A stretch of 64,000 nt of DNA, taken from Gammaproteobacteria bacterium. Lineage in GTDB: Bacteria > Pseudomonadota > Gammaproteobacteria > JAUZRS01. Each line of letters begins with the position of its first letter. Within the stretch, counting starts at the first letter, position 1. The notes beneath the pieces are model-generated. The model was not told the DNA's origin. It saw only the letters and a list, made by a program, of their open reading frames with translations, and ran no database searches. The stretch is taken from assembly GCA_030949385.1 (NCBI GenBank), contig JAUZSP010000001.1, positions 248,001-312,000 of the forward strand. The letters run 5' to 3'. Shown piece after piece: positions 1 to 64,000 of this stretch. Both the position numbers and the translations under genes were made by a program.

Positions 1-36
1 GAAACCCTAAAGGCGCTGGGTATTACAGCGAAATAA
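1..36 (+). CDS. 3' end of an unidentified gene cut by the window edge
   Basis: Frame 1 is open from the first base and ends with TAA at 34-36, giving eleven residues (ETLKALGITAK). The stop is followed 11 bases later by a perfect 11-bp hairpin, which is what a gene end looks like. Eleven residues are too few to assign a family. A second frame is open to about base 143 but runs through the hairpins and is less likely. Confidence 0.4.
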   Translation, partial: ETLKALGITAK

Positions 37-47
37 ACCGCAAACAA

Positions 48-73
48 AAGACATCAACATCCGTTGATGTCTT
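48..73 (+). terminator. hairpin downstream of the left-edge gene
   Basis: A perfect 11-bp stem (AAGACATCAAC at 48-58 pairs with 63-73) closes an ATCC loop. It follows the stop codon at 36. No T-tract follows, so if it ends transcription it is not a textbook intrinsic terminator. Confidence 0.5.
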
Positions 74-80
74 GACTCAA

Positions 81-120
81 AGCCTCTGGTCTCACTGGAG
101 GCTGATCTATTTACAGATCA
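81..120. other. two further small stem-loops in the intergenic region
   Basis: AGCCTC (81-86) pairs with GAGGCT (98-103). Immediately after, TGATCT (103-108) pairs with AGATCA (115-120). With the hairpin at 48-73 they form three consecutive stem-loops. The remaining bases up to the next gene at 318 show no coding frame or clear promoter that I can support. Confidence 0.35.
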
Positions 121-317
121 AACCGCATCAACACCCCATCTTGTGAACTCGGTCACCTACAAAACCGCCTGAAAAATTGTCGTTTTTAAACAGCTAAGTT
201 AGACTTCCAGATCACAATTAATTTCTTGTCTCAACTCAACTTGGAATCTAAGTTGCTGGCACTTTGCCACATCAATATGAGTCACTTCTTCCGTCATCTC
301 AAAAAACAGGTCAGATT

Positions 318-1652
318 ATGTACACACACGCGGTAAAAAAAGTGATCCTGCTCGGCGCTCTTATGAGCATTGGACAGGCTTACGCCACCCCCTTCAGTAA
401 CTACGACCCACGCTCCATGGCGATGGGGGGCGTCGGTGTGGCCAGCTCGCACAGCAATCACGCAACCAACTTCAACCCTGCTCTGCTGGCCAATAACGTT
501 GATGATTTTTCCCTCAATCTGCCCACCCTTGGTGGCCGTGTGACCGACAGAGACAACCTTGCCGATGCAGCACAGGATTTTTGGGATCAAGATCTGGTCA
601 ACCGTCTCAGCAACGACATTGCGAGTTACAACAACAGCTTGACCTCGATCACTCCCGCTCAAACCATTAACAGCTTAAAAAAGATAGAACGGGCAGTGAG
701 AACCTTATCCAACAAACTCAACAGCCTCAGCGACAAACCCTTGCAAGCCGAAACCGGCATTAATATTGGTTTTGCCCTACCAGGAATGGAAAACGGCAGC
801 GCGTTCTCCATCAGCTCGGTGGCTTCTGGTTCGGCCATCGGTTTTTATCGTGATAAAAATTTGTTACGCAACGTCGGTGAAGACATCAATACCCTTGCCA
901 GCTGCCTGCAACAAGCGCTCAATACGCAAACACTTTGCAACCAACCCAGCCTTAATTTTATCGACAACAACGGCCAAGTTACCTTTGATCCTCTGGACAG
1001 CACCAATGGCATCACCTCCAGCGCCAACGCACGAGGCTTAAACTTACTGGAAGTCAGCCTCTCTTTCGCACATTATTTTCCACAATACGATCTCAATGTG
1101 GGCATCACGCCCAAATACGTCACCGCAGAGCTGTTTGATTTTACCGCCGATATTGATCTGGCAAACACCCCCTTTCTGGTCAGTGATTACATCACCACCA
1201 CCGAAAATTTTAATGCTGACATCGGCATCAGTAAAACAGTCAAAATCAAGAACAACAGCGTTGAAGTCGGTGCCATTCTAAAAAATATTTTGCCACAAAC
1301 CTATCGCTCCGGCCTTGGCAATGAAGTCACACTCAACCCTCAACTGCGTGTGGGAGCCGCCTACCGTGCGGCTGATTGGGTGATGGTCGCCGTTGATATG
1401 GATTTGACTCGCAACGATGCGATTGCTTTTGAAGATGCCAGCCAGTTTATTGGGGTCGGTGCTGAAATAGACTCTTGGAGATGGGCGCAGTGGCGCATGG
1501 GTTACCGCTTCGATCTGGTCAACAGCGACCGCAACACCTTCTCAGCGGGTCTGGGTCTGTCGCCTTTTGGAGTCCATTTGGATCTGGCCATCACCGCCAA
1601 CAGCAACCGCACTGAAATCGGCAGCGCGTTACAGTTGGCGTTTCGTTATTGA
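318..1652 (+). CDS. TraF-like outer-membrane protein (PF13729-type)
   Basis: The protein has 444 residues. It resembles the conjugal-transfer TraF_2 family, a group of predicted outer-membrane beta-barrel proteins that is common outside conjugation loci; no other transfer gene is nearby, so a role in conjugation is unlikely. The start at 318 gives a good signal peptide (MYTHAVKKVILLGALMSIGQ, cleavage after AYA near residue 23); an in-frame ATG at 264 would add 18 residues and hide it. After the signal comes the typical NYDPRSMAMGGVGVAS segment, where early barrel proteins place small residues, and a central region with alternating polar and hydrophobic strands. The chain ends in an aromatic residue (LAFRY), as barrel proteins do. 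It converges with a small TPR protein at 1697. Family assignment is fairly sure; function is unknown. Confidence 0.75.
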   Translation: MYTHAVKKVILLGALMSIGQAYATPFSNYDPRSMAMGGVGVASSHSNHATNFNPALLANNVDDFSLNLPTLGGRVTDRDNLADAAQDFWDQDLVNRLSNDIASYNNSLTSITPAQTINSLKKIERAVRTLSNKLNSLSDKPLQAETGINIGFALPGMENGSAFSISSVASGSAIGFYRDKNLLRNVGEDINTLASCLQQALNTQTLCNQPSLNFIDNNGQVTFDPLDSTNGITSSANARGLNLLEVSLSFAHYFPQYDLNVGITPKYVTAELFDFTADIDLANTPFLVSDYITTTENFNADIGISKTVKIKNNSVEVGAILKNILPQTYRSGLGNEVTLNPQLRVGAAYRAADWVMVAVDMDLTRNDAIAFEDASQFIGVGAEIDSWRWAQWRMGYRFDLVNSDRNTFSAGLGLSPFGVHLDLAITANSNRTEIGSALQLAFRY

Positions 1653-1674
1653 TGAAACAGGTGCGGAATTATTA

Positions 1675-1700
1675 GGGACAGAAATGGATTCTGCCCCTAC
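1675..1700. repeat. GTAGGGGC-type palindromic repeat, copy A
   Basis: An imperfect palindrome (GGGACAGAA, five bases, TTCTGCCCC, then TAC). Twenty-two bases are identical with copy B at 58246-58270, and copies C and D near 35.6 kb are related. It sits between convergent genes and overlaps the last codons of the gene that ends at 1697. Confidence 0.7.
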
Positions 1701-2245
1701 AAGGCCGAAATCACCTGTCGAGCATCCGCAACCAGCGGGTGTTTGGGAGTTGTGCTGATAAAACGCTGCAACTGCTGCCGACTCTCTTTTGACTGACCCA
1801 ACCCCGCATAAACCAAACCCAGAGCAAAGGTCGCGTTGGGCAACAACTCACCGTTGGGGTAATCGTGCATAAAGCTCTGCAACACCTGTTTGGCCTGTTG
1901 CAAACGCTGCGCCTCAACCAAGCGCTGCACTCGGTTCAAACTCTGCTGCTGCGCCACAAATTGGTTGTCGCTGCTCAAATCCTGCTTCCAAACCGGCTGC
2001 ATGATCGACACGGTACTTTGCGCACCACGGGTACCGGTCACAGCCGTTACCGTTGTTGAGCTGCGATCACGCTTTCTGGGGTTGTAACTGCTCAGATGTT
2101 GCCACACCTGATAAAACAGCGTTTTTAATTCTGATTCTTGTTGCGACTGAGCGATAACAAAAGGCGATGAAGCCTCCTTAGCCGCCAGAGAAACACCGCT
2201 GGCTGTAATCAACAGTGCCGCAACACTGCATTGTAATAACGTCAT
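1697..2245 (-). CDS. exported TPR protein resembling the C-terminus of YbgF/CpoB
   Basis: The protein has 182 residues with the start at 2245, where GAGAGG lies six bases upstream; a GTG seven codons earlier is possible but lacks such a site. Residues 1-21 (MTLLQCSVAALLITASGVSLA) form a signal peptide, so it is periplasmic. The C-terminal 60 residues form a tetratricopeptide pair with the pattern of periplasmic YbgF-like proteins (DYPNGELLPNATFALGLVY, then GQSKESRQQLQRFI). The middle is Gln-rich and could be a short coiled coil. It lies between the TraF-like gene and the giant NHL/TPR gene, on the same strand as the latter, and may work with it. Its stop codon lies inside repeat copy A. There is no tol-pal locus here, so I do not call it cpoB. 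Confidence 0.65.
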   Translation of the reverse strand: MTLLQCSVAALLITASGVSLAAKEASSPFVIAQSQQESELKTLFYQVWQHLSSYNPRKRDRSSTTVTAVTGTRGAQSTVSIMQPVWKQDLSSDNQFVAQQQSLNRVQRLVEAQRLQQAKQVLQSFMHDYPNGELLPNATFALGLVYAGLGQSKESRQQLQRFISTTPKHPLVADARQVISAL

Positions 2246-2346
2246 AATCGACCTCTCATGGTTCACCGAGAGTCCCTCCGTAGACCCTTATCATTTCCTT
2301 AAAAGAGTACAAAAACCGAGCGAAGTTATCCATGATCCCCATCGCA

Positions 2347-5300
2347 CTATTGCAACAGCTTATCAAAGGCGGCGAACGACTGCGGTGTGGCCGGTTGCAA
2401 CAAGACCGCTTGTTCAAACTTCAAGCGCGCCTGACGCAGATCACCCAAACGGTAATGGCTCATGGCCATATTGACCTTAATGCCCGCATCATCGTTCAAC
2501 AGACCTTCGGCATAACGGTAATGTTCTAAGGCTTGCTCAAAATCCCCTTGAGCAAAAAAGAGGTTAGCGCGATTGTTGTACAGTGCGCCATTCGTCCCTC
2601 TCTTTTCCAACTCATCCAAAACCCGATGCGCACGATCATAAAGACCATAACGGGCGTATAAAATCACCGTCTGCATTAAGCGTTTTGCGTCATTTGGTCG
2701 GCTGGCCAACAGCGCTTGATAAGGTTTCAACTCACGTTCAAGGCTTTTTTCCAACAGCAAACGCTGTTCACGCTGCACTCGCAACCGCAGCGCCTGTGAA
2801 TCGGCCACCTTCAGCTCAAAAGACGCCGGTTGCAAGGTCACCGGCTGATAGCGTTGCCATGCCTTTTTAAGGGCAATCACCTTGAGTTTATTCTGCGCCT
2901 GAAAATGCTGATATTTTGCCGCGCCTTCCGTCCACGCTTCACTAAACGAAGTGGCAATCATGGTCGCTTCCAGAGGAATCCAAACTTGATCTTGGTAGAT
3001 CACCAACAGCTCATTTTGGGCGCTGATCCGATTTCGATCTTGTTGCGCCAAGCCTGTATTGAACATCATTAACAGATGCCCAGGCACATCCAAAAAAGCC
3101 GTTTCAATACCGAGGTTTTCCAGTGATGCACTGAGCAGCACCGACAGATCATCGCAATCGCCACTTTTTAGATGCAAGGTTTCACGGGCAAATTGAACGT
3201 AATCCACCTGATCCCGCTGCACTTTTGAATAAGGGCTGTTGGGGTCTTGCACGTACCGAAGTCCTTGCGCGGCAAAGGCATCAAACAGGGTCATCGCAGT
3301 GACCATATTGGCGTTCAGTGGCCCTGGTTTAGGGCGATGCTCATTGATCACCTGGCGGACAAAGTTATGCAACACCTCATCTTTGGGAGTCACAAAAGAG
3401 CCCACCATATTGGCACGTTGCCACAAAATGGCATTTTTTCCGTACAGGGTCACCGGCTGAGTCAGGCTGATGCTCTGCTCTCGACCGTCGCGCACAAACA
3501 GCAACTTGACCTCCACCTGCACCCCGGTATCTTCGTCAATCTGCAACACTCGGTTATTCAAGGCAGCGTACAAAGAGAGATTCAAACTGCTGTTGGCTTT
3601 CAAGCTGCCAATCTCTTGCAGTGAAGGGAAATCCATATAACCCTTGATCTCAAAACTGAGCTTGAGATTGGCGTAACTGCTGCCACCGGTGTTGCGCAGC
3701 CGGATCGTCCCCACCGGCTCGGTGGCGTATTGCTTGTAAGCCACGGAAAAGAGTGTATTCAAACGCAGGTCTTCAAACACCACCTGCGGTGCATTGGATT
3801 TAAACTGCATCGACTGTTTTTTATTGGCGTAGGCCGACTCCAGCAGTAATCTGTTTTCAGCCGTAGGCGCAATGGCCACCGCCTTATCCAGAGCGGCAAT
3901 GGCACGCTCAAACAGGCGACGTTGACTGAACATGTTTGCCATCAAAAGATAAATCGGCGCTTTCTTCGCAGCCAAAAGCAGCGCTTTTTGCAGCAACGGT
4001 TCGGCTTTTTCATACAGGTTATTTTCAATATACAACTCAGCCAGCGCCACCTGCACAATTTCATTGGCCGGTTGCCGTTTAATCGCCTGTTTTAGGTAGC
4101 GTATCGCCTCACCGCTTTTTCCCTGTTCATGAGTGATCTCAGCCAGCAAGTGCAACACCTCCACCGAGTCAGGCAAGAGACGTTTTGCCTCCAAGGCCTG
4201 TGGCAGAGCCTCTTGCAAACGATCTAAATGGTAAAATGCGCTGGCCAAACGAAAATGGACTTGACGGTGATCCGCCTGCAAAACCGCTGCCCGACCGAGA
4301 CTCTCCAGTGCCAAAGGGTAATTTTTTGCCGCCAACGCCTGTTCGCCTAACCCCCATGCAGCAGCAAACGAATTAGGATTCGCAGATAACGCTTTTTGCA
4401 GCCCATGCAACACCTTTTTTGGCTCCAGACGTTTTTTATACAGTTCTGCCAACGCCAACCACGCTGGCGCGTTTTGATCATCGGCGTGGGTGGCTTTATT
4501 AAAGGCCAGCAACGCCTCATCGGGGTTGTTTTGCGCCACCGCAATCAAGCCCAACAAATAATGACCATGGCTGAGATAACGATCTTCAGCCAACAACGAG
4601 AGAGCAATGTGACGCACCTTGGCGTATTTTTTCAGCGCCAAATAACTCTCTGCCAAGGCCATTAAAATATCGCCCTCCTGATCGGCCAAGGCTTTGGCCT
4701 CTTGCAAATAACGGATGGCACGTCGATGTTTGCCCAACCCCTGTAAAACCAAAGCAGAACGATAACGAATGGCGCTGTCGCCTCGATCCAGTTTGACTGC
4801 GGTATCAAACGCCGTCAGAGCTTTTTTCTGGAGACCCAATTTCAGATACGCTTGCCCCAATAAAAAATGCGCTTCGGCGTGTTTTTTCTGTTCGGCCAAT
4901 AGGCTCTCCAGACAGTTCACCGCCCCAATTGCGTCACTCAGACGTAAACTGATCCGCGCGCAACGCAAATAGGTCGGTTCATCGGCCAATTTAGCGGCAA
5001 TCAACTGCTTTACAACCCGCTGAGCACGCAGATCCTGCCCACCTTGGTAAAGCGCCTCCAGCTTCAAACGTAAGCCTTCCGCACGATGTTCATCCACCTC
5101 GGCCAACAAAGAAAAATAGAGCTGCGCCTCTTTGCTGCGCCCCAAGGCCAACAGACTTTTGCCCAGCAGCAGCAGAGTCTGCGGGTCATCTTCATAAAAA
5201 AGCTGGAGACGGGAAAAAAAATGGATCGCTTGTCTGTAATTGCGCAGTTGATACGCACGGAAAGCCGCACGAAAAAGATCCTCTTGCGCCGTTGAAAGCG

Positions 5301-7314
5301 CCCCCTCTCGACCGTAATCACTCACTGCACTGACTTGATAATAGAGTGCGCCACTCTGCGTATGTTCGATGTAAGTATGGTTTTCTTTTATCTCATGTAA
5401 CAGGCGAAAAGGGCCGCCCTCTTTCTCAGCAACATAAACACGATAATGATCCACAAACGGACTTGACACCGATGACCAGCTCAAATAACTGCCTTTTTTC
5501 TGGCCCCGAATTTTCAACCCCATAACTTTGTCTGGCACTTGTCGATAAGCAAAACGAAACAAACGCCCCCAACCGCTGTCATAAAGGCCAATTTCGGTTT
5601 TTTCACTGGGATAGAAGCTCAAATTGCGCGCCTGTTTAAAACCTGGGGTAAACTCCGCTGCCGAGCCAAAACTGAACAGCGGTTGCAGGCCTTGAAAGAT
5701 ACGCACACTGTAATCATTGTCACTGCTGGCCGCCAAAACATAGAGTCGATCTTGCGAATCAATGGCCAAATCATAAAAATGCTCAAAAGGACGTGCTAAT
5801 GTTTGATTTTCATTCAAACGATGGAGTAATTTATGCTCTGGGCTAAAGACTAAAATTTGACCACTGCCCTCATCGGCCACATAAATTCGATTCTGTGAAT
5901 CCAACGCCACCGCCACCGGTTTACCCATTACATCATCGTCAAAATCAACCGCACTGATCTTGTCGATAAACACCCCATCCTGAGAAAAAATTTGCAGCCG
6001 AGCATTGCCGCTGTCCGCCACATAAAGCCGGTCATTTTTCAGCGCCACACCACGGGGCTGATTAAATGAACCATCCTGACTGCCGGTACGGCCCAAACTA
6101 AAACGCAAATGGCCATCGTGCCGATACACCTTAACGCTGTTGGCAGCCGTGATAACAATATCCACAGCACTGATCGCCACCCCAGCAACCTGTTGCAACT
6201 GTCCCTCAAACTCTGTTTTTTTACCCTCGCGGCTCAAACGGTAACTGTGACCGTTTTTGTCCGCCACACAAAGCTGTTCATTGTTTTTTAGTCGATACGC
6301 AAATTGACAACGGATAAAATCAACTCCAGCCTGCTGCAACGTAGCCAAACGACGCTCTTTTGGCTGCTGGGGAAGAGAACCATTGAGATGAAAAATTTCA
6401 ATTTTATGATTGCCGCTGTCCGCCACCGCCAAACGCTGATCGGGCAGCGCCAGCAGCGCGGTTATTTTACTAAATTGCCCGCGTAAATTACCTTTGCTGC
6501 CAAAACGATTCAGCAGTTTTTTCTGCTGCCAATCCAGTTGATACACTCGACCGTTGCGATTATCTGCCACGTACAACACACCCTGCTGATCCAGTGCAAT
6601 GGCCGAAAGTGACACTTGATCTGTGACGATGGTCGAAACATCGGCGGCACTCAGCTGCTGTAAAAAAGCACCGTCGTGGGCGTAAATCATAATGCGACCT
6701 GAGTCCGCTGTCTCCAATACAAAAACACGTTCTTGAGCATCCACAAACACCTGTTCAGGTGCCTTCAAATACGTCGTGGAACGCCCTGATTTTTTATCAC
6801 CAAAACTATGCAAAAACACCCCGTCAGCACCAAAGACCGACACACGACCCGCTCCCATTTCCGCCACATAGAGACGACGGTTATGCGAAAAAAACAACCC
6901 TTTTGGTTTGTTTAAACGCCCCTGCTGCGAACCTTTCCCCGCCAAAAAAGCCGTTATTTTACCCTCCGCATCCAACAGAGCCAGAGTCCCGCTGAGGCTG
7001 TCGCTGACCACCAGACGCCCCTCATCCAGATGAGCTATACCAGCCAAAAATGGACTCTGAAATTTAAGCCCCTTGTGGCTGCTATCAAATCCTTGCCAGC
7101 CCTCACTCGACAAGCTCATTACCTGACCCAATAACGAATCAACGCCGTACAGCTCACCGTCCGCTGTGGCACTCAATCCAGCAAGGTAAGAGAAAATCGG
7201 CGTACCAGCAGCAGAACTAATGCTCTTTTCAAGGGTAATATTGGCTGCTATCAATGAAGAGGGGAAAAGCGATACAGAAAAAAAAGTCAGAGCAAAAAAG
7301 AGGCTGTTTAACAT
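2347..7314 (-). CDS. very large exported NHL-repeat / TPR / transglutaminase-like protein
   Basis: The protein has 1655 residues. I place the start at the ATG at 7314, which begins a signal peptide (MLNSLFFALTFFSVSLFPSS); a TTG at 7371 would put 19 residues before it. Domains in order: NHL-type beta-propeller repeats at about 40-590 (recurrent LYVADSGNARLQIF-like units); a fibronectin-III-like stretch at about 598-680; a long tetratricopeptide array at about 680-1170; a CARDB-like beta domain at about 1172-1300; a transglutaminase-like fold near 1330-1500 with Cys in SGDCDDLSVLL and His in PGHLLMMF; and a final TPR block from about 1560. It is probably periplasmic or surface-exposed. It shares a strand with the small TPR gene and is divergent from moxR-DUF58-tgpA, which also encodes a transglutaminase-fold protein. 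Domain order is read by eye; its role is unknown. Confidence 0.8.
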   Translation of the reverse strand: MLNSLFFALTFFSVSLFPSSLIAANITLEKSISSAAGTPIFSYLAGLSATADGELYGVDSLLGQVMSLSSEGWQGFDSSHKGLKFQSPFLAGIAHLDEGRLVVSDSLSGTLALLDAEGKITAFLAGKGSQQGRLNKPKGLFFSHNRRLYVAEMGAGRVSVFGADGVFLHSFGDKKSGRSTTYLKAPEQVFVDAQERVFVLETADSGRIMIYAHDGAFLQQLSAADVSTIVTDQVSLSAIALDQQGVLYVADNRNGRVYQLDWQQKKLLNRFGSKGNLRGQFSKITALLALPDQRLAVADSGNHKIEIFHLNGSLPQQPKERRLATLQQAGVDFIRCQFAYRLKNNEQLCVADKNGHSYRLSREGKKTEFEGQLQQVAGVAISAVDIVITAANSVKVYRHDGHLRFSLGRTGSQDGSFNQPRGVALKNDRLYVADSGNARLQIFSQDGVFIDKISAVDFDDDVMGKPVAVALDSQNRIYVADEGSGQILVFSPEHKLLHRLNENQTLARPFEHFYDLAIDSQDRLYVLAASSDNDYSVRIFQGLQPLFSFGSAAEFTPGFKQARNLSFYPSEKTEIGLYDSGWGRLFRFAYRQVPDKVMGLKIRGQKKGSYLSWSSVSSPFVDHYRVYVAEKEGGPFRLLHEIKENHTYIEHTQSGALYYQVSAVSDYGREGALSTAQEDLFRAAFRAYQLRNYRQAIHFFSRLQLFYEDDPQTLLLLGKSLLALGRSKEAQLYFSLLAEVDEHRAEGLRLKLEALYQGGQDLRAQRVVKQLIAAKLADEPTYLRCARISLRLSDAIGAVNCLESLLAEQKKHAEAHFLLGQAYLKLGLQKKALTAFDTAVKLDRGDSAIRYRSALVLQGLGKHRRAIRYLQEAKALADQEGDILMALAESYLALKKYAKVRHIALSLLAEDRYLSHGHYLLGLIAVAQNNPDEALLAFNKATHADDQNAPAWLALAELYKKRLEPKKVLHGLQKALSANPNSFAAAWGLGEQALAAKNYPLALESLGRAAVLQADHRQVHFRLASAFYHLDRLQEALPQALEAKRLLPDSVEVLHLLAEITHEQGKSGEAIRYLKQAIKRQPANEIVQVALAELYIENNLYEKAEPLLQKALLLAAKKAPIYLLMANMFSQRRLFERAIAALDKAVAIAPTAENRLLLESAYANKKQSMQFKSNAPQVVFEDLRLNTLFSVAYKQYATEPVGTIRLRNTGGSSYANLKLSFEIKGYMDFPSLQEIGSLKANSSLNLSLYAALNNRVLQIDEDTGVQVEVKLLFVRDGREQSISLTQPVTLYGKNAILWQRANMVGSFVTPKDEVLHNFVRQVINEHRPKPGPLNANMVTAMTLFDAFAAQGLRYVQDPNSPYSKVQRDQVDYVQFARETLHLKSGDCDDLSVLLSASLENLGIETAFLDVPGHLLMMFNTGLAQQDRNRISAQNELLVIYQDQVWIPLEATMIATSFSEAWTEGAAKYQHFQAQNKLKVIALKKAWQRYQPVTLQPASFELKVADSQALRLRVQREQRLLLEKSLERELKPYQALLASRPNDAKRLMQTVILYARYGLYDRAHRVLDELEKRGTNGALYNNRANLFFAQGDFEQALEHYRYAEGLLNDDAGIKVNMAMSHYRLGDLRQARLKFEQAVLLQPATPQSFAAFDKLLQ

Positions 7315-7450
7315 AGGTGATAAAATCTGTTTGTCATCCAAAAAAGGGGAATACAGTCCATATAAGACCAACCATAGTAGCAGAAATTCATTTCTTGTCT
7401 GCCGAATAAATTAACCACTGAAACACGAAAAAGCGCTAAGATAATTCCCC

Positions 7451-8368
7451 ATGAAAGAAACATCACTGCAAGCAGCCATTACCGCCTGTGAAGAGATTAT
7501 TTTGGGTAAACGCCAACAGATCCGCTTGGCCTTTTGCTGCCTGTTGGCCAACGGTCACCTGCTGATCGAAGATCGCCCTGGGGTAGGCAAAACCACCTTG
7601 GCCAACACCTTGGCACGGGTACTCGGCCTGAGCCACCAGCGGATTCAATTCACCAGCGATCTGCTGCCCGCCGACTTGCTCGGATGCGCCATCTACCAAA
7701 CAGAAAACAGCCAATTTCACTTTCATCCCGGCCCCATTTTCCACCAGCTTATTTTGGCCGATGAGATCAACCGCACCAGCCCAAAAACCCAAAGCGCGCT
7801 ACTCGAAGCGATGGAAGAACAACAGGTCACCGTTGAAGGCCAGACCCGCCCACTGGATGTGCCCTTTTTTGTCATTGCCACCCAGAACCCCAACCAGCAA
7901 TCGGGCACCTTCCCGCTGCCGGAATCCCAACTGGATCGCTTTCTGATGTGCATTTCCCTCGGTTACCCCAACCCAGAGGCAGAAAGACGACTGCTGCAAG
8001 GCGAAGACCCACGACATAAAATGGCTCATCTGGTCAATACCCTGACCCCCGAATTACTGCTCCAACTGCAACAACAGGTGAACTCTGTACACGCCTCCGA
8101 TGCTCTGCTCGACTACCTGCAACACCTGCTCGCGTTCAGCCGCCAAACCGAGCACTTTATTGATGGCCTCTCGCCCCGCGCGGGCATGGGACTGCTGCGC
8201 GCTGCCCGTGCGTGGGCGCTGCTGGAACAGCGTGATTATCTGCTGCCCGAAGATCTGCAAGCGGTGCTGCCCGCCGTGGTGGGACACCGGCTGCAACTGA
8301 ATCAAAACAGCCCCTCTGAACGAGACGTTGTGGTGGAAAAACTGCTCAACGGCGTTGCCATTCCCTAA
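7451..8368 (+). CDS. MoxR-family AAA+ ATPase
   Basis: The protein has 305 residues, the usual size for the family. Walker A is GVGKTT at 44-49, Walker B is LILADEINR around 100-108, sensor 1 is in FVIATQNPNQQSG, and the C-terminal lid follows GLSPRAGMGLLRAARAW. MoxR ATPases act as chaperones that mature or activate partner complexes, and they are typically encoded beside DUF58 and transglutaminase genes. That is exactly the arrangement here: the next gene overlaps its end and tgpA follows. The start is the ATG at 7451, 136 bases from the divergent giant gene. Confidence 0.93.
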   Translation: MKETSLQAAITACEEIILGKRQQIRLAFCCLLANGHLLIEDRPGVGKTTLANTLARVLGLSHQRIQFTSDLLPADLLGCAIYQTENSQFHFHPGPIFHQLILADEINRTSPKTQSALLEAMEEQQVTVEGQTRPLDVPFFVIATQNPNQQSGTFPLPESQLDRFLMCISLGYPNPEAERRLLQGEDPRHKMAHLVNTLTPELLLQLQQQVNSVHASDALLDYLQHLLAFSRQTEHFIDGLSPRAGMGLLRAARAWALLEQRDYLLPEDLQAVLPAVVGHRLQLNQNSPSERDVVVEKLLNGVAIP

Positions 8369-9335
8369 GCCCCGCTGTATCACCGGAGTCACTGCCCTGT
8401 CTTTTTTTCAACGCTGGCTCGACAAACGCATTCCTTGGGATGAAACCCCCAGCCGTCTGACACGCCAGCGCATCTACATTTTACCCACCGTAGCCGGTCT
8501 TTTTTACGCCCTACTGCTGATGATTCTACTGCTGGCGGCCAGCAACTACGGCACCAGCTTGGGCTTTCTGCTGACCTTTTTTCTGGCCGGTCTCTCCTTA
8601 GTCAGTATGCTGCACGGTTTTCGCAATCTGCTCAACTTGGAGATTCAAATTCACTCCGCCAACGCGGTTTTTGTCGGCGAAGAGAGCCGTTTTAACATCG
8701 AAATTTACAACCCAAACAGCAACCCACATCCGATGATCACTCTCGTTCACGAAACTCAACAGCACACTCTCAATCTGCTGTCAGAGCAACGACACCGCTG
8801 CACTCTCTCCATAATCACCACTCGGCGGGGTTATCTCGCTTTGGGAAAAGTACACATCAACACACTCTACCCTCTCGGTCTGTTTCGCTGCTGGTCAACC
8901 TTAGGATCTCATAAACGGGGATTGGTCTACCCCAAACCTTTAAGCCATTCAGCGCCTCTGCCTCATGTTCAAGACAACACTCAGCAAAACAACAACCAGA
9001 AAATCGACGAAGAATATCAAGGCGTGCGCGACTACCAACGCGGCGATTCTGCCCGCCGCATCGATTGGAAAGCGCTGGCCAAAGGCCACGGCACACTGGT
9101 AAAAAACTACCAAACACCGCAAAACGAACGCCTGCAACTGCATTGGCAGCAGACCCAAGGCGATACAGAACGCCGTCTGTCTCAGCTCTGTGCTTGGGTT
9201 TTGCAGGCCGAACGGCAACAACAAATCTACAGCTTGCATCTACCGCACTCTCCTCCCTTGATCGGAATAGGTGAACAACACAAACAGCGTTGCCTGAAAA
9301 ACTTGGCGCTGTTTGGCTTAAAAGACGATGAATAA
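8355..9335 (+). CDS. DUF58 membrane protein of the MoxR-DUF58-TgpA operon
   Basis: The protein has about 326 residues. Two membrane helices lie near the N-terminus (around IYILPTVAGLFYALLLMILL and the following GFLLTFFLAGLSLVSML). The conserved DUF58 core VRDYQRGDSARRIDWKALAK is near residue 220. DUF58 proteins have a von Willebrand-like fold and are thought to be partners of MoxR ATPases at the membrane. There is no ATG or GTG at the expected position: candidate starts are TTG at 8328, TTG at 8355 (chosen) or a CTG at 8397 that has GGAG upstream. All overlap or closely follow the end of moxR, which suggests translational coupling. It overlaps tgpA by eight bases. Confidence 0.85.
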   Translation: MPFPKPRCITGVTALSFFQRWLDKRIPWDETPSRLTRQRIYILPTVAGLFYALLLMILLLAASNYGTSLGFLLTFFLAGLSLVSMLHGFRNLLNLEIQIHSANAVFVGEESRFNIEIYNPNSNPHPMITLVHETQQHTLNLLSEQRHRCTLSIITTRRGYLALGKVHINTLYPLGLFRCWSTLGSHKRGLVYPKPLSHSAPLPHVQDNTQQNNNQKIDEEYQGVRDYQRGDSARRIDWKALAKGHGTLVKNYQTPQNERLQLHWQQTQGDTERRLSQLCAWVLQAERQQQIYSLHLPHSPPLIGIGEQHKQRCLKNLALFGLKDDE

Positions 9336-11277
9336 GCACAACAAACTCAACCGTCAACCATTGCTGCTGCTCTGGTTTAGCTTCCTGCTCACCGCTCTAC
9401 CTCATCTAAGCCAGCTCACGTTTTGGCTCTGGCCACTGCTGCTGGTCAGCGGTCTGCTACGTTACCTGCAATATAAAAAACAGCCATGGGCGCAAGCAAG
9501 AAGCCTGCGCCTTTTGTTGGTCGTGGCTGTAACAGCCTTGGTGATCAGCAGCACTCAGGGTGTCTTTGGACGAGAGGCAGGCATTACCTTGTTGATCGCC
9601 ATGATCGCGCTGAAATTTTTAGAGAGTCAACAGCGCCGCGATGGGGTTTTGATCGTACTGCTGACCTATTTTCTCGCCAGCAGCCACTTTCTCTATCGAC
9701 AAGATCTGAACATCAGCCTCTATTTGTTGCCCGTGCTGCTCTGCAACAGCGCCGCCCTAATGAGCCTCTACAACCCCCAACAGAACTGGCGACCTCGGCT
9801 TAAACTGCTGTTCAGCTTAAGCCTGCAAGCGCTGCCCATTATGTTTCTGCTGTTTCTGCTCTTTCCGCGCATTTCAGGGCCTTTATGGGGACTCTCCAAC
9901 AGTGAAAACCGCGCCAGCAGTGGTCTAAGTGAAAGCATGTCACCTGGCAACATCAGCCAACTGACCCGCTCGGCAAAAACCGTTTTTCGGGTCAACTTTG
10001 CCACCACGATCCCCAAACCCCAGCAACGCTACTGGCGCGGGCCGATTTTATGGCACTTTGATGGCCACACGTGGCGCGCGGGAAACAACAGGCCTTGGAC
10101 AAAAACTCAACTGGAGCAGCTCGCCGATCCCATCGACTATCAACTGGCGTTGGAACCTCATTATAAAAAATGGCTACTGGCTCTCGACATCACCCCACAC
10201 GCACCGGCAGGCACACGGCTCAATGGCAACGCCCAACTGCTAAGCCAAAAAAGCATCCAGCAAGCGCATCAATACACCCTGCGCAGCTACCTCAGTTATC
10301 GACTGGATCTGCAACTGCCCGCTTGGCAAAAAACCTTGGCACTGCAACTGCCGCAACAGCTCAACCCAAAAACCGCCGCACTGGCACGCTCGTGGCAAAA
10401 GATCAGCTTGGATCCCAACATCTTGGTAAAAAGCGCATTGAACTATTTTAACCAGCAAAATTTTTATTACACTCTGCGCCCACCGCCCCTACGCGGTGAG
10501 CATGAGATTGATGATTTTCTCTTCAACAGCCGCCGTGGGTTTTGTGAACACTACGCCAGCAGTTTTGTGGTGCTGATGCGTTCCATTGGCATTCCTGCGC
10601 GGGTGGTCACCGGCTACATGGGCGGCAGCATGAACCAACTGGGCAATTATCTGATCGTGCGCCAGTGGGATGCCCACGCTTGGGCGGAGGTCTGGCTGGA
10701 GGGAAAAGGCTGGCAGCGCGTCGATCCTACCGCCGCTGTGGCACCGGAACGAGTCGAAGAGGGCATTGATGCGGCGCTTTCAGCAGAGGAGAGACTCTCA
10801 CTGGGCGGGCGACAGAGTGGCCTGTTTAAGCAGCTAAACTTTTTTTGGGATTCGATGAATCATCATTGGAATCGTTGGGTAGTCGGTTACGATCTAAATC
10901 AGCAGCAGCACTTTCTGGCTAAGTTAGGCCTTAAAAACAGCTCCGATGCGGTACTTGCTTTGAGCCTCGGCATCAGCACTCTGTTGGCGCTGCTGAGCCT
11001 CTGGTTTTTACGCCAACAGCGCAGACAAAAACAGCCACTAAGCCTCAAAGCCTACGCCCTGTTGCGTAAAAAAGCCGCCAAAGCAGGTGTCATCTCACCC
11101 CTCAACGAAGGCCCTCAACACTTTCAACAGCGTCTCTGTCAGGCGTTTCCCAAACAACAAGATGAACTGGAGCAACTGTTAAGGATTTTTATTCGGTTAC
11201 GCTACCAAAAAGAGCGCAGCGGCAAAGATGCAAAACGGTTCTATCAACAGGTAAAAAAATTACGTTTAAAACGCTAA
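9328..11277 (+). CDS. tgpA: TgpA-type membrane transglutaminase-like protein
   Basis: The protein has 649 residues. The N-terminal 180 residues hold about five to six membrane helices, followed by a large periplasmic domain and a last helix near 550 (ALSLGISTLLALLSLWFL) with a short basic cytoplasmic tail. The transglutaminase-like catalytic triad is visible: Cys in RRGFCEHYASS, His in DAHAWAEVW and Asp in WQRVDPTAA. Pseudomonas TgpA has this architecture and is needed for viability there. The gene overlaps the DUF58 gene by eight bases, so the three genes form one operon. The substrate is not known from sequence. Confidence 0.9.
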   Translation: MNKHNKLNRQPLLLLWFSFLLTALPHLSQLTFWLWPLLLVSGLLRYLQYKKQPWAQARSLRLLLVVAVTALVISSTQGVFGREAGITLLIAMIALKFLESQQRRDGVLIVLLTYFLASSHFLYRQDLNISLYLLPVLLCNSAALMSLYNPQQNWRPRLKLLFSLSLQALPIMFLLFLLFPRISGPLWGLSNSENRASSGLSESMSPGNISQLTRSAKTVFRVNFATTIPKPQQRYWRGPILWHFDGHTWRAGNNRPWTKTQLEQLADPIDYQLALEPHYKKWLLALDITPHAPAGTRLNGNAQLLSQKSIQQAHQYTLRSYLSYRLDLQLPAWQKTLALQLPQQLNPKTAALARSWQKISLDPNILVKSALNYFNQQNFYYTLRPPPLRGEHEIDDFLFNSRRGFCEHYASSFVVLMRSIGIPARVVTGYMGGSMNQLGNYLIVRQWDAHAWAEVWLEGKGWQRVDPTAAVAPERVEEGIDAALSAEERLSLGGRQSGLFKQLNFFWDSMNHHWNRWVVGYDLNQQQHFLAKLGLKNSSDAVLALSLGISTLLALLSLWFLRQQRRQKQPLSLKAYALLRKKAAKAGVISPLNEGPQHFQQRLCQAFPKQQDELEQLLRIFIRLRYQKERSGKDAKRFYQQVKKLRLKR

Positions 11278-11279
11278 AA

Positions 11280-11741
11280 TCAGCCAGAAAAACAGTGGCC
11301 ACGATGCAGACAAAACCCCAGCCATTTGTACAAAAAACGGTTCAGCGTCCAGTTGCCCTGTCGAGATCGAGACGGCCCCCGCGCCTGCAAGCCACGATGC
11401 AAGCAGGCGCTGGTCACTTCCGCAATGCGCGCATCGTGGTAGATGCGAATCTGCATGTCCGGTTCACGACGTGAAAAATCACCCGACGCATCCAAAAAAT
11501 AGTAGCTGAGACGCAAAATGGTGGTGTATTTATGCTGCTCCAACACCTCCAGATGCAGATCAAGACAGCCCTCCACTTTGGAAACCAATCCGCCGTCCAA
11601 GTGCTTCAAGTCCGGCACCAAACGCCGCATCTGCATGTAATTTTTTTCATACAGATCCATCAAACTGTTAAAAGAATGACGCGCCACACCCTGTTGGCGT
11701 TCAAACTCCAAATGACTCTCTGCGATCACCACACCTCCCAT
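11280..11741 (-). CDS. DUF1249 family protein (YqiB-like)
   Basis: The protein has 153 residues or slightly fewer. The family hallmark [20 protein letters not shown] is at about 26-45, followed by a beta-rich domain that includes [11 protein letters not shown] and a stretch like [16 protein letters not shown]. YqiB proteins are small cytoplasmic gammaproteobacterial proteins of unknown function, often beside nudF and cpdA, which are absent here. The ATG at 11741 has no ribosome site before it, but GGAGG occurs just inside and could serve the GTG at 11729, giving four fewer residues. It ends two bases from the convergent tgpA. Confidence 0.75.
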
Positions 11742-11876
11742 ATTGGAATTTATATTCCCTACATGCCCCTCAGACCAGCAAAGATCCGATTAAGCTCTTG
11801 TTATCGCCGCCATTTTATTGATAATGGTCGCCTGCGGCAAAACCCTTATATTTTAACTGCTTTTTTGGAGTGCCTA

Positions 11877-12095
11877 ATGGCAAAAGAAGATCATATCGAG
11901 ATGGAAGGTACCGTGATTGATACCTTACCCAACACCCTGTTTCGAGTGGAACTGGAGAATGGGCATGTGGTTATCGCACACATCTCTGGCAAAATGCGCA
12001 AACATTACATTCGTATTCTTACCGGCGACAAAGTAACGGTTCAACTGACCCCCTATGATCTCAGCAAAGGTCGCATCACTTACCGTAGCCGTTAA
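11877..12095 (+). CDS. infA: translation initiation factor IF-1
   Basis: The protein has 72 residues, the exact length of IF-1, and is a single OB-fold S1 domain ([20 protein letters not shown] and [18 protein letters not shown]). IF-1 binds the A site of the 30S subunit and helps select the initiator tRNA. The start at 11877 is preceded by TGGAG at 11866-11870. The gene faces clpA across a shared hairpin, an arrangement also seen in other Gammaproteobacteria, where infA lies close to clpA. Confidence 0.97.
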
Positions 12096-12100
12096 TCTGC

Positions 12101-12119
12101 GGCCCTAAACATTAGGGCC
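12101..12119. terminator. bidirectional hairpin between infA and clpA
   Basis: GGCCCTAA (12101-12108) pairs perfectly with TTAGGGCC (12112-12119) around a three-base loop. It begins five bases after the infA stop and lies 15 bases from the clpA stop. There is no strong T-tract on either side, but position and stability suggest it ends both transcripts. Confidence 0.6.
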
Positions 12120-12134
12120 TTAGAACTCCCCCTT

Positions 12135-14411
12135 CTATGAATCAGCGTTGTCGATTACGGCTTCTTTAAGCACTTCAATCGCCAACTTATCTCCCGCTAA
12201 GCTGATCTTAACTCGACCACCCTCAGTCAAACCACCAAACAGCAATTCGTTGGCCAGTGGTTTTTTAATGTGCTCTTGAATTACCCGCGCCATCGGTCTG
12301 GCACCCATTTTGGCATCAAAACCGTTCTCGGCCAACCAATCACGCGCCTCTTCATCAATCGACAACAGAACCTGTTTCTGCTCCAATTGTGCCTCCAGCT
12401 CAATAATAAACTTGTCCACCACATGGCTGATGGTGCGACGATCCAAACTTCTGAACTGAATGATCGAATCCAAACGATTGCGGAACTCCGGTGAAAAACT
12501 GCGTTTGATGATCTCCAAACCATCACTGGAGTGATCCTGCTGCATAAACCCCATTGTCGAACGGCTGATCGCCTGAGCACCGGCGTTGGTGGTCATAACC
12601 AAAATGATGTTGCGGAAATCCGACTCACGACCGTTGTTGTCGGTCAAGGTACCGTGATCCATCACCTGCAACAGCAGGTTGAAGACATCGGGGTGGGCTT
12701 TTTCCACTTCATCCAATAACAACACCGCGTGAGGATGTTTAATCACCGCTTCGGTCAACAACCCCCCTTGATCGTAACCAACGTAACCAGGAGGCGCGCC
12801 AATCAAACGTGAAACCGTATGAGCTTCCATGTATTCGGACATATCAAAACGAATCAACTCAATGCCCAGCACTTTTGAAAGCTGACGGGTGACTTCGGTT
12901 TTGCCCACGCCCGTGGGACCTGCAAAGAGGAAGTTGGCCACCGGTTTGTCTTCGTTACCCAAACCGGAACGGGACATCTTAATCGAAGAAGCCAACGCCG
13001 AAATCGCTTCGTCTTGGCCAAACACCAGCATTTTCAGATCCCGCTCCAGATTTTCCAAAACTTTCAAATCCGATGAAGAGACGGTTTTGGCTGGAATACG
13101 AGCAATCTTGGCAATAATAGCTTCGATCTCCTCCACATCAATGCGTTTTTTGCGCGACTCCAAGGTCTGCAAACGCTGATACGCGCCTGCTTCATCAATC
13201 ACGTCAATGGCTTTGTCGGGCAAACGACGATCATTAATGTATTTACTCGACAGCTCCACCGCCGACACCAATGCAGGATTACTGTATTCAATATCGTGAA
13301 ACTCTTCAAAACGGCTTTTAAGACCGTGTAAAATTTTGATGGTCTCTTCTTCTGTGGGTTCAGGCACATCAATTTTCTGAAAGCGACGCGCCAATGCGTG
13401 GTCTTTCTCAAAAATCCCGCGATATTCTTGATAGGTCGTCGAACCGATGCACTTCAATTCACCGCTGGCCAACATCGGTTTGATCAGATTAGACGCATCC
13501 ATCACCCCACCGGAAGCCGAACCGGCACCGATGATGGTGTGAATTTCATCAATAAAAAGAATCGCATCCGGTTCACGTTTAAGTTGAGTCAAAATGCCTT
13601 TGAGACGTTTTTCAAAATCACCACGATACTTGGTACCGGCGACCAAAGAGCCCAGATCCAGCGAATAAATTTTCGCATCGGAAAGCACATCAGGCACTTC
13701 ACCATCAACGATTTTTTTCGCCAAACCTTCCGCAATGGCGGTTTTACCCACCCCTGCTTCACCCACCAGCAGCGGGTTGTTTTTACGTCGCCGACAGAGT
13801 ACCTGAGTGGCGCGCTCCAACTCCTCTTCACGACCGATGAGGGGATCAATTTTGCCCTGTTCCGCTTTTTTATTCAGCAGCGTGGCAAATTTTTCCAAGG
13901 GAGAGGTTTCTCGTGGTTTTTCACTGCCCTCTGAACTGTTGGGCATCGCTTCATCCTCTTCCCCACTTTCATCTTCAGAAATTTTCGAGATGCCGTGGGA
14001 GATGTAGTTCACCACATCCAAGCGACTGACGTTCTGTTCACCCAAAACGTAAACGGCATGAGACTCTTGCTCACCAAAAATCGCCACCAGAGCGTTCGCG
14101 CCCAACACCTCTTTGTTGCCAGAGGATTGCACATGAAACACCGCCCGTTGCAAAACACGCTGAAAGCCCAAGGTCGGTTGGGTCTCTCGACTGTCATTGG
14201 CATCCAGCAGCGGGGTGTTTTCATCAATAAACACCACCAACTCGCGGCGTAAATTTTCTATCACCGCACCACAGGCCAGCAACACACCGGAGGCCGAGGC
14301 GTTATCCAACAGCGACAACAGTAAGTGCTCCACCGTCATAAATTCATAACGTTTTTCACGGGCTTCTTTAAAGGCTTTGTTTAACGTCTGTTCTAAATCT
14401 TTGCTTAACAT
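12135..14411 (-). CDS. clpA: ATP-dependent Clp protease ATP-binding subunit ClpA
   Basis: The protein has 758 residues, matching ClpA of E. coli. It has the double Clp N-domain (residues 1-145), an acidic linker, and two AAA+ modules: Walker A at about 217-224 (GEAGVGKT) and at about 497-504 (GPTGVGKT), with Walker B motifs in ILFIDEIHT and [13 protein letters not shown]. It lacks the long coiled-coil middle domain of ClpB. ClpA unfolds substrates and feeds them into ClpP. It follows clpS by 24 bases, so the adaptor and the unfoldase are co-transcribed. clpP is not in the window. Confidence 0.97.
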
Positions 14412-14435
14412 GACATCCCCTTCGAATTTATGAGC

Positions 14436-14753
14436 TTACGCCTCTTCCATTTCGCACAACAACGGGTGTTGTCTGTCCTGTGCACAACGGTTGACCTGCG
14501 CGACCTTGGTCTCTGCAACATCCTTACTAAAGACCCCACAAACACCTTTACCACGAGTATGCACATGCAACATCACTTGTGTTGCTTGCTCTCGCCCCAT
14601 GGAGAAAAATGACTCCAGTACTTCGACAACAAACTCCATTGGAGTGTAGTCATCGTTTACTAAAACCACCTGAAAAAGCGGTGGTTTTTTTAACTTTGGC
14701 TTTTCCTGTTCAACGACAGCGCCAAAATCATCGTTTTCTTCTTGATTACTCAT
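14436..14753 (-). CDS. clpS: ATP-dependent Clp protease adaptor ClpS
   Basis: The protein has 105 residues. After a charged flexible N-terminus comes the ClpS core: [38 protein letters not shown] and the [15 protein letters not shown] segment. The DDYTPMEFV and HTRG residues form the N-degron pocket. ClpS binds the ClpA N-domain and delivers N-end-rule substrates. It is the first gene of a clpS-clpA unit. The 195-base region upstream must hold its promoter, but I do not see a convincing consensus there. Confidence 0.96.
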
Positions 14754-14899
14754 GGTTACTGTTCTAGCCCCAACGAGTCCAATTCAGTGAATGGATCAAA
14801 CCACCCTACTCTAAGACCAAGATTATTAACAATAATTTCTTAGACAAAAGTATAAAACAGCCGAACGGACAATGGTGTGAAATAAAAGGAGGGATTGTT

Positions 14900-14934
14900 A
14901 AAAAGGCAAGAACCTGCGATGCAAGTTACTTGCC
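14900..14934 (-). terminator. intrinsic terminator of icd
   Basis: Read on the minus strand, GGCAAG and AACTTGC pair with GCAGGTT and CTTGCC around an ATC loop (one bulged base), and five T residues follow directly. It starts 15 bases after the icd stop. This is a canonical Rho-independent terminator. Confidence 0.85.
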
Positions 14935-14948
14935 CCAACATAAACAAA

Positions 14949-16205
14949 CTACATGTTGTCGATCATCACATCGCCAAACGCAGAGCAGGACATCAAGCTC
15001 GCCCCGTCCATCAAACGCTCAAAATCATAGGTAACCTGCTTAGACGCAATCGCACCTTCCATGCCTTTGATCACCAAATCAGCGGCTTCGTCCCAACCCA
15101 GATGACGCAACATCATCTCACCAGAGAGAATCAAGGAGCCAGGATTAACCTTGTTTTGGGCAGCGTACTTAGGCGCGGTGCCGTGGGTCGCTTCAAACAT
15201 GGCGATGGTGTCGGACAGATTCGCCCCTGGCGCAATGCCAATACCGCCCACTTGCGCGGCCAAGGCATCGGAGACGTAATCGCCGTTCAGATTCAAGGTG
15301 GCGATCACATCGTATTCCGCCGGACGCAGCAAAATCTGCTGCAAGAAGGCATCGGCGATCACATCCTTAACCACAATCTCTTTGCCGCTGTTGGGGTTTT
15401 TAAAGCTACACCACGGGCCACCATCAATTTCAACAGCGCCGAACTCAGATTGAGCCAACTCGTAACCCCACGCTTTGAAACCGCCTTCAGTGAACTTCAT
15501 GATGTTGCCCTTGTGAACCAAGGTCACAGAGTCACGATCATTGTCAATGGCGTACTGGATGGCTTTGCGCACCAGACGTTGAGTACCTTGTTTAGAGACC
15601 GGTTTAACGCCGATGCCTGAGGTTTCAGGGAAGCGAATTTTGCTCACACCCATCTCATTGACCAAGAAGTCGATGACTTTTTTGACATCATCAGAACCCG
15701 CCTCCCACTCGATGCCCGCGTAGATGTCTTCCGAGTTTTCACGGAAAATCACCATATTGGTCAACTCGGGGTTTTTCAACGGGCTGGGGGTTCCGGTGTA
15801 ATAACGCACCGGACGCAGGCAAACGTAGAGATCCAGCATCTGGCGCAGAGCCACGTTCAGAGAACGCATTCCGCCACCGATGGGGGTGGTCAGCGGGCCT
15901 TTAATAGAGACAACAAATTCTTTGACCGCTGCCAAGGTCTCTTCAGGCAACCAGACATCGCCGCCGTAGAGGTTATTGGCCTTTTCACCGGCAAAAATCT
16001 CCATCCAAGCCAAGGAACGTTCGCCGCCGTAGGCTTTCTCCACTGCCGTATCGAGCACCTTTTTCATCACCGGAGTGATGTCAACGCCGATGCCGTCGCC
16101 TTCAATGAAGGGAATCACCGGACAGTTAGGAACCGTCAAGCTGTTGTCTGCGTTTACTGTAATGGTCTCCCCAACGGAAGGAACTTGAATCTTATCGTAT
16201 GCCAT
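14949..16205 (-). CDS. icd: isocitrate dehydrogenase, NADP-dependent
   Basis: The protein has 418 residues, like the E. coli enzyme. It oxidises isocitrate to 2-oxoglutarate in the TCA cycle, forming NADPH. Visible signatures include the substrate-binding loop [15 protein letters not shown] with the regulatory Ser (about residue 115, the site phosphorylated by AceK where that kinase exists), [24 protein letters not shown], the metal-binding [17 protein letters not shown] and the nucleotide-site segment [12 protein letters not shown]. It stands alone with its own terminator. Dimeric IDH1-type by length; the NADP preference is inferred from family similarity. Confidence 0.97.
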
Positions 16206-16294
16206 GAAACTGCCTCGTAGTGATCGTTAGGGCGCGATTATACGGAGCTTGGCGGCGCTGCGCCATCGGCCATTCTTTTCATCCCAAAACAAAC

Positions 16295-16843
16295 CTACAC
16301 CCCGCACCACTGGCGCTCACAAGGCACGCCGTCGTTATTGCCGTCGATGGTGGTATTCGGGCAGTTATTCAGATAGAAGGTGGCCTCGGCACAAGAGGTC
16401 ATCTCTGAGCAGGTGGTTTTCCCCTGACAACCGTAGATGAAAAATTCATACAAATTTTTCATCATCGCCGTGCTCACAAAATGCTTACCACTCACGCTGC
16501 CACAGGCGCTGTTATCGCTCTGGTAAACACTCTGTAACCCCGCGCTGTCGGTGATCGTGGCGGTGTAAGTGGTTCCATCGGTGATGCAGCTCAAGTTAAA
16601 CGTGGTCTCCTGCATTTTTGCCAAGTGCGCCGCCGCTTCGGTGCTGAGCATGGCACGGTCGTAATCAAACACCGCACTGGGAGCCAACGCATTACCCCTG
16701 TTTTGACGCATCACCACCTTCTGGCTGCTGGCGCTCCAAATGGGATCACCGCAGTTAAGACAGACCGCCTCATTGGGTTCACTGCACGCACTCAAAACAA
16801 AGGCGACGGGGATAAAAAAGCACAACGGCATGACTCTATTCAT
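16295..16843 (-). CDS. lipoprotein with C-terminal excalibur-like calcium-binding motif
   Basis: The protein has 182 residues. The N-terminus is a lipoprotein signal with lipobox LSAC (Cys20). The last 35 residues contain an excalibur-type motif: TSCAEATFYLNNC, then DGNNDGVPCE and a final Cys, the pattern of a small disulfide-bonded Ca-binding module first described in Bacillus surface proteins and next to nuclease domains. Here there is no nuclease domain: the middle 100 residues match nothing I know, although they contain further cysteines (CLNCGDP, SCITDG, YGCQGKTTC). It is probably anchored in the envelope and rich in disulfides. It sits just downstream of ruvB, with its own start at 16843, and nothing links it to recombination. 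Confidence 0.7.
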   Translation of the reverse strand: MNRVMPLCFFIPVAFVLSACSEPNEAVCLNCGDPIWSASSQKVVMRQNRGNALAPSAVFDYDRAMLSTEAAAHLAKMQETTFNLSCITDGTTYTATITDSAGLQSVYQSDNSACGSVSGKHFVSTAMMKNLYEFFIYGCQGKTTCSEMTSCAEATFYLNNCPNTTIDGNNDGVPCERQWCGV

Positions 16844-16863
16844 AACAACTTTCTCGGTAAAAA

Positions 16864-17875
16864 TTAAGATTGATCGGCTTTAGGCGGTGTAATGCCAAAA
16901 TGCTGATACGTATTGGCCGTAACCATCCGCCCTCTTGGGGTTCGCATCAAAAACCCCTGCTGAATCAAATAAGGTTCAATCACATCTTCGATGGTGCCGC
17001 TCTCCTCGCCGATGGCGGCGGCAATGTTATCCAGCCCCACCGGTCCACCATCAAACTTCTCCATCATGGCGTAGAGCAGCTTGTGATCCATGCCATCGAG
17101 ACCGTGTGAATCGACGCTCAACATATTCAACGCCTGATCAGCGACCGCTTTATTCACCGCCCCATCGGCCCCTCACCTGCGCGTAATCCCGCACTCGGCG
17201 CAGCAGACGATTAGCAATGCGCGGAGTACCTCTGGCACGACGTGCCACTTCCAGCGCCCCCTCTTCATCCATTGGCACACCGAGAATCTCCGCCGAACGC
17301 CGCACAATGGAACTCAACTCCGCCACACTGTAAAACTCCAACCGCTGCACGATGCCAAAGCGATCCCGCAACGGCGAGGTGAGCAAACCCGCTCGCGTGG
17401 TCGCCCCCACCAGCGTAAACGGCGGCAGATCGAGCTTAATCGAACGCGCCGCAGGCCCTTCACCAATCATAATATCGAGCTGATAATCCTCCAGCGCCGG
17501 ATAAAGCACCTCCTCCACGGTGGGAGAGAGGCGATGAATCTCATCAATAAAGAGCACGTCGTGCTCTTCCAAATTGGTCAACAGTGCCGCCACATCCCCC
17601 GGCCGCTCCAACACCGGCCCCGAGGTGTGACGAATATTGACCTCCATCTCATTGGCAATGATGTTCGCCAAAGTCGTTTTACCCAGACCCGGCGGGCCAA
17701 AGATCAACACATGATCCAAGGCCTCACTGCGCCCACGCGCCGCTTCGATAAAAATCCCCAACTGCTCATGCACCGCCGGTTGGCCAATGTAATCCACCAA
17801 ACGTTTCGGGCGAATGGCGCGATCTTGCTCCTCAGACTCCTGCGCCTGACCGCTGATGATGCGTTCTTCGTTCAT
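16864..17875 (-). pseudogene. ruvB: Holliday junction helicase RuvB, interrupted by a one-base frameshift
   Basis: The first 237 codons (17875 to about 17165) encode RuvB: Walker [10 protein letters not shown] at 60-68, Walker B LFIDEIHR at 109-116, sensor 1 [11 protein letters not shown] and arginine-finger region SPLRDRFG. The frame then breaks after DYAQVR. The rest of RuvB ([17 protein letters not shown] to the family's usual end [17 protein letters not shown]) continues in another frame. Removing one G from the GGGG run (CCCC at 17169-17172) restores a continuous 336-residue protein, exactly the length of E. coli RuvB. The start is the ATG at 17875. RuvB is the motor for branch migration with RuvA. 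Because every key motif is intact, a sequencing or assembly error is the likeliest cause; a real mutation is possible. Confidence 0.9.
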
Positions 17876-17884
17876 CTCAATTCC

Positions 17885-18490
17885 TTAACCCAACGACGCT
17901 TTCAAGGCTTGGCGAATGATCTCTTCGGTGGTCAAACCCTTCGAAGCCAATTTTTTCACCATCTTCTCCGCCTCCGTGGCTTTGTAGCCCAAACCCAACA
18001 ACGCACTGACCGCCTGCTCAGCCGCGCTCTCTGCGGGGCGATTGAGCACCGCGCCTCCCTCTTGCAGCAAGGTCACGTCTTTTAGCTCTTTATCCAGCCG
18101 GTCGCGCATCTCCACAATCAACCGCTCAGCGGTCTTTTTGCCGATGCCCGGCAGGCGCACCAAACTTTTCACATCCCCTTGGCGAATGCAGCGCGCAAAC
18201 TCCTCACTGCTGCTGCCGGACAAAATCGCTAAACCCAATTTCGCCCCCACACCGCTGGTCTTGATCAAAGCACGAAACAGACGGCGCTCGCCTTCGGTAG
18301 CAAAACCGTACAACAACTGCGCGTCTTCCCGCACCAGCATGTGAATGTGCAAAATCACCTCGCTGCCCACAACCGGCAACTCGTAGAACGTGGACATGGG
18401 CGCTTCCACGGCGTACCCCACACCGCCCACCTCCAACAGCAGTTGTGGTGGATTTTTCTCCAGCAAGGTGCCTCTTAAACGAGCGATCAT
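17885..18490 (-). CDS. ruvA: Holliday junction branch migration protein RuvA
   Basis: The protein has 201 residues with the start at 18490, where the ATG overlaps the ruvC stop in ATGA and AGGAG lies six bases upstream; an ATG two codons earlier has no space for a ribosome site. It begins [10 protein letters not shown] and carries the OB-fold domain I, the helix-hairpin-helix region ([19 protein letters not shown]) in domain II and the C-terminal UBA-like domain III ([19 protein letters not shown]) that contacts RuvB. RuvA tetramers hold the four-way junction open. It is the middle gene of ruvC-ruvA-ruvB. Confidence 0.97.
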
Positions 18491-19023
18491 CTCCATCTCC
18501 TACTGCGGCGTTTGCGGGTTGGAACGTGCAGCGGACGGTTGCGACTGTGAGCGTGACAAATCGCCACCCCCAACGCATCCGCCGCATCCTCTTGTAGAGG
18601 TGGCTCAAGGTTCAGCAACAGACCCACCATGTGCTGCATCTGCGCCTTGTCGGCAGCCCCGCTGCCCACCACCGCCAGCTTGACCATTTTGGGGGTGTAC
18701 TCAAACACCGGCAAGCCAGCAGACACCCCGGCACAAATGGCCGCACCACGGGCTTGCCCCAATTTGAGTGCCGACATGGCGTTGTTGCTGACAAACACCT
18801 GTTCCACCGCCATTTCGTCCGGCTGCCACTGTTGAATTAATTCAGTGAGCAATTGGAAAATCTTGCCCAAACGCGGCGGCAATTCACCGCTGCCCAAGGC
18901 AAGGTGACCGTGAGCCAGATGCTGGCTCTTAACCCCATCGCTCTCTAAAAAACCGTAGCCGGTTTTCACCGAACCTGGATCAATGCCGAGAATGCGAACG
19001 GGCTTGCGAGGTTCAAAGGGCAT
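18487..19023 (-). CDS. ruvC: crossover junction endodeoxyribonuclease RuvC
   Basis: The protein has 178 residues. It is the resolvase that cuts Holliday junctions symmetrically. Acidic catalytic positions are visible in [15 protein letters not shown] (first Asp), [10 protein letters not shown] (Glu) and the C-terminal [13 protein letters not shown] (Asp pair). The N-terminus is about seven residues longer than usual before the first Asp. The C-terminus is unusually Arg-rich (RKRRSRRWR). Its ATG at 19021-19023 immediately abuts the yebC stop, and it overlaps ruvA by four bases, so yebC-ruvC-ruvA-ruvB is one operon. Confidence 0.96.
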
Positions 19024-19764
19024 TTAAGCCTGCATCGCCTCATCGGGAATATTGGCGTTGCTGTAGACGTTCTGCACATCGTCCAGATCTTCCAACACAT
19101 CCAACATGCGCAGCATCTTAATCCCTTGCTCCAGATCAAGATCCACTTCCGTAGCCGCTTTCATGGTCACATCGCTGTTGTCCGGCTCAAAACCGGCAGC
19201 GATCATCGCCTCTTTGACGTTGACAAACTCATCGGCGCTGGTAAGCACATCAATGGAGCCGTCATCGTGGCTCTCCACATCGTCGGCACCGGCTTCCAGA
19301 GCCGCTTCCATGATGGCGTCCTCATCTTGACCGGGCGCGTAGCTGAGAATACCCAGTTTGGTGAAAATGTACGCCACCGAACCTTCCGTACCCATATTGC
19401 CACCGTATTTATTGAAGGCGTGACGCACCTCAGCCACGCTGCGATTGCGGTTGTCCGTCATGCAGTCCACCATAATCGCCACCCCGTTCGGGCCATAACC
19501 TTCATAACGAATCTCATCGTAAACCACATCTTCCAACTCACCGGCACCGCGCTTGACCGCACGATCAATGGTGTCTTTGGACATGTTCGAGCCGAGGGCT
19601 TTGTCCACCGCCAAACGCAAACGCGGATTGGAACTCATATCGGAACCGCCCATGCGCGAAGCAACGGTGATTTCACGAATGAATTTAGTGAAAATTTTGC
19701 CACGCTTAGCGTCTTGCGCGCCTTTACGGTGCTGGATATTTGCCCACTTACTGTGTCCGGCCAT
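19024..19764 (-). CDS. yebC: YebC/PmpR family protein (transcriptional regulator or translation factor)
   Basis: The protein has 246 residues, the length of E. coli YebC, with the start at 19764 ([20 protein letters not shown]); a longer frame upstream is not conserved. The family signature [19 protein letters not shown] and the segment [14 protein letters not shown] are present. YebC proteins were described as DNA-binding regulators, and more recently some have been linked to translation of proline stretches. It heads the ruv operon, as in many Gammaproteobacteria. Confidence 0.95.
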
Positions 19765-19863
19765 GATTAACCTCGTCTGTTTTCGAAGTGCTGTAAAAAG
19801 TGGGGGCGATTTTAGCATTACCGCTCACTGGCGGGTATGTTTGGAGGAAATGAAAATAAGTGC

Positions 19864-19891
19864 TTGACCTGTGGCTGGAAGTCGCTAAAAT
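19864..19891 (+). promoter_or_regulatory. sigma-70 promoter of tRNA-Asp
   Basis: TTGACC at 19864-19869 and TAAAAT at 19886-19891 are 16 bases apart. They are followed by a G+C-rich stretch (GCCGCGCTC), the kind of discriminator seen at stringently controlled stable-RNA promoters. The tRNA begins 53 bases further on. Confidence 0.65.
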
Positions 19892-19944
19892 GCCGCGCTC
19901 CAACGATCAACTTACATTCTTGTTTGTTTGATCATCTTACTGCT

Positions 19945-20021
19945 GGAGCGGTAGTTCAGTTGGTTAGAATACCGGCCTGTCACGCCGGGGGTCGCGGGTT
20001 CGAGTCCCGTCCGCTCCGCCA
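19945..20021 (+). tRNA. tRNA-Asp (GTC)
   Basis: A 77-base cloverleaf. The acceptor stem GGAGCGG pairs with CCGCTCC, the anticodon loop CTGTCAC gives GTC, the T-loop is GGTTCGAGTCC, and the CCA end is encoded (20019-20021). A T-rich stretch follows immediately. Confidence 0.97.
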
Positions 20022-20088
20022 TTTTTATTGTCGCGTTCTGCGATAAAGCATCAGAAATATCATAATCCTGTTTTGGTTTTTTCTCTGC

Positions 20089-21180
20089 TTAACCATACAA
20101 AGCAATGTTTTTTATCTGGGCAAACACCCGCATTCCAACTTTCAGCCGCAAATGCACTTTGGCTTTCCGACTGACCTGAGCAAACAGCGCCGTTCCGGCC
20201 AAATCCATCCGCAGTAAAACCATGCCATTGGGTTGATCCAAAAGCGCGATGATGTGTGCCTTGAGCACATTGAGAACCGACGTTTTACCTGGATAGATGA
20301 GGCTGATGCTGACGTCACGGGCTTGGATACGCAGCCGCAGAGACTGGCCTATGGCGCTGTTAACCTGAGGAATAAACAGCTCCCCACCAGAAAAAACCAC
20401 TTTGCTAAGAAGAAAGGTTTCGTCGTGTGAGACCACCCCTACCTCCAACAGCACCCCCGCGCCCTCTCGCTCCGAGACCGCCAGATCCAGACGCGCCAAC
20501 ATATCCGACACATCACCAATTTCGGTCACTCGCCCCTCATCCATGGTCAAGAGACGATCCGCTACATGCACCAATTCCTCCACATCGTGCCCCACATAAA
20601 GCACCGGAATTTTTAGATTGGTGTGCAGCGCCTCCAAATAAGGCATCAACAGCGCCTTGCTCTCCAGATCCAAACCGGTCATCGGTTCGTCCATCAACAA
20701 AATGTGCGGTTGAATCATCAACGCCCGACCGATCACCACTCGACGTTTCTCTTCTACGGTGAGCTGATGCGGGTAGCGGCGCAAAATGGCACCGATGCCC
20801 AATACCTCCACCACACTCTTAAGGGTTTGACGTTTTTGCTCTTCGTTATTGCCCAATGCCACCGAACGGTAACCGTACTCCAAGTTCTCCCGCACCGGCA
20901 TGTGTGGATGCAAACGTCCTTGACGGTAGATGTAACCCAGTTGACGACGATGCGGCGGGATAAACACCCCCTGTTCGTCGTTTTGCCAACAGGTGCCCTT
21001 AAGGCTAAAGAGGCCGTTATTGGCCAATTCCAAACCGGCCATGCAACGCAATAAAGTGGTTTTTCCAGCACCAGAACGGCCAAACAGAGCGGTAATGCCA
21101 CAGCCAGGCAGCTGAGCATCAACGGAGAGGCGAAAACTGCCTCGTTCTAAATCAAAACGCGCGAGAATATCGTCGGACAT
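20089..21180 (-). CDS. orphan ModC-like ABC transporter ATPase with degenerate signature motif
   Basis: The protein has 363 residues from the ATG at 21180. Along its whole length it follows ModC, the ATPase of the molybdate importer: N-terminal ATPase domain (Walker A GRSGAGKTT, Walker B ILLMDEPMTGLD, H-loop YVGHDVEE) and a C-terminal TOBE/Mop domain with RIQARDVSI and VRAKI-like strands. Two key sites are altered. The ABC signature, LSGGE in ModC, reads LTVEE. The Q-loop Gln (GYVFQ in E. coli ModC) is Arg (GYIYR). No modA or modB gene is nearby. I infer that ATP hydrolysis is impaired or that the protein has taken another role, perhaps molybdate or tungstate sensing through the Mop domain. 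Confidence 0.8.
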   Translation of the reverse strand: MSDDILARFDLERGSFRLSVDAQLPGCGITALFGRSGAGKTTLLRCMAGLELANNGLFSLKGTCWQNDEQGVFIPPHRRQLGYIYRQGRLHPHMPVRENLEYGYRSVALGNNEEQKRQTLKSVVEVLGIGAILRRYPHQLTVEEKRRVVIGRALMIQPHILLMDEPMTGLDLESKALLMPYLEALHTNLKIPVLYVGHDVEELVHVADRLLTMDEGRVTEIGDVSDMLARLDLAVSEREGAGVLLEVGVVSHDETFLLSKVVFSGGELFIPQVNSAIGQSLRLRIQARDVSISLIYPGKTSVLNVLKAHIIALLDQPNGMVLLRMDLAGTALFAQVSRKAKVHLRLKVGMRVFAQIKNIALYG

Positions 21181-21473
21181 GGAACTGATCACAAGCGCAG
21201 TAAAAAGCAACGCAGAAGGCGTTTCTAAACAATGAACGGTCGATTAAGAGCACAACATCAGACACTAAAGTCAATCCGACAACAATGGCTTAATTCGCAT
21301 CACTCAGTGATGCCCAAGCGGATAAAAACCCCTGATCTAACCTGACCTTTTATCCATAAACAGATGACACTCATCATACCCGATCCACAGCAGAAACAGC
21401 ACCATTCCAGTGCAAATCAGAGAAAAGAGTGCCTATCTAGGAAAACAGCGCGCTTTAAGAGCCTTTAGACCTC

Positions 21474-23258
21474 CTAATGAGCATGCCGCCAATTTTTATG
21501 CAATGGCAGAGCCACCTTATCGGTAACCGAATCACAATGAACAAACTGCTGAGTAGCGCAAATATAAAGGTAATTATGCCCCTTACGCTTTGCCATCTGA
21601 GTGGCCAACAAGGCCATATTGATCATCTCAGCGCTGTTATTAAAACCATCATTGATCGCCACCAAACCGCCACTGCAATGGGCTTCATAATGACCACCTT
21701 TGGCAATGCGAACACAAATGTCATCAATCAACTGCCCCACCACCAAGCTGGCACTCTCCTCGGAGTTATTCGAGAGCACCAACGCAAACAGCCCCTTGCC
21801 AAAATAACTCAAATAATCACTGCTGCGAAAACGGTTCGATAGGGTTTGAGCGGCGGTATTCATAAGTTCCCGTCCACTCACCGCATCAATCGTTTCGCCA
21901 TGCAGAGCATCAAACTCCAAACTCAAAACCAATAAGTTGTCCGAGAAACCGGCACGGCGAGTACGATGAATTTCATTTTGCAAACAAGACTCAAAATAAC
22001 GCCGGTTCATCAAGCCCGTCAACTCATCGTAAGCCAAGCGCTGCCAGACCTGATCTTCCAGACCCCGACGCTCTTCTCGTTTGGAAAAAACCACAATGGA
22101 ACCCATTTCGCTGCCACTCAAACGCAAGGGGCGAATGCTGTAATTCACTTCCAAAATGGCACCGTTGACATCAAAAAAGATTCCGTCCATGTCTTCCACA
22201 TCCACGCCATGTTCATAAGCGTACTGAATATGGCAGCGTTCAATATGAACAAAACGTTGTAAGCTGTCCGAATGATGAAACAGCTCATGAGCCAACCGCC
22301 CCAATAAACTTTCATCCTCAGCGTAACCGAGCATTTTCTTAGCGGTGCGATTGACGAAGGTCAACTCACCGCGCTGATTTACGCCATAAACCCCATCGTG
22401 AACCGCACTCAAGATTTCATCCAAACGCTGCCGGTCTTCACGCAAATTTTTCTGCGCCCTCACCACCCGACTGAGGGCATCGAGACGCGCCAACAACAGC
22501 TCGCTGGATTCATCTTTGAACATGCACTCCACCGCACCCGCACGCAGGCATTTTTTGATGATGCTATCGGAATAAGTGCCAGTCAAAATGGTGCAGATGG
22601 TGCGCTGGCTGCGGTCGTCGGTCATAATTTTTCGACAGACATCATCACCGGTCTCATCCACCAAGTAAAAATCGATCACCGCAATATCAAAGGTACCGCT
22701 CTGTGCTCGACTCAAAGCATCATCGCCCGTAGCACAGACCTCAACTCGATACCCTTGCAAGGTCAACAGCTTACGCAGTGACACCCGCACACTGGGAGAA
22801 TCATCCACCACCAAAATACGAATGTCGTCGTTAGCAAATTTCGTACTGAAACGATCCCGTTTCACATCGCTCTGGCCATCCAGCAGCCCATCCAGCAGAC
22901 GAATCAACTGGGCGTGATTTTCCCACAAAACAAAGGTGGTATTGGGACGTTGCGCCACCCAAGCACGGGCATCGGAACGCACCTCTTGGCTCAAAACAAT
23001 CACCGGTAGATCGCGGTGTTCGGGCGACTCAAAAGCGGTCAACAATTCATCGGAAGCGTCGGTAGGATAGAGCGGCCAGTCAATAATAATGGCCTGAGGG
23101 ATTTTTTCGGAATCAATCGGCAGCGCCTCAAACTGGCTCTGCGCCTCTTCAAAGCTGCTCAAACAGTCGGCTTTATAATCGGAAACACGGAAATCATTCT
23201 CTAACAAATAGAGCATGGTGAGCGACGGCTCCACAATCATAATCCGTGATTTCATCAA
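21474..23258 (-). CDS. double-receiver, PAS and degenerate GGDEF response regulator
   Basis: The protein has 594 residues and no membrane segments. Residues 1-125 are a receiver-like domain that lacks the usual acidic cluster (IMIVEPS) but keeps an Asp in AIIIDWPLYP. Residues 145-265 are a canonical receiver: ILVVDDSPSVR, phospho-Asp in VIDFYL, Thr in ILTGTYSD, Lys in MFKDES. A PAS domain follows (about 280-400, VHDGVYGVNQRGELTFVN), then a diguanylate-cyclase domain that begins with YDELTGLMNRRYFE. Where active enzymes have GGDEF, this one has GKGLF (in SYFGKGLFALVL), so c-di-GMP synthesis is unlikely; it may bind a nucleotide or a partner. It stands alone, with no kinase gene beside it. Confidence 0.85.
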   Translation of the reverse strand: MMKSRIMIVEPSLTMLYLLENDFRVSDYKADCLSSFEEAQSQFEALPIDSEKIPQAIIIDWPLYPTDASDELLTAFESPEHRDLPVIVLSQEVRSDARAWVAQRPNTTFVLWENHAQLIRLLDGLLDGQSDVKRDRFSTKFANDDIRILVVDDSPSVRVSLRKLLTLQGYRVEVCATGDDALSRAQSGTFDIAVIDFYLVDETGDDVCRKIMTDDRSQRTICTILTGTYSDSIIKKCLRAGAVECMFKDESSELLLARLDALSRVVRAQKNLREDRQRLDEILSAVHDGVYGVNQRGELTFVNRTAKKMLGYAEDESLLGRLAHELFHHSDSLQRFVHIERCHIQYAYEHGVDVEDMDGIFFDVNGAILEVNYSIRPLRLSGSEMGSIVVFSKREERRGLEDQVWQRLAYDELTGLMNRRYFESCLQNEIHRTRRAGFSDNLLVLSLEFDALHGETIDAVSGRELMNTAAQTLSNRFRSSDYLSYFGKGLFALVLSNNSEESASLVVGQLIDDICVRIAKGGHYEAHCSGGLVAINDGFNNSAEMINMALLATQMAKRKGHNYLYICATQQFVHCDSVTDKVALPLHKNWRHAH

Positions 23259-23423
23259 TACGCCCCCAACCTAAATCGCAGCCAATAGAAGTAAAGAGTA
23301 AGGATTACTTCCACAAACTGCAAATAAAAATCGCTCAAACAAGCCAAGCAGCCAAACAGTGCCGACAGTCTAGCAATACAAACCGACTATTTTCCCAACC
23401 AGCCTCCACCACAGTTGAACCCT

Positions 23424-24839
23424 CTAAGCCGCTTGAATGCGCCGTTCAATGTAGGCCAACGCCATCTCAATGCGCGCCAACGTACGCTCACGCCCCAGCA
23501 ACTCCAGAGTAATATCAATCGGCGGTGAAATGCCCTTACCGGCCACCGCCACCCGCAGTGGTTGCGCCACCTTACCCAGTTTTAATTCCAACTGCTCCGC
23601 CACCGCCATCACCGCCTCATGCAGCGGCTCCGCCTGCCACTCAGACAACTCGCTTAAAACCTGTTTCAAACGCTGCAAAGGCGCTTGAGCGGCGGCCTTA
23701 AAGTTCTTTTTCGCCGCTTTTTCTTCAAATTCGCTGAAATCAACGTAGAAAAACAGACTGTTATCCGCCATTTCCACCATTGTTTTAGCGCGTTCACGCT
23801 GCGCTTCCACCACCTTGGCCAACTCCGGTCCTTGCGAGCAATCACAATCCAGCTTAGCCAGATAGGTTTTTAGCACCCCGCCCAGATACTCTGGATCGGA
23901 GGTTTTGATGTAGTGCTGATTGAGCCACAACAGTTTGTCAGGATTAAAGGTCGAAGCCGCGACGTTGACGTCTTTCAGATCAAACAGCTCGGTCATTTCA
24001 GCACGAGAGAAAATCTCCTGATCGCCGTGCGACCAACCCAAGCGCATCAAATAATTCAGCAGCGCTTCGGGCAGAAACCCCTCCTCAAAATACTGCATCA
24101 CACTCACCGCACCGTGGCGTTTGGAGAGGCGCTTGCCATCTTCACCCAAAATCATCGGCACATGAGCGTAGTGCGGCAACGACGCGCCCATTGCTTTGAG
24201 AATATTGATCTGACGCGGGGTGTTGTTCAGATGATCGTCACCGCGAATCACATGGCTGATCTGCATATCAAAATCATCCACCACCACGGTTAAATTGTAG
24301 GTTGGTGTACCATCAGAGCGGGCAATGATCAGATCATCCAACTCGCAGTTGTTCACCACCACCCGACCTTTGATCAGATCGTCGATCACCACACTGCCCT
24401 CTTGCGGGTTTTTAAAACGGATCACGGGCGAGACATCCGCAGGCGGCTGAGCCACACCGGCACGACAGCAGCCGTCGTAACGGGGCTTTTCTTTATTCGC
24501 CATTTGGGCTGCTCGCACCTCATTAAGGCGCTCTTTGGAGCAGTAACAGGGGTAAGCGTGGCCATCGGCAACCAAGGTATCAATCACCTCTTTGTAACGA
24601 TCAAACCGCTGGGTCTGATAAAAAGGCCCTTCGTCGTGCGCCAGATCCAGCCAACCCATGCCATCTAAAATCGCCTGCACCGACGCTTCGGTGGAGCGTT
24701 CCCGATCCGTATCTTCGATGCGCAAAACAAATTCGCCCCCCATTTTTTTGGCGTACAACCAAGAAAAAAGCGCGGTGCGAGCGCCGCCAATGTGCAAATA
24801 TCCGGTGGGGCTGGGAGCAAAACGGGTTCTGACGTTCAT
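23424..24839 (-). CDS. gltX: glutamyl-tRNA synthetase
   Basis: The protein has 471 residues, as usual for bacterial GluRS. It attaches glutamate to tRNA-Glu, which feeds both translation and 5-aminolevulinate/tetrapyrrole synthesis, relevant to the cobalamin genes further on. Class I signatures: HIGH-type [13 protein letters not shown] at the N-terminus and KMSKS-type [10 protein letters not shown] near 240. Cysteines around YPCYCS and YDGCCR match the zinc-binding region of the E. coli enzyme. The C-terminal helical anticodon-binding domain follows. It is separated by 89 bases from the upstream arsenosugar cluster. Confidence 0.97.
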
Positions 24840-24928
24840 ATAAGGCCTATCTTAAGATCAACCGGCGGGAGAAGCCCCACCGAAAAAAGGAGGGCATTCT
24901 AACAAAGGCCACGCCCCTTGGGGGAAAT

Positions 24929-25585
24929 TCAAATCAGCTCTAAGGCCGCTTTTGGTTCGGGCAACACATACCCCTCATCCAACAGACGAGCAACATCTTC
25001 CGCCTCATCCACATCCCAACGGCTCGGCAAGGCCAGCCAATCCCAACGCAAACGGCGCAGACGCTGCACAGTCTGGGCGTAAACGTGCTCACTGCCCCAG
25101 TCAATGTTCACAAACAAAGAGTGATGATAACGAGACAGGCCGATCAAAGCGTAACCGCCGTCCTCAGCCGGAATGATCACCGCATCCCGTCCCGCAGCCA
25201 GCTCAGACATGACACGATGCAAATCATCAGCAGTGATCGAAGGACAATCACTGCCCAGCAACAACACATAAGGCGAACGCAACAGCGTACGACGCAAGGC
25301 ATCGCCCATACGCTCACCCAGATCACGCCCACGCTGAAAACAGCGATTAAATTTAAACTCACGTTGGCAGGTTTGCCAAAACGCATCGGCGCGTTCACCC
25401 GCTTGCCACACCTGAAGCGATGCCAAATTTGCCTGCTGCACAGTCTGCAAGCTTCGCCACAGCAGACGCACATGCAGCTGCGCTGCACCGCGCACCCCAA
25501 GGGAGAGAATCAGACGGGTTTTCACCACCCCAGGCTGGGGTGATTTCGCGAACAACAAAATTTTTGCGTTGGGAAAAGAAACCAC
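24929..25585 (-). CDS. TIGR04282/DUF2064 family glycosyltransferase-like protein
   Basis: The protein has 218 residues and starts with GTG at 25585, directly after the stop of the preceding gene. It has a nucleotidyl/glycosyl-transferase-A-like fold: AKSPQPGVVKTRL at the N-terminus, LLLGSDCPSITADDL in the middle (metal-binding Asp) and IPAEDGGYALIGL. The subfamily is named for its regular pairing with the radical SAM protein ArsS and the TIGR04283 protein, as here. By context it should help build or attach the sugar part of an arsenosugar; the chemistry is inferred. Confidence 0.88.
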   Translation of the reverse strand: MVSFPNAKILLFAKSPQPGVVKTRLILSLGVRGAAQLHVRLLWRSLQTVQQANLASLQVWQAGERADAFWQTCQREFKFNRCFQRGRDLGERMGDALRRTLLRSPYVLLLGSDCPSITADDLHRVMSELAAGRDAVIIPAEDGGYALIGLSRYHHSLFVNIDWGSEHVYAQTVQRLRRLRWDWLALPSRWDVDEAEDVARLLDEGYVLPEPKAALELI

Positions 25586-26263
25586 CTACAAGACGCTGTA
25601 ACGGTGTGCCAAACGACTCGGTGCAGCCCCAAAAAAGTAGCGTAGGCGCAGTGACCACATCAAAAATACGGTGCGCCAGATGCCGTTTTTCTCCCAACGA
25701 CGACTGGAGGTGGTCAAGGTCGCCGACACACACTTAGGCCAAGAAAGACGCTTTAACGAACGACTCAAAGCGATGTCTTCCATCAGCGGCAGATCAGCAA
25801 AACCGCCCACCTTATCGAAAGCCGAATGCAAGACGAACACACCTTGATCACCGGTGCAGATGCCCGACAGACAAGAACGCAGATTCATCATCCGCTCCAC
25901 CAAACGCAACGGCCACGCTTTGCCCGACAAGCGCACATTAAATCGCCCCCAGAGCCGATCTTGCAACGCGTGCTGTAACAGCCGATCACACTGTTTTGGC
26001 ACCAAAGTATCGGCGTGTAAAAACCACAAAATCGCCCCCTCAGCCACCGCTGCACCAGCGTTCATCTGCCGCGCACGGCCCTGATAACCCGACAAAACCC
26101 GATCCGCCAACGGCTGCGCCAGCGCCACCGTCTCATCCTGACTCTGAGCGTCCACCACAATCACCTCATGCCCCAAGGCACGCAGCGGTTGCAAACGCTG
26201 CAAGGTCTCCACAATCACCTCAGCTTCGTTTAGAGCTGGAATCACCACCGAAATTTTGAACAT
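25586..26263 (-). CDS. TIGR04283 family glycosyltransferase (family 2)
   Basis: The protein has 225 residues. It is a GT-A family 2 transferase: ISVVIPALNEAEVI, VIVVDAQSQDETVA, FLHADTLVP (metal-binding DxD equivalent) and ADLPLMEDIALSRSL. The C-terminus ends RRWEKNGIWRTVFLMW then LRYFFGAAPSRLAHRY, typical of this subfamily. It lies nine bases after arsS and zero bases before the TIGR04282 gene, so the three are co-transcribed. Its acceptor is unknown; arsenosugar assembly is inferred from the cluster. Confidence 0.9.
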   Translation of the reverse strand: MFKISVVIPALNEAEVIVETLQRLQPLRALGHEVIVVDAQSQDETVALAQPLADRVLSGYQGRARQMNAGAAVAEGAILWFLHADTLVPKQCDRLLQHALQDRLWGRFNVRLSGKAWPLRLVERMMNLRSCLSGICTGDQGVFVLHSAFDKVGGFADLPLMEDIALSRSLKRLSWPKCVSATLTTSSRRWEKNGIWRTVFLMWSLRLRYFFGAAPSRLAHRYSVL

Positions 26264-26272
26264 CTCGCCTCC

Positions 26273-27238
26273 TCACTCACTCAAGGCACCGCCGCAACTC
26301 GATCCTTGCCCAGCGGTGCAACCGTAACAGTGATCTGCTACTTGAATCTCTCGACCATAAAGGTTTTCGCCCTGCAAGTCACTCAGATGCCATTTTTTTT
26401 TCTGCGCGTCTCCAATGGACAGATCCAACATCTGGTTAAAATCACAGTCATAAACAAAACCCTGCCAATCCACACTCAATAACGATCGACACATCACCGA
26501 GGCCAAATTATTCACCTGATAAGACGCTTTTAGCAGATCCATATACTGTTTGAATTTTCCCTTGGAGATCAACAGGCTACCAAAACGCTGAATCGGTAAA
26601 TTGGTCAAGGTTAGCAATTGATTAAAACGGATGCCGTATTTCTGCCACAAAAACATTTTATAATCCGCTTCCAAAGCCGCCTGTGGTGGCGGCAACGTCG
26701 CTCCCTGAGGATTATAAACCAAGTCCAGTGACAACCCAGAACCGTCGATCCCATAGCCCAACTCATTGAGCTGCTTTAAGCCACGCACACTTTCGGCAAA
26801 AACGCCTTTACCACGCTGGGCATCGACGTTTTCTTCTAAATAACAGGGCAGAGAGGCCACCACCTGCACCTGCTGATCCGCCAAAAACTGCGCCAAACCC
26901 TCTTGCCTAGGCTGCTCTAACACGGTCAAATTGCAGCGATCAATCACCGTCACCCCCAATTTACGCGCCTCCGTCACCAAATAACAAAAATCAGGATTCA
27001 GCTCCGGCGCACCGCCGGTCAGATCCAAAGTCTGAATCTGCTCATCACGCAGATAAGCCAAAACCATATCCATCGTGGTTCGATCCATCAACTCGGTACG
27101 ATTGGGGCCAGCATTGACGTGGCAGTGCAGACAAGATTGATTGCAGAGATAACCCAAATTAACCTGCAAGGTCTGCAATTGGGCGCGTTTTAAAGGGGGA
27201 AATTGGCTTTCAATCAGATGCGGTAAGGTCGCGTGCAT
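26273..27238 (-). CDS. arsS: arsenosugar biosynthesis radical SAM protein ArsS
   Basis: The protein has 321 residues. It has the radical-SAM cluster motif CNQSCLHC at about 32-39, the GGE-like LTGGAPELNP segment that contacts SAM, and a C-terminal Cys-rich region (MCRSLLSV, YDCDFNQ, CYGCTAGQGSSCGG) typical of ArsS. ArsS joins a 5'-deoxyadenosyl group from SAM to dimethylarsenic, the first committed step to arsenosugars, using product of the methyltransferase ArsM. No arsM gene is in this window. It is the first gene of a three-gene operon with two glycosyltransferase-like proteins. Confidence 0.92.
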   Translation of the reverse strand: MHATLPHLIESQFPPLKRAQLQTLQVNLGYLCNQSCLHCHVNAGPNRTELMDRTTMDMVLAYLRDEQIQTLDLTGGAPELNPDFCYLVTEARKLGVTVIDRCNLTVLEQPRQEGLAQFLADQQVQVVASLPCYLEENVDAQRGKGVFAESVRGLKQLNELGYGIDGSGLSLDLVYNPQGATLPPPQAALEADYKMFLWQKYGIRFNQLLTLTNLPIQRFGSLLISKGKFKQYMDLLKASYQVNNLASVMCRSLLSVDWQGFVYDCDFNQMLDLSIGDAQKKKWHLSDLQGENLYGREIQVADHCYGCTAGQGSSCGGALSE

Positions 27239-27362
27239 ATCGCCTGCCTTTTATTATTAATGGGGATACCGTTCGTTGAGACCGAAGAATAATAGAAAAG
27301 CTCCGCCAAGGGTGAAAATTTCGCTCTATAATGTGTCACGCTAAAAAATGAAGGTAATTACA

Positions 27363-27650
27363 ATGCAATGTTTTGTCTATAAATCGCTCAAAAAAACAGA
27401 TATGTACCTCTATCTAAACGAGAAAGAGGGCTTTTCAAGCCTACCCGAGGCCCTTCTCAACTCTATGGGAACTCTGGAATACGTACTGGAATTTGAACTC
27501 ACTTCTGAACGCAAACTTGGCCGTACCGACCCCAAAGAACTGCTCGCTAACTTAAAAAACAGAGGCTTTCATCTACAGATGCCTGCAACCATTGCTTCGC
27601 TGCAAAAAACCCCCAATGACCGACTTAATACGCACCGCTCACACTACTGA
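27363..27650 (+). CDS. YcgL domain-containing protein
   Basis: The protein has 95 residues from the ATG at 27363, which has AAGG at 27351-27354 as ribosome site; an ATG five codons earlier has none. It begins MQCFVYKSLKKTDMYLYLNE and ends the domain with LKNRGFHLQMPATIASL, the YcgL fold of E. coli. The family is small, cytoplasmic and restricted mainly to Gammaproteobacteria; its function is not settled. A TATAAT sequence lies at 27327-27332 but I see no good -35. It overlaps the convergent MBL-fold gene by seven bases. Confidence 0.88.
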   Translation: MQCFVYKSLKKTDMYLYLNEKEGFSSLPEALLNSMGTLEYVLEFELTSERKLGRTDPKELLANLKNRGFHLQMPATIASLQKTPNDRLNTHRSHY

Positions 27651-28793
27651 GTCGTTGTCTGATCCCGACTCTGCTCCAAGTTTTGATAAAACGCCGTCAC
27701 ATTGGCCTGATGATATTGATCGTAAAGGTGCCACTCACGCCACGCAGGCAAGCTCACCTGAGCCAGAGTTTCAGCCAAATTCAAGCCCACAGAATAAGCA
27801 CGCATCACCGCGTTTTGAAGACTGTCGAGGTAACGTAAATTTTGCTCTAACATTACAAAGGGTGAACTTTGCGCGCTGCCGTGGCCAGGCACCATCAACT
27901 CCACCTCGGCAAACTGCTCTTGCAGCCAATCCAATGTTTGACGACGCAGATCAAGGTTGCCCCGCAACAGATCCGGCACCACTTCGTTCGAAGCCACATC
28001 GGACAACCAAAGAATGTCGTCATCCACTTGATGCAGCAGCAAACCACCGCCCGCATAAACCTCATCCAACGCATAGATTTCAAAACTGTGTTCACCCACC
28101 TGCACAGTCTCATAACCGTACCGAGGTGTGACAATGCCTCGGGAAAGCGCAACCGACTGCACCCCCCTGCATGTCCTCTGGCAACAATTGACGCCGCTCA
28201 GCCAACAGAACATCGCTGTAACTCAGCGCTGGCAACGCTGAAGCTGCCGCAATCACCGTGACCCCAGGCAACTGCGCAATGGCCGAACTGCCCAAACTGT
28301 GGCTCGGCTCCAATGAGGTCAAAATAAGATGAGTAATGGGCAGATCCGTCACCGCTGCCACCGTGGCAATCAAACGCCGCCCCAGCATCGGCGTACCCAA
28401 GGCGTCGATCAGCACCACCCCTTCGGAAGTCACGACAAAACCGGCGTTGCTGTTAAACCCGCGATTTTTACTGTTGAGGCTGCCCACATTACCAAACAGC
28501 AAATAGGTATCACGGCCGATTTCATAATAGGGCAGTGGATCAACCCCCGACGCAGGCTGCAACACCACATTGGGCAAATCAGCACTGTCCACCGCCGATT
28601 CGGGTAAAACGTAATGCAGTGCGTTTAATTTCGGCAGCGCATTGGGCAAGGCAGCAACCTCAACTCCAGCGGGAACACTCACAGCAGTAGCAACCGAACC
28701 ATTCTCCAAGCCAACAGCAAGCGGAGCTTCTTGTACCGTTTGCTCACACGCACTCAGCACAAAACTCAGCACAAGCACAGAACGCAATATCAA
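27644..28793 (-). pseudogene. MBL-fold lipoprotein gene, frameshifted and lacking zinc ligands
   Basis: The start is probably the TTG at 28793, with AAGGGG six bases upstream, giving a lipoprotein signal that ends LSAC. The first 210 codons encode the N-terminal half of a metallo-beta-lactamase fold (GFNSNAGFVVTSEGVVLIDA). The frame breaks after LLPEDMQG; the second half continues in another frame (QSVALSRGIVTP, DILWLSDVASNEVVP, LMVPGHGS). Removing one G from the G6 run (CCCCCC at 28162-28167) gives a continuous 382-residue protein. The HxHxDH zinc motif expected after THLILT is SLEPSH, with only the last His kept, so even a repaired product would probably not bind zinc normally. It resembles the MBL proteins linked to quinoprotein systems. 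Divergent from the GGDEF-EAL gene at 29039. Confidence 0.75.
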
Positions 28794-29038
28794 TGGATGC
28801 CCCTTGCCCAACGAAGGTAGTAATTTACAGATAAAAGGTGAACAAGGTATTTGTACGACGATTGCTGCTACGCTGCAACGGACTTTTGCGGCATACTGTC
28901 GCCTTGCAGACGATTCTCCGAAAAAGTTCCTGTTTATTGGCACAAAAGATCAAAACCAGCAACAACGCAACTAAAAATCGGTACAAATCCTGCTTGAAAT
29001 TCTTTTTTTAAGCCGATCAAACTATCGACACACCTACA

Positions 29039-31789
29039 ATGTCAAATTCACGTCACTCAAAAACAGAGCCTCTTCAGCACCCTAAACGCCATCCGACGTC
29101 CCTCCCCTTGTCGGCAAAAATGGCGTTGTTTGGTCTGATGCTCGGTGCCTTGGTCTGGCAACTGCTGGCGCTGCTGCAAGAACCCGCACTGCAACAGATT
29201 CTGCATAACGAACTCAAACAGCAACTGCAAATCGAAAACAGCACCTCTCGCAGTCAATTTGACCGCTACCTAAAACAGTACCCCAAAATCGTGCAACTGC
29301 TGGCCAGACAACAAACGCTGATCCAGTACAGCAGCAAGTTGTTGCCCAGTGGCTCAGTCTCCAGCAGCCCTCGCCCACCCCCTTGGTTGCAACACAGCTC
29401 CAGCTGGCACGGCCTGATCCACCCCAGCCACATTGTGCTGCTCGACGCACAACACCGGTTGCGCGAAATTTATCAGCTGCGCAAACAAGCCCTGCCCAGC
29501 GAACTGCAACAACCCAACGCAGAATTATTGCAATTAGCAAAAGACCAAAATTACCTCACCACCTTGAGTGACAAACCCTATCTGCTAACCTTGTCGGCAA
29601 TTAAAAACAAGCAACACACCGTTGCCTATTTACTGCTTCTAGCCCCCCTAGACAGCTCGTTTTTACGTCACTCGCAACACGATTTTCACGGCCGAAAAGC
29701 GATTATCGCGCTGCTCAGCGGCTTTCAACAGCAGACGGTTTTTGCCAGCAGTGACCCCGTTCAACTGCCCTTAAATACTCAGCTCAATGAAGCACAAACG
29801 CAATTTATGATCACGGGAAAAACCTTTTTCGATTACGGCTCCTCTGATCTAAAACTGCGTTTTTCCACCCTTTTGAGCAAAGACCAGATCAACGCCCTCA
29901 ACACCAACCTTATCCAACTGACACAAAAACAGTTGTTGATCGCTTCTCTCTGTTTTATCGGCGCGTTTATCGGCCTAATGCTCTACTACGCCACTCGTCT
30001 CAAACGCTTAAATCAGCGAGCGCTCAACTTTTCTCAACAACATCTCGGCCTGAAACCAACGGACAAGCCACATCGAGATGAGATGATGCAACTGGAAAAA
30101 GGGTTGGAACAGTTAATCCAACAGGTGCTCAAAAACCAACAAAAACTGCAAAAACGTCATTCCATTGAGAAAAAAATAAAACAATTTGAAATCCTGCAAA
30201 CGGCCACCGAATCCCTCGGTGTCGGTGTCATTCTCACCGGCGATGTAGAGGGTGAAGGCTACGCCATCACCCAACAGATGAAACGCTTTGCCGAAGACTG
30301 CGGTGGCATCGCCTTTTTTCTGCAACAGGCCGAGCAACACCAACAAATAGAATGCCTTGATCAACACCTGCAACAGCGTATTTTTAAGCTGCGCTGGTTG
30401 TCGCTGGCCAACGAGCAAGAGCGCGTTTTATTGGTACAAGAAGAGACCGAACTGGTGGAAAGCATGGCGATGCTCGAACACCAAGCCCAACACGACAGCC
30501 TCACCGGCCTGCCCAATCGCAGCCTGTTTATGCAGCGCTGTCAGCAAACAATGAACGACTGCCACAAACAGCCTCAACACCCGTTTTCATTGATGATGAT
30601 GGATCTGGATCGTTTCAAAGCGGTCAATGACACACTGGGGCATCACATCGGCGACCAACTGCTGCAACAGGTCAGCCAACGACTCAGCAGCCGTCTGCGC
30701 AGCAACGACACTCTGGCGCGCCTCGGCGGCGATGAATTCGCCTTGTTGCTGCCCAACACCGACGCACAACAGGCCAAGCAAGTGGCCGAACTGCTGCAAC
30801 AACAGCTCAAAAAGTCCTTTATCCTCAATCAGCACAGCCTCTCCATCAGCACCAGCATCGGCATCGTCACCTGCCCCGATCACGGTAAAAAAACCCATAT
30901 CCTAATGCAACGTGCCGATGTGGCCATGTACGCCGCCAAACGCTCGCAAATGGGGTATTGCATTTACGACCCCAGCAAAGACCCCAACAGCGAAGAACGG
31001 CTGCAATTGATCAATGAATTAAGCGAAGCCATTGAAGCCGAACAGTTGGAACTCTATTTTCAACCGCAACACGATTGCCAAAGCGGAAAAACCTCCGTCG
31101 TTGAAGCCCTGCTGCGCTGGCAACACCCTCGCCACGGCCTGCTGTCACCGGCGCGTTTTTTAACTCTGGCCGAACAAAATTCGCTGATGATCCCCTTAGG
31201 AAAAATGGTACTGAAAAAAGCCATTCAACAGTGTGAGCAGTGGAACCAACAAAACCTGCCTATGACCGTCTCCGTCAATCTCTCCGCCCACAGTTTTCAA
31301 GACGACGAACTGCTGCCCTACATTACCCAATTGCTCAACAACCACCACGTTGAAGGTCGGCAATTAACTTTGGAGCTGACCGAAAGCAGCCTAATGGACA
31401 ACCCCAACAAAGCCCGCAGCCTTCTCACCAAACTGGACAATTTAGGAGTGCAATTGGCCATTGATGATTATGGCACCGGCTACTCCTCTTTGGCCTATCT
31501 GCAACAGTTGCCCGTCAATGAACTGAAAATCGACCAATCCTTTGTCACCAATATGCACCAAAACAGCGGCGATGAAGTGATCGTCCGCTCCACCATTGAT
31601 CTGGCACACAACTTGGGCCTAGAAGTGGTCGCTGAAGGCATTGAAAACCAACAGGTTTGGCAGATGTTGCACGAAGCGGGCTGCAACCGCCTACAAGGTT
31701 ATTTTATCGCCAAACCAATGCCCGCCACCCAAATTCCCGCCTGGATCAAACAACAAAACAGCCCCTTCCACTCTCGCTCTTGTGCCTAA
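29039..31789 (+). CDS. membrane GGDEF-EAL protein (c-di-GMP turnover), paralog 1
   Basis: The protein has 916 residues. One helix near 30-48 and another near 300-318 (LLIASLCFIGAFIGLMLYY) enclose a periplasmic sensor domain of about 250 residues that carries SSWHGLIHPSHIVLLD and KTFFDYGSSDLKLRFSTLL. After a helical linker and a PAS-like segment comes a GGDEF domain (HDSLTGLPNRSLFM; intact RLGGDEFALLL at about 563-567) and an EAL domain (VVEALLRWQHP, ELTESSLMDN, AIDDYGTGYSSLAYL, KIDQSFV). Both catalytic motifs look intact, so it could make and break c-di-GMP. A close paralog follows at 32888, with a periplasmic binding protein between them. Confidence 0.93.
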   Translation: MSNSRHSKTEPLQHPKRHPTSLPLSAKMALFGLMLGALVWQLLALLQEPALQQILHNELKQQLQIENSTSRSQFDRYLKQYPKIVQLLARQQTLIQYSSKLLPSGSVSSSPRPPPWLQHSSSWHGLIHPSHIVLLDAQHRLREIYQLRKQALPSELQQPNAELLQLAKDQNYLTTLSDKPYLLTLSAIKNKQHTVAYLLLLAPLDSSFLRHSQHDFHGRKAIIALLSGFQQQTVFASSDPVQLPLNTQLNEAQTQFMITGKTFFDYGSSDLKLRFSTLLSKDQINALNTNLIQLTQKQLLIASLCFIGAFIGLMLYYATRLKRLNQRALNFSQQHLGLKPTDKPHRDEMMQLEKGLEQLIQQVLKNQQKLQKRHSIEKKIKQFEILQTATESLGVGVILTGDVEGEGYAITQQMKRFAEDCGGIAFFLQQAEQHQQIECLDQHLQQRIFKLRWLSLANEQERVLLVQEETELVESMAMLEHQAQHDSLTGLPNRSLFMQRCQQTMNDCHKQPQHPFSLMMMDLDRFKAVNDTLGHHIGDQLLQQVSQRLSSRLRSNDTLARLGGDEFALLLPNTDAQQAKQVAELLQQQLKKSFILNQHSLSISTSIGIVTCPDHGKKTHILMQRADVAMYAAKRSQMGYCIYDPSKDPNSEERLQLINELSEAIEAEQLELYFQPQHDCQSGKTSVVEALLRWQHPRHGLLSPARFLTLAEQNSLMIPLGKMVLKKAIQQCEQWNQQNLPMTVSVNLSAHSFQDDELLPYITQLLNNHHVEGRQLTLELTESSLMDNPNKARSLLTKLDNLGVQLAIDDYGTGYSSLAYLQQLPVNELKIDQSFVTNMHQNSGDEVIVRSTIDLAHNLGLEVVAEGIENQQVWQMLHEAGCNRLQGYFIAKPMPATQIPAWIKQQNSPFHSRSCA

Positions 31790-31893
31790 TAATCCGGTGA
31801 TTTACTGGCCTTAATAAAAAATTTGATGTACAACTGTTAATCAAGTGTTTGCAACACAGGTCGCTAAAACAGATCCCTTTATCGGAAACCATC

Positions 31894-32874
31894 ATGCTAA
31901 AACACGCCTGCTTCACCCTGCTGCTGCTCACCGGCCTTGCCAACAGCGCACCCGCGCAACACCATTTTGACCACAGCCCGATCAATAACAACAAATCAGC
32001 CCAGTGGATCAAGCAAGGCATTCAGTATAAAAAGGACGTACCCAGCGATGTGGATCTGCTGGTCAGCCTCGACCAACAGCAGTACCCCGCTCTAAAAAAA
32101 CTCATCCAACAATTTGCCCAACAACATCAGCTCAACATTTCCGTCAGCGACGGCACCTGTGGCATTTCTGCGGGTTTGCTCTCCCGAAAACAGGCCGACA
32201 TTGGCGGCTTCTGTTGTCCACCTGGCGCTGGAGACCGCCTACCTGGATTGCGTTTTCATACCCTTGGCATTGCCGCTTTGGCCATGATCACCCACCCCGA
32301 CAACCCCACTGACAACGTCAGCTTTGAACAGGCACAAAAACTCTTCAGCGGTGAAATAGAAAGCTGGAATGAACTGCCTAAGATCACCGATGCCCGCAAC
32401 GTCCAAGCCATCACCCGCCTGCACTGCAAAAAACGCCCAGGGCATTGGAAACTGCTATTGGAAGATGAAAACTTCTTTAGCCCGATGGCGATGGATATGG
32501 GTGCCATTCCCGATGTCATTACCCACACCCATCAAACGCCCGGTGCCATAGGCTACGAAACCCTCGACATGGTTCAGCGTTACCAAGGTTCAGAGAAAGT
32601 CAAAATACTCAACGTCAACAACAGCAGTCCCCATGATCTGCAAGCCTTGGCATCAGGTCGTTACCCACTCTATCGAACCTACAGCATTACCACTTGGCAA
32701 GGTACAGCCCACAACCCCTTGGCCGATAAATTGGTTGCCTACCTGATCCAGCAGCTGGAATCACAAACGATTGAAAAAAATCTGTTAACCCCGAGTAAAT
32801 TACGCCAAGCGGGCTGGCAATTTAACGGCGATGAGCTGATTTCCGCTCCACCGCCACCCCACAGCAGACATTAA
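31894..32874 (+). CDS. phosphate-binding-like periplasmic protein between two GGDEF-EAL genes
   Basis: The protein has 326 residues from the ATG at 31894, which gives a signal peptide (MLKHACFTLLLLTGLANSAP). It has the PstS-type periplasmic binding fold: VSDGTCGISAGLLSRKQADI (equivalent of the GxGxGI ligand loop), TLGIAALAMITHPDNP, SFEQAQKLFSGEIESWNEL and GAIGYETLDM. The ligand loop contains Cys where PstS has Gly/Ser, and GGFCCPPGAGDR follows about 20 residues later, which suggests a disulfide or metal site. No ABC permease is nearby. Since it is flanked by two membrane receptors with similar periplasmic domains, I infer that it presents a ligand to them. Confidence 0.82.
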   Translation: MLKHACFTLLLLTGLANSAPAQHHFDHSPINNNKSAQWIKQGIQYKKDVPSDVDLLVSLDQQQYPALKKLIQQFAQQHQLNISVSDGTCGISAGLLSRKQADIGGFCCPPGAGDRLPGLRFHTLGIAALAMITHPDNPTDNVSFEQAQKLFSGEIESWNELPKITDARNVQAITRLHCKKRPGHWKLLLEDENFFSPMAMDMGAIPDVITHTHQTPGAIGYETLDMVQRYQGSEKVKILNVNNSSPHDLQALASGRYPLYRTYSITTWQGTAHNPLADKLVAYLIQQLESQTIEKNLLTPSKLRQAGWQFNGDELISAPPPPHSRH

Positions 32875-32887
32875 CAGAAGGCCAGGG

Positions 32888-35623
32888 ATGGACAACAAAC
32901 AAAACATATCTTCCAAGCAACACCCCAGATGGCGAGTCTCTCTTCCTATCTGGATCAAAGCAACCCTGCTGACCGCCGCGCTGGGTTTGTTTACTTGGCA
33001 ACTACTGGAGTGGCAACAAGCACCCCGTCTACAAATCATTTTAGAACACAGTCTGGAACAACAGCTGGATAAAGAACTGCAAACCGCTCGCAACCAATTT
33101 GACCACTACCTCAAACGTCATCAACAACTCACCGACCTTTTTGCGCTCAATCTAAATCTCAAACAGCACCTTAAATCTCTCGCCTCATCGCCCAGCGACG
33201 AAAAAATTCAAACCCACCGCCGCCCTCCGGCTTGGCTACCCAAAATATCCAGTTGGCGCGGCCTAGTTCACCCCAGCCACATCTTACTGTTTGACAAAAA
33301 TCAACTGCGCGAACTCTACAAGCTCAGAAAAAAGCCGTTACCGCCCCCCTTAATCAACCCCGAACCCAACCTTTTACAACAAGCCGAAGGCGGTTATTTT
33401 ACGGTTCTGGAAGAGCAACCCTATCTGCTAAACCTGAAAAACACCCATGATTCAAAAGGTCATCTATTGGGCAGAATCATGCTGCTCACGCCGCTAGACA
33501 GCCAGTTTTTACAACATTCACAACGGGATTTAAGAAGCCGTGAGGTCATCACTGCTCTGTTCAGCGAACAGGCTGGCGAACAACGAATCTTCACCAGCAG
33601 CGCGCCTGAAACCATTCCTGCTCACACCTCCCTGCACTCGCTGGAGAAAACCCATCTGATCAGCGGTAAAAGTTTCTTTGACTACGGCAACTCGGAACTC
33701 AAACTGCGTTTTTCCACCTTATTGGCAAAAACCCGCTTGGTAGAGCTAAATCACAATGTCACCAAACTGGAGCGGCAGCAACGCCTTATTGCCGCCTCCA
33801 CCTTTATCACCGTTTTTCTCTTGATGGTGCTCTACTACTCATTTCGCCTACGTCTGTTGAATAAAAACACCCTGCTGTTTTGTCAGCACCACCTCTACAT
33901 GGACGCGCCTGCTAGCAACAAAAAGGATGAGATGGTTCGATTAGAGGAGAACTTTGAACACCTAATGCAACAAGTCATTCAGAGCCGCATTCACGATCAA
34001 AACCGTTATGAAGTAGAAAAAAAAGCCAAACAGTTTCATGTCTTGCAAGCGGCTACCGAAGCGTTGGATATCGGGCTTATTTTGTGTGAACAACCGGAGG
34101 AAGGCCAAATTCTCACCCAACGAATGCACGAATTTGTTCAAGAATGTGGTGGCCTCGATCAATTTCTTGACCACCCTCACACCCACCATCAATTGGAATG
34201 CATGGATCGCCATTCGCAACAGCGCATCTTTAAAATCCGCTACCTGCCGCTGCCTGACGGCGCTTTGGTGCTGCTGGTACAAGAGATCAGCGAGTTAGTC
34301 AAAAACTCTCATCAAGCGCAACACGATGCCCTAACCGGCCTGCCCAACCGCAGCCTGTTTATGGATCGTTGCCAACAAGCGCTGCGCGCCTACCAACGCA
34401 ACAAAACCCCCTTCAGCCTAATCCAAATGGATCTGAATAAATTCAAAGAGGTCAACGACACCCTAGGCCACCACATCGGCGACCTGCTGCTGCAACAGGT
34501 CTCTCAACGTCTGCACCAGCACCTTCGTTCCATCGACACCTTGGCGCGTCTGGGTGGTGATGAATTTGCCCTGCTGCTGCCCGACACCCATGGCAGACAA
34601 GCCGAAGAGGTCGCCAAACACCTGCAACAAAAACTGCAAAAACCAATGCAATTGGAAGATCACAGCCTCACCATCGGCATCAGCATGGGCATCACCAGCG
34701 CCCCCCACAACGGCGATCAACTGGATAAACTGCTGCAATGCGCCGATGTGGCGATGTACGAAGCCAAACACAATCAACTCGGTTACAAACTCTACGACCC
34801 CAAACAAAATCCCGATGACAACGAACGCCACCAGCTCATTAACGAGCTGCGCGAGGCGATTGAGTCGCAAAGTTTAGAGCTGTTGTTCCAACCACAACAA
34901 AACCTCAGCAGCGGCCAACACACGGTGATGGAAGCCCTTATTCGCTGGCCACATCCCCGCTTGGGTTTGATGGAACCGAGCGATTTTCTCCCCCTAGCAG
35001 AGCAAAACGCGCTGATCATCCCCCTCACCTCATGGGTGCTGGGCAGCGCCATTGAGCAGTGTGGCCAATGGAAAAAAAGTGGCCTAGAGCTAAAAGTAGC
35101 GGTCAATCTAACTTCTCACAGCCTGCAAAATGAAAATCTAGCCGCCTTCATTCGCACCCAATTGGCCATTCAAGAGCTGGCAGGAAAACAGTTGATTTTG
35201 GAGTTGACAGAAAACATCCTCATGGACAGCTCCCCCCGCGCTCGGCAAATTTTAGATGACCTCGATGAACTGGGGGTGCAACTCTCCATCGACGACTTTG
35301 GCACCGGCTACTCCTCCCTCTCTTATCTACAACAGCTCCCAGTGAACGAACTAAAAATCGACAAATCCTTTATTTTAGGGATGCAAAGCAGTGACAACGA
35401 CGCTTTGACCGTGCATTCAAGCATCTATCTGGCGCACAAATTTGGCTTGAAAGTGGTGGCAGAAGGGGTAGAAGACCCCTGGGTATTAGACAAACTCAAA
35501 AAAGCCGGTTGTGATCGAGTGCAAGGCTATTACATTGCCAGACCGATGTCCGCCAACCAAGTAGAAAAATGGATAAAACAACAGACACAAAAAGTAGGGG
35601 CGAAAGAGTTTTCGCCCCTTTGA
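32888..35623 (+). CDS. membrane GGDEF-EAL protein (c-di-GMP turnover), paralog 2
   Basis: The protein has 911 residues and the same layout as paralog 1: a helix at about 23-41, a periplasmic sensor (SSWRGLVHPSHILLFD, KSFFDYGNSELKLRFSTLL), a second helix near 298-318, a helical linker, GGDEF (intact RLGGDEFALLLPD) and EAL (VMEALIRWPHP, ELTENILMDS, SIDDFGTGYSSLSYL, KIDKSF). The conserved periplasmic blocks indicate a shared type of input. It starts 13 bases after the binding-protein gene, so the two are co-transcribed. Its last nine codons (VGAKEFSPL) are supplied by a palindromic repeat (copy C), so the present C-terminus may be a recent extension. Confidence 0.93.
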   Translation: MDNKQNISSKQHPRWRVSLPIWIKATLLTAALGLFTWQLLEWQQAPRLQIILEHSLEQQLDKELQTARNQFDHYLKRHQQLTDLFALNLNLKQHLKSLASSPSDEKIQTHRRPPAWLPKISSWRGLVHPSHILLFDKNQLRELYKLRKKPLPPPLINPEPNLLQQAEGGYFTVLEEQPYLLNLKNTHDSKGHLLGRIMLLTPLDSQFLQHSQRDLRSREVITALFSEQAGEQRIFTSSAPETIPAHTSLHSLEKTHLISGKSFFDYGNSELKLRFSTLLAKTRLVELNHNVTKLERQQRLIAASTFITVFLLMVLYYSFRLRLLNKNTLLFCQHHLYMDAPASNKKDEMVRLEENFEHLMQQVIQSRIHDQNRYEVEKKAKQFHVLQAATEALDIGLILCEQPEEGQILTQRMHEFVQECGGLDQFLDHPHTHHQLECMDRHSQQRIFKIRYLPLPDGALVLLVQEISELVKNSHQAQHDALTGLPNRSLFMDRCQQALRAYQRNKTPFSLIQMDLNKFKEVNDTLGHHIGDLLLQQVSQRLHQHLRSIDTLARLGGDEFALLLPDTHGRQAEEVAKHLQQKLQKPMQLEDHSLTIGISMGITSAPHNGDQLDKLLQCADVAMYEAKHNQLGYKLYDPKQNPDDNERHQLINELREAIESQSLELLFQPQQNLSSGQHTVMEALIRWPHPRLGLMEPSDFLPLAEQNALIIPLTSWVLGSAIEQCGQWKKSGLELKVAVNLTSHSLQNENLAAFIRTQLAIQELAGKQLILELTENILMDSSPRARQILDDLDELGVQLSIDDFGTGYSSLSYLQQLPVNELKIDKSFILGMQSSDNDALTVHSSIYLAHKFGLKVVAEGVEDPWVLDKLKKAGCDRVQGYYIARPMSANQVEKWIKQQTQKVGAKEFSPL
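35594..35618. repeat. GTAGGGGC-type palindromic repeat, copy C (inside a coding end)
   Basis: GTA followed by a perfect nine-base stem, GGGGCGAAA (35597-35605) and TTTCGCCCC (35610-35618). It encodes the last residues of the GGDEF-EAL protein that stops at 35623. It may also end that transcript. Confidence 0.7.
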
Positions 35624-35650
35624 ATCAATCCTAAATCAATCCTAAATCAG
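35621..35650. repeat. 11-bp tandem repeat between two palindromes
   Basis: The unit TRAATCAATCC occurs at 35621-35631 and 35632-35642, and TAAATCAG begins a third copy at 35643. It fills the gap between repeat copies C and D, as if the interval grew by slippage. Confidence 0.6.
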
Positions 35651-35673
35651 GGCGAAAGATGTTTCGCCCCTAC
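35650..35673. repeat. GTAGGGGC-type palindromic repeat, copy D
   Basis: GGGCGAAA (35650-35657) pairs perfectly with TTTCGCCC (35662-35669); CTAC follows. On the minus strand it reads GTAGGGGCGAAA like copy C. It ends nine bases from the htpG stop and could form the 3' end of the htpG message. Confidence 0.7.
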
Positions 35674-35681
35674 AGATCCGT

Positions 35682-37589
35682 CTAGGATTTGCTCAAGGTC
35701 ATCAACATGCCGTTCAAACGCTGCACAAAACCAGCAGGGTCTTTCAAGCTGCCGCCTTCCGCCAACACCGCCTGATCCAGCAACAGAGAAGCCCACTCAC
35801 CAAACTGCGCCTCATCACTTTCAGAGTTCATCCGTTCCAACACCGGATGAGTTGGGTTGATCTCCAGCGTCGGTTTGCTGTCGGGCAGATCGTGTCCCGC
35901 CTGCTTCATCAACTGCTGCATGTGCAGCGCCATGTCCTGCTCTTTCAGCACCAAACAAGAGGGCGAGGTGGTCAAACGGTGGGAGACCTTAACCTCTTCC
36001 ACTTGATCGCCCAGCGCCGTTGTAATGCGTTCCAACAAATCCTTGGCGCGCTCTTCCGTCGCTTCTTGAACCTCCTTATCCGCTGGGGTTTCAATCTCAT
36101 CCAGATCCAGAGCGCCCTTGGCCACCGAGACCAATTTTTTACCCGCGTACTCTTGAATGAAGGACATCATCCACTCATCCACACGGTCGGACATCAACAG
36201 CACTTCGATCTCTTTTTTGCGCAGCAGCTCCAGATGAGGGCTGTTTTTCGCAGCGGCAAAACTGTCGGCAGTGATGTAGTAGACCTTCTCTTGACCCTCT
36301 TTCATCCGCTCAATGTAGGCATCCAGACTGACGCTCTGTTTTTCTGCATCGTCTTTGGTTGAGGAGAAACGCAACAGAGAAGCAATCTCTTCACGGTTGG
36401 CAAAATCTTCCCCCGGGCCTTCTTTGATCACCTGACCAAATTGATCCCAGAAACTCTGGTACAACTCAGGCTCTTTTTTGGCGGTTTTTTTCAACATTCC
36501 CAACACCTTTTTCACCGAACCGGTGCGGATGCTGTCGATCACTTTGTTGCTCTGTAAAATCTCACGCGAGACGTTCAGCGGCAGATCACTGGAATCCACC
36601 AGCCCGCGCACAAAACGCAAATAACGCGGCATCAATTTATCCGCATCGTCCATAATGAAAACGCGCTGCACAAACAACTTGATGCCGTTGGTGGTGTCCC
36701 GCTCCCACAGATCAAACGGCGCTTTGGAAGGAATGTAAAGCAGAGAGGTGTACTCCAACTTGCCTTCAACGCGGCTGTGACTCCACAACAACGGCTCTTC
36801 AAAATCGTGACTGACGTGTTTGTAAAACGCCTTGTACTCGTCATCACTGATCTCATTTTTACTCCGCGTCCAAAGAGCAGAAGCGTCATTGATGGTTTCG
36901 TCTTTTGGCTCTTCTGCTTCTTCACCTTCCGCAGCGAGCGCAGGCTCAGAAAGCATCACCACTGGGAACGTAATGTGATCGGAGTACTTTTTAATGATCG
37001 AACGCAAACGCCAACCGTCAGCAAATTCACTGCTCTCTTCGCGTAGATGCAGCACCACTTCGGTGCCACGACTGTCGCGCTCCACAGCCTCTAAGGTGTA
37101 TTCACCATTGCCGGTGGAGTCCCAGCAGACCGCCTCTGTTGTGCCTGCACGGCGAGTGGTCAAGGTGACCCGATCCGCCACCACAAAAGCGGAGTAGAAA
37201 CCAACCCCAAATTGGCCGATCATATTGGCGTCTTTGGCTTGATCACCACTGAGGGATTCCAAAAATTTCTGCGTACCTGAGTTGGCAATGGTGCCGATGT
37301 TGGCGATCACTTCGTCGCGGCTCATGCCGATGCCGTTGTCGCTTAAAGTGACCGTATTGGCCTCTTTGTCAAAAGCAATGCGAATCTTCAGTTCCGAATC
37401 GCTTTCCATCAACGCCCCGTCCGTCAGCGCTTCAAAACGCAGCTTGTCACAGGCATCGGAGGCGTTAGAGATCAGCTCACGCAGAAAAATCTCTTGATTG
37501 GAGTAAAGCGAGTGAATCATCAACTTCAACAGTTGGTTCACCTCGGTCTGAAACTTATGGGTCTCTTTGGCAGGGGTTGCGGTACTCAT
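35682..37589 (-). CDS. htpG: molecular chaperone HtpG (Hsp90)
   Basis: The protein has 635 residues. The GHKL ATP-binding domain is clear: FLRELISNASDACDKLRFE, VTLSDNGIGMSRDEVIANIG, GQFGVGFYSAFVVAD. The middle domain (YLRFVRGLVDSSDLPLNVSREILQ) and the C-terminal dimerisation domain (ELNPTHP-like EINPTHPVLERM) follow. HtpG helps fold client proteins in the cytoplasm during heat stress. A sigma-32 promoter lies upstream at 37636-37661, and AGGAG precedes the ATG. It forms its own transcription unit. Confidence 0.97.
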   Translation of the reverse strand: MSTATPAKETHKFQTEVNQLLKLMIHSLYSNQEIFLRELISNASDACDKLRFEALTDGALMESDSELKIRIAFDKEANTVTLSDNGIGMSRDEVIANIGTIANSGTQKFLESLSGDQAKDANMIGQFGVGFYSAFVVADRVTLTTRRAGTTEAVCWDSTGNGEYTLEAVERDSRGTEVVLHLREESSEFADGWRLRSIIKKYSDHITFPVVMLSEPALAAEGEEAEEPKDETINDASALWTRSKNEISDDEYKAFYKHVSHDFEEPLLWSHSRVEGKLEYTSLLYIPSKAPFDLWERDTTNGIKLFVQRVFIMDDADKLMPRYLRFVRGLVDSSDLPLNVSREILQSNKVIDSIRTGSVKKVLGMLKKTAKKEPELYQSFWDQFGQVIKEGPGEDFANREEIASLLRFSSTKDDAEKQSVSLDAYIERMKEGQEKVYYITADSFAAAKNSPHLELLRKKEIEVLLMSDRVDEWMMSFIQEYAGKKLVSVAKGALDLDEIETPADKEVQEATEERAKDLLERITTALGDQVEEVKVSHRLTTSPSCLVLKEQDMALHMQQLMKQAGHDLPDSKPTLEINPTHPVLERMNSESDEAQFGEWASLLLDQAVLAEGGSLKDPAGFVQRLNGMLMTLSKS

Positions 37590-37635
37590 TTTTTGGCAAA
37601 GCTCCTAAAGTGGTCAAAATATCGTCCTACCTTTA

Positions 37636-37661
37636 ATGGGGCTTTTTGCGACCGTTTCAAG
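37636..37661 (-). promoter_or_regulatory. sigma-32 heat-shock promoter of htpG
   Basis: On the minus strand, CTTGAAA (37655-37661) is followed after 13 bases by CCCCAT (37636-37641) and then TAAAG. Both elements match the RpoH consensus (CTTGAAA, CCCCAT) exactly. The -10 element is 46 bases before the htpG ATG. Confidence 0.85.
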
Positions 37662-37681
37662 AGGCAACTTAAAATTTGCTC

Positions 37682-38729
37682 TTACCGCGTCATCAAACCT
37701 CGCATCTTTACCAAGCTGGGTCGCGCCACTACCCCCCGTTCCGTAACGATGTAATCCACCAATTCCGCTGGGGTTACATCAAAGGCCGGTGTCCAAGCCT
37801 GTGCGCCCTCAGCCGCAATGCGCTTTCCCTCCAGCTCCAACAACTCATCAGCACCGCGCTGCTCAATGGGGATCAAGTCACCTGAGGCAAGCTGCATATC
37901 CACCGTGCTGCTCGGTGCCACCACCATCATCTTCACCCCAAAATGCCGCGCCAACACCGCCAAACTCAAGCGTACCGATCTTATTCGCCACATCGCCGTT
38001 GGCCGCGATGCGATCCGAACCCACAATCACCCAGCCAATTTTGCCCTGCTGCATCAAACGCGCCGCCGCACCCTCACAGAGCAGCGTCACCGGAATCTGT
38101 TCTTGCAGCAATTCCCAAGCGGTCAAACGGGAACCTTGCAACCACGGGCGCGTTTCATCGGCAAACACCTGATCTATTTTGCCACTGGCAAATCCGGCTC
38201 GAATCACTCCCAATGCCGTTCCCACCCCACCGGTTGCCAACGCACCGGCATTGCAGTGAGTCAACACCGACGAATCAGCACCCAACAGATCCGCACCCAA
38301 ACTCGCCATTTTTTGATTAGCGGCAATGTCTTCTTGATGAATCAGGATGGCTTCTGCCTGCAACGCGGCAAAGGGGTCGCCCTCCAAGTTCAACAACACC
38401 GATTTCATCCGCTGCAACGCCCAAAAAAGATTAACCGCTGTCGGGCGAGAGTTAGCCAAAAGCTGTAAATCTCGCTGAATCTCAGTTTGCCAATTGTGCG
38501 GGTTTTCTGCATAACGCTGACGAGCCGCAATCACCACTCCGTAAGCGGCGGTGATTCCAATGGCAGGCGCACCGCGCACCACCATCTGCCGAATCGCATC
38601 AGCGACGGCAGCCACATCATCCAGCTGAAGATAAACCACCAGTTGAGGCAACTGACGTTGATCGAGCAGTTTCAGTTCTTCTTGCTGCCAAACAATGGCA
38701 GGCGATGTGTTATCCACAGTGCGCTTCAT
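37682..38729 (-). pseudogene. mtnA: methylthioribose-1-phosphate isomerase MtnA, interrupted by a one-base frameshift
   Basis: The start is the ATG at 38729 with GGAG upstream. The first part contains family motifs: [33 protein letters not shown]-like [39 protein letters not shown] and [17 protein letters not shown]. The frame then fails; the remainder ([25 protein letters not shown]-like [11 protein letters not shown]) is in another frame. One extra base among CAAG at 37967-37970 explains it; correction gives 348 residues, the normal length, and restores the expected IGT-x-SLAVLA junction. MtnA converts methylthioribose-1-phosphate to the ribulose form in methionine salvage. Catalytic Cys and Asp regions are intact, so sequence error is likelier than decay. 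Confidence 0.88.
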
Positions 38730-38749
38730 GCGAAACTCCAATTCAAAGC

Positions 38750-38782
38750 AAAAAAAAAGAGCGTGCTCCAAAGAACACACCC
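38750..38782 (-). terminator. intrinsic terminator of the cytochrome c gene
   Basis: On the minus strand a ten-base stem (GGGTGTGTTC with GAGCACGCTC, allowing three G-T pairs) closes a TTTG loop and is followed by nine T residues. It separates the cytochrome gene from mtnA. Confidence 0.85.
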
Positions 38783-38816
38783 TTTGCATCAATCACACAA
38801 TGTTTTATAAAACGTG

Positions 38817-39281
38817 CTATTGCTGCTCCAAATCCAAACGGTACATCTCATGACACGCAACACAGTTTTGAGTCAATTCAGCCAACTGTTTCAAGGTGTG
38901 CGAACCGTCACCCAACTGCTCTGCATCCAGAGCCAGTTGATCAAACTTTCTGTGGGTATCAAAACCCAACTTTTTAAAGCTCAAGGGCAACTTACCCATC
39001 AAGCCACCAGGAGCCCCTTGTTGTGCCCCCATACCCACTGTACGCGCCGCTTTGGCCGCTGCCGCCATATCATCTTGACTGACCGCCGTGATGATCTTCT
39101 GCACACTGCTCAAAAACGTCCGCATCTCAGACAGCACCAGATCTTTTTCAGCTTGAGTCAGCTGAATCGCAGCACGGCCATCGCTGGCCTCCAACACACT
39201 GCCCGATAAGATAAATTTATAAATCAGACCACCGCTCAGCAGCGCCAACAACAAAACCAAACTCCAACACAGTTTACACAT
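38817..39281 (-). CDS. membrane-anchored mono-haem cytochrome c, cytochrome c'-like
   Basis: The protein has 154 residues. An N-terminal hydrophobic helix (about 5-25) anchors or exports it. The rest is helical, and the single haem site CVACH is at 140-144, near the C-terminus, as in cytochrome c' and related four-helix-bundle cytochromes. Met and Gly-rich loop at 84-96 (GMGAQQGAPGGLMG) is unusual. The electron partner is unknown. It has its own terminator and lies divergent from tetR, with about 100 bases between them. Confidence 0.78.
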   Translation of the reverse strand: MCKLCWSLVLLLALLSGGLIYKFILSGSVLEASDGRAAIQLTQAEKDLVLSEMRTFLSSVQKIITAVSQDDMAAAAKAARTVGMGAQQGAPGGLMGKLPLSFKKLGFDTHRKFDQLALDAEQLGDGSHTLKQLAELTQNCVACHEMYRLDLEQQ

Positions 39282-39364
39282 GGCTAAACCCTCTCTTTTC
39301 TATTTTAAATGAATCATCCGTAACTTGACAAAGCCCAGACGATTTTGGATACTTGGCGCTCATC

Positions 39365-39384
39365 TTAACCAACTGGTTAGTTAA
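39365..39384. promoter_or_regulatory. probable TetR operator overlapping the tetR start
   Basis: TTAACCAACTGGTTAGTTAA is an imperfect 20-bp palindrome (8 of 10 positions symmetrical) that ends at the base before the tetR ATG. Position and size fit an autoregulatory TetR-family operator. It occupies the place of a ribosome site, so the message may be leaderless. Confidence 0.6.
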
Positions 39385-40020
39385 ATGCCACAAAAAAAAG
39401 ATCAACGCCAACACGCCATTCTTCTTGCGGCCACCGAAGCCTTTAAAGAAAAAGGCTTTGAGGGCGCACGGGTAGATCAAATTGCCGAAGCCGCTGGAGT
39501 CAATAAAGCCACCCTCTATTATCGCATCGGCGATAAAGCCGCACTCTACGCAGCGGTGCTTGATTTTATCCTGCGTGATGCCGCAGACGCCATCGAAAAT
39601 GGCGCTGCAAACAACAACTCGCCAGAAGAAAAACTCAAACAGTACGTCATGACATTGGCCGACACCTGTCAACAATTTGCCCCCATTATGTTACGCGAAT
39701 TGGCCGCTGGCGGTAAAACCATTCCTGATTTGGCACTCAGCCATATGGGACGAATCGTTGATAGCCTGCGTCTGCTGCTGCAACAAGGCGTTGAAAGCGG
39801 TGATTTTCGACCCACCAACCCCTTTATTATCCACATGATGGTCATCGGAGGTTTAAGCATCTACGCCAGCAACCAACCCCTGCGCCAACGCAGCGCCGAG
39901 CAGCATCCAGATGAGCATCACCCCGAATACTTCATCACTCAACAGCAGGCCGCTGAAGAGATCTACGGACATATTTTAACCTCACTGAGTCAGCCCTCAG
40001 CACGCGGAGAAACTTCATGA
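39385..40020 (+). CDS. TetR/AcrR family transcriptional regulator
   Basis: The protein has 211 residues. The N-terminal helix-turn-helix is typical: ILLAATEAFKEKGFEGARVD, IAEAAGVNKATLYYRIGDKAALY. The C-terminal ligand domain resembles TetR_C groups that include CerR/CecR-like regulators. It overlaps the RND-exporter gene by four bases (ATGA), so it likely controls that exporter and itself through the palindrome at 39365-39384. The inducer is unknown; export substrates suggest a hydrophobic molecule. Confidence 0.9.
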   Translation: MPQKKDQRQHAILLAATEAFKEKGFEGARVDQIAEAAGVNKATLYYRIGDKAALYAAVLDFILRDAADAIENGAANNNSPEEKLKQYVMTLADTCQQFAPIMLRELAAGGKTIPDLALSHMGRIVDSLRLLLQQGVESGDFRPTNPFIIHMMVIGGLSIYASNQPLRQRSAEQHPDEHHPEYFITQQQAAEEIYGHILTSLSQPSARGETS

Positions 40021-42461
40021 ACAACACGTTTCGACAACAAATCGAACACGGCTTTGAAAGCCTTGGCCATCTCATCGCCCTGCACCGCTGGAAAACCCTT
40101 TTTATCCTATTGGCCTTGACCGCCAGCCTGCTTTCACAGCTGCCCCGCCTGACGATGGACACCTCCACTGAAGGTTTTTTACACGCCGAAGACCCCGTAT
40201 TGCTCGACTACAACACCTTTCGGGATCAATTTGGCCGCGATGAAATGATCTTTATCGCCATCCAAAGCAAGGGAGATCTGTTCCAGCAGCCTTTTTTGAA
40301 AAAGCTCAAACGGCTGCACGACGAACTAAAAGAGGGCGTGCCTCATCTTGACGACATCACCAGCCTGATCAACGCCCGCAATACACGCGGCGAAAACAAC
40401 ACCCTCATCGTGGAAGATCTGCTCGAAAATTGGCCACAAAACACGGCGCAGTTGAACGCCATCAAACAGCGCGCCATGCAGAGCCAAACCTACAAGAATT
40501 TTCTGCTCTCCGAAAAAGGCGACATCACCGCCATCGCCCTCAAAACCAACGCCTACAGCGATGAAGGCGAAGATCAAATGGATCTTCTGGCTGGTTTTGA
40601 CGATGAAGCCAGTGACACCGAGCAAGAACGAGCGTTTCTCACCGACGCTGAAAACAGCGAATTGGTCAACGCCGTTCGCGAGATCAGCAACCGCTATCAA
40701 GGTGATGATTTTAAAATCTATCTGGCCGGTTCACCGGTGGTCAGTAACGATCTCAAGCGAGACATGCAAAGCAATATGAAACGCTTTATGGGTTTGGCTT
40801 TTTTAACCATCGCCCTGATTCTCCTGCTGCTGTTTCGCCGCATCTCTGGCGTCGTGCTGCCGATGTTGACGGTTTTTTTGTCCCTCGGCTCCACACTGGG
40901 TCTGATGGCGCTGTTGCAGATTCCCTTTAAACTGCCCACCCAGATTATGCCTTCGTTCCTGTTGGCCGTTGGTGTCGGTGCATCAGTACACGTCTTATCG
41001 ATCTTTTTCCGCCGTCTGCAATATCACCACGATCAATCCCCAGCGCAAGACAAAACAGCAGCACGACAACAAAAAGCCCAGGCCATTGCCGATACGCTGG
41101 GACATTCAGGGCTGCCCATCGCCATGACTTCTCTCACCACCGCCGCCGGTTTAGCCTCATTTTCTGGTGCGGAAGTGGCTCCCATCAGTGATCTAGGCAT
41201 CATTGCCTCTTTGGGCGTTCTGGTCTCGCTGCTCTTCAGCTTAACTCTGCTGCCTGCGCTGTTGGCACTGCTGCCGATCAAAGCCAAAAAAAGCAGCTCC
41301 TCGCAACAACGTCACCAGCGCATGGATCAACTCTTAACCGGCATTGCTCACTTTTCCGTGCAACGCTCCCGTCTGGTGCTGATCATCAGCGCCACCCTGA
41401 TTACCATCGGCCTGCTTGGTGCGGCGCAGATGCGCTTCTCACACAAACCCTATGAATGGTTTCCCAAAGAAGACCCCATTCGTCAAGCAACGGACTTTCT
41501 AAACACTGAAATGCGCGGTGCCAGCTCGGTTGAAATCATCGTCGATACCCAAGAAGAGAACGGCCTCTATGATCCTCAACGGATGGCAAGCTTAGAACGA
41601 CTTGGCAAAGAACTGGAGCAAATTGATCAAGGCGAGCTGTTTATCGGTAAAACCTCCTCACTGGCGGACATCCTGAAAGAGACCAACCGTGCCTTAAACG
41701 AGAATCAACAGAGCGCGTACCGTATCCCCGAAGATCGCCAACTGATCGCCCAAGAACTGCTGCTGTTTGAAAACAGCGGCTCTGATGATCTGGAAGATTT
41801 TGTTGACTCACAATTCAGCAAAGCGCGATTGACCGCCAAAATGCCGTGGGTAGACAGCGTACTCTACGGTGATTTTCTCGACGATCTACGCCAACGCTTC
41901 CAAAGCGCCTTTGGTGATGACGTTAACATCACCATTACCGGCCTCACCGCCCTGCTCGGACGCACCATGCACGCCACCATCGTCAGTATGACGGAAAGTT
42001 ATTTAATCGCGTTTGCAGTGATAACCCTGATGATGATTCTGTTAATTGGTGATGTAAAACTGGGCTTGATCAGCATGATCCCAAATCTGACACCGATTAT
42101 CTTAACCCTCGGCCTGATGGGCTGGTTTGATCTGCCGATGGATCTGTTTACGATTTTGATTGGCTCGATTGCCATTGGTTTGGCGGTGGACGACACCATT
42201 CACTTTATGCACAACTACCGTCGCTACCACCAAGGGGATACCGATGTGCAAACGGCAGTAACGCAGACTCTGTTAGGCGCAGGTCGAGCCATGCTGGTCA
42301 CCACCTTGGTGCTGGCCAGTGGCTTTTTCCTCTACATGTTTTCCGATTTAAGCAATCTGTTTAACTTCGGCCTGTTGACCGGCTTCACCATCATTATGGC
42401 GCTGCTGGCCGATTTTTTCCTCGCCCCAGCCCTGATGGCAGAGCTGCACAAACGACGTTAA
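40017..42461 (+). CDS. RND/MMPL superfamily exporter
   Basis: The protein has 814 residues, in the size class of hydrophobe/amphiphile or lipid RND exporters (two halves, each with one helix, a periplasmic domain and five more helices). The first helix is at about 27-43; the first helical bundle is at 265-430 and the second at 665-812. Conserved residues of the family are seen in FLLAVGVGASVHVLSIFF and in IGLAVDDTIHFMHNYRR, where the Asp pair belongs to the proton path. No adaptor or outer-membrane channel gene accompanies it, so it may move lipids or hopanoid-like molecules between membrane leaflets; that is inference. It is co-transcribed with tetR. Confidence 0.9.
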   Translation: MNNTFRQQIEHGFESLGHLIALHRWKTLFILLALTASLLSQLPRLTMDTSTEGFLHAEDPVLLDYNTFRDQFGRDEMIFIAIQSKGDLFQQPFLKKLKRLHDELKEGVPHLDDITSLINARNTRGENNTLIVEDLLENWPQNTAQLNAIKQRAMQSQTYKNFLLSEKGDITAIALKTNAYSDEGEDQMDLLAGFDDEASDTEQERAFLTDAENSELVNAVREISNRYQGDDFKIYLAGSPVVSNDLKRDMQSNMKRFMGLAFLTIALILLLLFRRISGVVLPMLTVFLSLGSTLGLMALLQIPFKLPTQIMPSFLLAVGVGASVHVLSIFFRRLQYHHDQSPAQDKTAARQQKAQAIADTLGHSGLPIAMTSLTTAAGLASFSGAEVAPISDLGIIASLGVLVSLLFSLTLLPALLALLPIKAKKSSSSQQRHQRMDQLLTGIAHFSVQRSRLVLIISATLITIGLLGAAQMRFSHKPYEWFPKEDPIRQATDFLNTEMRGASSVEIIVDTQEENGLYDPQRMASLERLGKELEQIDQGELFIGKTSSLADILKETNRALNENQQSAYRIPEDRQLIAQELLLFENSGSDDLEDFVDSQFSKARLTAKMPWVDSVLYGDFLDDLRQRFQSAFGDDVNITITGLTALLGRTMHATIVSMTESYLIAFAVITLMMILLIGDVKLGLISMIPNLTPIILTLGLMGWFDLPMDLFTILIGSIAIGLAVDDTIHFMHNYRRYHQGDTDVQTAVTQTLLGAGRAMLVTTLVLASGFFLYMFSDLSNLFNFGLLTGFTIIMALLADFFLAPALMAELHKRR

Positions 42462-42474
42462 GTTAAGCCTTCAA

Positions 42475-42497
42475 GAAGGGAGCCTTGCGCTTCCTTC
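42475..42497. terminator. hairpin between convergent exporter and EF-hand genes
   Basis: GAAGGGAGC (42475-42483) pairs with GCTTCCTTC (42489-42497), one G-T pair, five-base loop. It lies 13 bases after the exporter stop and seven before the end of the opposing gene. No T-tract. Confidence 0.5.
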
Positions 42498-42504
42498 ACT
42501 TGAC

Positions 42505-42744
42505 TCAATCCTTTAAACCTTCCGCATTCAGATAATTCATATACTCATCCAGACTCATGCGATTATCAATATCACTGTCATAATCTCGAAACACTCGATC
42601 CAAAGTACGATTTTCACGCGCCTCATCGACAGAGAGATAACCGTCCCGATTTTCATCCAAATCGTTAAACACGGCCACAAAGTCCTCAGCAAACAACGCC
42701 CCACTGGCCACCATTAACATCATCCCCAAGACTCTTTTTTTCAT
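42505..42744 (-). CDS. small exported EF-hand protein
   Basis: The protein has 79 residues with the start at 42744 (AAGGG upstream). A signal peptide (MKKRVLGMMLMVASGALFAE) is followed by two EF-hand loops: DLDENRDGYLSVDE and DYDSDIDNRMSLDE, both with acidic residues at positions 1, 3 and 5/7 and a Glu at 12-14. It should bind calcium in the periplasm. It overlaps no other gene; the next genes on this strand (42839 onward) are unrelated in sequence. Confidence 0.82.
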   Translation of the reverse strand: MKKRVLGMMLMVASGALFAEDFVAVFNDLDENRDGYLSVDEARENRTLDRVFRDYDSDIDNRMSLDEYMNYLNAEGLKD

Positions 42745-42838
42745 TATCGCGCCCTTTGATTTACAGAATAGAAACTGGAGATTGTAGAGTAGAGCGACCA
42801 AAGAGGCGGTGAAGTACATCACTGATTGAACTGAAAAA

Positions 42839-43048
42839 CTAAAAAGCCCGTGGGGTTCCGATCACCTCAATCAACACGAGAAAACCCTCCAACTCCAAGG
42901 GCAACTGCTGGCGCAGCTCTTCAGAATCCTGTTGGATGCCAATCACAATCACCTCTTGCTGCTGATGCAGGCCAATACCAACAGAAGCTACTCCCAGTAT
43001 GGAAAGCAACCTCTGTTGATGTTTCTGTTTTGCAGCAGCAATACTCAT
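42839..43048 (-). CDS. small protein resembling the N-terminal segment of the adjacent trypsin-like protein
   Basis: The protein has 69 residues from the ATG at 43048 (GGAG upstream); an ATG at 43081 would add 11. It is not a known domain to me. The pattern LLSILGVASVGIGLHQQQEV, then VIGIQQ, LPLELEGFLVLIEVIG parallels the start of the neighbouring protease-like protein (LLAQKNVLATGVGYKVVNGQ, CSVERK, IPAEMNGVQTDVVQSG). Both end with a short basic/aromatic tail. It follows that gene by 41 bases and is probably co-transcribed. It could regulate or pair with the protease, or be a remnant of a duplication. Confidence 0.6.
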   Translation of the reverse strand: MSIAAAKQKHQQRLLSILGVASVGIGLHQQQEVIVIGIQQDSEELRQQLPLELEGFLVLIEVIGTPRAF

Positions 43049-43089
43049 GGGCGGCTCCGAATCAAAAAACCAAAGTGACATGGAGACAC

Positions 43090-44082
43090 TTACAGCGAGA
43101 GATTTAACAGAGTGAAGACATTTTGAATCCGATTCATAATCGTACTGCTGCCACTGCCTGCAAACAGCAAGCCCACCAGCTCTTTTTGATCGCTTAAAAT
43201 CGCTGAACCGCTGTCACCACCTTGACTCATCGGGCCGGCCAAAAGTTGATCGCTAAAGGTCGCGGTTTGCGAACCGTATTGCACATTCACCGTCACATCA
43301 ATTTGCTTAATCACATCCTGCGTGTGCCCCGTGGTACGGCCGCTTTTTTGCACCGCCATGCCCAACACACCCTCAGCGGTGCCATTAATAGCACCGATCT
43401 GAAAAATATCCGCCGTCACATCGTCTGGATTCAAAGGTCGAGCAATGGCCGCATCCACCAAATTATCCACCGCACGAGTGGTAATCACCTGCATCCGTGC
43501 ATGACTGCCCAGCAAACCCGAGGTCACATTAAACACAGCTCCTGCCGCATTGGCCAGCTTACAACTGCTGCCACCGCCTGGAAAGACAATGGGGATAAAG
43601 TCCTCCAATATAGCGATCTGATCGTTGTTCAACGTACCGCCGTCAATCGGACCGGGCTGCAAAATAGCGTCACCCACTTGTGCCGCATTGCTGTTGGCCA
43701 ACACATGATTATTGGAGAGCATAAACAACTCACTGCCCCGCCGAACCAAACAACCAAACGTACCAGCGGTAATTTCATAATGACCGACACTGACACCCCC
43801 AGGAGCCGGTCGAAAACGCTCAGTTGGCAACGCCAACGCACGAAAACGACCACTTTGCACCACATCGGTCTGCACGCCATTCATCTCTGCGGGAATTTGA
43901 TCTTTTGCAGAGAGGTCGCTCTTACTGAGCTTACGTTCTACTGAACAGACCAGCGAAAACTCCGAACTCACCTGACCATTAACAACCTTGTAACCCACCC
44001 CCGTTGCCAGCACATTTTTTTGTGCCAGTAGACGTGGAGCAACCTCTTTTAACAATGCGCGTGTTGCCTGCATTTCAGCCAT
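43090..44082 (-). CDS. trypsin-like (chymotrypsin-fold) serine protease, no signal peptide
   Basis: The protein has 330 residues from the ATG at 44082, which has AAGGAG seven bases upstream. A probable triad is His126 (MLSNNHVLAN), Asp210 (DNLVDAAIARP) and Ser291 (SQGGDSGSAILS), the classical GDSG context. An N-terminal domain of about 90 residues precedes the protease fold. No signal peptide is visible, which is unusual for the S1 family and points to a cytoplasmic role or an unusual export route. It resembles bacterial trypsin-like proteins of unknown role. Downstream is a small gene similar to its N-terminal domain. Confidence 0.75.
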   Translation of the reverse strand: MAEMQATRALLKEVAPRLLAQKNVLATGVGYKVVNGQVSSEFSLVCSVERKLSKSDLSAKDQIPAEMNGVQTDVVQSGRFRALALPTERFRPAPGGVSVGHYEITAGTFGCLVRRGSELFMLSNNHVLANSNAAQVGDAILQPGPIDGGTLNNDQIAILEDFIPIVFPGGGSSCKLANAAGAVFNVTSGLLGSHARMQVITTRAVDNLVDAAIARPLNPDDVTADIFQIGAINGTAEGVLGMAVQKSGRTTGHTQDVIKQIDVTVNVQYGSQTATFSDQLLAGPMSQGGDSGSAILSDQKELVGLLFAGSGSSTIMNRIQNVFTLLNLSL

Positions 44083-44173
44083 AACAGACTCCTTGAAGAT
44101 AAGATAATGGTGACAGGTCTTTAACAACTAACCCCTACTGAGCATAGCACACAGCTTTTAGATCGCTAAAAGA

Positions 44174-44734
44174 CTAACCCTCACCTTCTCTACGCAGATG
44201 CCACAAGCTGGCGATATCACTGCGCCACGAGCGCAAAACCAGCGTAATCGCCGCCTCTTCCAATTCAGCCAAAACAAAAAACACCACCGCCAGATGAAAC
44301 GGCCACACCACCTCAAAAGCCACCATCACAAACACACTGCTGCTAATCAAAGCCGCAGACGCTTTAGCCCCCCAAGTGTGATAGCTCAAAATAAACCGCT
44401 GAAATTTCACCACCCCAACCAAACGGGGTAAAAAATAGCTAACACCGATCACAGTAATAAAAAAGGCTTCTCGCTCAATCACTTCCGGCCACAACAACCA
44501 AACTCCTATGGTCATCACCCAGTAGGTAGCAAAATCACCCCAACTGTCCAGGCGAGCACCAAACTCGGTCACTTGATTTAATAAACGCGCTAAAAAACCA
44601 TCTAAAAGATCGCTCAATAACGCCACTCCCAATAAAACGATAAAAGGCTGAGCCGAACCACGCCAAGCAAAATAGAGCATCACCGGTGCCAGTAAAAGAC
44701 GCAGAGCGCTGAGTGAGTTAGGAATATTAAACAT
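44174..44734 (-). CDS. CDP-alcohol phosphatidyltransferase family protein
   Basis: The protein has 186 residues from the ATG at 44734 (ATG at 44752 also possible; neither has a clear ribosome site). It is an integral membrane enzyme with about five to six helices. The catalytic CDP-alcohol signature is complete: SDLLDGFLAR, then FGARLDSWGD, with four metal-binding Asp residues. It joins an alcohol to a CDP-diacylglycerol-type donor in the inner membrane. Smaller than PgsA-based assignment requires, it could be a phosphatidylglycerophosphate synthase paralog; the alcohol cannot be told from sequence. Confidence 0.82.
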   Translation of the reverse strand: MFNIPNSLSALRLLLAPVMLYFAWRGSAQPFIVLLGVALLSDLLDGFLARLLNQVTEFGARLDSWGDFATYWVMTIGVWLLWPEVIEREAFFITVIGVSYFLPRLVGVVKFQRFILSYHTWGAKASAALISSSVFVMVAFEVVWPFHLAVVFFVLAELEEAAITLVLRSWRSDIASLWHLRREGEG

Positions 44735-44986
44735 CTGATTACAACCGTCCATTAACAACTTAGAGACTTAAAACAACATTTTCCACTAAAATGAATCATT
44801 TTTTTAACCCTATTATCAGGGATAAACGCCTAAAAAACCCTAAATTGTTGGGCTTAAAAATTGCTTTCCCAATGTTAACCTGTTTAATATGAGGGAAATT
44901 CATAATTACACCCATTTTTAATCATTAAATTCACATTAAGGATCATCATGACCCAATAATGGGAATGATACGGAGTAAAAACGTTC

Positions 44987-45319
44987 ATGGTCAAGAGCAC
45001 CGAGCGGCGACATCAACGCCGTAAAACCATTGATTTAAACGTCTTTGTAGCCCCTACAGAGACAACACTGCAAAAAGTTGCCGTTCGAGACTTGAGTCTG
45101 ACCGGCATTAATATCAACCCACCTCAATGTCCGCTGTGCGACAACCAGCTCATCACCCTCTATTTTGATACCCGTACCAACCACTACCCGCAGGAACAGG
45201 CTGTGCGGGCACGGGTGGTACACACCAGCAAGGATGCCATCGGTTTGAATTTTGAACATTTTGGTAATGAAGTGATCACGGTACTGCATGAGCTACTCAA
45301 GGACGCCAAATATTTTTAG
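44987..45319 (+). CDS. PilZ domain protein (c-di-GMP receptor)
   Basis: The protein has 110 residues, a single PilZ domain. The Arg cluster ERRHQRRKTI near the N-terminus and the DLSLTGI motif at 35-41 are the RxxxR and D/NxSxxG elements that hold c-di-GMP. A CPLC pair follows (QCPLCDNQ), which is unusual in PilZ. The window also encodes two intact GGDEF-EAL proteins, so a c-di-GMP circuit exists here. GGAG lies 12 bases upstream of the ATG, slightly far. It converges with the YdjM-like gene two bases away. Confidence 0.85.
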   Translation: MVKSTERRHQRRKTIDLNVFVAPTETTLQKVAVRDLSLTGININPPQCPLCDNQLITLYFDTRTNHYPQEQAVRARVVHTSKDAIGLNFEHFGNEVITVLHELLKDAKYF

Positions 45320-45321
45320 CC

Positions 45322-46053
45322 TTACGAATGCGTCGGCCAAAGCCCAGAAAACCAACGCCCATCGGGCCATAATTTATTAACAATGCTCTGATAAAGCTCA
45401 CCATTCCAAGTGGTTTGCAGAAAAAAATCACCACTGGGCGCTGCTGAAAAAAGCATCAAGGTTAACAAAAACAATACAACGGTCTCTTTGATGTATTTAA
45501 GACTGACCAATTTCAGTGCCGTACCAAAAGAGCGCTTAAGACGAATGTTGGTCAAATCGACACTGTACAACTCATCCAAAGAGAGATGAACCAAATAACC
45601 CATAAAAACAAACGCCCCCGCCAACCAAGATTCCACCTCGCTGCGATGCAACCAATAATCGGCTACACAGGTGAACAACAAAGCAAAAAAACAAGCGGCT
45701 AACACACTGTGAAACACCCCTCGATGCACCGTAAGGCGAATAAAAAGCTCAAAAACCGTGTAACGCACCAAGAAATAAACACCGCCCCACAGCAGCAATA
45801 ACTCCACAATACTGTAACGATCCACCACACTAAATAAGGTAGCAAATGCCGCTGAAACCGCCATCAAATTAAAAAAAAGTCGAATCGGTACCGAGTTATC
45901 GGAGTCAATATCTGGCAACAAACCCGCCATCGTTCCCAAGAGAAAATAAGCGGGCAGTACCTGAGCAGAAAGCAAACCGCTGGAAAGTGCCACAACGGTA
46001 GCCGAACCACTGACGGCTGCCGCCACCAGCACATGGGTTTTAAAATTTGCCAT
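45322..46053 (-). CDS. YdjM/DUF457 family membrane metal-dependent hydrolase-like protein
   Basis: The protein has 243 residues with about six membrane helices. The family's metal-binding pattern is visible: NFKTHVLVAAAV at the N-terminus, LLPDIDSDNSVP, TVHRGVFHSVLAA and YLVHLSLDELYSVD, with His and Asp at membrane borders. The E. coli homolog YdjM is LexA-controlled; I see no SOS box here. The substrate is unknown. It lies 28 bases downstream of the REC-HPt gene on the same strand, so the two may be co-transcribed. Confidence 0.82.
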   Translation of the reverse strand: MANFKTHVLVAAAVSGSATVVALSSGLLSAQVLPAYFLLGTMAGLLPDIDSDNSVPIRLFFNLMAVSAAFATLFSVVDRYSIVELLLLWGGVYFLVRYTVFELFIRLTVHRGVFHSVLAACFFALLFTCVADYWLHRSEVESWLAGAFVFMGYLVHLSLDELYSVDLTNIRLKRSFGTALKLVSLKYIKETVVLFLLTLMLFSAAPSGDFFLQTTWNGELYQSIVNKLWPDGRWFSGLWPTHS

Positions 46054-46081
46054 GAATAAAGTGTAAGACCTTTGAAGTTAC

Positions 46082-47107
46082 CTATTCCTGTTCATAATAA
46101 CCTAACAAGGTATTAAAATCCTCACAAACCCGCCGGTACTCAACATCAATCGCCTCAATTTGCATCTGCAACTCCACCACTTTATTCTGACGTATCTGCT
46201 GCTCCAAAATACGACACCGCTCAGAAAAATCATTGGCTCCCAAACTCAAGCTGCTCGACTTCAAGGTATGCACCGCATGACCCATTTTTTCATAATCCCC
46301 CTTCTCCTGAGCCTGATGAAGAGAGGACAACAACTGTTTTGATTCGCTAAAGAAATTATTCAGTAGCTCAACCAATACCAAAGCACCATCAACCATATCC
46401 GCACGCAGTGCCTCCAGTGCAGCCACATCCACCGCCCCACAAACGGGCATTCCCACACCGCTGCGATACGGCGTCTGCTCCAACACCACGGACAACTTCG
46501 ATAAAGAAATCGGTTTGCTTAAATAACCGTCCATACCCAACGACAAACAGCGCTCACGATCCCCTTTTAAAGCGTTGGCGGTCATGGCCACAATACGAGG
46601 ACGTGACCCCACAGGATAACGACTAATGATTTTCCGAGTCGCCTCCTCTCCGCCCATCATCGGCATCTGCAAATCCATAAAAATCAAATCATAAACGGTG
46701 CTCTCCACCGCATTCAGAACCTCCACCCCGTTCGCCACCAGATCCACACGGTCATCGGCGTAACCCAACTGCTCCAGCATCAAAGCCACCACCTGTTGGT
46801 TCACCAAATTATCTTCCGCCACCAAAATGTGCAGCCCCAGATCATCCACACTTTTGGCATCAGAACCCACAGCAGACGGCTCAACATTCGGCTGAATGGC
46901 TGAAGAAACCCGCACCAGTTCTAACCGAGCCTGCTCCAACAAAGCCTCCATCTTGTTCTTATTTTGCAGCGCAACCTCAGCCTCTTTTTTAGCCACAGTC
47001 AAGACGTCTTGAAGTTGTCTGACCTTGCCCCGCAGATTCCAAGCAACCACTCCCCCAACAGCAAGCAACAGCATCAATACGATAACAAAGAACGCTAACC
47101 CACTCAT
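46082..47107 (-). CDS. membrane-anchored REC-HPt phosphorelay protein without kinase domains
   Basis: The protein has 341 residues. A membrane helix (about 4-24) leads into a coiled coil (28-68). A receiver domain at about 92-212 has AEDN, phospho-Asp145 in FMDLQMP, Thr/Ala in AMTANAL and Lys in LSKPIS. An HPt domain at about 225-335 has the phospho-His280 in AVHTLKSSS. These are the C-terminal parts of a hybrid histidine kinase, but the DHp and ATPase domains are absent. It is therefore a relay module that needs an external kinase. Divergent from the REC-Ser/Thr kinase gene. Confidence 0.88.
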   Translation of the reverse strand: MSGLAFFVIVLMLLLAVGGVVAWNLRGKVRQLQDVLTVAKKEAEVALQNKNKMEALLEQARLELVRVSSAIQPNVEPSAVGSDAKSVDDLGLHILVAEDNLVNQQVVALMLEQLGYADDRVDLVANGVEVLNAVESTVYDLIFMDLQMPMMGGEEATRKIISRYPVGSRPRIVAMTANALKGDRERCLSLGMDGYLSKPISLSKLSVVLEQTPYRSGVGMPVCGAVDVAALEALRADMVDGALVLVELLNNFFSESKQLLSSLHQAQEKGDYEKMGHAVHTLKSSSLSLGANDFSERCRILEQQIRQNKVVELQMQIEAIDVEYRRVCEDFNTLLGYYEQE

Positions 47108-47344
47108 TTCAATCCTTAAAATACTAAAAATTCGCTAAGTTGCCCCAATTATTGCTTTTATTCTTAGCAATCCCTTGCCAATAATTACTTCACCCCCCCA
47201 TAGAAATATAGAAGACAAAAAGCAATAATACGAACCATTATCAACACTATGCTATCCTTCCAAGACGGCTTGTGAACACCGTGAGACATCATGCCCATTC
47301 AGACACACCAAATTCACCTTTCTGCTGCGGAGCCACTTCTTTGT

Positions 47345-48601
47345 ATGGCTAAAAAAGCACTCATTATCGACGATGCAGCCCACTTTCGCATTCTGATTCG
47401 ACAGATGCTGAAAACCTGCCTGCCCGACATGGTCATAGACGAATACGACCCACTGCTTAAAGAAAAACCCGATCACGATTTTCCGTGGGACGATTACGAC
47501 ATATTACTGCTCGACTACAACCTTGGAAAATACAACGGGTTAGAGTGGTATGAAGAATTTTCCGCACTCAAAGGCTTTCCGCCCACCATCATGTTTACCG
47601 GCGAAGGCAATGAACTGATTGCCGTCAAAGCCATGCGCACCGGCATCGACGATTACCTACCCAAAAAAGGCATCACCGTCGAAGTCCTAAAAAACAGCAT
47701 TGATGACACCTTGCAACGGCGGCAAAATCTCAATACCACCAGCACCTTACAACTGTCAACCGATCAAATTCTGGAAGCCAGCCCCGTACTCGCTCACACC
47801 CTGCTTTTGCACCCCAAAGCGATTCCAGATTACACCATTTTAGAACGCCTTGGTTCCGGTTCCAGCTCCATTGTTTACTTAGCCCAAGAGGATAAAACAC
47901 AAAAAAAAGTCGTGCTAAAAGTACTCGACCCCGAACGCGACAACGACCAGAACATGTTGGAGCGCTTTTTGGAAGAACATCGCATCATCTCCACTATTAA
48001 AACACCCCACATCGCCACCATCTACAAACAAGGCATTAACGACGATTTTTGTTACATTGCGATGGAGTATTTTCCCAACGGCAGTCTGCGCAGTAAAATA
48101 AGTCAGGGGCTAAAAAAAGGCCAGCGTCTCAGCTACCTGACCCAGATGATCAAAGCCCTGCACGCCATCCACAAACACGGCATTATCCACCGCGACATCA
48201 AACCCGAAAACGTCATGTTACGCGCCGATGACAGCATTGCTTTGGTGGATTTTGGCATCGCCAAACAGTTGGATGTGGAAAGCGGTCTCACCCGCCAAGG
48301 AGAAATCTACGGCACCCCCCACTACATCAGTCCTGAACAGATTTCCGGCGGCAGCACACCCGATGCGCGCAGCGATCTTTACAGCCTCGGGGTGGTACTC
48401 TACGAAATGATCTCTGGTCAGCGCCCCTTTCAAGCCGACTCGCTGCCCGCGCTGTTTTATCAACAGACCTGCGTTATGCCACCGTTTCTCAGAGACCCAC
48501 TAGACCCGATCATCCAAAAGCTGCTGAAAAAAGACCCCGAAGAACGCTTTCAAAATGCCCGCGAATTAATGACCGCCCTCGAAGCACACTGCACACATTA
48601 A
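47345..48601 (+). CDS. receiver domain fused to a Ser/Thr protein kinase
   Basis: The protein has 418 residues from the ATG at 47345 (MAKKALIIDDAAHFR); an ATG at 47291 is also possible. Residues 1-125 are a receiver: Asp9/Asp10, phospho-Asp57 in LLLDYNLG, Thr in MFTGEG, Lys in YLPKKG. From about 160 a eukaryotic-type kinase follows: Gly loop LGSGSSSIVYLA (the last Gly replaced), Lys in VVLKVLDP, HRDIKPENVML, DFGIAKQ and a full activation segment (GTPHYISPEQI). A histidine-aspartate signal can thus control Ser/Thr phosphorylation. It overlaps convergent sbcB by four bases and is divergent from the REC-HPt gene, a plausible upstream partner. Confidence 0.92.
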   Translation: MAKKALIIDDAAHFRILIRQMLKTCLPDMVIDEYDPLLKEKPDHDFPWDDYDILLLDYNLGKYNGLEWYEEFSALKGFPPTIMFTGEGNELIAVKAMRTGIDDYLPKKGITVEVLKNSIDDTLQRRQNLNTTSTLQLSTDQILEASPVLAHTLLLHPKAIPDYTILERLGSGSSSIVYLAQEDKTQKKVVLKVLDPERDNDQNMLERFLEEHRIISTIKTPHIATIYKQGINDDFCYIAMEYFPNGSLRSKISQGLKKGQRLSYLTQMIKALHAIHKHGIIHRDIKPENVMLRADDSIALVDFGIAKQLDVESGLTRQGEIYGTPHYISPEQISGGSTPDARSDLYSLGVVLYEMISGQRPFQADSLPALFYQQTCVMPPFLRDPLDPIIQKLLKKDPEERFQNARELMTALEAHCTH

Positions 48602-50010
48602 AGCGTCTGCACGTACTCCAGCAAAGCGATTAAAATACGCTTAGATCGTTCATCGATCGCTCTCTGAAGCAAACCCTCCAGCTCAGATACATAGTCACTC
48701 ACATCACCCAAACGCTGCCGTCGTAGCTGCTGCCAAGCGGTCTGCTCCTCAGCATTCAAAGTCTGGGGGAAGTTTCGAGCACGGTAACGAAACAACAACT
48801 CCGGCAACCGCTCATCTTGAAAGCGATCGGCAAAATCAGCCAGCGCTTCCGGTTCTACCTCACGCAGTTGATCGGACAGAGCACGATCTTGGCGACTCAA
48901 AAAACCACCGCCGTACAACGTCAACTCAGGATCATCGTCCCCTTGGCGAGCTTCATACTCTGGCGCGGTGTGTACCTGCTGAATCTTCTGCGCCAAACCC
49001 TCAGCGTGCAACAACCGCTGTCGATGCGCCTCACAGGCCGCCAGATCAAGCTGGAGACGCTGTTGCAAGGCAGGGTCTCGCACCACACTGCTGGGCGACA
49101 ACACAGGACACTTATTCAAATGCACGGTTTTCAGCGCAATGCGCTCAACCCCTTCTGGCAATTGATCTTGGCGGGTAAACAGCCTTTGCTGAATCTGTTC
49201 CACAGAAAGGCTTAACAAGGCGGCAGGATCTTGGCGCAGATCAAACACAATCACACCATTATTATTCGTAGGGTGTTTGGCCAACGGCATCACCAAGGTG
49301 CTGCACCCGTACGCGGCAGGAAACATGCGCGAGGTGTGCAGCAACATCGGTTTTTGTTGCAGATCTAATAACCGCGCAACACACTGTTTATTGCGTTTTT
49401 CCAGCACGTAATCGTACAGTTTGGGCTGTTTTTGACGAATCAACTTCGCCAAACCAATAGTGGCATAGACATCGGAGAGCGCATCGTGCGCCGCCTCGTG
49501 AACAATGCCGTTAGCACGACTCAGCTCCTCCAAACGAAAGCTGACCGTGCCATCGTCACGCAGCGGCCAATTGATTCCCTCAGGGCGCAAGGCGTAACAG
49601 AGGCGCACCATGTCGATGATGTCCCAACGAGAACAGCCGTTTTGCCACTCACGAGCGTAGGGATCATAAAAATTACGGTACAAGGTAAACCGAGTCACTT
49701 CGTCATCAAAACGCAGGCTGTTGTAGCCCACCCCGCAGGTGCTTGCTCGCGACAGTTCGGCGTGAATTTGTTTGATAAACTCCGCCTCACTCAGCCCCTT
49801 CTCCAGCGCCAACTGCGGCGTGATACCGGTAATCAGACACGCTTCCGGCGAGGGCAAAAAATCATTGCTCGGACGGCTGTAAATCACCAACGGCTCCGAG
49901 ATGATGTTCAACTCAGCATCGGTGCGAATTCCGGCAAACTGCACCGCCCGATCTCGTTTGGGATCAACGCCAAAGGTCTCGTAATCGTGCCAATAAAAAC
50001 TGTTTTGCAT
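48598..50010 (-). CDS. sbcB: exodeoxyribonuclease I
   Basis: The protein has 470 residues, as for E. coli ExoI. It digests single-stranded DNA 3' to 5' in recombination and mismatch repair. The DnaQ-type exonuclease residues are visible: WHDYETFG (Asp9, Glu11), SLRFDDEVTR, and HDALSDVYATIGLA (His and Asp of the DEDDh set). The SH3-like and C-terminal helical domains (LPELLFRYRARNFPQTL) follow. It is separated by only five bases from the DUF2058 gene upstream on the same strand... i.e. that gene's stop at 50016. Confidence 0.96.
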   Translation of the reverse strand: MQNSFYWHDYETFGVDPKRDRAVQFAGIRTDAELNIISEPLVIYSRPSNDFLPSPEACLITGITPQLALEKGLSEAEFIKQIHAELSRASTCGVGYNSLRFDDEVTRFTLYRNFYDPYAREWQNGCSRWDIIDMVRLCYALRPEGINWPLRDDGTVSFRLEELSRANGIVHEAAHDALSDVYATIGLAKLIRQKQPKLYDYVLEKRNKQCVARLLDLQQKPMLLHTSRMFPAAYGCSTLVMPLAKHPTNNNGVIVFDLRQDPAALLSLSVEQIQQRLFTRQDQLPEGVERIALKTVHLNKCPVLSPSSVVRDPALQQRLQLDLAACEAHRQRLLHAEGLAQKIQQVHTAPEYEARQGDDDPELTLYGGGFLSRQDRALSDQLREVEPEALADFADRFQDERLPELLFRYRARNFPQTLNAEEQTAWQQLRRQRLGDVSDYVSELEGLLQRAIDERSKRILIALLEYVQTL

Positions 50011-50015
50011 TGCCG

Positions 50016-50570
50016 TTACCAGTTCAGATCATCAGGCACTTGGTAATCGGCATAAGGATCATCCTCTTCCGGCAGCTCTTCATCGCAGCTCTGCATCACT
50101 ACCTTCAATTTGCTGTCCAGCCCCAGCAGCCGGTCAGCGGTCTGGCGCGAGATCACATGATGGCGATCATCAAAGACCACAATCGCCAACACACCCCGCG
50201 CCAGTTGATCGTTCTGCTCGGCATTGACCGCCACCGTCTTGATCACTTTACCCAAGACAAAGTTATACAGCAGCGATGCTTTGTCACGATTTTTACGCCC
50301 TCGACGCAAAATATCCCGCACCTGCGCTTTGAGCGCCTTTTTCTGCTTCACTAATTCGCGTTCACGATTCAACGCCATATCTTTGGCTTTTTTCGCCTCA
50401 ATCGCTTTTGTCCGCTGCGCCGCCGCTTGATCCACTTCGGTCTCTTTGCCTGCTTGTTTCTGTTTGCGCATCTGTCCCGCTTTTTTACGCGCTTTCGCTT
50501 TGGAACGGTTTGCCTGATCTTTGCTCACCAAACCGGCACCCAACAGTTGATCTCGCAGTGAACCTGCCAT
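50016..50570 (-). CDS. DUF2058 family protein (YaiL-like)
   Basis: The protein has 184 residues from the ATG at 50570, with GGAG six bases upstream. The N-terminal 100 residues are highly basic and helical (AGSLRDQLLGAGLVSKDQAN, then Lys/Arg-rich), probably a coiled coil that binds RNA or ribosomes. The C-terminal part contains LLYNFVLGKVIKTVAVN and an acidic tail (EELPEEDDPYADYQVPD). The family is widespread in Gammaproteobacteria; its role is unclear. It is probably co-transcribed with sbcB, five bases downstream. Confidence 0.88.
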   Translation of the reverse strand: MAGSLRDQLLGAGLVSKDQANRSKAKARKKAGQMRKQKQAGKETEVDQAAAQRTKAIEAKKAKDMALNRERELVKQKKALKAQVRDILRRGRKNRDKASLLYNFVLGKVIKTVAVNAEQNDQLARGVLAIVVFDDRHHVISRQTADRLLGLDSKLKVVMQSCDEELPEEDDPYADYQVPDDLNW

Positions 50571-50721
50571 TATTTTCTCCCCAAAAAAAGTCAATTAAAG
50601 CGTACTATACCGACTCTCTCTTGCAGCTCAAGGGGCAGATTCACCCTCAGCTGCTTTGCTTGTTTGCGCCAGAGCCATTACAGTAGCGCCTTTCCAATAT
50701 TCAACAGCAAGACATCATATT

Positions 50722-51033
50722 ATGAGCCAACTCAAACTTTCTCAAACTCTGGTCGAGAGCATCAAACAGCAGCTGATCGACGTGGATATTCGCGCCCAGA
50801 ACTCCGGCATCAGCGCCCAGTATCTGGCCGCCATTATGGGCATTTTGCTCGCCGATGTGGATACGAACCCCCAAGACCGTCAAGCGCTGCTCAACGATCT
50901 GAGCCAGTTCAGCCAAGGGGTGATGGAAGACACCGTCAGCATCAAACTGGCCAATGAAGTCCAAGAACCCGGCGATGAAGTGCAAGAAGTTGCCGTACCG
51001 ACGTGGAATCCCAAACAGACCATCGGTGATTAA
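50722..51033 (+). CDS. small conserved-looking protein of unknown function
   Basis: The protein has 103 residues from the ATG at 50722 (an ATG at 50656 would add 22 unlikely residues). It is soluble and mostly helical for 75 residues (SQTLVESIKQQLIDVDIRAQ, AQYLAAIMGILLADV), with an acidic tail rich in Glu, Val and Pro (VQEPGDEVQEVAVP). I do not recognise the family. Its stop overlaps the GTG start of the DUF3187 gene by eight bases, so the two are translationally coupled. Confidence 0.6.
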   Translation: MSQLKLSQTLVESIKQQLIDVDIRAQNSGISAQYLAAIMGILLADVDTNPQDRQALLNDLSQFSQGVMEDTVSIKLANEVQEPGDEVQEVAVPTWNPKQTIGD

Positions 51034-52009
51034 ACACCCGTTCCAATCGGCAATACCGCTGAGCTTATGCCTATTGCTCAGCGGCTGGCCTCTGCTTGGT
51101 CAGGGTCAACCGCTGGCTACAGTGAATCAAAACCCGCTGTTGCAGAGCGTTGCTTTACCCACCCCTGCGTCATCACAACTGCTGGCTCAGGGTAAACACG
51201 CTCTGCAACTGCGCCACGACTGGAGCAACACGCTCAATGTTGAGCGCAACCGCCTCGAAGAGTTACTGATCGACAGCGAGAGCCAGCAAACGACGCTGCG
51301 TTTTGACTACGGCCTAAATTCCCACTGGAACCTCGCCCTCAGCCTGCGTTACCTCACCCTCAGCGCCGGTCAGTTGGACGCTTTTATCGACGATTTTCAC
51401 GACCTGTTCGGCTTTCCACAGGGCGCTCGTCCTTTTTATTCCCGTGATCAATTTCAACTTTTATATCAACGCGGCGGCATTGAAAGCGTGAACATCACCA
51501 CCGCTCAAAGCGGCGTACAAGATCTGAGGGTGGCGGTAGGCACGCCGTTACAACAGACCCCCAAACACCAAAGCACCCTCTGGTTCGAGTTAAAGCTGCC
51601 GAGCAACCAAAGCGCTCTGTTTAATAACAACACCGTTTCACTCAGCTCGCAATGGAGCCAAAACAACCAATGGAATTCACACTGGCGCAGCCAACACAGT
51701 CTCGGATTACTTTGGCTTGAGCAGGGCCATTTTTTACCGAAGCTGCAAAACAGCTTGATCGGGTTCGGCTCCAGTGGCCTTAGTTATCGTTATTCACCGC
51801 TGCTTGAATTTACTTTACAACTGGATGGCCACAGCGCCCTGTTTAACAAAACCGACCTCACGTTTTTAGGTTCCAGTGTGCAACTGGCGATGGGCGGCAG
51901 CCTCTACTTTTCAGCTAAACAGAGGTTGGATATTGCAGTGGTAGAAGACATTCAGGTGGGTGCTTCACCGGATGTTAATTTTCATCTGGCTTGGAACATA
52001 ACAAATTAG
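51026..52009 (+). CDS. DUF3187 family outer-membrane beta-barrel-like protein
   Basis: The protein has 327 residues from the GTG at 51026 (MIKHPFQSAIPLSLCLLLSG, signal peptide to about GQGQPLA). The start overlaps the previous stop by eight bases. The body is rich in alternating strands with aromatic girdles (LRFDYGLNSHWNLALSLRYL, STLWFELKLPSN, GLSYRYSPLLEFTLQLDG) and the DAFIDDFHDLFGFP-RxxxxxxQ segment that marks DUF3187. It is predicted to sit in the outer membrane. Function unknown. It converges with cobM 51 bases away; that gap shows no hairpin. Confidence 0.8.
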   Translation: MIKHPFQSAIPLSLCLLLSGWPLLGQGQPLATVNQNPLLQSVALPTPASSQLLAQGKHALQLRHDWSNTLNVERNRLEELLIDSESQQTTLRFDYGLNSHWNLALSLRYLTLSAGQLDAFIDDFHDLFGFPQGARPFYSRDQFQLLYQRGGIESVNITTAQSGVQDLRVAVGTPLQQTPKHQSTLWFELKLPSNQSALFNNNTVSLSSQWSQNNQWNSHWRSQHSLGLLWLEQGHFLPKLQNSLIGFGSSGLSYRYSPLLEFTLQLDGHSALFNKTDLTFLGSSVQLAMGGSLYFSAKQRLDIAVVEDIQVGASPDVNFHLAWNITN

Positions 52010-52060
52010 TCTAAACCTACACTAAAGTACCGTCCTACAACCGACGAAGACCGCTTAGAT

Positions 52061-52822
52061 TCACCCCTTCCGCCGTCGATAAATGTGCGCCTGCCCCTCT
52101 TGATACAGATAGGAATCATCAAAACCTTCAGCATCCAGCACCTTTCCGACGATGATCAACGAGGTACGGACAAACTTTTTCGCCCGTACCTTGGCCACAA
52201 TGTCTTTCAATGTCCCCACCACCCGATCTTGATCCGGCCATGAGGTGCGATAACAGACCGCCACGGGGCAATCCTCGCCGTAATGCGGCAGCAGATCGGC
52301 GACGATTTTATGGATCCGCGTCACCCCCAGATGAATCACCAAGGTCGCGCCAGAACGGGCTAACTCCGGCAACCTCTCCCGTTCAGGAAAGGGCGTTTTA
52401 CCCTCATAACGGGTCATGATCACCGTCTGCGACACCCCCGAAAGAGTTAATTCTTTACCCAACCACGCTGCCGAAGCGGAAGCCGCCGTCACTCCAGGAA
52501 TAATTTCATACTCAATCTGCAAGGCGTGCAGACGGCGAATCTGCTCACCGATGGCACCGTAAATAGAGGGATCACCGCTGTGCAGACGCGCCACATCTTG
52601 CCCCTGCTGGTCGGCCTGCTGCATCAGCACAATCTGCTGATCCAGATTCAGCGGCGCACTGTCCACCACCTGCGCGCCACGCTGGCGCGCAGCCTCTAAA
52701 TTCTGTTCCGGAATCAGAGAACCGGCAAACAGCACCAAGGGAGCACCATCCACCAACCGCTGCCCTTTGAGGGTCATTAACTCAGGATCACCAGGACCGG
52801 CTCCAATAAAATAGATCGTCAT
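52061..52822 (-). CDS. cobM: precorrin-4 / cobalt-precorrin-4 C11-methyltransferase
   Basis: The protein has 253 residues, a class III tetrapyrrole SAM methyltransferase (CobM/CbiF). Signatures: FIGAGPGDPELMTLKG, LVLFAGSLIP, ARLHSGDPSIYGAIGEQ and the loop PGVTAASASAAWLG. It methylates C11 of the corrin precursor. CbiG and CbiX in the same operon point to the cobalt-early (anaerobic) route, where the product name is CbiF. Its ATG lies in a 25-bp repeat, and originally overlapped the cobJ stop as ATGA; an insertion now separates them by about 600 bases. It is the last gene of the operon in this window. Confidence 0.95.
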   Translation of the reverse strand: MTIYFIGAGPGDPELMTLKGQRLVDGAPLVLFAGSLIPEQNLEAARQRGAQVVDSAPLNLDQQIVLMQQADQQGQDVARLHSGDPSIYGAIGEQIRRLHALQIEYEIIPGVTAASASAAWLGKELTLSGVSQTVIMTRYEGKTPFPERERLPELARSGATLVIHLGVTRIHKIVADLLPHYGEDCPVAVCYRTSWPDQDRVVGTLKDIVAKVRAKKFVRTSLIIVGKVLDAEGFDDSYLYQEGQAHIYRRRKG

Positions 52823-52843
52823 AATTTTTTTGCATACCCGCGT
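52819..52843. repeat. 25-bp direct repeat, cobM-side copy
   Basis: Identical over 25 bases with 53416-53440. It covers the cobM ATG (52820-52822), a run of seven T residues and GCATACCCGCGT. The flanking bases differ (G before, T after here; A before, G after in the other copy). Confidence 0.9.
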
Positions 52844-52869
52844 TTAGGGAAACACCCTGAAATTGAAGT

Positions 52870-53100
52870 TTAAGGAAGCTGCTCCCGCAAAAATTCTGGA
52901 GCAAAATCAGCCCCGTTACTCCATGACAGAGTATGCCCCTCTAGGGTAAATGACTTAAAAAAGGACACTTCTTTTAATGGCTCAAAAATTTCGCCGTACA
53001 ACTCAGGCAATAAATCAACTTCACCTTGTGCTCCATCATTGAAAGAGACCCAAATTTTGTAATCGTCGATGTATTTTGCTTTTTCAACGTGAAGAAACAT
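52870..53100 (-). CDS. DUF2442 domain protein
   Basis: The protein has 76 residues, a complete DUF2442 domain: DDYKIWVSFNDGAQGEVDLL at the front and SWSNGADFAPEFLREQ at the end, the WPNGADFxPExL hallmark. DUF2442 proteins are often the partner of DUF4160 proteins, and the pair is suspected of being a toxin-antitoxin-like or mobile cassette module; this is not settled. It follows the DUF4160 gene by five bases and lies wholly inside the inserted segment. Confidence 0.85.
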   Translation of the reverse strand: MFLHVEKAKYIDDYKIWVSFNDGAQGEVDLLPELYGEIFEPLKEVSFFKSFTLEGHTLSWSNGADFAPEFLREQLP

Positions 53101-53105
53101 AACAA

Positions 53106-53363
53106 CTACTCCAATGGTTCAATTTTAGACAATGGCTTTCTCTCCATTGCCGATGCCCAATTAGACCTCAACTCATCCTGATGCAGTACATACCAATCGA
53201 GAACCGCATTCAATGCTCTTCTTGGAAACTTTCCTGTAACAACCCCCGTTTCAATATCAACAGTAATTTCATACTCTCCATATTCAGCATGGAAATGTGC
53301 TGGGTAGTGCTCTCGAATGTACATCCGAATCACGATTCCGAGAAAGCGACTTATTTCTGGCAT
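53106..53363 (-). CDS. DUF4160 domain protein
   Basis: The protein has 85 residues. The start at 53363 gives the usual family beginning MPEISRFLGIVIRMY; longer frames run back through the repeat into cobJ. Family motifs HYPAHFHAEYGEYE (His-rich) and ARALN-like PRRALNAVLDWYVLHQDEL are present. The conserved His residues suggest metal or nucleic-acid contact, but function is unknown. It is the upstream member of the DUF4160-DUF2442 pair and is read in the direction of the cobalamin operon. Confidence 0.85.
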   Translation of the reverse strand: MPEISRFLGIVIRMYIREHYPAHFHAEYGEYEITVDIETGVVTGKFPRRALNAVLDWYVLHQDELRSNWASAMERKPLSKIEPLE

Positions 53364-53415
53364 TTGCCTATCCACACCTTCAATACCATTCCATTTATTC
53401 TCAATTCTTGCAACA

Positions 53416-53440
53416 TCATAATTTTTTTGCATACCCGCGT
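53416..53440. repeat. 25-bp direct repeat, cobJ-side copy
   Basis: Perfect copy of 52819-52843. It contains the last eight codons and stop of cobJ (RGYAKKL, TGA at 53416-53418). Confidence 0.9.
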
Positions 53441-54191
53441 GGTGTGTAGAGCCAGTGCTGCTCACCGTTGACAATGTGGCGCGATTCGCTGTTGCCCACC
53501 GACACCAAGGTCAGCATATCCACCTGTTTGCCATCCAACTCAGCCAAGGTGATGATCTGCACCTCTTGCTCAGGGCGCGTCAGTTGCCGCCCCAACAGCA
53601 CGGGGGTCGTTTCAGGACGATGCTGCAATAAAATATCCCGCGCACGGTTCAACTGCCAATCGCGTTTTTTCGAGACCGGATTGTAAAACGAAACCACAAA
53701 ATCCCCCAGCGCCGCGCACTCGATGCGCTTTTCAATGGTCTGCCACGGGGTCAGCAAGTCCGACAACGACACCGTACAAAAATCATGACCCAACAGCGCT
53801 CCCACCAAACTGGAACCCGCTTGCATCGCCGAAATACCCGGGATCACCTCAATGGCCACCTGCAACCATTCGGGGTGATTCTGTTTACCTTGTAACTGCT
53901 GATCCAACAACTCAAACACCAGCGTTGCCATCGCATAAATGCCAATGTCACCACTGGAGATCAGCGCCACAGTTTTGCCCTCGGCAGCCAAATCGAGCGC
54001 CAAACGCGCCCGTGCAATCTCCTCCCCCAGCGGCAAATCGTGATGAACTTTACCCGCCGATAGCTCCGCCAACAGCTCTAAATAGAGACCATAAGCGACC
54101 CAATCGCTGCTCGCAGCCAAAGCTTGCTCCGCTTTTTGGTCAACAAAGCACGATCCCCAGGACCTGCACTGACTAAAAATAACTGCCCCAT
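53416..54191 (-). pseudogene. cobJ: precorrin-3B / cobalt-precorrin-3 C17-methyltransferase, interrupted by a one-base frameshift
   Basis: The true start is the ATG at 54191 (MGQLFLVSAGPGDRALLTKK), but that frame fails after 20 codons. The rest (KAEQALAASSDWVAYG to the end) is in another frame. Adding one A to the A5 run (TTTTT at 54133-54137) restores a continuous 258-residue CobJ/CbiH: AGPGDRALLT, VALISSGDIGIYAMA, IPGISAMQAGSSLVGA, FVVSFYNPVSKKRDWQ and GRQLTRPEQE. The enzyme methylates C17 and contracts the ring. All motifs survive, so a sequence error is likely. It is flanked on both sides by inserted two-gene modules. If the shift is real, internal starts could give an N-terminally truncated, probably inactive protein. 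Confidence 0.9.
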
Positions 54192-54222
54192 CACTTGCTC
54201 ACTTTTATACATTTAGTTTCAC

Positions 54223-54504
54223 TTATAAACCGAGTTCACTGTGAGATCCCAATCGAACCAACTGCAACCTCCCATCAGAAAAAGAGCGGTAAAGCAAAAT
54301 CAAATCAGGCTTAACATGGCAATCACGATGATCGCTCCAATCTCCGACCAAGGCATGATCTCGGTATTTTGTCGGCAAGGGCTCTCCACTCATCAACATC
54401 GTCACAACCGTAATAAAATCCCGCTCCAAAGTCACTCTATGCCGCCCTTTAGATTCCCGCTTATAATCCCGCTTAAACTGTCCTGTTCGTTCAATCCTTG
54501 CCAT
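54223..54504 (-). CDS. YafQ-family (RelE superfamily) mRNA interferase toxin
   Basis: The protein has 93 residues. Residues of the YafQ active site are recognisable: KYRDHALVGDW (first His), DHRDCHVKPDLILLY (second His and Asp) and GSHSEL (third His); the aromatic residue at the end of E. coli YafQ is Leu here. YafQ cuts translating mRNA at Lys codons. The gene overlaps the antitoxin gene by 14 bases and is downstream of it, the usual dinJ-yafQ order. It lies inside the cobalamin operon between cbiG and cobJ. Confidence 0.88.
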   Translation of the reverse strand: MARIERTGQFKRDYKRESKGRHRVTLERDFITVVTMLMSGEPLPTKYRDHALVGDWSDHRDCHVKPDLILLYRSFSDGRLQLVRLGSHSELGL

Positions 54505-54754
54505 TTAAATCGTCCAACAAACCCTCCAAACCATCAAATGACGCCACCTCACCCCGACGCGCCTTCTTCATCGCTGCCAGAGTTAACTCATTCGGCACCA
54601 GTGGCTCAAAGGGCAAAGCCTTCTCTTTAGCGACACGGGTCAACATTAACCGCAAAGCATCGGAAATCGTCAAACCCATGCTGGCCAGCACCACAGAAGC
54701 TTCTTCCTTGATCTTTTCATCAATACGCGCACGCACCACCGCATTCGCAGCCAT
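54491..54754 (-). CDS. RelB/DinJ-family antitoxin
   Basis: The protein has 87 residues. The N-terminus (VVRARIDEKIKEEASVVLAS) is a ribbon-helix-helix DNA-binding domain and MGLTISDALRLMLTRVAKEK follows, as in DinJ. The C-terminal acidic part (ASFDGLEGLLDDLN) should wrap the toxin. It probably represses its own promoter, which would lie in the 48 bases after cbiG (54755-54802), where TAGCTACATTGTAGC forms a short palindrome (TAGCTACA at 54778 onward). Confidence 0.9.
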   Translation of the reverse strand: MAANAVVRARIDEKIKEEASVVLASMGLTISDALRLMLTRVAKEKALPFEPLVPNELTLAAMKKARRGEVASFDGLEGLLDDLNGKD

Positions 54755-54802
54755 AGTCTCTTCTCCAATAAAAAACTGTAGCTACATTGTAGCCCAAAAA
54801 AA

Positions 54803-55579
54803 TCACTGCGAGGTCGAAAAATACCCCCGTGCAATGGCACAGGTCGCCTGTGAATTTTTCTCTTTCGCCACCACCAGTTCCGCCGCGCCGCCACTGATCT
54901 GCTCTGCCGCCCACAACGCCGCCGACTCCGCTACCCCGTAAACCCCCACGGTCTGAAAAACATACTCCGAAGGGCGCTGTAACTGCGTCTCCATCTGCTG
55001 CAACTGCGCCACCGACCAGGTGCGAAAGGGCAGAGAACAGCGTTCAGCCAAGGCGATTATGCCCACTTCGTCGGCTTTAATATCCAGACTGTTCACACTC
55101 TCAATCTGCTCCATTTTCAGATTCAGGCGCGCCAAACAGCTTTCCAGCAGGCTCTCTAAACTTGAAACAGGGCAGCCACGCTCACACCCCAAACCAACGG
55201 CGTAAACAGGGTGCAAATAAGGCGCAGCGGTGGTCAGCACCAACTGAGCACCCAACAGCAACGCCACCTCACGCCCCCACTCATTCGCACCGCCCTCATG
55301 CCCCGACAACAGAGGAACAACAAATTGCCCCAACTCATCCAGCACCAGCACCGGCGGATCAGAACGCTTGTCCACCAGCACCGAGGCCAGAGTCCGCACC
55401 GCAATCCCTGTGGCACAGATCAAAATCAACCGCTCACCGCGCTGAAATGCGTTTCGCACCTGCTCGCCAAAAGGCTGCGGTTTAAAGGCGCAGCGCACCC
55501 CTTCGCCCTGCCCAAGCCCTGCCGCCAGCTTCACAGCCAACACCCGACCGGCCTCGGTCAAAGAGACGATGCGAATCAC
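54803..55579 (-). CDS. cbiG: cobalt-precorrin-5A hydrolase CbiG
   Basis: The protein has 258 residues, a short form of CbiG. The N-terminal domain has LICATGIAVRTLASVLVDK and the central HEGGANEWGREVA segment; the C-terminal domain has YAVGLGCERGCPVSSLESLL and WAAEQISGG. CbiG opens the delta-lactone ring and releases acetaldehyde in the anaerobic pathway; aerobic producers use CobG/CobF instead. The ATG overlaps the cobI stop as ATGA. The stop at 54803 probably once overlapped the cobJ start, before the toxin-antitoxin pair arrived. Confidence 0.93.
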   Translation of the reverse strand: MIRIVSLTEAGRVLAVKLAAGLGQGEGVRCAFKPQPFGEQVRNAFQRGERLILICATGIAVRTLASVLVDKRSDPPVLVLDELGQFVVPLLSGHEGGANEWGREVALLLGAQLVLTTAAPYLHPVYAVGLGCERGCPVSSLESLLESCLARLNLKMEQIESVNSLDIKADEVGIIALAERCSLPFRTWSVAQLQQMETQLQRPSEYVFQTVGVYGVAESAALWAAEQISGGAAELVVAKEKNSQATCAIARGYFSTSQ

Positions 55580-56277
55580 TTTTTTAGCACCACAAACAGC
55601 GAGAAATATGGCCCCGCCTTATCTTCCAGCTCAGCCAAATCACCCACAATACGCTGCTCAGGCCGCCCGATCTGCTCCAGATACAGCCCCTGATCAAACC
55701 GGCCACTCTGTTTCAGCAACGCCAAAATTCGAGACCGCGCCTGCCCCGCCTTGAGAATCACCACACTGTCGTGGGTCGCCAACGCCTGCAACAGATCGGC
55801 ATCGCTGTGGCGACCACTGACCACCACCAAGGACTGCTCCTGCTGAGTCAGAGGCCGTTGCAGCGCCGCCGCCGCCGCGTGCAAAGAGGAGATCCCCGCC
55901 ACCACCTGACAACAATAACGCCCTTCCAGACGTTCCAGAAGATAATTAAACGAGCCAAAAAAGAGCGGATCACCCTCACAAAGAAACACCACCACCTGCC
56001 CCGCATCCAACGCCTTTGCAATCAGCGCAGCCGCCCCATCATAAACAACGTTGGCCGCGTCTCGTTGCCGACTCATGGGCATCACAATCGGCAGACGTTG
56101 CTGAGAGCGTTTTGTCTCATCCAGCGCAAAACGAGCAATCTCTTTCGCCTGCGAGTGCCCCGCTTCGTTGCTCAAATAACAGAGAAGATCGGCGTTTTGA
56201 ATCAGCCGCACCGCTTTTAACGTCAGCAATTCAGGATCACCCGGACCCACCCCCACACCGTAAAAACAGCCCGTCAT
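55576..56277 (-). CDS. cobI: precorrin-2 / cobalt-precorrin-2 C20-methyltransferase
   Basis: The protein has 233 residues, a class III SAM methyltransferase (CobI/CbiL): YGVGVGPGDPELLTLKAVRL, DLLCYLS, VVFLCEGDPLFFGSFNYLLERL, VVAGISSLHAAAAALQRPL. It methylates C20 of (cobalt-)precorrin-2. It lies seven bases after cbiET and overlaps cbiG by four. Confidence 0.95.
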   Translation of the reverse strand: MTGCFYGVGVGPGDPELLTLKAVRLIQNADLLCYLSNEAGHSQAKEIARFALDETKRSQQRLPIVMPMSRQRDAANVVYDGAAALIAKALDAGQVVVFLCEGDPLFFGSFNYLLERLEGRYCCQVVAGISSLHAAAAALQRPLTQQEQSLVVVSGRHSDADLLQALATHDSVVILKAGQARSRILALLKQSGRFDQGLYLEQIGRPEQRIVGDLAELEDKAGPYFSLFVVLKK

Positions 56278-56284
56278 ATTAACC

Positions 56285-57514
56285 TCAACTCAACTTCAGC
56301 CACTTAAACAACGTCACCGGCAACTGTGGCCGATAGAGGCTCTGCCCCGCCAACTCACTGCGCCGACTGACGGCAATCTGCATCGACTCCAGTTCCGCCT
56401 CAGGGTTCTTTCGGCCAAACTGCAACAACATCTGCTTACTCTCTTCTGTCACCGCACTGGCGACCAAAAACCCACCCAAGGCCAAACGCGCCCAAGCCGT
56501 GTTTAAGATCTCCGCCAACGCCCCACCGCTGCCGCCCACAAACACCTTATCGGGATCAGGCAGATCGGCCAACACCGTCGGTGCCAACCCTGCCACCACC
56601 TTCAGATTAGCAACCACTCCAAATTTGTCTCGATTCTCGCGCAAACAGGCCAAACGCTCAGCGTGATGCTCAATGGCAAACAACGCCCCCGCAGGGTTCC
56701 AAAACGCCCACTCCACCGCCACCCCACCACACCCAGCACCAATATCCCAACCCACCTCGCCCTGCGCCGGTTGCAGCAGCGACAAAATAGCCAAACGCAC
56801 CTCCCGCTTGCTCAACAGCCCAGCACCGCTCACTCCATCGGTGACAAAATGACGGTCTTCAATACCAGGAAACTCCGGCAAAAAATCACCCCGACCCTTC
56901 ACCATAATCAAGCTCAGATGCAAGGGGGCAAACTCAATCTCCTGCGCCAATAACTGCGCCACAGAAAAAGAGCGCAGCCGCTGCTCAGGGTAGCCGATCA
57001 TCTCACTGACCCAAACAGTGGAATCGCCGAAGCCCGTCGCTTGGCACTGCTGCGCCAAATGCTGCGGCTGGCTCTGAGTGTCGCTCAAAATCATCACCCT
57101 CTGCCCCGCGTGCAGGTGGCGGCGCAGATTGGCCAGAGGCCGACCGTGCAAGGAGACCACCTTCACCTCTTGCTGGCTGAGGTACAACTGATGACAAAAG
57201 GCCTGAATGCTGGAAATGGCAGGATGAAAGCACAGTTGATCTGGAGCAAAATGACGGCTCAAAAAAGCCCCAATGCCGTAGTGCAGCGGATCACCAGAAG
57301 CCAAAACAACCCCCGTTTCGGCCTCATGCTCTTGCAACCAAAGCAACAATTCAGCTAATTTTGGCAAACGCAGTTGTGGTACACCCTCCAACCTCAGCGC
57401 AGCCAATTGCCGCTCAGAGCCAATTACCCACGCGGCTTCAGTCAATGCCCCTTGCGCCTCTGTTGAGAGCAGTGGCGGCTGCGCCACACCCAGACCGACA
57501 ACATGAATCAGCAT
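56285..57514 (-). CDS. cobL: bifunctional cobalt-precorrin-7 C5-methyltransferase / precorrin-6B C15-methyltransferase (CbiET/CobL)
   Basis: The protein has 409 residues from the ATG at 57514; a longer frame (to 57616) runs into cbiC and is not conserved. The N-terminal half is CbiE (VVGLGVAQPPLLSTEAQGAL, VVLASGDPLHYGIGAFL, HPAISSIQAFCHQL). The C-terminal half, from about 225, is the Rossmann-type CbiT (LSKREVRLAILSLLQPAQ, GWDIGAGCGGVAVEWAF), which also removes the acetate carboxyl at C12. The start overlaps the cbiC stop by seven bases. Confidence 0.95.
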   Translation of the reverse strand: MLIHVVGLGVAQPPLLSTEAQGALTEAAWVIGSERQLAALRLEGVPQLRLPKLAELLLWLQEHEAETGVVLASGDPLHYGIGAFLSRHFAPDQLCFHPAISSIQAFCHQLYLSQQEVKVVSLHGRPLANLRRHLHAGQRVMILSDTQSQPQHLAQQCQATGFGDSTVWVSEMIGYPEQRLRSFSVAQLLAQEIEFAPLHLSLIMVKGRGDFLPEFPGIEDRHFVTDGVSGAGLLSKREVRLAILSLLQPAQGEVGWDIGAGCGGVAVEWAFWNPAGALFAIEHHAERLACLRENRDKFGVVANLKVVAGLAPTVLADLPDPDKVFVGGSGGALAEILNTAWARLALGGFLVASAVTEESKQMLLQFGRKNPEAELESMQIAVSRRSELAGQSLYRPQLPVTLFKWLKLS

Positions 57515-58161
57515 TTTTTTTGCAGCGGTAGAGAAGCCGGTTGCAAACGCAGCAAGGCATTCACCACCGCCACCGTCGCCGCGCTGCCACCCAGCCGCCC
57601 AAGCAAAGTGATGCACTCCACCCCCAAGGCCTCATGCAACTGCCACAGCGCCGCTTTCGACTCCGCCGCACCGACAAAGCCCACTGGCAGGGCGATGATC
57701 AAAGCCGGACGCTCCGCCCCCTGTTGCAGCTGCTCCAACAGACGAAACAGCGCCGTGGGGGCGTTGCCGATCAAAACAATGCTGTCCGCCAGTTGAGGCT
57801 GCCAGAGAGACAAGGCCGCCATCGTGCGGGTCTCACCACGGGCTTTTGCCCAACTCGCCACCTCGGGGTGATTGAGATAACAGAGCGGCGCACGGTTAAT
57901 CAGCCGCTTGGTCACCCCTTGTTTAACCATCTCCACATCACAGAGCAGCGGCGCGTCTGCGGCCAGAGCCGCCAGCCCCGCCTCACAGGCCGCCGCACTG
58001 AAACGCAGCTCAGCGGCCACCTCGGGCATTCCCATGCTGTGAACCACCCGTTTGGCCACCTCTTTTTGCACTGGATCAAAGCCGCTCAAGTCGGTCAGAG
58101 CTTCGATTTGTCGAAAGCTCTCGGCTTCGATTTTGTCTGGGTCGAGCTGGTAGTCAAACAT
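57508..58161 (-). CDS. cobH: precorrin-8X / cobalt-precorrin-8 methylmutase
   Basis: The protein has 217 residues from the ATG at 58161 (MFDYQLDPDKIEAESFRQIE). CobH/CbiC moves a methyl group from C11 to C12 to give hydrogenobyrinate or cobyrinate. Motifs: AKRVVHSMGMPEVAAELRFS with the catalytic His, LLCDVEMVKQGVTKR, VLIGNAPTALFRLLEQL and ALPVGFVGAAESK. Between it and cbiX lie 112 bases that contain repeat copy B and a second G/C-rich palindrome near 58190-58207. Confidence 0.95.
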   Translation of the reverse strand: MFDYQLDPDKIEAESFRQIEALTDLSGFDPVQKEVAKRVVHSMGMPEVAAELRFSAAACEAGLAALAADAPLLCDVEMVKQGVTKRLINRAPLCYLNHPEVASWAKARGETRTMAALSLWQPQLADSIVLIGNAPTALFRLLEQLQQGAERPALIIALPVGFVGAAESKAALWQLHEALGVECITLLGRLGGSAATVAVVNALLRLQPASLPLQKKC

Positions 58162-58245
58162 AAGGATCTTTGCTGATTGGGTTGCAAATACCCCCGTAGG
58201 GGTGGATTCCATATCCGCCCTTCAAAAGGGAGAGAGGTAAAAAAA

Positions 58246-58270
58246 GGGCAGAAATGGATTCTGCCCCTAC
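58246..58270. repeat. GTAGGGGC-type palindromic repeat, copy B
   Basis: GGGCAGAA, seven bases, TTCTGCCC and CTAC; 22 bases are identical to copy A at the other end of the window. It sits three bases after the cbiX stop, inside the cobalamin operon. Confidence 0.75.
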
Positions 58271-58273
58271 CCT

Positions 58274-59188
58274 TCAATCGTGAGAATGGCCGTGATCATG
58301 CGAATGAGCATCGGTACCAATGCCCTGCACATGATGATGATGCCCCTGTTGTGGCGTACCGACTTTGTGCTCCGAACCGACAATCTGCACTCGATAATGG
58401 CAGAGCTGGCAGTTCATGTTCGGGTTGCCGCTGCTGATCTCGTCCAACTTCTCCACAAAGGTATCAATCACTTTTTCATGGGCGTTCAGATAGGGCGCTT
58501 TGACCACCGCAATCTCAGGGTGCGCCGCTGCGTACTCATCCACCGCCGCATAAATGCGTTTGACCAGTCTCCCTGTGAAGAGAAAATAAGGGAAAACAAT
58601 CACCCGCTTAAAGCCCAAACCGTGCGCCCGTTGCAAACACTCCGGTACCAAGGGCGAAGTCACACCGCTGTAGCCGGTCACCGCCCAGCCAAACCCCATA
58701 CCCTCTTCCAGAAAACGGCTGATTTTGCTGATGTTCGAATTGGCATCGGCATCGGACGCGCCACGTCCAATCACCACCAGCAAGGTCTCTTTGCGGTCGT
58801 AACCCTCACCGAACGACTGTTCTGCTTCCAGAATACGCGCTTCGGCGGCCTGCAACATCTTGGCATTAACCCCCAGCTCTGCGCCGTATTCGATCTTGAC
58901 CCCAAATTGCTGTTGCAGTGCGTTCAACTCGCTGGGAATGTCATTTTTAGCGTGTGCGCCCACCATCAACATCCCTGGTACGGCGTGAATTTTCGTCACC
59001 CCTTGATCCACCAGCTTTTTCACCGCATCGGCAATGATGGGGCGTTCAAACTCCAGAAAGCCCGTCTCCACCAAACGATCAGGAAAGCGTTTCTGAAACT
59101 GCTCCGCCAACTGATAAAATTCCTGCACCGCGTCCACATCCCGAGACCCATGCCCCACAAACAGCACCGCTGCTTCACTTCCACTCAC
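58274..59188 (-). CDS. cbiX: sirohydrochlorin cobaltochelatase CbiX with Fe-S motif and His-rich tail
   Basis: The protein has 304 residues from the GTG at 59188, with AAGGAG (59198-59203) nine bases upstream; an ATG at 59260 lies inside cobK. It is a two-domain (long-form) CbiX: VLFVGHGSRDVDAVQEFY with the metal-site His in the first half, and a second CbiX repeat with VVIGRGASDADAN and FPYFLFTGRLVKRI. The C-terminus carries MNCQLC, an MXCXXC motif, and a His-rich tail (GHHHHV, then HSHDHGHSHD). Both are features described for the B. megaterium long CbiX, where the cysteines bind a 4Fe-4S cluster. It inserts cobalt early, which defines the anaerobic route. Confidence 0.93.
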   Translation of the reverse strand: MSGSEAAVLFVGHGSRDVDAVQEFYQLAEQFQKRFPDRLVETGFLEFERPIIADAVKKLVDQGVTKIHAVPGMLMVGAHAKNDIPSELNALQQQFGVKIEYGAELGVNAKMLQAAEARILEAEQSFGEGYDRKETLLVVIGRGASDADANSNISKISRFLEEGMGFGWAVTGYSGVTSPLVPECLQRAHGLGFKRVIVFPYFLFTGRLVKRIYAAVDEYAAAHPEIAVVKAPYLNAHEKVIDTFVEKLDEISSGNPNMNCQLCHYRVQIVGSEHKVGTPQQGHHHHVQGIGTDAHSHDHGHSHD

Positions 59189-59201
59189 TTTTCCACGCTC
59201 C

Positions 59202-59933
59202 TTAAACTGAAAAACGCGGCACACAGACGGCGAACAACGTTTCAATGGATTCAAATTCATCCACCTGCGCCACTGGGCGAGGTCGATTTAAAAAACAAAC
59301 GGGAATAGACAACACTCTGGCGGCCTCTAATTTAGCTGCGGTGGCTTCTCCTCCGCTCTGCTTCGAGACCAATACCTCAATGCGATGCTTTCGTAGCAAA
59401 GCCAATTCCGACGACAGATCAAAAGGACCAATGGCCTTTAAGTTCTGTACATTGGCCAATGAGGCATGATCCACCACTGCTCGACGCAGCAACAGCAAAT
59501 CCGCCCCTGAAAGCATTGCCAAACGCGCTTTCGCCACCGCGCCCAAGGTAAACAAAATCCGTCGATAGCCTTGCAACGCAGTAAACAGCTCATCAAGACG
59601 ATCATAACCGCGCCAATCGTCTTGCTCACTGGGTTGCCACTCAGGACGCTGAAAACGCAGATAAGGCAGCCCCAATTGCAACGCCGCCTGTTGCGCCGTA
59701 GCACTGATCTTCAGCGCATAGGGGTGAGTGGCATCCACCACGGCGCGAATCTTATGTGACTTGAGGTAACGTTGTAAACCACCAAACTGAGTAAAACCGC
59801 CTGTGATTACTGAAACCCTTAAAATTGGCTGTCGTACCAAACCCGCTACGCTGTAGATCAGCTTTAGGCCTGCGTCTGAAAAACGCTCCGCCAATATCCG
59901 TCCTTCAGAAGTACCTCCCAGCAGCAAAATCAT
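59202..59933 (-). CDS. cobK: precorrin-6A / cobalt-precorrin-6A reductase
   Basis: The protein has 243 residues, CobK/CbiJ: ILLLGGTSEGRILAERF at the N-terminus (NAD(P)H site), VVDATHPYALKISATAQQAA, and IEVLVSKQSGGEATAAKLEAA near the C-terminus. It reduces the ring at C18-C19. It starts 16 bases after fur and is followed by cbiX after 13 bases. A ribosome site for cbiX lies at its very end. Confidence 0.94.
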   Translation of the reverse strand: MILLLGGTSEGRILAERFSDAGLKLIYSVAGLVRQPILRVSVITGGFTQFGGLQRYLKSHKIRAVVDATHPYALKISATAQQAALQLGLPYLRFQRPEWQPSEQDDWRGYDRLDELFTALQGYRRILFTLGAVAKARLAMLSGADLLLLRRAVVDHASLANVQNLKAIGPFDLSSELALLRKHRIEVLVSKQSGGEATAAKLEAARVLSIPVCFLNRPRPVAQVDEFESIETLFAVCVPRFSV

Positions 59934-59949
59934 CGGCGCGGCCTGTTGA

Positions 59950-60381
59950 TCACTTCTCGCGCCGTTTCAAACAGCCGTCTCGATCTTTGCAAACCCCATA
60001 AAGAATCATGCTGTGATCGCGAATATCGAAACCCAACTCCTCAGTAATTCGCTTTTGTCGCTCCTCAATCACCTCATCGACAAACTCTTCCACTTTGCCG
60101 CAATCAATACAGACAATGTGGTCATGGTGAACACCGCAGTCTAATTCAAACACCGCCTGCCCACCTTCAAAGTGATGCCGTGTCACCAAACCGGCGGTCT
60201 CGAATTGAGTCAAGACACGATAAATGGTAGCCAAACCAATCTCGTTGTTGCTGACCATTAAAATACGGTAAATGTCCTCTGCGCTCAGATGCTCTTTACG
60301 GTGCGTTTCCAAAATTTCCAAAATTTTCATGCGCGGCAAGGTGACTTTTAAACCTGCCTTTTTTAGATCTTGAGATTCCAA
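59950..60381 (-). CDS. fur: ferric uptake regulator Fur
   Basis: The protein has 143 residues. It starts with TTG at 60381, preceded by a strong GGAGGA five bases upstream. The winged helix (LKVTLPRMKILEILE, SAEDIYRILM, IGLATIYRVLTQFE) is followed by the metal-binding HHDHIVCIDCGKVEEFVDE and a C-terminal CKDRDGC pair. By sequence it is a Fur rather than Zur or PerR, but the distinction is not certain. It is the first gene of the transcription unit that continues into cobK and the whole cobalamin operon, an unusual association. Divergent from bamE. Confidence 0.93.
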   Translation of the reverse strand: MESQDLKKAGLKVTLPRMKILEILETHRKEHLSAEDIYRILMVSNNEIGLATIYRVLTQFETAGLVTRHHFEGGQAVFELDCGVHHDHIVCIDCGKVEEFVDEVIEERQKRITEELGFDIRDHSMILYGVCKDRDGCLKRREK

Positions 60382-60459
60382 AATTCCTCCTACGGGTGAC
60401 TCAGTCTAGGATTGTGCGGTATTATTGCTGCCCGAACCCTCTCATCATAAAGGTTAACC

Positions 60460-60777
60460 GTGATCCAACGCCACTCCCTGATTTTTATCTTGTTACTCAC
60501 TCTTGGCGGTTGTTCTCTGGCACACAAGCTGGATATCCAACAAGGCAACATCATCAACGGCGAGCAGATCGAACAGCTCAAAGTCGGCATGAGCACGTCA
60601 CAAGTGACCTTTTTAGTCGGCACTCCGACTCTAAATCGTGGCTTTCACCCCAACCGTTGGAACTACCTCTACTACGTTGAAAAAAGTGGCACCGACCCAA
60701 CACCTGAACGGCTGACCCTCTACTTTGAGCAAGACAAACTGGTTAAAATAGACAATCACTACCAACGCACACTCTGA
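60460..60777 (+). CDS. bamE: outer membrane protein assembly factor BamE
   Basis: The protein has 105 residues, starting with GTG at 60460. The lipoprotein signal ends LGGC (Cys18). The SmpA/OmlA domain contains GNIINGEQIEQLKVGMSTSQ, FLVGTPTLNR and WNYLYYVE. BamE is a small lipoprotein of the BAM complex that inserts beta-barrels in the outer membrane. bamE next to fur (divergent) and convergent with rnfH-ratA is the standard gammaproteobacterial order. Confidence 0.95.
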   Translation: MIQRHSLIFILLLTLGGCSLAHKLDIQQGNIINGEQIEQLKVGMSTSQVTFLVGTPTLNRGFHPNRWNYLYYVEKSGTDPTPERLTLYFEQDKLVKIDNHYQRTL

Positions 60778-60785
60778 GCAAGCAG

Positions 60786-61103
60786 CTAAGCCTCTTTCTC
60801 ATTGATCGCACCACCGCCTTTTTTCATCGCCTTGCCCTCAGCGGCGCGTTTTTTACGCACCGCTTTCGGATCGGCAATCAATGGCCGGTAAATCTCAATG
60901 CGATCCCCCGCCTTGGGCATCGCATCCCGTTTGCATAACTTACCAAAAACACCCACCTTGGCTTTTTCTGCATCAATCTCAGGAAAACGCTCAAAAATGC
61001 CACTGGCCTGCAAAATTTGCTCAACAGTAGAGCCTTTTTCGATCTCAAATTGCAAAATAATCTGCTCATCGGGCAGCGCGTAAGCCACCTCAACTTTAAT
61101 CAC
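60786..61103 (-). CDS. RnfH family ubiquitin-like protein
   Basis: The protein has 105 residues with a beta-grasp fold: IKVEVAYALPDEQIILQFEI, VEQILQASGIFERFPEI, VGVFGKLCKRD and DRIEIYRPLIADPKAVRKKR, the RnfH/UPF0125 signature. The tail is Lys-rich. Its role is not settled; in other genomes it travels with ratA. It overlaps ratA by four bases. Confidence 0.92.
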   Translation of the reverse strand: MIKVEVAYALPDEQIILQFEIEKGSTVEQILQASGIFERFPEIDAEKAKVGVFGKLCKRDAMPKAGDRIEIYRPLIADPKAVRKKRAAEGKAMKKGGGAINEKEA

Positions 61104-61543
61104 AGCGCCACCTCACCGTAGACCTGCTTGGCTCGACTGCAAAACGCATCCACTAGGGAACCGGCAATCTGGCTAAAAATAGGCCCCACCAACATCGACA
61201 TCATGCGACTGGAAAACTCAAACTCCATCTCCATGGAGATCTTACAGCCCAAGGATTCAATCTCGTCAAACTGCCAACAGCCGTGCAGACGTTTAAACGG
61301 CCCTTCCACCAGCTTCATCTCAATCTCTCGATCCTTCGAAAGGCGATTACGGGTCGTAAACGCCTTCTTCAACTGGCCTTTAGAAAGCTCAACGGTGGCC
61401 TCGATTTCAGACTCACTGCGCTGCAAAATACGGCTGCCCGAACACCAAGGCAAAAACTCAGGATAGGCTTCAATGTCATTCACCAAAGCGTACATCTGCG
61501 CAGCACTGAAAGGCACCAGCGCAGAACGGTTAATCGTTGTCAT
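61100..61543 (-). CDS. ratA: RatA-like SRPBCC (START/COQ10) family protein
   Basis: The protein has 147 residues, the size of E. coli RatA. The fold's N-terminus is typical (ALVPFSAAQMYALVNDIEAY, PEFLPWCSGSRIL), and the C-terminal helix is SQIAGSLVDAFCSRAKQVY. COQ10-type proteins bind ubiquinone; E. coli RatA was also reported to bind 50S subunits and inhibit subunit joining. It is adjacent to the RnfH gene as in E. coli. smpB, often the neighbour, is replaced here by a transporter gene nine bases upstream. Confidence 0.92.
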   Translation of the reverse strand: MTTINRSALVPFSAAQMYALVNDIEAYPEFLPWCSGSRILQRSESEIEATVELSKGQLKKAFTTRNRLSKDREIEMKLVEGPFKRLHGCWQFDEIESLGCKISMEMEFEFSSRMMSMLVGPIFSQIAGSLVDAFCSRAKQVYGEVAL

Positions 61544-61552
61544 AACAGACCT

Positions 61553-62911
61553 TTAAAGAAAACCAATGGAATTTAAAAACACCAACAGCACCGCCACGGG
61601 CGTAACCAAACGAGTCACCCAATACCAGAGTGAAAAACCAAACACGTTCATAGCCAGCTCTTGACGACTGGACTCTTTTTTCATCACCCAGACGGCAAAA
61701 ATGGCGATCATTAGACCACCCAGAGGCAACATGATATTGGAGGTAACAAAATCCAACAGATCAAAAATCGTTTTATCAAACAGGGTAACGTCAGACCAAA
61801 TATTGAAAGAGAACACCGTCGCCAACCCCACCAGCCACGTGGCCAGACCACAGATCAACGCCGCTGTCAGGCGTTTCATGCCACGATTTTCCACTAAATA
61901 AGCCACCGCCGGTTCAATCAAAGAGATGGCCGAACTCCAAGCCGCAAACACCAGCAAAACAAAAAACAACGTACCAAACACCAAACCACCACTCATCTGC
62001 CCAAAAGCAATCGGCAGCGTTTGGAAAATCAACCCCGGTCCCGCACCTGGTTCCAAACCATTGGCAAACACCAGTGGGAAAATCACCATACCGGCCAACA
62101 GCGCCACCACCGTATCCGCCAGCGCCACCAACACACTGGTTTTGGCAATGGAGATGCCCTTTGGCAGATAGGAGCCATACACCATGATCGCCCCCATGCC
62201 CAAGCTAAGAGTAAAAAAGGCGTGCCCCATAGCGACCAAAATCGAAGTGGAATTAATTTTACTGAAATCAGCATCAAACAAAAATGCCAAACCTTGCATA
62301 AAATAACCGCTGCTGATGGCGTAACCCAACATCACCAACAACAACAATCCCAATCCGGGCATCAGATAACGCACCGCCACTTCCAACCCGCCGCGAACCC
62401 CACGCGCCACCACCACGATGGTCATCAGCATAAAGAGGCTATGCCACAGAATCAGACGCTGTGGATCAGCGATCAGGTTCGAAAACAGCGCACCAATGCC
62501 CTCAGCACTGGCACCGACAAACGCCCCCTCCAGACTCATGGAGACATAAGAGAGCGCCCAACCGGCAATTACACTGTAATAAGAGAGGATCAGAAAACCG
62601 GCCAACACCCCCATCCAACCGAGCGCCTTCCAAAAACGGTGCGCGCCTTCCTCTTTGGCCAAACTCATCATCGTATTGATCGGGCTTTGCCGCCCACGCC
62701 GCCCCAACATCACCTCTGCCATCATGATCGGAATACCCACCAAAGCAATGCAGAGCAAATAGACCAGAACAAACGCGCCACCGCCGTTTTCACCCGTAAT
62801 GTAAGGAAACTTCCAGATGTTCCCCAACCCCACCGCCGAGCCGGTCGCCGCCAAAATAAAGGCCAATCGACCCGACCACTGACCGTGAATAGAGCTGCGC
62901 TGTTGTTCCAT
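61553..62911 (-). CDS. sodium-dependent transporter of the neurotransmitter:sodium symporter family
   Basis: The protein has 452 residues from the ATG at 62911 (GGAG seven bases upstream). It shows the family's N-terminal signature WSGRLAFILAATGSAVGLGN then IWKFPYITGENGGGAFVLVY, with unwound TM1 and the sodium sites. Eleven to twelve helices follow. The bacterial members (LeuT/MhsT/TnaT type) import amino acids with sodium; the substrate cannot be told from this sequence. It probably shares a transcript with ratA. Confidence 0.93.
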   Translation of the reverse strand: MEQQRSSIHGQWSGRLAFILAATGSAVGLGNIWKFPYITGENGGGAFVLVYLLCIALVGIPIMMAEVMLGRRGRQSPINTMMSLAKEEGAHRFWKALGWMGVLAGFLILSYYSVIAGWALSYVSMSLEGAFVGASAEGIGALFSNLIADPQRLILWHSLFMLMTIVVVARGVRGGLEVAVRYLMPGLGLLLLVMLGYAISSGYFMQGLAFLFDADFSKINSTSILVAMGHAFFTLSLGMGAIMVYGSYLPKGISIAKTSVLVALADTVVALLAGMVIFPLVFANGLEPGAGPGLIFQTLPIAFGQMSGGLVFGTLFFVLLVFAAWSSAISLIEPAVAYLVENRGMKRLTAALICGLATWLVGLATVFSFNIWSDVTLFDKTIFDLLDFVTSNIMLPLGGLMIAIFAVWVMKKESSRQELAMNVFGFSLWYWVTRLVTPVAVLLVFLNSIGFL

Positions 62912-63143
62912 TGCCAAACTCCGTAAAAATCAAAGCATCCATTGTGAGCAAAATCGCTCAGGGTCTCAACCTCTAAGCGACCCTACAACAACAAATTAAC
63001 CCCCAAACGAAGGCCATCTGATCATAAAAACAACAATCTGACTAAGTTAAGGAAAACCCACCAAATTAGCACTTTATGTCCGTCTTAACTCACTGTACTA
63101 TCCAGACGCAGTAGATTTGATCAATACATTTAAGGAATAAGGC

Positions 63144-64000
63144 GTGAATAGAGAAGAAGCCCTCTCCGTACTCGGTATCAATACGGGAGCCAGTCTACAG
63201 ACGGCGGAAAAAGCCTATCAAATCAAATGGGATGCGCTCAAAAATGAGCAATCTAAAGCCAAGTCTGCTCGCGCTGGCAAAGCCTGTCTGCAACAAATGC
63301 AACGTCTGGACACCGCTCTGGCCGCCCTACGTAACAATCCAAACGTAAACTCACAAGAAGACGACAACGACAAAACCATTATCGCGCCGAAAGCACAGAA
63401 AAACGTCAAAAAAACCCCAAAAATTAAGCCAGAAACAGCGATAAAAGTCGAACATGACGACGATGACCTTGATTTTGAACTGAATGAAACCATCATGGTT
63501 AAGGCCTCTGATGCAGAAAAAATCGGCAAAAAATCAGCCATTCCCAGCCTAGAAGAGATCAGAGCAGAAACAGAAGTAGACGACGAAAACAAAACCTTTA
63601 TGGTTAAAAGTGACCGCGACCAAGAGTTGATGGAAAGCTTGGAAGAAGCGCTGCTCGACAAAGAAAAACATCAATTTTTCGATCAAGATGACAACAAAAC
63701 CTACGTTGCCGCCAGCTCAAAAACAACAACTCAAAAACCCACTGCGACAACAGCAACAACAAGTGCCGCAAAAACAGGTCACAAACAAGGCCTAAAAGAT
63801 CTACCACAAAACCCAACCCCTGATATTGACATCGACAAAACCATGCTTGGCGGTGTTGCCGCGACAGGTGGCAAAAACGAAGTTTTGCAAATAGGCCAAA
63901 GTTTGGTTCACGGTCGTTACACCATCACCGCTTTTATTGATAAAGGCGGCATGGGTGAGGTTTATCAAGCCAAAGACAGCGTGCGGGATGAAGAAGTCGC
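63144..64000 (+). CDS. Ser/Thr protein kinase, N-terminal part, with repeat-bearing acidic linker
   Basis: The gene starts with GTG at 63144 (AAGGA upstream) and runs off the window; 285 codons are visible. Residues 1-65 form a helical domain (EEALSVLGINTGASLQTAEK) that resembles a J-domain without HPD. Residues 68-245 are an acidic, Lys/Thr-rich linker holding five related motifs at Thr78, 116, 151, 186 and 233 (DNDKTII, LNETIMV, ENKTFMV, DNKTYVA, DIDKTML). From about 255 a eukaryotic-type kinase domain begins (VHGRYTITAFIDKGGMGEVY, Gly-rich loop at about 267-272). The linker threonines look like autophosphorylation sites that could dock FHA proteins. The catalytic loop is beyond the edge. 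Confidence 0.85.
   Translation, partial: MNREEALSVLGINTGASLQTAEKAYQIKWDALKNEQSKAKSARAGKACLQQMQRLDTALAALRNNPNVNSQEDDNDKTIIAPKAQKNVKKTPKIKPETAIKVEHDDDDLDFELNETIMVKASDAEKIGKKSAIPSLEEIRAETEVDDENKTFMVKSDRDQELMESLEEALLDKEKHQFFDQDDNKTYVAASSKTTTQKPTATTATTSAAKTGHKQGLKDLPQNPTPDIDIDKTMLGGVAATGGKNEVLQIGQSLVHGRYTITAFIDKGGMGEVYQAKDSVRDEEV

Follow-up and report, generated by a model that had tools for sequence, protein, structure and literature searches.

What does a secreted protein of the PstS fold do when its gene stands between those of two GGDEF-EAL receptors, with no transporter genes beside it? The question is raised by three genes, here called R1, B and R2, in a 64,000-nucleotide stretch of gammaproteobacterial DNA (the window, whose positions are used throughout). 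Inputs are known, to our knowledge, for only a few c-di-GMP enzymes. Of the binding-protein clan, which has 27 Pfam families, only SBP_bac_3 had been studied in c-di-GMP networks according to a 2022 review of c-di-GMP sensing (PMC8846402).

The R1-B-R2 locus

The three genes and their parts are arranged as follows.

29039-31789, plus strand: R1, transmembrane receptor with a periplasmic domain modelled as LuxQ-like, a GGDEF and an EAL domain (ORF, Pfam, model, motifs)
29189-29893, plus strand: R1 periplasmic domain as in alignment A4
30485-30949, plus strand: R1 GGDEF domain with RxxD motif (PF00990, residues 483-637)
31013-31717, plus strand: R1 EAL domain (PF00563, residues 659-893)
31849-32874, plus strand: B, secreted PstS-fold binder with signal peptide (ORF, Pfam, alignment)
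32158-32160, plus strand: codon of Cys104, loop 1, aligned with the Ser of the PstS GSG loop
32212-32217, plus strand: codons of Cys122-Cys123, CCPP, loop 2, Cys122 aligned with a PstS Asp or Ser
32422-32427, plus strand: codons of His192-Cys193, RLHC, loop 3, Cys193 aligned with the Ser of the SGT/SGS loop
32888-35623, plus strand: R2, GGDEF-EAL receptor, paralogue of R1 (ORF, Pfam, alignment, motifs)
33029-33742, plus strand: R2 periplasmic domain as in alignment A4
34316-34774, plus strand: R2 GGDEF domain with RxxD motif (PF00990, residues 477-629)
34841-35545, plus strand: R2 EAL domain (PF00563, residues 652-886)

Both receptors contain full-length GGDEF and EAL domains (Pfam E-values 1e-47 to 1e-77) in which every motif is complete (RxxD...GGDEF, EALLRW/EALIRW, NLS/NLT, ELTE, DDY/FGTG, KID, VAEG(I/V)E and QGY); with the catalytic motifs of both domains intact, they are predicted to be bifunctional. 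Their identity of 52% over 899 aligned positions, shared periplasmic blocks included, rules against a chance likeness. The first 300 residues of R1 and of R2 contain no cysteine at all, so that B is the only one of the three proteins that could carry out thiol chemistry in the periplasm.

B is matched by PF12849 (PBP_like_2) at an E-value of 1e-13. It has its fold family in common with the PstS phosphate-binding proteins, and its loops align with theirs, but it scores 50.9 bits against the PstS family model TIGR02136, far under the cut-off of 206.6. Translation likely starts at 31894, at an in-frame ATG that begins a hydrophobic leader, and not at the TTG at 31849; from the end of R1 to this ATG there are about 100 bases, and from the end of B to R2 there are 13. 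Consensus promoter and terminator scans of the locus gave matches at or below chance, and plasmid records contained three weak PstS-like matches and nothing more.

The four cysteines and the ligand

Apart from Cys21 in the leader, B contains exactly four cysteines, Cys104, Cys122, Cys123 and Cys193, and the segments DGTCGIS and GFCCPP are both found in it. In alignments of its loops with those of 4exl, a phosphate-binding protein, and of two PBP_like_2 proteins encoded at other loci, Cys104, Cys122 and Cys193 replace Ser or Asp residues of the phosphate loops, residues that contact phosphate in PstS. Since the AlphaFold model of B reaches a mean pLDDT of only 38.5, the cysteine cluster is argued from the alignment.

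A profile of the core binder, run on 369 genomes of the class, left a wide gap between true matches (399 bits or more) and the rest (127 bits or less), and placed the binder in 10 genomes spread over 8 families. Another 74 matches came from other classes, in a draw of 398 genomes across the phylum, and 40 of these loci were examined. All four cysteines are conserved in 51 of the 52 core binders, the exception being L187, which lacks Cys122, and the aligned mature core contains no further cysteine in any of the 52; His137, Arg190, His192, Arg196 and Trp200 are invariant. The preliminary description of the locus had reported shared periplasmic blocks and intact GGDEF and EAL motifs in the receptors, a PstS-fold binder without transporter genes between them, and in the binder a cysteine in the ligand loop (DGTCGIS) and a GFCCPP segment. 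All of this holds, and the cysteines prove to be the sole ones of mature B, conserved and, by alignment, set on the phosphate loops; this pattern agrees with its suggestion that they may make the binder redox- or metal-dependent.

The same four-cysteine pattern occurs in a sister binder family found in 15 of the 369 genomes at 16 loci (one binder being in two pieces and one truncated). At 14 of the 16 the sister binder adjoins a membrane protein from a different family, whose members are homologous to one another; it carries GGEEF in 13 cases and is a histidine kinase in one. The binder of G310 is followed directly by a GGEEF frame, and in G037 a kinase gene lies next to it in convergent orientation. 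No similarity was found between these partners and the periplasmic domain of R1 and R2. A further PBP_like_2 group, with a GG(S/T/A)CR motif, has a single cysteine at the place of Cys122 and is isolated, with no signalling genes adjacent, which suggests that the first cysteine arose at the Cys122 position.

Periplasmic cysteines are often disulfide-bonded, and B could be a signalling partner in which the four are structural (disulfides, perhaps vicinal) and which binds a small organic molecule or an ordinary oxyanion; an anion could still bind, as Arg190, which aligns with the loop arginine of PstS, is invariant in 52 of 52 core binders. However, all four cysteines occupy ligand-loop positions rather than the body of the protein, two of them are adjacent, and the sister family, which has another receptor as its partner, retains all four positions. 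We regard a purely structural role as unlikely, though it deserves to be taken seriously.

Arsenic as the ligand of B is weakly hinted at, and is a lead rather than a finding. Its basis in the window is a group of genes 1.8 to 4.1 kb upstream of R1:

24932-27238, minus strand: ArsS radical SAM gene and two arsenosugar-type glycosyltransferase genes (TIGR04167, TIGR04283, TIGR04282)

There is also a precedent in the AioX-AioS system, in which, according to PMC5908839, the oxyanion-type binding protein AioX links arsenite through a gained pocket cysteine, Cys106, and signals to a histidine kinase. B might sense arsenite in the same manner, but AioX, with its single pocket cysteine, belongs to the PhnD-like proteins, whereas B is a PBP_like_2 protein with, by alignment, four. 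A Pfam scan of B returned no phosphonate-binding family, which places it outside the AioX-type PhnD-like group, and our reading of the ORF list of the window found no arsenite oxidase genes beside B. Across genomes, ArsS exceeds its cut-off in 9 of the 10 with a core binder as opposed to 25 of 49 controls (p 0.03, uncorrected for kinship), and does so in 11 of 14 genomes with the sister binder only and 6 of 7 with the receptor only; an arsenite methyltransferase gene (L075 296-1162, plus strand) lies near a sister binder that has a histidine kinase partner. Yet ArsS is common in the class, and it is near the binder in this genus only, the other seven core binder genomes with ArsS having it on a different contig or hundreds of kilobases off, while the Acr3 exporter exceeds its cut-off in just 2 of the 10 core binder genomes and is absent from that of the window. 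We consider arsenite sensing by B improbable.

A short regulator-like ORF precedes the arsenite methyltransferase gene of L075. No neighbouring gene points clearly to the ligand of B: clustering of the neighbours of the core loci yielded only genes common to 4-8 loci, housekeeping by our reading and without a clue to the ligand. Examples are a signal-recognition-particle-like gene and a maf-like gene.

Inheritance of the binder with its receptor

The periplasmic domain of the receptor, searched with its own profile, is present in 17 of the 369 class genomes, among them all 10 that have the core binder (hypergeometric 1.7e-15 for this overlap, shared ancestry being ignored). A receptor gene stands next to the binder at 9 of the 12 gammaproteobacterial core loci (G000, G001, one of two in G035, G077, G083, both in G094, G177 and G217), and where the binder is unlinked (G033, G088 and the second of G035) a receptor is found elsewhere in the same genome. 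In other classes, where the pair recurs often in several copies per genome and at least once in Magnetococcales, the receptor domain is directly beside the binder and on the same strand at 34 of the 40 loci examined, which brings the adjacent pairs to 43 of 52 core loci. The six loci without an adjacent receptor are L169, L179, L191, L193, L194 and L201. In L193 the contig stops 364 bases beyond the binder, the binder of L201 has what reads as a receiver-like gene for a neighbour, and in L169, L179 and L194 the binder directly adjoins a REC-PAS-GGDEF gene. Further upstream in these last three are PilT-type ATPase-like genes (assigned by Pfam in L179 and by clustering in the others), so that a link of this arrangement to twitching motility is possible.

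The two proteins have also diverged together. Over the 43 pairs, distances between binders correlate with those between receptors at a Spearman coefficient of 0.59, the best of 2000 permutations reaching 0.24, and paralogues within a genome pair consistently in both proteins in 14 of 15 comparisons, several of them with small differences; the clearest cases are G422 with G469 and G485 with G388. A binder inherited with a transmembrane receptor in this way is expected of binding-protein-activated receptors, and on gene evidence B and its receptors can be assigned to that kind.

Seven of the 17 receptor genomes have no detected core binder, and some receptors may work without one. In G195 a binder gene does lie beside the receptor but is interrupted and partly missing; in G214 (77% complete) there is no binder at the receptor, which has a purB-like neighbour (by reading) as in its genus-mate G094. 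A receptor kinase with a receiver domain (L102 3990-7768, minus strand) adjoins an interrupted, partly missing binder gene.

A Pfam scan of the periplasmic part of R1 gave no convincing family, with weak CHASE4 matches in two relatives. We modelled it with AlphaFold (residues 1-373, from four sequences) at a middling mean pLDDT of 69.5. The best matches to this model are the periplasmic domains of LuxQ (Z 15.5-15.9, rmsd 2.9-3.4), the next fold reaching 11.2 and the amino-acid-binding double-Cache domains 9-10. Foldseek alone did not single LuxQ out, as it placed other Cache domains level with or above it, and the preference for LuxQ therefore comes from the second structural aligner. As modelled, the R1 periplasmic domain has the LuxQ fold; its identity to LuxQ is 9%, and we do not claim LuxQ as a sequence family for this part of R1 and R2, to which Pfam gives no convincing match. 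The LuxP binding protein docks on LuxQ, as the titles of structure entries 2hj9 and 1zhh state.

The amino-acid double-Cache scores and the receptor genomes lacking a detected binder would also suit receptors that sense a ligand directly through a PAS-like periplasmic domain, with B as an unrelated neighbour. We find this very improbable in view of the presence of the receptor in every binder genome, its adjacency at most loci, the inheritance of paralogues as pairs, and LuxQ scores well above those of the amino-acid Cache domains.

What follows the periplasmic domain varies. Receptors of G035, G177 and G217 end in a histidine kinase, those of the window, G001, G077 and G083 in GGDEF-EAL, and of the two G094 loci one has GGDEF-EAL and the other only GGDEF; the 34 adjacent receptors of other classes are histidine kinases by motif or Pfam, L185 being left out. 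The most frequent output is thus the histidine kinase, and otherwise GGDEF or GGDEF-EAL. In a tree of 51 periplasmic domains R1 and R2 group with full support, each pairing with its G001 orthologue, from which it follows that their duplication predates the split between the species of the window and G001. The contig of G001 breaks inside R1 and at B, which is consistent with an R1-B-R2 order.

No dedicated permease was found with the binder. In the 10 class genomes, the 80 kb on either side of each of the 12 core binders are free of PF00528 matches, the closest such permease on the contig of the window being about 180 kb from B; in the 34 genomes of other classes, among the matches listed, the nearest are at about 5 kb (G394) and 9 kb (G400). 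The absence of a dedicated permease expected of receptor-type binding proteins is therefore found at 12 gammaproteobacterial loci and, among the matches listed, in other classes. The distant similarity of B to PstS structures within the PBP_like_2 fold might make it a stray phosphate-binding protein serving the Pst transporter of the cell, but with its TIGR02136 score, cysteine in place of the phosphate-loop serines, and neither a permease nor pst transporter genes nearby, we reject this phosphate-transport reading as extremely improbable.

The preliminary description had taken the three genes for a ligand-sensing cassette in which the binder is a signalling partner, and had named, as the cases that would speak against this, a binder found mostly with ABC permeases, or receptors that bind ligand directly in a gene order that is not conserved. 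Neither is what was seen: the PF00528 scan placed no permease beside the binders, among the matches listed for other classes, and the signalling role gains support from a pair kept over many families and from the LuxQ-like receptor model. The cassette idea is strongly supported, with one binder and one receptor as its general unit: this pair recurs in many families, but the two-receptor order, among the loci examined, is seen only in this genus. In this genus, we infer, one binder serves both R1 and R2.

Proposed mechanism and related systems

Based on these data, we propose a mechanism for R1-B-R2 that we judge to be probable. B would be a soluble periplasmic binding protein that has given up transport for signalling, and in which four cysteines, together with the conserved His192 and Arg190, have remodelled the phosphate site. 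The remodelled site would either hold a thiol-reactive ligand (reactive sulfur, or the ion of a soft metal or metalloid) or close by a thiol/disulfide change. Loaded or closed, B would dock on both R1 and R2, at their LuxQ-like periplasmic domains, and shift the balance between their GGDEF and EAL activities in one direction or the other, thereby setting the level of c-di-GMP.

This mechanism has relatives among known systems. In the NspS-MbaA pair of Vibrio cholerae the activity of a membrane GGDEF-EAL enzyme depends on a soluble binder in the periplasm, as proposed for B. NspS is a PotD-like polyamine binder; B, in contrast, has the PstS fold and, by alignment, four pocket cysteines, and here there are two receptors per binder. 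Ligand occupancy sets the cyclase or phosphodiesterase state of MbaA (PMC8967002).

The LuxP-LuxQ system of Vibrio, an AI-2 binding protein and a sensor kinase, resembles ours in the receptor, in that LuxQ is the best match to the modelled R1 domain and a histidine kinase is the common output of R1-type receptors elsewhere. It differs in that the output of R1 and R2 is GGDEF-EAL and their identity to LuxQ is low (9%). LuxP belongs to another class of binding proteins than B. Judged by sequence family, B is neither PstS nor AioX.

Our literature searches of open-licence PubMed Central papers found no description of a four-cysteine binder family, and binder and receptor look like an undescribed two-part sensor. 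The novelty lies in a phosphate-type site with four thiols, in how widely the output is swapped, and in the form in which a single binder would serve two enzymes. We advance more tentatively, as an attractive but somewhat doubtful extension, that B founds a family in which a four-thiolate PstS-type site receives a soft metal, a metalloid or reactive sulfur, with histidine kinase, diguanylate cyclase and GGDEF-EAL as modular outputs, and in which one binder drives two c-di-GMP enzymes in parallel in this genus. Such a family would be a compact input module, with four cysteines in one soluble protein and natural kinase or c-di-GMP outputs. If the proposal is true, it shows how a phosphate site becomes a thiol-based sensor, and R1-B-R2 raises the question of whether two enzymes can be set simultaneously by a single sensor.

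Several further observations concern the binder families and the surroundings of the locus. Sister binders were seen at L040, L043, L045, L073-L081 and L129-L131, and one-cysteine PBP_like_2 proteins at L015-L019, L023, L024, L026-L028 and L031. A third four-cysteine-like binder sequence (GGLCCP, RRHC; L047 4552-6984, plus strand) is convergent with a histidine kinase gene. At two core loci a small membrane-anchored protein is encoded directly upstream of the binder (L034 9007-9492, minus strand; L071 5734-6231, plus strand); it has a CxxxxxxC or similar motif and no Pfam match. In the window, a metallo-beta-lactamase-like gene (distant TIGR04559; 27644-28943, minus strand) is split into two ORFs. 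Its counterpart in G001 is a single ORF of 424 residues (L111 7561-8832), and from the sequence we read the split as a frameshift or sequencing error.

Follow-up and report, generated by a model that had tools for sequence, protein, structure and literature searches.

It remains to be explained how chromosomal toxin-antitoxin pairs get into genomes when no vehicle can be seen, and the question arises here at the seam between two genes of a cob operon in the window (the whole stretch of 64,000 nucleotides analyzed), whose minus strand carries cbiG, relB-yafQ, cobJ, DUF4160, DUF2442, and cobM in that order. The genes on either side of the seam are cobJ, encoding precorrin-3B C17-methyltransferase (53416 to 54191, minus strand; TIGR01466, 271 bits), and cobM, encoding precorrin-4 C11-methyltransferase (52061 to 52822, minus strand; TIGR01465, 312 bits, over the cut-off). 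Near 54139 to 54145, cobJ has a one-base frameshift: between 54134 and 54150 the minus strand reads GACCAAAAAGC here and GACCCCAAAAGC in a sister species, which lacks the frameshift, and this change may reflect a genuine lesion, a slippery site, or an error of assembly. The RelB-YafQ pair (54205 to 54790, between cbiG and cobJ) is also absent from the sister species and represents a second toxin-antitoxin insertion in the operon, with no long target duplication visible around it.

The DUF4160 and DUF2442 genes lie between two perfect 25-bp direct repeats spaced 597 bp apart, both on the minus strand. One copy (53416 to 53440) is the 3′ end of cobJ including its TGA stop; the other (52819 to 52843) duplicates that end and closes with an ATGA that contains the cobM start. 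On the coding strand the repeat reads ACGCGGGTATGCAAAAAAATTATGA, comprising one base, seven cobJ codons, and the stop, and the two copies are identical. Shuffled window sequence gives an expectation of zero matches for the 25-mer, and a search of the whole genome allowing up to three mismatches found two copies in all, both at the insert borders, ruling out a dispersed repeat or an att site. Joining the flanks through a single copy yields TTATGACG, in which cobJ and cobM share a four-base ATGA overlap. The unique DNA between the copies (52844 to 53415, minus strand) measures 572 bp and has a G+C content of 40.6%, the cob genes around it standing at 55.9%. We found no inverted repeats at its ends and no recombinase or integrase within or adjoining it, and reading of the sequence beside the pair showed no attC-type cores (GTTRRRY/RYYYAAC), the 25-mer being cobJ coding sequence. 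The preliminary description of this DNA had reported the exact repeat with the cobM start in one copy and the cobJ stop in the other, the identities of the two inserted genes, and the lack of a recombinase, all of which hold; its A+T-rich insert is likewise real, but the contrast is smaller than it appeared from sampled lines, which had put the host sequence at 62% G+C.

Transcribed from the same strand with 5 bp between them, the toxin-type DUF4160 gene (53106 to 53363, 85 amino acids) precedes the antitoxin-type DUF2442 gene (52870 to 53100, 76 amino acids), and both products pass their Pfam cut-offs (PF13711, 68 bits; PF10387, 48.5 bits). Their NCBIfam matches are significant but fall below the equivalog cut-offs, at 67.4 bits against 100 for NF048015 DhiT (E=1.2e-18) and 34 bits against 200 for NF048016 DhiA (E=3.6e-8), so we treat them as members of the DhiT and DhiA superfamilies and not as a certified DhiTA system. 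The toxin-type gene probably starts at the MPEIS codon at 53363, where similarity to its closest relatives begins; a longer reading frame starting inside cobJ was rejected on the same comparison. The insert is tightly trimmed, with 52 bp ahead of the DhiT-type gene and 26 bp past the DhiA-type gene. Between the window and the sister species the two genes together differ by eight silent changes and one replacement (three silent changes and the single amino-acid change fall in the DUF4160 gene), a ratio suggesting that both are under selection. Searches by sequence against solved structures gave no match for either protein, and the PADLOC models gave none for the pair. By analogy with characterized relatives, we infer that the pair in 52844 to 53415 acts as a toxin and its antitoxin.

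We compared the junction across 79 named loci in which cobJ lies beside cobM. The insert is absent from 78 of these, where the gap between the two genes ranges from −4 to 251 bp, and at least 13 relatives have the very ATGA overlap that joining the window flanks predicts. Among the 79, the insert and both repeats of the window recur only in the sister species (genome G001, also represented by loci L036 and L040; JAUZRS01), which is about 96% identical here and is the sole other genome of the genus; no compared locus has both repeats without the insert. Because that one congener also carries the insert, its direction is read from more distant relatives, and the simplest reading is that an insertion with a 25-bp target duplication took place in the ancestor of the genus, predating the split from the sister species. 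Escherichia coli genomes, tried for a comparison at the population level, gave no match. The pair is not a fixture of this junction, most lineages being without it, and the earlier proposal of an insertion that duplicated its target and spared both host genes draws good support from these outgroups and from an independent, closely similar case, between ruvC and ruvA, that has an empty congener.

That case emerged from a survey of DUF4160-DUF2442 loci gathered by whole-genome searches and from additional stretches, with host gene names read from translations and not from family searches. In a first pass, exact direct repeats lay close around several pairs, and the inverted-match control never exceeded 12 bp. 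Gapped matching up to 260 bp found flanking direct repeats at 13 of 96 pairs and inverted ones at none, whereas among 163 pseudo-inserts offset within these loci there were 2 with such repeats, in neither case close on both sides. With distinct pairs and a second control, the share flanked by direct repeats was 12 of 105, compared with 3 of 196 for the offset controls (p=0.0003); inverted matches numbered one. After exclusion of the sister duplicate, a mobile-repeat case (L156), an array case (L160), and a simple-sequence case (L261), the count was 8 of 101 pairs against 3 of 196 (p=0.009); two integron-like loci (L147 and L127) were also kept out of the independent count. Some eight of the repeat-flanked cases thus look like independent duplications of host sequence, and flanking duplications mark about 8 to 12% of pairs, with roughly 90% having no flanking repeat. 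Of 30 DinJ-YafQ pairs, 2 show such scars, a count that does not reach significance by itself (p=0.13). The duplications measure 25, 44, 95, 124, 159, and 170 bp, with an overall range of 25 to >200 bp. A fixed 25-bp stagger, as hinted by exact repeats of 25, 25, and 26 bp in the first survey, was discarded when gapped extension turned these into 25, 44, and 124 bp. No insert ends are shared among the pairs, similarity between related ones being essentially limited to the two genes. Just five relatives were found in viral contigs, so a phage vehicle has little to recommend it.

Individual loci show how varied these insertions are. In two genomes of another genus (L132 and L134) the pair separates ruvC from ruvA and is flanked by a 44-bp direct repeat, derived from the end of ruvC, that finishes about one base past the stop, and a third genome of that genus has contiguous ruvC and ruvA with an ATGA overlap and no insert. 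In the sister species (L153, 1016 to 2800), a DhiTA pair lies behind ppc, and after it come a 170-bp duplicate of the ppc 3′ end, finishing exactly at the stop codon, and then a VapBC-like pair; contig C7 of the window genome breaks inside the same ppc end. Elsewhere the repeated sequence comes from the 5′ regions of a YraN-like gene (about 210 bp; L203) and of trpF (a long duplication; L140), or from outside recognized genes (95 and 94 bp; L196 and L206), and at L163 the junction of a 124-bp repeat truncates the toxin gene itself, which suits capture of an arbitrary fragment. Two further insertions of the family, sister-specific within these two genomes, show no duplication (L150 compared with L219; L004, where 889 bp replace 18 bp). 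The pairs at L127 and L147 are flanked by attC-like sequences (GTTAGGC/GCCTAAC-type cores) and are apparently integron cassettes, and at L156 the pair lies between two direct copies (1246 to 1347 and 1965 to 2064) of an approximately 100-bp repeat that has inverted ends (GTAACCGTTCAG...CTGAACGGATAC), possibly a composite of miniature elements. A DUF4160 gene present in both species has been truncated in the window genome by a deletion of about 190 bp and is intact in the sister (L005 compared with L151). Duplication-less insertions, integron-like cassettes, and mobile-repeat neighbors together indicate that several entry routes exist. The preliminary description had seen in the pair a mobile module with an unusual way of integrating and had suggested checking whether other copies are bordered by duplicated host sequence of similar length. 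That idea is supported only in part. Duplicated borders do recur, above the controls, but their lengths vary from 25 to >200 bp, 25 bp is not a fixed stagger, similarity is essentially confined to the two genes, and some insertions left no duplication at all; a fixed integration chemistry proper to the module is not supported.

We propose, with a probability of roughly two in three, that a DhiT/DhiA-type module was inserted here with a long target duplication of variable length, through capture of a DNA fragment and no dedicated recombinase, and was then retained by addiction. In the most likely course, break repair or recombination would have captured the module on a linear fragment, whose insertion into the cobJ/cobM ATGA overlap would have duplicated 25 bp of target, comprising the 3′ end of cobJ and taking in the cobM start. 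The survivors would be only those products that left both host genes whole: at a gene overlap, an insertion with no duplication would break one host gene, and selection would ensure that survivors at such sites carry one. The addictive pair would subsequently have resisted loss. The sequence comparisons support the insertion itself, the duplication of its target, continued selection on the coding sequence of both genes, and the occurrence of similar events at other loci; that a repair process made the insertion and that addiction kept it in place are inferred. Counting against this reading are the roughly nine in ten pairs that have no flanking repeat and the two sister-specific insertions that left none.

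The repeat could also be the footprint of a crossover, if incoming DNA already held a cobJ 3′ end followed by the pair and was joined either by homology at cobJ with illegitimate joining at the opposite end, or by an integrase in the manner of elements at icd. The repeats at cobJ, ruvC, and ppc all end 0 to 1 bp past the upstream stop codon, a boundary that duplication with random ends does not predict and that import of a gene end fits better; moreover, at ppc 8 of 11 informative sites in the displaced right copy match the sister species, and it is the functional left copy that has differences. That split of 8 against 3 is not significant, however (p=0.11), the cobJ copies do not differ from each other, no genome except the sister was found to have the pair behind cobJ, an integrase is absent, and several other cases duplicate intergenic sequence or 5′ gene sequence. 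We regard an imported gene end as the main rival, though an unlikely origin for this repeat.

Far less probable is mobilization in trans, by a long-stagger transposase, of a non-autonomous element (a transposon or cassette) that has defined ends. The clean 25-bp duplication and the tight flanks of the insert are what such an element would leave, but the variable lengths, the lack of inverted repeats, and the scant similarity outside the two genes argue against a transposase or any defined element. We give the least credence to the view that the pair was ancestral at cobJ/cobM and lost elsewhere, or that the repeat is chance or dispersed sequence: the sister species does share pair and repeats, but the clean junctions of the other 78 relatives speak against ancestral presence, and a chance or dispersed repeat is refuted by an expectation of zero matches and by the lack of further genome copies. 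Fragment capture with target duplication remains our preferred reading.

A wider proposition, which we put forward tentatively and hold to be somewhat doubtful, is that type II toxin-antitoxin pairs, those of the DhiTA family at least, spread between genes as bare two-gene units, free of any recombinase and duplicating the end of a neighboring gene, and that restriction-modification genes do likewise. If true, tightly packed operons could be entered without damage. Insertions at gene seams that are marked by a duplication provide material to test whether the two kinds of gene share a route, and they bear on why selfish pairs sit inside operons that remain unbroken.

Several known systems offer comparisons. 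The prophage-like elements e14 and phage 21 integrate at the 3′ end of a coding gene, icd; as at icd, a gene 3′ end stands on both sides of the insert at cobJ/cobM and the gene is intact, but no integrase is present, the insert is <0.6 kb, and the target genes are others. In Dickeya dadantii, dhiTA has been shown to work as a type II toxin-antitoxin system whose toxin gene comes first (PMC8198452), and carriage of this domain pair makes Thermus plasmids more persistent, its first open reading frame not being introducible without the second (PMC12724237). The window pair shares with both the two domains, their order, and the leading toxin gene; it differs from certified DhiTA in scoring under the NCBIfam equivalog cut-offs. 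Our literature search found no report of long target duplication for toxin-antitoxin pairs, and the recurrence of such duplications around a toxin-antitoxin family appears to be the new element of this work. The closest precedent is provided by restriction-modification genes, for which insertion with long, variable target duplication is reported in Helicobacter pylori (Nobusato et al. 2000, as cited in PMC2654758, PMC1643837, PMC4978471, and the review PMC3874152). In both systems an addictive gene pair with no known mobile element is flanked by direct repeats of host sequence whose length is long and variable. The present case differs in that the pair is of the type II toxin-antitoxin kind, in that its duplication is 25 bp against reported lengths on the order of 100 bp, and in that the insert occupies an overlap of two genes, cobJ and cobM, and leaves both of them whole.

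Follow-up and report, generated by a model that had tools for sequence, protein, structure and literature searches.

The N-terminus of the kinase PknG is disordered, and its autophosphorylated threonines Thr23, 32, 63 and 64 anchor the FHA protein GarA (PMC8546545). A phosphothreonine also features in PpkA-Fha signalling in type VI secretion, where the site is Thr14 of TssL in A. tumefaciens (PMC3953482). On the side of domain architecture, proteins joining a kinase to a C-type lectin/FGE domain include the DGR-diversified kinases of cyanobacteria (PMC7517822). Here we compare with these systems a Ser/Thr kinase, P0001, encoded at the end of the 64,000-nucleotide stretch analysed (hereafter the window, G000:C1:248001-312000).

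The P0001 reading frame begins with a GTG at position 63144 on the + strand and stays open as far as the window end, so that 63144..64000 holds the first 285 of its codons. The initial annotation, confined to these residues, had called for the rest of the gene, which we recovered: it continues to about G000:C1:314479 and encodes 1111 aa. In order, the protein comprises a J-like head, a linker, the kinase domain, a transmembrane segment, a coil and an FGE-sulfatase/lectin-like domain. The head (aa 1-65, 63144..63338, +) is modelled as three helices and lacks an HPD motif, and the linker that follows (aa 66-250, 63339..63893, +) is acidic and Lys-rich. The kinase domain starts at aa 251 (aa 251-285, 63894..64000, +) and runs to about aa 515, beyond the window end; Pfam matches PF00069 at aa 262-486 (E 6e-46) and PF03781, the FGE-sulfatase family, at aa 874-1111 (E 4e-56). 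A hydrophobic segment lies near aa 530, followed by a long coiled region. The catalytic motifs are intact (ALKV with the VAIK Lys, HRDIKPEN and DFG), as in Hanks-type kinases. By its sequence, P0001 is thus a predicted membrane-anchored, active Hanks-type Ser/Thr kinase belonging to a J-like-headed family. A search of the genome gave ten kinase matches. The window holds a second kinase gene at 47291-48601 (+; L027:5292-6602), in which a receiver-like domain is fused to a Ser/Thr kinase, and a similar fusion occurs at G000:C7:7300-8600.

Five threonine boxes are found in the P0001 linker, all on the + strand: DNDKTII (Thr78, 63363..63383), LNETIMV (Thr116, 63480..63500), ENKTFMV (Thr151, 63585..63605), DNKTYVA (Thr186, 63690..63710) and DIDKTML (Thr233, 63828..63848). 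The Thr codons start at 63375, 63489, 63594, 63699 and 63840, giving Thr-to-Thr spacings of 38, 35, 35 and 47 residues; rechecked against the sequence, the boxes, Thr positions and spacings of the initial annotation were exact. The pattern [DN][KE]T[IVLMFY] occurs five times in the linker, compared with 0.148 expected and a maximum of three in 20,000 shuffles. The evenness of the spacing is likewise unusual, with P of about 0.003 against random positions and 0.0008 when five of the 19 linker Thr are picked; both the shuffle and the spacing P values serve as guides only, because the motif was defined after it had first been noticed by eye. We considered a larger repeat unit behind the even spacing and rejected it, as the sequence between the boxes has no common repeat. 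In an AlphaFold2 model of aa 1-515 the head and the kinase are confident and the linker is not: pLDDT falls below 50 over aa 70-134, 140-155 and 175-243, stretches that include all five Thr, and a short helix is predicted between boxes 3 and 4 (aa 157-175). None of the boxes is modelled with confidence against the kinase. The boxes are non-random and lie in a linker predicted to be disordered except for that helix.

We searched the DNA of the 2.87 Mb genome for a strict form of the box, [DEN]-hyd-[DN]-[KE]-T-hyd-hyd-[GAV]. Six matches were obtained, two in P0001, one in a paralogue, P0002, two in another paralogue, P0003, and one antisense to an RNase R-like gene, while the reversed control pattern gave none. 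On coding strands, the strict box of this genome is confined to three paralogous kinases, one of which is a pseudokinase. Across 185 genomes of the class the number of matches ranged from 0 to 6 per genome, and among the matches listed only this genus places two strict boxes within 1 kb. P0002 (505 aa, contig C7) has a head, an intact HRD/DFG kinase and four slots, three of them with Thr. The first (ESAETVMIPP) retains the Thr of box 1, the second is degenerate (LNHSRIQ), no slot corresponds to box 3, and the last two read HNPTLMA and NMDKTLLG at the places of boxes 4 and 5. P0003 (412 aa, contig C6, L007:7147-8382) is headless, with two strict boxes, at Thr17 and Thr59, and a C-terminal hydrophobic segment; its motifs read AIR, HGD and SGF, and since the VAIK Lys, the HRD Arg and the DFG Asp are thereby lost, we class it as a pseudokinase. 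The sister species yielded no orthologue of P0003. It had been proposed that the number of boxes might vary among homologues while their spacing is kept. Among the paralogues the number does vary (five in P0001, three plus one degenerate in P0002, two in P0003), but the spacing is not preserved, the values of 33, 23 and 45 in P0002 and 42 in P0003 not matching those of P0001. What stays constant across all three is the Thr, two hydrophobic residues and then a small residue.

Over aa 1-515 the sister-species orthologue matches P0001 at 98% of residues, and in the linker only three of 185 residues differ. We rejected this near-identity as a sign of selection, because synonymous divergence is equally low there: dS is 0.018 in the linker, compared with 0.30 in the kinase and values above 0.4 downstream of it. 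The low-dS tract runs from the gene start over ~1 kb (window 63144-64000 and beyond, compared with L031), at 0.02-0.07 versus 0.3-0.48, and recent recombination explains it better than selection does. The P0002 orthologue pair offers a fairer test of conservation. Its linker has diverged around the boxes (dS 0.89, dN 0.11), and each of the three slots that have a Thr (1, 4 and 5) keeps it; the box windows carry 6 changes versus 10 expected, which with P = 0.10 is a trend only.

Three FHA proteins are encoded in the genome, with the usual GR, SxxH and NG residues looking intact. Their genes, at C7:52099, C2:16066 and C9:23385, sit elsewhere and not beside the kinase paralogues: a pattern search covering about 10 kb downstream of P0001 and the surroundings of P0002 and P0003 revealed no FHA gene. 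The expectation that FHA or chaperone genes might adjoin the kinase was not borne out for P0001 or either paralogue. Nor did we see secretion-system genes at the P0001 locus. With respect to the C-terminal domain, no Avd or RT genes and no template repeat lie beside P0001, and the genome's only RT (L094:1-2136, G000:C6:168079) directly follows Cas2-like and Cas1-like frames; we accordingly dropped the idea that a DGR might diversify the FGE domain. Judged by eye, the RT locus is apparently an RT-associated CRISPR adaptation locus. In Vibrio gelatinilyticus, a member of the kinase-FGE family (L035:4866-9499) is a DGR target followed by bAvd and RT genes, with a 110-nt template/variable repeat pair whose 17 differences all fall on A in the template (17/17).

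When 94 and 369 genomes were searched for orthologues, nothing emerged beyond the sister species and a single distant, kinase-only match. Screening 84,980 species genomes brought up relatives in Microbulbifer, Simiduia, Vibrio, Psychromonas, Alcanivorax, Gallionella, Accumulibacter, Steroidobacter and others. About 25 proteobacterial relatives have the J-like head; most also have the transmembrane segment and the coil, and often an FGE domain at the end. In these relatives, as in the alignment of 26 members, the five-box array is absent outside the genus. Since their linkers are short and mostly hold a single, different box, SQTK[LMF]AD[LM]P (SQTKLADLP), shortly before the kinase, the array is an elaboration at the genus level. 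The initial annotation had regarded a lack of the motifs in homologues as decisive against it; this objection holds in part, since the array is indeed missing outside the genus, whereas one Thr box ahead of the kinase characterises the family. Its distance to the kinase suggests that box 5 might be the homologue of SQTKLADLP, but the alignment of the 26 members puts that box opposite KQGLKDLP instead.

By analogy with the PknG N-terminus, we propose that the Thr boxes may constitute a multivalent phosphothreonine docking array for FHA partners, a reading to which we give a probability of roughly 45%. The linker between head and kinase would have gained tandem acidic Thr boxes in this genus; P0001, or its active paralogue P0002, would phosphorylate the box Thr in cis or in trans, and the phosphorylated boxes would then together offer a multivalent platform to partners with an FHA domain; the genome encodes three such proteins. 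P0003, with its two strict boxes and neither catalytic residues nor head, could serve as a scaffold and be phosphorylated by the two active paralogues. The PknG precedent and the three intact-looking FHA proteins make this plausible, and boxes that are above chance, evenly spaced, predicted to be disordered, confined to the paralogues and kept as Thr in the P0002 slots speak in its favour. On the other hand, no FHA gene is adjacent and relatives outside the genus lack the array. The residues at Thr+3 (A, V, V, A and G in boxes 1 to 5) are small, and the pThr+3 residues best known for FHA ligands are D or I/L. Moreover, slot conservation in P0002 reaches only a trend, the P0001 linker lies in a low-dS tract and P0003 has no sister-species orthologue.

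Some of the same observations can be accommodated without an FHA reader. The boxes could regulate the kinase itself, either as sites of autophosphorylation or as pseudosubstrates, through their charge or by filling the active site in cis or in trans between the paralogues. Their confinement to kinase paralogues, their lack of linkage to FHA genes and the single SQTK[LMF]AD[LM]P box before the kinase in most relatives, as a self-regulatory site would predict, are in line with this; yet five spaced copies in P0001 and a pair on a dead kinase suit docking better than self-inhibition, and the model confidently places no box on the kinase, so that we consider such a role rather unlikely. The constancy of the Thr, the two hydrophobics and the small residue in all three paralogues might instead reflect short linear motifs that act unphosphorylated, binding a common partner or linking the three proteins, with the Thr kept for strand-type binding together with the two hydrophobics that follow. 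However, phosphosites are typically set in this way, with acidic residues before a Thr beside a kinase domain, and box 2 of P0002 contains a Ser, which leaves this distinctly unlikely in our judgement.

Lineage-specific drift, by which a low-complexity, D/K/T-rich linker expanded with no function of its own, has to be weighed as well. It would fit the genus restriction of the array, the low complexity of the linker, the uninformative close orthologue with its low-dS tract and the non-significant slot conservation in P0002, but the shuffle test and the genome-wide confinement to three paralogues speak against it, and we hold it to be improbable. Should the phosphothreonine docking array be confirmed, it would represent independent, multivalent PknG-style recruitment in Gram-negative bacteria. 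It would also mean that two active kinases and a pseudokinase carry one and the same tag, which makes cross-talk between the paralogues testable.

The head had been described as degenerate and J-domain-like, and this description is favoured, not proven, by profile and fold, with the HPD absent from all 27 aligned heads. A model built from these heads shows three helices; the pLDDT of the head is 80 when it is modelled by itself and 94-98 as part of the larger model. J domains are the top Foldseek matches, although weak (E 0.4 or more), and VIA-align returns Z up to 8.0 with Tim16 among the matches; as small helical folds easily give middling Z and also reach this range, Z alone is no proof of a J fold. 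The best PDB match of the family head profile is a J domain (E 0.0011), closely followed by GroEL helices (0.004). Pfam found nothing significant in the head encoded in the window, and DnaJ was not matched.

Independent support for the J-like reading comes from gene order. In six relatives (six genomes) the distance between the kinase gene and an Hsp70 gene is 4 to about 2,300 bp (L034:6986-9301, L037:2-2257, L038:7863-10182, L040:7719-10035, L044:7629-9209 and L046:3324-4847), and in 4/6 a PP2C gene sits beside the pair. These Hsp70s, about 505 aa long and 45-93% identical, form one orthologous group. No Hsp70 gene adjoins P0001, P0002 or P0003, and the window genome has no orthologue of this group, DnaK being its best match at about 30%. 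The divergent Hsp70 genes of contig C2 were considered as partners, and none is orthologous to the group. They form a cluster at G000:C2:64500-77600 (L108:6509-19605) in which four such genes, one with a vWA-like C-terminus, alternate with unknown genes and a dynamin-like GTPase closes the row, possibly an uncharacterised chaperone or defence system. A literature search found no described bacterial kinase with a J-like head, nor an Hsp70-PP2C-kinase cluster. It is conceivable, if doubtful, that J-like-headed kinases form the centre of a hitherto undescribed signalling module coupled to Hsp70, in which an HPD-less, Tim16-like head would dock a dedicated short Hsp70, this Hsp70 would gate the kinase, the neighbouring PP2C would oppose it, and this genus would have lost the adjacent Hsp70 and gained a tandem phosphothreonine tag shared with a pseudokinase scaffold. 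The link in the relatives between a J-like-headed kinase and a dedicated Hsp70 is the most interesting lead and the strongest follow-up, and the wider family poses the question of why the gene for such a Ser/Thr kinase is found time and again next to genes for an Hsp70 and a PP2C of its own.

Like Tim16/Pam16, the P0001 head lacks HPD, and its putative J fold matches 2guz_B (Z 7.7, rmsd 2.3 over 61 residues), but sequence identity is about 10%, no Hsp70 gene is next to P0001 and binding of the head to Hsp70 is putative. Like the kinase-lectin/FGE proteins, P0001 has an N-terminal Ser/Thr kinase and a C-terminal lectin-fold domain, to which it adds the J-like head and the Thr array, and it lacks an Avd/RT cassette or template repeat nearby. 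With PpkA-Fha signalling it would share the concept of a Ser/Thr kinase, a phosphothreonine site and an FHA reader, except that in P0001 the sites would sit on the kinase itself and no FHA gene lies next to it. With PknG of Mycobacterium and Corynebacterium, which works with GarA/OdhI, P0001 shares a disordered N-terminal extension (predicted in P0001) with several Thr before the kinase. PknG carries TPR and usually rubredoxin domains and has no J-like head, transmembrane segment or FGE domain. In P0001 no TPR was matched by Pfam after the kinase and an FGE-sulfatase domain is found instead, so it is not a PknG; its boxes share one consensus, and its phosphosites are predicted from sequence. 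The statement in the initial annotation that no described kinase has this layout was too strong, because it overlooked PknG with its disordered N-terminus, several autophosphorylated Thr and GarA (PMC8546545). The layout of P0001 is a variation on a known arrangement rather than the founding of a new kind.
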